Shown: positions 1-12,419 of the stretch, in pieces
Layout of the letters: each line of letters starts with the position of its first letter
Numbering within the stretch: position 1 is the first letter of the stretch
Translations under genes and position numbers: made by a program
Origin: Anaerolineales bacterium UBA3940
GTDB taxonomy: Bacteria; Chloroflexota; Anaerolineae; Aggregatilineales; UBA3940
Direction: 5' to 3'
NCBI GenBank assembly: GCA_002385675.1
Contig: DGDY01000183.1
Coordinates: 1 to 12,419 of the forward strand
DNA length: 12,419 nucleotides
Notes under the pieces: model-generated
The model's database searches: none
The model's input: the letters and a program-made list of their open reading frames with translations, nothing else
What the model was told of the DNA's origin: nothing

Positions 1-176
1 AAGGAATCTGTTCATTTTGATTACCCAAGACCCCCCCCCCCCCGCTCCCCCGGGCGCGGATCAGCGCCCCCTCCCCGCTGGTGGGGAGTGGGATGGGGGT
101 GGGGGGGACATCAACCACACACATCATCTTTATCTGTGGTGGTTCAGGACTCATCTTCGTTGTAGGTAAGGGAGCC
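1..176. other. Non-coding leader with C-tract and G-runs
   Basis: No credible gene lies here. Visible structure is a run of 13 C (31-43), further C-runs at 47-51, 67-71 and 73-76, then G-runs at 83-86, 90-92, 95-99 and 101-107. The arms 67-76 and 83-92 can pair in 9 of 10 positions as a hairpin with a six-base loop. The four G-runs, separated by 3, 2 and 1 bases, fit a G-quadruplex motif on the coding strand about 70 bases before the TadE-like start codon. Whether this is the end of an upstream unit or a leader element of the pilus genes cannot be told from the window. Confidence 0.6.
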
Positions 177-1439
177 ATGATCGAACAACTTTTCTCGCAC
201 AGAGGGAGAGGCCCGCGCCGCGAGGGCTCTCGCGGCCAGAGTCTTGTTGAATTTGCCCTGGTGCTGCCCATCCTGCTGATCGTCGTCTCCGGCGTGCTGG
301 AGGTGGGCAATGTGCTGACGATATACAACCGGGTGCAGCTTACCGCCCGCGAGGGTGCTCGCTTTGCGGCGGCGGGTGGCTCCGACGTCTACAGCATCAT
401 CGACCAGGCCAGCCGCGAGTCGCTGGAGCTTAACGAGGACTTCATGACGGTCTGGGTCGTGCGCCCGACGATCGTTGCCAAGCACTCCAACGGCACCCCG
501 CTACCGTCTGGGTCCTGGACATGGAAGGGCGGCAGCCGCACCGCCTGGGGCGTGGAGGAAAAGTGCATCTTCGGGGATATGTGTGGTGTGATGGCCAGCC
601 CTATCACACCGCAGACGGTCCTCGACAACCTGCCCAAGGCGATCACACAGGCCGACCCTGCCGAGATCGACGGTACGACCTTTGCGGTGGTGGTCGTCTA
701 CTACGAGTCGCCGACGATCCTCAACCTGCCCTTCTGGCAGGCGGATGGCACGACGGCTGCCGGGCGCATCCCCATCTGGGCCTACGGCATCATGGCGCAG
801 GAGGTCGAGCAGGAGGCCGTCGCGATGCTCTCCAGCGGGTGCAGCGCCTACTCCCTGCTGATCGAGCGCCAGCACCTGCTTAACCGGAAGGAGGGCGACC
901 GCTTCACGCTGCGGGTGAATCAGGTGCATGCGGGCGGGCCTTACGACCAGTTTGGCTTCGTTGGCTGGCGGTTCGATGCCAACAACGGTAACCCGCAGAC
1001 TAACCCGTCCTACGTGATTAATCAGGGTGGTCGGCCAGGCTCGATGAACTTCCCCGGAACGATCAACCGTAATGACCTGGGGATCGGCTTCCTTGAATAC
1101 GACGATGACCCGGAGGACGACACCAACCTGCACCGGGGTGACTGGGTGCTCGCGAACGAGGCCAAGCCCTCGAACGCCAGCACGCCGCTGAACGACCACA
1201 TCAGTGCCGGGCGGGTCATCCGGATCATGGTGTATGACTACCAGCCGGGTGTGAACCCCGGTTACTATCGCCACCAGTACGGGCATCCGAACCAGCCCAA
1301 CTGGGGCCCGGAGCTGTGGCAGTACCGTGTGGACGACTTCGCGCTGGTGCGCATCATCTCGTGGAGCCCTAGCCAGGACACGATCACCTTTGAATTTGTG
1401 CGCTTCGATACTTCGTGCGGGTATGACACCGGCGCGTAA
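177..1439 (+). CDS. TadE-like pilus protein with long C-terminal extension
   Basis: A 420-residue membrane-anchored protein, probably a minor pseudopilin of a Tad/Flp pilus. Seen: a basic N-terminus, then GQSLVEFALVLPILL at residues 20-34 and a hydrophobic segment to about 48, followed by a TadE-type segment ending LTAREGARFAAAGG. The Gly20 with Glu at +5 is the pattern recognised by prepilin peptidases in TadE-like proteins. Typical TadE proteins are under about 200 residues; here a further domain of about 190 residues follows, bounded by Cys222 and Cys414, with a second cysteine pair at 130 and 136. These could form disulfides outside the cell (inference). I chose the ATG at 177 because it follows AAGGGAG/AGGT sequences and places the basic stretch directly before the membrane segment; a GTG at 81 in the same frame lies inside a G-rich hairpin. 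The TadG-like gene starts 26 bases after the stop, so the two are probably co-transcribed. Confidence 0.85.
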   Translation: MIEQLFSHRGRGPRREGSRGQSLVEFALVLPILLIVVSGVLEVGNVLTIYNRVQLTAREGARFAAAGGSDVYSIIDQASRESLELNEDFMTVWVVRPTIVAKHSNGTPLPSGSWTWKGGSRTAWGVEEKCIFGDMCGVMASPITPQTVLDNLPKAITQADPAEIDGTTFAVVVVYYESPTILNLPFWQADGTTAAGRIPIWAYGIMAQEVEQEAVAMLSSGCSAYSLLIERQHLLNRKEGDRFTLRVNQVHAGGPYDQFGFVGWRFDANNGNPQTNPSYVINQGGRPGSMNFPGTINRNDLGIGFLEYDDDPEDDTNLHRGDWVLANEAKPSNASTPLNDHISAGRVIRIMVYDYQPGVNPGYYRHQYGHPNQPNWGPELWQYRVDDFALVRIISWSPSQDTITFEFVRFDTSCGYDTGA

Positions 1440-1465
1440 ACAGCGGAGCGAGAGGTAACACCGAC

Positions 1466-3436
1466 ATGTTCCACTTCATTGAGAGTCTGCTGCCGCGTGG
1501 TGAGGACGGCGAGCGCGAACGCGGCCAGATCGTCGTTCTGCTGGCGCTGGCGATGGTCGGCCTGCTGGTTGCCGGTGGGCTTGCCACCGATGCCGGCGTG
1601 CTGTTCATGCGCAAGTCACAGCTTGACCGCGCGGTGGACGCCGCCGCACTGGCAGGCGTGACGCAGCTCCCCACCGAGACGGATGTTGCGCTGGCGCTCG
1701 CCGCGTCGAACACGCGCGGGCAGCAGCTACTGGCCGCCAACGGCATCATCACGACGACTGCCGCCGAGTGCCTGGAGCCGGGCCACCCCAACTACGCTAA
1801 CCGCTGGAACCTGTACGACTACTGCGGCAAGCGCACACCCGGCGATATGCCCGGTTCGATCCGCTACCACGTCGAGGTGAGGTGGCAGGCGGAAACCTAC
1901 TTCATGAAGCTGGTTGGCTTCGACACGTTCCCGCTGGTGGCAGAGGCGACTGCCGAGTACATGCCGATGGTGGACATCTTCTCCAGCAGTGCGATGGAGA
2001 CGAGCATCCTCCAGTCGTCCAACCAGGCCATCTTCGGCCCGCAAAGCTGCTCCAGCATGGGCGATGCCTACTCGCCGGTTGCCTCGCCCTGGCACGGGGA
2101 GACGAACGGCGTTTACACCTATCGCATTCGCATCCCTGCCGACTATCTGACCCGGCACGACAAGCTGCGCGTCGAGCTGTTCGACCCCGACACCGCGAAT
2201 CGGCGGCAGTCCTCCTATGTCACCTACAACCTGAACGGGGTGCGGCAGACGCTCTCCAGCGATGGCACAACGTGCTCGGGGAATGACCAGAGGGAGCCAT
2301 GCCTGTTCAACAAGGGCACGGCAGCGAACCCCTTCTGGTGGTTCGTCCGCATCGACGAGAACCGCACGAGCCGCACCAGCGGCGATACAGGCTGCGGCAC
2401 GCCGGGTAGCTACACCCCGAACTACAACACTCGTACGGAGTTCCGGCTGTACTACCTGCGCCAGAACCCTGACGGCAGCCTGTCGGAGGTGGACCTGGCC
2501 TACTACATCGGTGAGTCGGATGGGACGAACGCAGCCGAGGCGCTTGCCACCGACATGCACTGGGTTTCGCCCGGTGCACCGGCGGAGGAGCGGATGCCGG
2601 CGTTCACGGTCGGTGACGTGTTTGGTAACCCGACTCGGCCCGATGCAAGCACGATCATGTCGTACGCCGAGCCCGCCACGACGACCCAACCCTGCCCGTC
2701 CTGCTCCGGTGATGGCAACTTCATCATCGACCTGCTGAACGAGACACCGGGCATCTTCGTGGACCCCAGCACGGGCTCGCGTGACATCTTCCTAGATGTG
2801 AAGGCGATCTCCGGCGCGTCGGAGAACGGTTTTGAGCTGTGGGCCGGCCCGCCGCGCTCGTCCGACCCTTACAAGTACTCGGCGCCGTCCTACGTCAACG
2901 CGCGGCAGATCTACCTCCAGCTCAAGAGAAACGCAGACGAGGAGATCCACACCTCTGACGGCGTCGGCATTTATGGCATTGGCCACCTGCCGATGAACTC
3001 GAACACGACCAACCGTGTGGACATCCCGCTCGCGTACCTGGGCCCGGAGTTCGGCGGGCAGCGCATCTATATTGACCTGTTCGACGCAGACTCTGGCACC
3101 CAGCCGCCGATCAGCTTCTACTTCGACACGCTGTCGCGCAGCGACTGGACCGCGTGCTTCGACGACGGTACGGCGAGCAACAACGACTGCGGCAAGGCGC
3201 TGCCGGATGGCCCCGGGGGGAAGCGGGAACATTACCGCGGGCCAGACAACCTCAACCGCAACGGCCAGTGGGCGCGGTATGAGTTTATCATCCCGGGCGA
3301 ACTGGTCGAAGGGGATGTCTCAGATGGGCGGATGCCCTTCTACGGCGGGCGCCTGATCGCCAGCTACGTGGGTGGTAATCATGACACCTACGGCTGGAAG
3401 ATGACCATCGAGTCGCGGCCCTTCCTGGTGAAGTAG
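1466..3436 (+). CDS. TadG-like Flp pilus-assembly protein with duplicated extracellular modules
   Basis: A 656-residue protein anchored by one N-terminal segment. Residues 20-64 match the TadE/G-like N-terminal family: GQIVVLLALAMVGLL, then ATDAGVLFMRKSQLDRAVDA and AALAG. Unlike the upstream protein, the +5 residue after Gly20 is Leu, as is usual in TadG-like proteins. The remaining 590 or so residues are polar, rich in Tyr, Asn, Asp and Gly, and look beta-rich and secreted. Two regions resemble each other: IRIPADYL with LRVELFDPD (221-241) and VDIPLAYLG with IYIDLFDAD (518-542), each followed by a cysteine pair (270/279 and 564/575), which suggests an internal duplication. No von Willebrand A domain with a clear MIDAS motif was recognised, although larger TadG proteins often have one. 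Start: ATG at 1466 with AGAGGT nine bases upstream. Role in pilus anchoring or surface contact is inferred. Confidence 0.85.
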   Translation: MFHFIESLLPRGEDGERERGQIVVLLALAMVGLLVAGGLATDAGVLFMRKSQLDRAVDAAALAGVTQLPTETDVALALAASNTRGQQLLAANGIITTTAAECLEPGHPNYANRWNLYDYCGKRTPGDMPGSIRYHVEVRWQAETYFMKLVGFDTFPLVAEATAEYMPMVDIFSSSAMETSILQSSNQAIFGPQSCSSMGDAYSPVASPWHGETNGVYTYRIRIPADYLTRHDKLRVELFDPDTANRRQSSYVTYNLNGVRQTLSSDGTTCSGNDQREPCLFNKGTAANPFWWFVRIDENRTSRTSGDTGCGTPGSYTPNYNTRTEFRLYYLRQNPDGSLSEVDLAYYIGESDGTNAAEALATDMHWVSPGAPAEERMPAFTVGDVFGNPTRPDASTIMSYAEPATTTQPCPSCSGDGNFIIDLLNETPGIFVDPSTGSRDIFLDVKAISGASENGFELWAGPPRSSDPYKYSAPSYVNARQIYLQLKRNADEEIHTSDGVGIYGIGHLPMNSNTTNRVDIPLAYLGPEFGGQRIYIDLFDADSGTQPPISFYFDTLSRSDWTACFDDGTASNNDCGKALPDGPGGKREHYRGPDNLNRNGQWARYEFIIPGELVEGDVSDGRMPFYGGRLIASYVGGNHDTYGWKMTIESRPFLVK

Positions 3437-3486
3437 GGGCGCGCCTGGGTCTTGCTTCGTGCTGACCTTCTCTTTGCCTCGGTAGA

Positions 3487-3505
3487 GGCGGCTCTCAGAG
3501 CCGCC
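3487..3505. terminator. 8-bp hairpin after the TadG-like gene, possible terminator
   Basis: GGCGGCTC and GAGCCGCC pair perfectly around a three-base loop 50 bases after the TadG-like stop codon. There is no T-run behind it; the dispersed repeat starts immediately. It may end transcription together with the repeat or protect the mRNA 3' end, but it is not a canonical intrinsic terminator. Confidence 0.35.
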
Positions 3506-3565
3506 CAGGGGGCCGGTGTGATGTGCGATGCTTCGCATCAACCGCATCATTAGACCGGCCCCCTG
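3506..3565. repeat. Nested-hairpin dispersed repeat, copy 1
   Basis: Outer arms of 12 bp (3506-3517 and 3554-3565, CAGGGGGCCGGT and its exact complement) enclose a 36-base core. The core contains a second stem (TGATG.G with C.CATCA), and inside it GATGC-TTC-GCATC. The core is 32/36 identical to copy 2 at 5339-5374. Relative to copy 2, outer-stem positions 4 and 10 (counted from the inside) differ on both arms so that pairing is kept. No encoded protein; REP-like or MITE-like DNA, or a structured RNA, are the options. Confidence 0.85.
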
Positions 3566-3633
3566 CTCAATAACAACGGGAGCGCGCAGCGCCCCGACCT
3601 AACGGGGGGAGAATCCCCCATTACGCAGCTATC

Positions 3634-3658
3634 TTCACATACCTATAATTCCTGTGAA
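3634..3658 (+). promoter_or_regulatory. Candidate cpaB promoter inside a TTCACA/TGTGAA dyad
   Basis: A perfect TATAAT lies at 3644-3649; with 17-bp spacing the -35 position is TTACGC (3621-3626), a poor match. TTCACA (3634-3639) and TGTGAA (3653-3658) form an exact inverted repeat with a 13-base spacer centred on the -10 element, a position suited to a repressor. The expected start of transcription is near 3656, leaving a leader of roughly 95 bases before cpaB. The regulator is unknown. Confidence 0.45.
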
Positions 3659-3749
3659 CGCTAGGGGTGGGCAGATAGGTCTTCGACGCGCTCCCGCACG
3701 GGTGGAGCACCCACACCACGCTACTAAAGACTAACTAGGAGAAACAACC

Positions 3750-4970
3750 ATGGGTGCTGGCCGTACCCGGAAAACCGGACTGATTCTCATCGTGTTGATC
3801 CTCGTTGTGCTCCTCATCGCGGTAGGTGCGATCTTCCTGCTGCGGGGCACGCTTTTCGGCGGGCAAGAAGTGGCATCCGACGAGGGCGGACAGTCGCCGC
3901 AGCAGGCGGCCCAGCCGACCGCCCCGCCGACCATCGACATCCTGGTCGCCGCGCGGGACATCCCGCGAGGGAAGCTCATCACCGCCGATGACCTGACGAT
4001 CATGTCATGGCCCGCGATTGAGCAGGCCCCGCCTCCGCTGGGTGTGCTGGTGGTGGACGGGAGCACGGGCGCCGGACTGGAGCAGGCCGTAGGCCGCATG
4101 GCCCGCGCTGACATCCTCGCCGGTTCCCCGGTGCTGGAGACGGTGCTCACCGCTGCCGGGCAGGTCACCGATCTGGCTGACGTCGGCTCCGACGCCGCGC
4201 TGCGTATCCCGTCCGGGTATATCGCCATTGCCGTGCCGGTGACCCGCCTGTCGTCCGTGGCCTACGCGCTACGTGAGGGCGACCACGTGGACGTGCTGAT
4301 GTCGTTCCGCTTCATGGACGTGGACGAGGAGTTCCAGACCGAGCTGCCTAACAACGCCGTCCTTCTGGATGTGGACGAGGAAACGGGCGAACTGGTGGTG
4401 AGGGAGTACCCCGTCGGGCGTGAGGAGCGCGGCATCTTTGGTGACACCATCATGATGGTGCCGGGCGACGGCGAGAAGGCCATACAGCAGACGACGCAGC
4501 TTGTCATCGACAACGCGGTGGTTCTGCACGTGGGCAACTGGCCCTTGAGCGACCTGAACCAGCCGATCGTCGTCACGCCTGAGCCGACGCCGACCCCGGT
4601 CCCCGAAGGCGAGGCCCCGGCGGACGGGCAGACGGCGAGCGCTCAGACCGCGCCCACGCCGGTCCCGTCGCTGCCTGTGCCGGACGTCGTGACGCTGATC
4701 ATGCCGCGGCAGGATGCGCTCATCATGAAGTACGCGATTGAGCAGGGCGCGAGCATCGACCTGGCGCTGCGCAGCGCCGCCGACGACGACGTGCAGGGTA
4801 TCACGACCGACCCAGTCACGCTGTCCTACATCATCAACTCGCGCAACGTGACGCCGCCGGAGAAGCTGCCCATCGCGCTCGATCCGCGCCTCGACAAGCT
4901 GCAAGAACTGGTTGAGGAAGACATCTACGTGGCCCCGCCGCCACCACAGGAAACGGGCGTTGGTAGCTAG
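3750..4970 (+). CDS. cpaB: Flp pilus assembly protein CpaB (RcpC family)
   Basis: A 406-residue CpaB/RcpC protein, which in Tad pilus systems acts in the periplasmic or outer part of the machine near the secretin. Seen: one N-terminal membrane segment (about 10-32); an Ala/Gln/Pro linker; a SAF domain from residue 62 with VAARDIPRGKLITADDL; then the RcpC core, including IPSGYIAIAVPVTRLSSVA (153-171) and REGDHVDVL (175-183); a Thr/Pro-rich linker (276-311); and a final VTLIMPRQDALIMKYAIEQG region (314-333) that is common at the end of this family. ATG 3750 has AGGAGA seven bases upstream. It is longer than many CpaB proteins, mainly because of the linkers. It follows the TadE- and TadG-like genes but is set apart by a 313-base gap with its own promoter candidate. 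No other Tad genes follow in this window. Confidence 0.95.
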   Translation: MGAGRTRKTGLILIVLILVVLLIAVGAIFLLRGTLFGGQEVASDEGGQSPQQAAQPTAPPTIDILVAARDIPRGKLITADDLTIMSWPAIEQAPPPLGVLVVDGSTGAGLEQAVGRMARADILAGSPVLETVLTAAGQVTDLADVGSDAALRIPSGYIAIAVPVTRLSSVAYALREGDHVDVLMSFRFMDVDEEFQTELPNNAVLLDVDEETGELVVREYPVGREERGIFGDTIMMVPGDGEKAIQQTTQLVIDNAVVLHVGNWPLSDLNQPIVVTPEPTPTPVPEGEAPADGQTASAQTAPTPVPSLPVPDVVTLIMPRQDALIMKYAIEQGASIDLALRSAADDDVQGITTDPVTLSYIINSRNVTPPEKLPIALDPRLDKLQELVEEDIYVAPPPPQETGVGS

Positions 4971-4978
4971 GCAAAATC

Positions 4979-5007
4979 TTGCCTCAGAACGTGGATTTGG
5001 GTATGAT
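4979..5007 (+). promoter_or_regulatory. Sigma70-type promoter of the small basic protein gene
   Basis: TTGCCT (4979-4984) and TATGAT (5002-5007) match the -35 and -10 consensus in 4/6 and 5/6 positions with an ideal 17-base spacer. It begins eight bases after the cpaB stop. Transcription would start near 5014, giving a leader of about 33 bases with a strong AAGGAG ribosome site at 5033-5038. Confidence 0.7.
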
Positions 5008-5046
5008 TATGCCCGCTGTGCCAACATCATATAAGGAGTAAAGGGA

Positions 5047-5199
5047 ATGGCAGGTAAGAAGGGCGCTAAGAAGACGGTCGGCAAGGCTCGCAAGGACATG
5101 GGGCCGAAGTCCGTAATGCGTCTCATCTACGTCGCGAAGGAGAACGGCTCGTTCGCACCGAAGTACGAGCGCGTCGCCGATGAGGCGGCAGCGAAGTAG
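5047..5199 (+). CDS. Small lysine-rich protein, 50 residues, unknown function
   Basis: The gene is below common length cut-offs but is well supported: AAGGAG eight bases before ATG 5047, a sigma70-type promoter 40 bases further upstream, and an intrinsic terminator starting 49 bases after the stop. The protein has 10 Lys and 3 Arg against 5 Asp/Glu (net about +8) and no Cys or Trp. Residues 1-21 form a Lys/Ala/Gly tail (MAGKKGAKKTVGKARK at 1-16) resembling histone-H1-like or ribosomal-protein tails; residues 22-43 are more mixed (VMRLIYVAKENGSFAPKYER). There is no signal peptide or membrane segment, so it is probably cytoplasmic and may bind nucleic acid. That role is inference from composition only; I do not recognise the family. 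AAG is the only lysine codon used, which with the strong signals suggests high expression. Confidence 0.78.
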   Translation: MAGKKGAKKTVGKARKDMGPKSVMRLIYVAKENGSFAPKYERVADEAAAK

Positions 5200-5247
5200 C
5201 AGAACGTCGGCAGATTAGCTGAACTACTGCACTGATTGCATAATCGA

Positions 5248-5283
5248 CGCCCTGTGTGGTCATCACACGGGGCGTTTTTTTTT
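5248..5283 (+). terminator. Intrinsic terminator of the small protein gene
   Basis: An 11-bp stem (5248-5258 with 5264-5274, one T-G wobble) has a five-base loop GTCAT and is followed directly by nine T (5275-5283). This is a textbook rho-independent terminator, 49 bases after the stop codon at 5199. On the other strand the T-run would precede the stem, so it acts for the + strand only. Confidence 0.93.
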
Positions 5284-5328
5284 GATCCTCTGGCGGGGGA
5301 ACAACCGTTGCCGCGAATATGCCCTGAT

Positions 5329-5384
5329 AGGGGCGGGTGTGATGCGCGATGTTTTGCATCGACCGCATCATTAGACCCGCCCCT
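5329..5384. repeat. Nested-hairpin dispersed repeat, copy 2
   Basis: AGGGGCGGGT (5329-5338) and its exact complement (5375-5384) flank a 36-base core of the same length as copy 1, with four differences. The middle stem here is a perfect TGATGCG/CGCATCA, where copy 1 has a T-G wobble. The element lies between two converging genes, 12 bases past the stop codon of the DUF4139 gene and beyond the small-protein terminator. Confidence 0.88.
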
Positions 5385-5395
5385 GCAACGCACCT

Positions 5396-7345
5396 CTATC
5401 CACCCGCCTTCTGTTCCAACTCCGTGAGGATCTCCTTGATGCGGGCCTCGGCCTGTTCGATCTGGCGGGTTAGCTCGTCAACCCGTGTGTCGATCGCGTC
5501 GAGCCGGTCCTCGCTGGCGGTAAGCTGCTGCAAGACCCGCGCCCGCAGGTGGCCCTCCTGCCCGGTTGGCTTGAGGGCGTGCAGGTTCTCGCGGAGCTGT
5601 GCCTCGCGCTCGTATACCTCGCCGCGCTCGGCTTTGAGCTTGTCCTGCTCCTGCTTCGCCTGCTCGATGAAGGCCAGGTTGTCGAGCAGCGTGCTCAGTG
5701 CATCGAACGTCGCCTGATCCAGCCAGCGGTCGCGCAGATAGCGCTCCAGGCGGCGGTAGTCGAGGTCCGAGATCTGCTCGTGCCGCGAGGTGAGCCGCCG
5801 CTCGCGGCGGGTGAAGATCGCCTCCCCCCGCGCGCCGACCTCGACCCGCCAGCGGCGCTCAGTGGCCGTCTCGGCGTCAGGCGGTGGCGTGTCGAACAGC
5901 TCGTACTGGCTTGTGACCGGCGCTTCGATGGTGATGACGTGGTCCTGGTCGGTGTCGTTCTCCAGCATGTAGGTGGTGGTCTGCACCTGGTACTCGTTGA
6001 TCAGCAGGTAGCCCTCACGGATCACCAGCCCAGCCATCTCGGTGTGGCGCGCACTGCGTTCGACGACACGCACGCCCAGTTCGACGGCGTAGGCCAGGTA
6101 CACCTCGCTGCCGCTCTTGGTGAAGGGGATCACCGCCTCGCCCCGGTACTCGCCATCCTCGACGATAGTCACGGGCCCGCGCTCCAGCGTCAGGCCGGTC
6201 GTGTTGGCGAAGCGCAGCGCGACGACCGGATGGCTGGGCAGCTTCGCGCCGTTGTACAGAAGTTCGCGCGTGTAGGCGATGTCCGCGCTGATGATGGGCA
6301 CCAGTGCCGACTCGCCGCGCTTGACGCTGACGGGCGTCGTCACCCGGTACTCGAAGAAGGCCCCTGCCTCCTGTCCCTCGGCGACGGGCTGAACTGCCGC
6401 TTCCTCGCGGTCCAGGCCGGCAGCCGGCATCGGCGCGGGCATCTCCCGTGCGGACGCAGCCGCGTCCCCGGCGTACATAGCCTGTATCGGCGGGCGTTTC
6501 GCCAGCCGCCGTTCAGCGCGGAACTCGACCGGGCCGGGTGCGACGCGAGCCTGCTCCTCGATGACCGGGCGCTCCGGGATGCGGGACGAGTACAGGTCGT
6601 AGATGAAGGAGATCGGCTGCCCGGCGACGAGCGTCACGCGCACGTCCTCAAGGTCTTCATCGAAGCGGTTGTCGAACAGCCCCCAGCCCTGCAGCAGCGC
6701 GGTTCCGGTGTCGCTCTGCTCGTCGGTTTCCGCAACGAGACGGTAGCTCACCCGCCAGGTGGGGCTGGGCGCGACGTAGTACACGACCAGCCGATGCGAG
6801 CCTTCGCTCAGGCGCACGGCGACGGTCCGGCTGAGGTCTTCGCTGAGGCTGGTGTCGAGGAAGAAATGCAGGTCGTGTTCGGCACGGGCGTCGAGCAGGC
6901 GCAGGCTGCGCACGTCGCTGAGCCGGTAGGTGGCGACCTCGTTCCCCGGCTCCCGCACGATGGAGACGAGCGTGCTGTCGAGCGGTGCCTGCTCCACGTC
7001 AAACAGGTCGATGCCCGCCATGCGCCCGGTCACGGTTTCACCGTCCACCCGCAGTTCGACGTGCCGCCCGCGCAGGTCGCGGAGCAGGTCGCGCAGGCTG
7101 GCATGGTCCGACAGCCGGATGGAGCTGTCCGCCTGGGCGGCGTCGGCGTCGAGAGGCGTCTGGTAGCGGATGCCGCGTACGTGCCCCTCGCCCTGGTCCA
7201 CCACGACGAGGCTTTTCAGCACGTCGTTGATAGCGTCGTGGCGAAAGGTCAGCGTCACCTCGTCGCCCTCTACCTCGCCTTCCCGTCGGAAGAAGCCGAT
7301 GCCGTGCTTGTAAAGCGTCATCTCGCGTACCGGCAGCTCGCTCAT
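5396..7345 (-). CDS. DUF4139 domain protein with C-terminal coiled coil
   Basis: A 649-residue protein. Seen: an N-terminal beta-rich region starting MTLYKHGIGFFRR (9-21); then hallmark DUF4139 stretches TWRVSYRLV (196-204), GWGLFDNRFDEDLEDVRVTL (220-239) and later LYNGAKLPSHPVVALRFANT (363-382) with LERGPVTIVEDGEYRGEA (387-404). A Met/Pro/Ala-rich linker sits near 286-325. Residues 550-649 are strongly helical with heptad-like Glu/Lys/Leu patterns and should form a coiled coil. There is no signal peptide, so I predict a cytoplasmic location. Relatives include proteins annotated as mucoidy inhibitor MuiA-like, but the biochemical role of DUF4139 is not settled and I assign none. Start: ATG with AAGGAGG four bases upstream (7350-7356). 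It follows the transporter gene by 87 bases, a gap that holds its own promoter candidate, and it ends next to repeat copy 2. Confidence 0.9.
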   Translation of the reverse strand: MSELPVREMTLYKHGIGFFRREGEVEGDEVTLTFRHDAINDVLKSLVVVDQGEGHVRGIRYQTPLDADAAQADSSIRLSDHASLRDLLRDLRGRHVELRVDGETVTGRMAGIDLFDVEQAPLDSTLVSIVREPGNEVATYRLSDVRSLRLLDARAEHDLHFFLDTSLSEDLSRTVAVRLSEGSHRLVVYYVAPSPTWRVSYRLVAETDEQSDTGTALLQGWGLFDNRFDEDLEDVRVTLVAGQPISFIYDLYSSRIPERPVIEEQARVAPGPVEFRAERRLAKRPPIQAMYAGDAAASAREMPAPMPAAGLDREEAAVQPVAEGQEAGAFFEYRVTTPVSVKRGESALVPIISADIAYTRELLYNGAKLPSHPVVALRFANTTGLTLERGPVTIVEDGEYRGEAVIPFTKSGSEVYLAYAVELGVRVVERSARHTEMAGLVIREGYLLINEYQVQTTTYMLENDTDQDHVITIEAPVTSQYELFDTPPPDAETATERRWRVEVGARGEAIFTRRERRLTSRHEQISDLDYRRLERYLRDRWLDQATFDALSTLLDNLAFIEQAKQEQDKLKAERGEVYEREAQLRENLHALKPTGQEGHLRARVLQQLTASEDRLDAIDTRVDELTRQIEQAEARIKEILTELEQKAGG

Positions 7346-7380
7346 AATGCCTCCTTGTGTTGTGACGGGGTCATGTCTGC

Positions 7381-7409
7381 ATTATCAGTGATGCGCCGGA
7401 TGGGTGCAA
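7381..7409 (-). promoter_or_regulatory. Candidate promoter of the DUF4139 gene
   Basis: Read on the minus strand, TTGCAC (7404-7409) and GATAAT (7381-7386) are separated by 17 bases. The -10 matches 5/6 positions and the -35 only 3/6. Transcription would start near 7374, about 30 bases before the start codon. The DUF4139 gene may also be read from the transporter transcript, since no terminator is visible between them. Confidence 0.4.
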
Positions 7410-7432
7410 GATGGCGGCACAGCCCTCCACGA

Positions 7433-8188
7433 TTACCCCGCAAACGTCTGCACGATGGTGCGGATGCTGAGCAGGATGATCAGCGTGCCGACCATGATCA
7501 TCAGCGCTTTGGGTGGCAGCCGCTTGCACACGACGGCGGCAAGCGGTGCGGCGATCACGCCGCCAACCAGCAGCCCGAGGATCACAGGCCAGTGCTGCGC
7601 GACGACCGTGCCGATCGTCACGATGAAGGTGATAGCCTGCGCGGTGGTAACAAAGAACTCCGTTGCGTTGACTGAGCCAATGGTGAAGCGCGGCTCGTGC
7701 CCGTTGGCAACGAGCGTCGAGGTGACGATTGGCCCCCAGCCCCCGCCGCCGATCGCGTCGAAGAAGCCGCCGGCGAGCGCCAGCAGAATCGGCCTGGGTT
7801 CGCGGTTTTCCGGCGGGTTGAACTTGCGAAATGCCCGGAGGAAGATCAGGAGGCCCATCACCAGGAGATACACCGACACCACCGGCTTGATAATGTCCGT
7901 CGGGATGCTGGTGAGGATATACGCGCCGATCACACCGCCAAGCACACCCGGAACAAGCAGCGCGATGACCAGCCGCCGGTTGACGTTGCCCAGCTTGAAG
8001 TGGGAGAAGCCCGACGTGCCAGTGGTAAAGATCTCTGCAACGTGGATGCTGGCACTGGCAGCGGCGGGCGACACGCCCGTGCTCAGCAGGAAGGTGGTCG
8101 CGGTTACGCCATAGGCCATGCCCATCGCACCATCGACGATCTGGGCGAGGAACCCAACCAGAGCAAACAACAGAATCTGCCCGATCAT
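7433..8188 (-). CDS. TSUP (TauE/SafE) family membrane transporter
   Basis: A 251-residue, almost wholly hydrophobic protein of the TSUP family (sulfite/organosulfonate exporters, thiosulfate and related anion carriers). Seen: an N-terminal signature GFLAQIVDGAMGMAYGV (12-28) and a second-half signature GGFFDAIGGGGWGPIVTS (140-157). The two halves also share SIHVAEIFTTGTSG (47-60) and SVNATEFFVTTAQA (172-185), the internal duplication known for this family. About seven or eight membrane segments fit. Length is typical. Start: ATG 8188 with AAGGAGG ten bases upstream (8199-8205), a slightly long spacing. The upstream gene encodes an Rrf2 regulator and the two promoters share an operator-like sequence, so the cargo is plausibly a sulfur compound under regulation by sulfur or redox state. 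The substrate itself cannot be read from the sequence. Confidence 0.93.
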   Translation of the reverse strand: MIGQILLFALVGFLAQIVDGAMGMAYGVTATTFLLSTGVSPAAASASIHVAEIFTTGTSGFSHFKLGNVNRRLVIALLVPGVLGGVIGAYILTSIPTDIIKPVVSVYLLVMGLLIFLRAFRKFNPPENREPRPILLALAGGFFDAIGGGGWGPIVTSTLVANGHEPRFTIGSVNATEFFVTTAQAITFIVTIGTVVAQHWPVILGLLVGGVIAAPLAAVVCKRLPPKALMIMVGTLIILLSIRTIVQTFAG

Positions 8189-8241
8189 GTGATGTCGGCC
8201 TCCTTCGTTGGCAAGGGTAATCGGTGCTTATAAGTACCAAA

Positions 8242-8262
8242 AGTCTATAGAAATACTAGACT
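8242..8262 (-). promoter_or_regulatory. Operator-like dyad upstream of the TSUP gene
   Basis: AGTCTA (8242-8247) and TAGACT (8257-8262) are an exact inverted repeat with a nine-base spacer. Read on the minus strand the element is AGTCTA-GTATTTCTA-TAGACT, which aligns with 8768-8788 before the Rrf2 gene. A TATAAG -10-like hexamer lies just downstream (8227-8232, minus strand), so the dyad covers the -35 region, where no good consensus hexamer is visible. Either repression or activator-assisted transcription would fit. Confidence 0.6.
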
Positions 8263-8275
8263 ATTAGACCCACCG

Positions 8276-8296
8276 AAAACCGCCCCGGTCGCGGTT
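8276..8296 (-). terminator. Weak terminator-like hairpin after the Rrf2 gene
   Basis: On the minus strand AACCGC and GCGGTT pair around a seven-base loop, and the stem runs into TTTTC. It lies 15 bases after the Rrf2 stop codon. The stem is short and the T-run is only four, so read-through is likely, but its place supports separate transcription of the regulator and the transporter. Confidence 0.4.
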
Positions 8297-8311
8297 GTCG
8301 CGTGTTACGGG

Positions 8312-8752
8312 TTAGTGGCTAAGGGTGCGAGCCTGCTCGATGCGGGCCGTTACGTCGGCTAAGGTTGTGTGGTCGAGAATTTCGGCGATGGCGTTGCGCA
8401 CATCCAGCATGATGAGCCGCAGCCCGCACGTCTCCTCGTCAGGGCAGCCGCACGGCTCGTAGGCCATCTGGCTGACGCAGCGGATCGGTGCGAGCGGGCC
8501 ATCGAGCACACGGATGATGTGGCCCAGCGTGATGGATTCGGGCGGGGCACTGAGGTAGTAGCCGCCGTTCAGGCCCATCTTGCTGTTCAGCAGCCCGGCG
8601 TTTTTCAGCGTGAGCAGGATTTGCTCCAGGTACTTGACCGGGATCTGCTGCTCGTCTGCGATGTCCTTGATGCGAACCACGTTGTCCGGGCTGCTGCCCG
8701 CCAGGGCAATCATTGCCCGCAGGCCGTATTCGCCACGTTTGGATAGCTTCAT
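8312..8752 (-). CDS. Rrf2 family transcriptional regulator (IscR/CymR-like)
   Basis: A 146-residue regulator of normal length for Rrf2 proteins. Seen: the N-terminus MKLSKRGEYGLRAMIALA (1-18), a winged helix-turn-helix with IADEQQIPVKYLEQILLTLK (31-50) as recognition region, the GLLNSKMGLNGGYYLS wing (53-68), and a cysteine cluster C92, C101, C103 and C109 (RCVSQMAYEPCGCPDEETCG, 91-110). IscR uses three cysteines in this region to hold an Fe-S cluster; four cysteines here make a cluster or redox sensing likely but unproven. ATG 8752 is fixed by the conserved N-terminus; no good ribosome site precedes it, which suggests weak translation. The gene has its own promoter (8800-8828) with an operator-like site just after the expected start of transcription, which fits autoregulation. 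Downstream lies a TSUP transporter gene with the same site. Confidence 0.95.
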   Translation of the reverse strand: MKLSKRGEYGLRAMIALAGSSPDNVVRIKDIADEQQIPVKYLEQILLTLKNAGLLNSKMGLNGGYYLSAPPESITLGHIIRVLDGPLAPIRCVSQMAYEPCGCPDEETCGLRLIMLDVRNAIAEILDHTTLADVTARIEQARTLSH

Positions 8753-8767
8753 ACCGGTACGCCAGAA

Positions 8768-8788
8768 TGTCTAGTACTTCGATAGGAG
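8768..8788 (-). promoter_or_regulatory. Operator-like site upstream of the Rrf2 gene
   Basis: On the plus strand the site reads TGTCTA-GTACTTCGA-TAGGAG. Against the TSUP site (AGTCTA-GTATTTCTA-TAGACT) 15 of 21 positions agree; the left half-site and centre are best kept and the right half-site is degenerate. It lies between the predicted transcription start (about 8793) and the start codon, a position suited to autorepression. Confidence 0.6.
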
Positions 8789-8799
8789 AAGATGGTAAA

Positions 8800-8828
8800 A
8801 GTGTATGCTGAGTTGCGCGGTAAGTCAA
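8800..8828 (-). promoter_or_regulatory. Sigma70-type promoter of the Rrf2 gene
   Basis: On the minus strand TTGACT (8823-8828) matches the -35 consensus in 5/6 positions and TACACT (8800-8805) the -10 in 4/6, with a 17-base spacer. Transcription would start near 8793, directly beside the operator-like site at 8768-8788. Confidence 0.65.
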
Positions 8829-8863
8829 TAGAACGAGTAAGATTTTGGCCTGAACCCCACCCC

Positions 8864-8889
8864 CGTGCAGTTGCTTCGCCAACTGCACG
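8864..8889. repeat. 10-bp perfect hairpin
   Basis: CGTGCAGTTG and CAACTGCACG pair exactly around CTTCGC. Flanking C-rich (8854-8864) and G-rich (8907-8917) stretches could extend it into a longer imperfect fold. It lies upstream of the Rrf2 promoter and may be an intergenic palindromic repeat; no second copy is present in the window. Confidence 0.5.
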
Positions 8890-8937
8890 CCCTCATTCCG
8901 CATCGCGGGGAGGGGAGGCTCGCTCGATCAGACCGTA

Positions 8938-8958
8938 GCCGCGACGTTTAGTCGCGGC
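8938..8958. repeat. 8-bp perfect hairpin
   Basis: GCCGCGAC and GTCGCGGC pair exactly around the loop GTTTA. There is no T-run, so it is not a canonical terminator. Function unknown. Confidence 0.45.
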
Positions 8959-9021
8959 GGTTATGGCCTAACCCAACCCTCCGTGCGGCGCCGATAATTC
9001 AACTGCACTGGAGCCGCCAGC

Positions 9022-9054
9022 AAAAAGCCCCTTGCCATCCCGGGCAAGGGGCTT
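9022..9054 (-). terminator. Intrinsic terminator of the xpt-guaA-membrane protein unit
   Basis: On the minus strand AAGCCCCTTGCC and GGCAAGGGGCTT form a perfect 12-bp stem with a six-base loop, followed by TTTTT in all (the last bases of the arm plus three more). It lies 23 bases after the stop codon of the membrane protein gene and closes the operon. Confidence 0.92.
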
Positions 9055-9077
9055 CTGTTTGCGAACCTTTGCCAACC

Positions 9078-10013
9078 TTAGACCGCCGGCGGCATCTCGA
9101 CGAACTCCGGCCCACCTGCGAGGCCCGTCCAGCGACGCCACGCGAGCGTCCACAGCGTCGAGAAGTAGGCCGTGACCGTGCCGTTGACGAGCAGCATCAC
9201 CGGGATGATGATCAGGCACAGGCAGATGAGCAGCGGCGCGAGGATGAGCGTCAGGACGCCGATGCCGAGGCCGATGCCGACCTGGATCAGGAAGAGAACG
9301 AGCGCCGGGCCGAGGTTATCCCGCAGAACCTGCCAGCCGCGCCCGTACGACTCGAAGACTGACGTGTTCTCCAGCATGGCTGCCCGCTCGGCGAACGTCT
9401 GGAGCAGACCGAGCACGAACGCCGCGATAGCCGCAAGGCAGGCCACCGCCACGAAGGTGACACCCAGCCCGCCGAAACCGGGACCGGCGAACATATCGCC
9501 GCTGAAGCTGCGCATGCTGAAGGCCGCCATGCCGAGGCCCGCGCCTACAATGAGCAGGATCAGCATGGGGATAGCAGGCAGGATGCCGATGCCGATCAGC
9601 CGCCAGCCGCGCGCCCAGGCTGCCCGCCACGAGTCGCCAAACGTAGTTGCCCCGCCTGCGTCGAGCACCGAAGCTCCGTGGACCAGCGCGCCGCGGGCCA
9701 CGAGGCCCAGCGCCCACAGTACCACCCCGATGACGAAGGCCACGCAGAGGATCGGGATGAGGATAGCCAGCGTCAGCCCGCCAAGGATAGGCAGTGCTTC
9801 ATCCTCAAGGTCGAACTCGAAGTCGAAGTCCTCGCCAAACTCACGCTCAAAGTCGCGCTCGAAGTCGCCATCATCAAACTGGTAGCTGCTGCCGCCACCA
9901 CCGCCGCCGAACGAGCTGCCACTCGTCAGCGCGACGATGATGCCGAGCAGGATGAGCCACTTGTTGTTCCAGACGATATCCCACGCCCGGCGTAACAGAT
10001 AGCCGTAGTCCAT
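9078..10013 (-). CDS. Polytopic membrane protein with acidic Phe-rich loop
   Basis: A 311-residue membrane protein with about six hydrophobic segments (roughly 18-30, 77-108, 138-163, 183-206, 235-257 and 259-281). I do not recognise a named function; it resembles the broad group of membrane proteins with glycerophosphodiester-phosphodiesterase-type membrane domains. Three amphipathic segments look alike: RRAWDIVWNNKWLILLG (8-24), SWRAAWARGWRLIGIG (128-143) and SYGRGWQVLRDNLGPAL (222-238). After the first hydrophobic segment come a Gly run (36-41) and then residues 46-73, made almost only of Asp, Glu and Phe with a few Arg. Start: ATG 10013 with AGGGG seven bases upstream. It lies 45 bases after guaA on the same strand and is followed by a terminator, so it is the last gene of the xpt-guaA unit. 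A link to purine metabolism is not shown by the protein itself. Confidence 0.85.
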   Translation of the reverse strand: MDYGYLLRRAWDIVWNNKWLILLGIIVALTSGSSFGGGGGGSSYQFDDGDFERDFEREFGEDFDFEFDLEDEALPILGGLTLAILIPILCVAFVIGVVLWALGLVARGALVHGASVLDAGGATTFGDSWRAAWARGWRLIGIGILPAIPMLILLIVGAGLGMAAFSMRSFSGDMFAGPGFGGLGVTFVAVACLAAIAAFVLGLLQTFAERAAMLENTSVFESYGRGWQVLRDNLGPALVLFLIQVGIGLGIGVLTLILAPLLICLCLIIIPVMLLVNGTVTAYFSTLWTLAWRRWTGLAGGPEFVEMPPAV

Positions 10014-10058
10014 TGTTTACCCCTGTCACCAGTGATTTGCGGTCGCCGGCTCACCGCG

Positions 10059-11615
10059 TTATTCCCATTCAATAGTCGCCGGTGGTTTGCTCGTTACGTC
10101 ATAAACAACCCGGTTAACACCCGGCACCTGGTTGACGATCTGCGTGCTGACCTCCGCCAGCAGGTCGTAGGGCAGCCGCGCCCAATCGGCGGTCATAAAG
10201 TCGTCGGTCACCACTGCCCGGAGCGCGACGGTCTCGGCGTAGGTGCGGGCGTCGCCCATCACACCCACACTTGTGACCGGCAGCAGCACCGCGAAGGCCT
10301 GCGCGGTGTCCCCCCGGAGCATCCCCGCCCGCCGCAGCGCGTCCGTGAAGATCGCATCTGCCGCGCGGAGCCGCTCCAGCCGCTCCCGGGTCACCTCGCC
10401 CAGGCAGCGAACTGCCAGCCCCGGGCCGGGGAAGGGTTGCCGCCACACGATCTCCTCTGGCAGCCCGAGCGCCTCGCCGATCCTGCGCACCTCGTCCTTG
10501 AACAGATTCCGCAGCGGCTCGACCAGTTCGAACGTCATGTCCTCCGGCAGCCCTGCCACGTTGTGGTGAGACTTGATGCGGTGCGCGCCGGGGCGGTCGG
10601 GCGCTGCCGACTCGATCACGTCCGGGTAGATCGTGCCCTGCGCCAGAAACCGGATCTCCCCGAACTCGGCGGCGATGCGGCGGGCCTGAGCTTCAAAGGT
10701 GCGGACAAACAGCTCGCCGATGATCGTGCGCTTGTCCTCCGGGTTGGTGACCCCCGCCAGCGCATCGAGGAACGCGTTGCTGGCGTCGACCGTCACCAGG
10801 TTGAGACCCATCGACCGCTGGAACGTCTCGACGACCTGCTCGGCCTCGCCCTGACGCAGCAGACCGTGGTTGATAAAGACGCAGATCAGCCGGTCGCCGA
10901 TGGCCCGGTGGAGCAGCGCGGCGACGACGGACGAGTCCACCCCGCCGGAGAGGCCGAGCAGCACACGCCCGTCCCCCACCTGCTCACGAATCCGGTCGAT
11001 AGTCTCACCGATCAATACGTCGGAAGTCCAATCGGAGTTGCAGCCGCAGATACGCAGCGCGAAGTTGGCGAGTATCCCCGTTCCGTGCGGCGTGTGCGAT
11101 ACCTCCGGGTGGAACTGGATGCCGTACAGCGCGCGGTCGGAGTCGGCCATTGCCGCGACAGGGGTATTCGCAGTATAGCTGAGCGGCTCGAAACCGCGCG
11201 GCGGCTCTTCGATGCGGTCGCCGTGGCTCATCCACACGTTCAACCTGGCGGGGAGGCCCGCCCAGAGCGGCGTATCGCCGCTTGTGTACAGCACTGCCGG
11301 GCCGTACTCGCGCTCGCGCGCCGCGCCGACGCGCCCGCCGAGCGTGTGCGTCAGAAGCTGCATCCCGTAGCAGATGCCGAGCACCGGCAGGCCGGAGTCG
11401 AGTACATAACCGGGCAGGGTGGGTGCGCCCGGCTCGTAGACGCTGTTTGGGCCGCCGGAGAGCACGAAGCCGCGCAGTTCCGGGCGCAGCACCCGCTCAG
11501 GCGGGGCGTCCCAGGGGTGCAGTTCGGCGTAGACACCGATCTCACGCAGCCGCCGCGCGATGAGCTGGCTGGTCTGCGAGCCGTAATCGAGTACGACGAT
11601 CGTATCGTGGAGCAT
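10059..11615 (-). CDS. guaA: GMP synthase (glutamine-hydrolysing)
   Basis: A 518-residue GMP synthetase, which converts XMP, glutamine and ATP to GMP in the cytoplasm. Domains in order: a class I glutamine amidotransferase (about 4-190) with catalytic Cys82 in GICYGMQLL and the His169/Glu171 pair in [11 protein letters not shown]; an ATP pyrophosphatase domain with the P-loop GLSGGVDSS (221-229); and a C-terminal dimerisation domain with [15 protein letters not shown], ending in [15 protein letters not shown]. All key residues are present and length is normal. The frame stays open upstream to 11777, but ATG 11615 is the start: it has GGAAGG seven bases upstream and aligns with the usual N-terminus ([19 protein letters not shown]). 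It follows xpt by 92 bases containing a hairpin and precedes the membrane protein gene by 45 bases. Confidence 0.98.
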
Positions 11616-11656
11616 GAGGTATCCTTCCTGCGGGGGTATGGCTCGCCTTATGGCGG

Positions 11657-11704
11657 ATGGCAGATGGCGTATAGCTCGCTCTATGGCCACAAGCCATCTG
11701 CCAT
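11657..11704. repeat. 12-bp inverted repeat between xpt and guaA
   Basis: ATGGCAGATGGC (11657-11668) and GCCATCTGCCAT (11693-11704) are exact complements with a 24-base loop. The element begins three bases after the xpt stop codon. There is no T-run. It might attenuate, stabilise or process the xpt-guaA mRNA, or be a member of an intergenic repeat family built on GCCAT units. Confidence 0.65.
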
Positions 11705-11707
11705 ATG

Positions 11708-12280
11708 CTAATCCTCCAGGATGATCTCGCCGTTGACCATCGCCTTGACAATGACGAGCGATTCGATATGCGGGCAATGGTCGGAGAGGATCTCACGCCC
11801 GCTCTCAAAGGCCTTCTCCACGACGGTGCCGATGCCGACGACCTCCGCCCCGGCCTGCTTGACGATGTGTACCAGCGCCTCAAGTGTCTTGCCGCTGGCG
11901 AGGAAGTCATCGATGATGAGCACCCGGTCGTCGGCGTGCAGGAACTCCGGCGAGACCATCAGCAGCACGTCGCCACCCTTCGTCGGCGAGGGCGCGGTCT
12001 CGACGTAGACCGGCTCCTTCATCGTGATTGGCTTGCGCTTGCGGGCATACACGACGGGCAGCTTCATGGCTATGCCGGTTGCGAGGGCCGGGCCGATGCC
12101 GGAGACCTCGGCGGTGAGGATGCGCGTCGCGCCGCTGTGCTCGAATCGCCGGGCGAACTCGCGCCCCATTTCGGCCATGAGTACGGGGTCCATCTGGTGG
12201 TTGAGGATGCTGTCGATCTTGAGGATGCCGCCGCCGAGGTTGCGGCCTTCTGCCAGGATGCGCCGCTTCAGCTCTTCCAA
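11708..12280 (-). CDS. xpt: Xanthine phosphoribosyltransferase
   Basis: A 190-residue type I phosphoribosyltransferase that makes XMP from xanthine and PRPP in purine salvage. Seen: [16 protein letters not shown] (20-35), the Xpt-type substrate region; the ARKRKP stretch (79-84); and the PRPP-binding loop [13 protein letters not shown] (120-132). Length is close to the 194 residues known for Bacillus subtilis Xpt. I place the start at TTG 12280: it has AAGGAG nine bases upstream (12290-12295), gives the N-terminus MEELKRRI, which lines up with MEALKRKI of B. subtilis Xpt, and leaves a leader of about 40 bases from the promoter. Another TTG at 12313 would add 11 residues but has a poor ribosome site and would start about seven bases after the predicted transcription start. 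Its product XMP is the substrate of GuaA, encoded next. Confidence 0.96.
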
Positions 12281-12289
12281 CGCGATCTT

Positions 12290-12295
12290 CTCCTT
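12290..12295 (-). promoter_or_regulatory. Ribosome binding site deciding the xpt start
   Basis: AAGGAG on the minus strand, nine bases before the TTG codon at 12280. It lies inside the longer frame that opens at 12313 and is the main reason for preferring the shorter protein. Confidence 0.7.
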
Positions 12296-12326
12296 GGCTA
12301 TGCGCGGGATCAATGCGTTGCCGCCT

Positions 12327-12354
12327 ATTGTAGCCGCCCGGTAAGAAGCGGCAA
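12327..12354 (-). promoter_or_regulatory. Candidate promoter of the xpt-guaA unit
   Basis: On the minus strand TTGCCG (12349-12354) and TACAAT (12327-12332) match the consensus in 4/6 and 5/6 positions, with a 16-base spacer. Transcription would start near 12320. No purine riboswitch-like leader fits between it and xpt. Confidence 0.55.
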
Positions 12355-12388
12355 GTGGGGGATCGCGGATTCAATTTCGTGAATTAGC

Positions 12389-12419
12389 AGGGGCGGGTGT
12401 GATGCGCGATGCTTCGCAT
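12389..12419. repeat. Nested-hairpin dispersed repeat, copy 3, cut by window end
   Basis: The left outer arm AGGGGCGGGT (12389-12398) and the first 21 bases of the core are present; the window ends inside the innermost hairpin. Arm and core position 7 agree with copy 2, while the two variable bases around the inner loop agree with copy 1. It lies upstream of the xpt promoter. Confidence 0.82.

What the first reader, a model, noticed from the sequence alone, without database searches (positions are those of the whole stretch)
3506..3565. Dispersed nested-hairpin element with compensating stem changes
Three elements (3506-3565, 5329-5384, 12389 to the window edge) share a 36-base core folded as two stacked stems, enclosed by an outer stem of 10-12 bp. 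Between copies 1 and 2 the core differs at 4 of 36 positions, mostly as C/T changes that keep pairing or turn it into a G-T wobble. Outer-stem positions 4 (C-G to G-C) and 10 (G-C to A-T) from the inside differ on both arms, so pairing is kept. All copies are intergenic. This points to selection on the fold: a REP/MITE moved by a transposase in trans, a protein-binding DNA hairpin, or an RNA element. The unpaired TTAG before the right arm, present in both complete copies, recalls tetranucleotides used by REP-associated tyrosine transposases (inference).
Basis: partly seen in the sequence, partly recalled or inferred. Interest (0 to 1): 0.72.

Follow-up and report, generated by a model that had tools for sequence, protein, structure and literature searches.

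The report
REP-like nested hairpin repeat, Chloroflexota bacterium
Three copies of a short scattered repeat that folds into a hairpin within a hairpin are real, and they most likely belong to a known class of small bacterial repeats (REPs) thought to be spread by a hairpin-cutting transposase, so this looks like a new family of that class rather than a new kind of element.

Summary
In detail: copies at 3506-3565 and 5327-5386, plus a cut-off one from 12387, share a three-level hairpin. All 22 modelled pairs form in both complete copies; three differ on both sides yet still pair (permutation P 0.0014). No genome is held for this Chloroflexota/Anaerolineae-like window, so copy number could not be counted. 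The exact core pattern was absent from genome contigs. Two genomes of the order searched carry kin. G055 has 71 GGGCGGT...ACCGCCC places (9 for the reversed control); about a dozen G055 palindromes carry a similar inner hairpin, one just upstream of a RAYT-like (REP-associated tyrosine transposase) gene. G170 has the inner hairpin twice in another scaffold. Of 31 RAYT-like loci examined, 24 have a GTAG-footed hairpin within 700 bp, against 44 of 416 control windows. Best reading: a REP-type family moved in trans by a RAYT/TnpA-REP. Against it: the foot is CCAG/ATAG/GCAG, not GTAG; a GCAG foot was barely cut by one tested enzyme; no RAYT is seen in the window. Ordinary class, with one curiosity: a shared inner module in two unrelated scaffolds.

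The parts
3506..3565 (+). copy 1, complete nested hairpin; reverse-strand foot GCAG (3563-3566), forward-strand foot CCAG (3505-3508)
5327..5386 (+). copy 2, complete nested hairpin; reverse-strand foot GCAG (5383-5386), forward-strand foot ATAG (5327-5330)
12387..12419 (+). copy 3, cut off by the window edge; forward-strand foot GCAG (12387-12390)
3520..3548 (+). 29-nt inner module of copy 1 (middle stem plus apical hairpin), shared in form with G170
5341..5369 (+). 29-nt inner module of copy 2

Best explanation
The copies are members of a REP-type palindromic repeat family of an uncultured Chloroflexota (Anaerolineae-like) bacterium: non-autonomous hairpins that, by inference, are copied or moved as folded single strands by a HuH/Y1 transposase of the RAYT (TnpA-REP) group acting in trans. 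The fold is kept because the enzyme reads the folded strand: its foot, its GC-rich basal stem and the irregular stretch within it. Shown here: the repeat, the fold, compensating changes, numerous kin palindromes in one genome of the order searched, and one kin copy 38-65 bp upstream of the possible start codons of a RAYT-like gene. Inferred: that the source genome has such an enzyme, that it moves these copies, and that the asymmetric internal loop (GT / ATTAG) plays the part of the bulge known from E. coli REPs.
For: Fold and paired changes between copies 1 and 2. Inner module of copies 1, 2 and two G170 copies: 44 of 44 cells paired, two middle-stem pairs changed on both sides, slid controls far lower. 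Exact 17-mer CGATGCTTYGCATCGAC six times in G055 and in none of the other 153 genomes of the order, reversed control 0. 71 GGGCGGT...ACCGCCC places in G055 against 9 for the reversed pattern. A nested copy at L130:303-338 next to a Y1 protein that matches NCBIfam REP_Tyr_transpos at E 2.6e-19. 24 of 31 RAYT-like loci with a GTAG-footed hairpin within 700 bp (23 of 30 without L130, which I had already seen) against 44 of 416 control windows. GCAGGGGC...GCCCCTGC palindromes in 70 of 154 genomes of the order, 209 places against 14 for the reversed pattern by my sum of the printed rows, in 7 of the 9 genomes of the family nearest by one protein; three printed ones have the same 12-nt arms as copy 3 (left) and copy 2 (right). 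An open frame runs through one G170 copy in a MurG-like gene, as reported for other REPs (PMC3733652, section 15 read).
Against: No transposase in the window and no own genome to search, so neither copy number nor enzyme is shown. The foot is CCAG, ATAG or GCAG, never GTAG; in PMC8266576 any substitution of GTAG abolished binding and cleavage for the E. coli enzyme and a GCAG substrate was barely cut by the S. maltophilia enzyme, though mutations were largely tolerated in a third system (passages). The RAYT-like protein of L130 is below both curated cut-offs (69.6 of 80 and 22.3 of 23 bits). Model R1 scores the kin only weakly (G055 E 0.0096, G170 E 0.115 and 0.41). The G055 nested set alone shows one double change and does not exceed shuffles (204 of 500), and its apical stem is paired in only 82% of cells. 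GGGCGGT...ACCGCCC is not above its control in G005, G164, G170, G431 or G034 beyond 1-4 places. GCAG palindromes are absent from G055.
Confidence: 0.62

Rival explanations
1. A transcribed RNA element: a hairpin at transcript ends or leaders, kept for mRNA stability, transcript ending or control of the neighbouring genes.
For: Copy 1 lies between two co-directional genes and copy 2 between convergent genes, 10 bp past a stop codon; G-U-compatible changes in the stems; literature holds that many REPs are transcribed (PMC3733652, sections 5 and 15 read).
Against: No match to an Rfam family at gathering score; no terminator-like T run at copies 1 and 2, while a separate terminator-like site stands at 5246-5276 (copy 3 was outside that scan); the inner module occurs inside a reading frame in G170.
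Confidence: 0.17
2. A DNA hairpin or cruciform bound by a host protein (for example a gyrase- or IHF-like role), spread long ago and now kept for that binding.
For: Strong fold; REPs of enterics are reported to bind such proteins (passage of PMC6006769).
Against: No binding evidence; copies of such a site need not sit beside RAYT genes, as the kin copy does.
Confidence: 0.1
3. A MITE moved by a DDE transposase through terminal inverted repeats.
For: Near-perfect terminal inverted repeats of 10-12 bp and scattered copies.
Against: No target-site duplication is visible by eye at copies 1 and 2; about 60 nt is short for a MITE (recalled); the kin copy lies beside a Y1, not a DDE, gene.
Confidence: 0.05

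Closest known systems
GTAG-tagged REP superfamily (PMC3733652)
   Same: Short scattered palindromes, mostly intergenic; some published families have loops that are themselves self-complementary (GTAG-14), degenerate feet such as GYAG, and copies inside reading frames; GTAG repeats were reported in Chloroflexi.
   Different: Feet here are CCAG, ATAG and GCAG; three stacked stems; source-genome copy number and RAYT unknown.
Long and 'double foot' REPs beside TnpA-REP genes, subclass 2.4 (PMC6006769)
   Same: Long hairpin with internal irregularity and a foot at both ends (GCAG...CTGC as the counterpart of GT[AG]G...C[TC]AC); in-frame insertions known.
   Different: The published automatic definition allows bulges of 1-3 nt and a GTAG/GTGG foot; here the internal loop is GT / ATTAG and the foot differs.
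Nested palindromes of G055 beside a RAYT-like gene
   Same: GGGGCGG base, apical hairpin CGATGCTTYGCATCGAC in six copies, unpaired bases before the right arm.
   Different: Middle stem of 3 rather than 6 pairs; 5' foot GTAG in 4 of the 6 copies with the exact 17-mer; apical stem looser.

Membership tests
REP, GTAG superfamily | scattered palindrome of about 20-65 nt, mostly between genes | tested here: met
   Three copies in 12.4 kb, two complete of about 60 nt, both intergenic
REP, GTAG superfamily | GTAG (or GTGG) at the foot of the hairpin | tested here: not met
   Forward feet CCAG, ATAG, GCAG; reverse feet GCAG, GCAG. GCAG fits the GYAG degeneracy reported for some families (PMC3733652, section 5), so I do not file it as a strict GTAG REP but as REP-type
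REP, GTAG superfamily | high copy number in the genome | not testable with these tools
   No genome held for the window
REP, GTAG superfamily | RAYT/TnpA-REP gene with the same hairpin beside it in the same genome | not testable with these tools
   Not in the window; met only for kin palindromes in G055
Intrinsic terminator | GC-rich stem followed by a T run | tested here: not met
   None reported at copies 1 and 2 (region 3430-5410 only)
Known structured RNA (Rfam 15) | match at the curated gathering score | tested here: not met
   0 matches in the window
MITE of a DDE transposon | target-site duplication at the ends | tested here: not met
   None seen by eye beside copies 1 and 2; copy 3 is incomplete

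The most novel reading that the evidence does not exclude
The 29-nt inner hairpin is a unit of its own that enters the loops of unrelated palindromic scaffolds. It lies inside GCAG/ATAG-GGGGC palindromes in the window (a shorter form inside GTAG-GGGGC ones in G055) and inside CCYCACCCCC...AGAGGGG elements in G170, and simple scaffolds without it coexist in G055 and G170. If true, hairpins are moved into hairpins, by loop exchange or insertion by a single-strand transposase, which would explain how long, nested REPs arise.
Probability: 0.2. Interest if true: 0.55.

Novelty: new member of a known kind. Interest (0 to 1): 0.3.

Why it matters
If true it adds a REP-type family to an uncultured Chloroflexota order in which RAYT-like matches are common (104 of 154 genomes at E up to 0.001, 7 of them over the curated cut-off), and it offers a case in which one inner hairpin sits in different outer palindromes, a handle on how complex REPs are built. 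In itself the element is of a known kind.

Tried and rejected
Rejected: TTAG as a transposase guide (the same place reads CTAGA, CTTGA or GA in kin). Rejected: intrinsic terminator and known RNA family. Led nowhere: core pattern in viral contigs (0) and in genome contigs (0; exact at 22 specified bases, so looser kin would be missed, as G055 and G170 show for other collections); copy 1 against plasmids (two records, 24 bases each, E 0.5); R1 over 57 sources, no match outside the window. The one hit in a sample of 396 genomes of the class (G431; the sample, drawn evenly, did not list G055 or G170) lies in sequence without the outer stem and I count it as chance. GT[AG]G-footed hairpins in the window (3482-3505 beside copy 1, 8935-8957 and others) are not above shuffles (mean 4.2 per shuffle in that loose scan), so they are not used as evidence. 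Alignment A2 placed the outer stems badly and supports no claim. Alignment A4 had one row shifted by one base and was replaced by A6. Paper searches: 'repetitive extragenic palindrom' with 'anaerolineae' gave 0 papers; REP or RAYT terms with Chloroflexi gave the same two papers. Seen of the papers: PMC3733652 abstract, passages, sections 5, 15, 16; PMC6006769 passages and section 12; PMC8266576 passages only.

Mended since: numbers recounted, the GCAG cleavage results against my reading added, the distance to the RAYT-like gene corrected, and several malformed fields rewritten. The confidence of 0.62 was set after adding the GCAG results.

Full report
What is there. The window carries Tad/Flp pilus-type genes (TadE, TadE/G-like, RcpC/CpaB), a TauE/SafE-like exporter, an Rrf2-like regulator and a phosphoribosyltransferase, and guaA (named from annotated matches). 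Of 80 guaA loci kept out of 589, the best-ranked are mostly Chloroflexota or Anaerolineae MAGs, at up to 69% identity; where a source names relatives of the 649-aa protein beside copy 2, they are mostly Chloroflexi or Anaerolineae. No genome is held for the window. By that protein the nearest of 154 genomes in the order of G005 is G164, at 63%; nine genomes of its family are held.

The element. Copies 1 and 2 fold as three stacked stems: an outer stem of 10-12 bp, an asymmetric loop (GT on the left, ATTAG on the right), a middle stem GATGYG/CGCATC, a second asymmetric loop (C on the left, RAC on the right) and an apical stem GATGY-TTY-GCATC. Folding as DNA beats each of 200 shuffles for both. 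They differ at 10 of the 58 modelled positions; 22 of 22 pairs form in each, and three pairs differ on both sides. Placing the same ten substitutions at random on the same letters keeps as many pairs in 0.26% of trials and as many double changes in 0.14%. With two sequences this is suggestive, and one of the three pairs is the outermost one.

Kin. A degenerate core pattern found nothing in genome contigs or viral contigs. Model R1, built from copies 1 and 2, gave one weak match in 154 genomes of the order (G055, E 0.0096) and two weaker ones in G170, one of nine genomes in G164's family (E 0.115 and 0.41). G055 holds the exact 17-mer CGATGCTTYGCATCGAC six times; the other 153 genomes and the reversed control hold none. 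Five of these six lie in palindromes with a GGGGCGG base and one in a variant without it; the 5' foot is GTAG in four of the six. G055 has 71 places matching GGGCGGT-N4..34-ACCGCCC against 9 for the reversed pattern; in the other five genomes of that call the pattern is at or near its control (G170 1 against 0, G005 4 against 3, G164 3 against 4, G431 1 against 5, G034 5 against 5). Most of the printed G055 places, a capped list, are simple palindromes GGGCGGTTCGCGAACCGCCC. A tighter pattern for the nested form gave 13 rows (control 2): nine full-length nested, one shortened and three unrelated; with the two further copies that makes eleven nested places and one shortened.

RAYT link. In G055 contig C69 (L130) a nested palindrome (303-338, forward foot ATAG as in copy 2, CTAC at 339-342) lies 38-65 bp upstream of two possible start codons of a Y1 protein of up to 178 residues. 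The protein has the HLH motif and a YIASNP stretch (recalled as RAYT-like) and matches NCBIfam REP_Tyr_transpos at E 2.6e-19 with 69.6 bits, below the curated 80, and Pfam Y1_Tnp at 22.3 bits, below 23. Palindromes of the simple form lie at 122-141, 240-259, 946-965 and 1125-1144. The nested copy has GTG/CAC where the others have GCG/CGC; as a set the seven distinct G055 copies do not exceed shuffles, because nearly all other stem pairs are invariant, and their apical stem pairs in only 82% of cells. Across the order 104 of 154 genomes have a match to that family at E up to 0.001, 7 over the cut-off. Of 31 such loci that I examined (L130 and L148-L177; many more matches exist), 24 have a GTAG-footed hairpin with a stem of at least 7 within 700 bp, 12 on both sides; 7 have none. 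L130 had been seen before the count; without it the figure is 23 of 30. In 1850-bp windows cut from 49 guaA loci the figure is 44 of 416. Those control loci come from other genomes, mostly but not only Chloroflexota, so the contrast is indicative. At least one of these loci (L151) has bulged, nested hairpins.

Scaffolds. Palindromes GCAGGGGC-N12..42-GCCCCTGC, the foot and base of the window's element, occur in 70 of 154 genomes of the order, in seven of the nine of G164's family and not in G055; by my sum there are 209 places against 14 for the reversed pattern. Whether they are REPs was not tested. Three printed ones (two in G049, one in G053) have the arms GCAGGGGCGGGT and ACCCGCCCCTGC, the same as the left arm of copy 3 and the right arm of copy 2, around a 6-nt loop in place of the inner part. 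In G170 the 29-nt inner module occurs twice in another scaffold, CCYCACCCCC...AGAGGGG (L106, L107), and a simple version of that scaffold lies 1.1 kb away on L107. Aligned without gaps, the two window modules and the two G170 modules pair in 44 of 44 cells, with two middle-stem pairs changed on both sides; all slid controls score far lower, and shuffles reach the paired percentage and the covariation score in 10 of 500, but the plain number of double-changed pairs in 283 of 500. An open frame runs through the L106 copy in a MurG-like gene, between its two glycosyltransferase-28 domains (residues about 186-208; domains 3-141 and 235-404); the stretch between the scaffold ends that I took is 70 nt, not a multiple of three, and I compared it with no uninterrupted relative.

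Reading. Repetition, fold, paired changes, kin in relatives, the RAYT neighbourhood and the in-gene copy fit REP-type palindromes moved in trans. Published REPs include self-complementary loops, bulged long forms, double-footed forms and insertions in reading frames (PMC3733652: abstract and sections 5, 15, 16 read; PMC6006769: passages and section 12 read). In E. coli the bulge and every base of GTAG are needed, and a GCAG substrate was barely cut by the S. maltophilia enzyme, while a third system tolerated changes (PMC8266576, passages). Here the equivalents would be the GT/ATTAG loop and the GCAG foot, which is inference, and the foot speaks against an E. coli-like enzyme. Because the GTAG foot was tested and not met, I do not file the element as a strict GTAG REP; it looks as if it works like one.

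Limits. Neither copy number nor a transposase could be shown in the source genome. The relatives are unnamed and partly fragmentary. The model scores of the kin are weak, so kinship rests on the shared core (19 of 21 and 18 of 21 bases between L106 and copies 1 and 2) and on the shared architecture. The RNA rival stays open.

Noticed in passing
window 8855-8918 (+) and about 62-104 (-): Two further palindromic elements of the CCCCACCCCC...GGGGAGGGG kind; the one at 8855 carries a different inner hairpin (GTGCAGTTG CTTCGC CAACTGCAC), the same scaffold type that holds the inner module in G170.
   Followed up: partly
window 3482-3505: A GTAG-preceded perfect 8-bp hairpin directly abuts copy 1; hairpins with such feet are not above shuffles in this window.
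   Followed up: partly
window 5047-5199 and 5246-5284: A 50-aa reading frame without a Pfam match, rich in Lys and Gly/Ala at its start, followed by a strong terminator-like hairpin with a T run.
   Followed up: no
window 5396-7345 (-): A 649-aa protein without a Pfam match but with 2753 relatives at E up to 0.001 in the protein collection, where named mostly from Chloroflexi or Anaerolineae: an uncharacterised family.
   Followed up: no
L149 (G055:C200): A second RAYT-like gene of G055 flanked on both sides by the palindrome GTAGCGTCGGAATTGCAATTCCGACGCTAC, another repeat type in the same genome.
   Followed up: no
L159 (G048) and L164 (G047): RAYT-like loci with copies of the 34-nt palindrome AGACTTCGGAAGTCTTCGAAGACTTCCGAAGTCT nearby, without a GTAG foot; perhaps an unusual REP type.
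   Followed up: no
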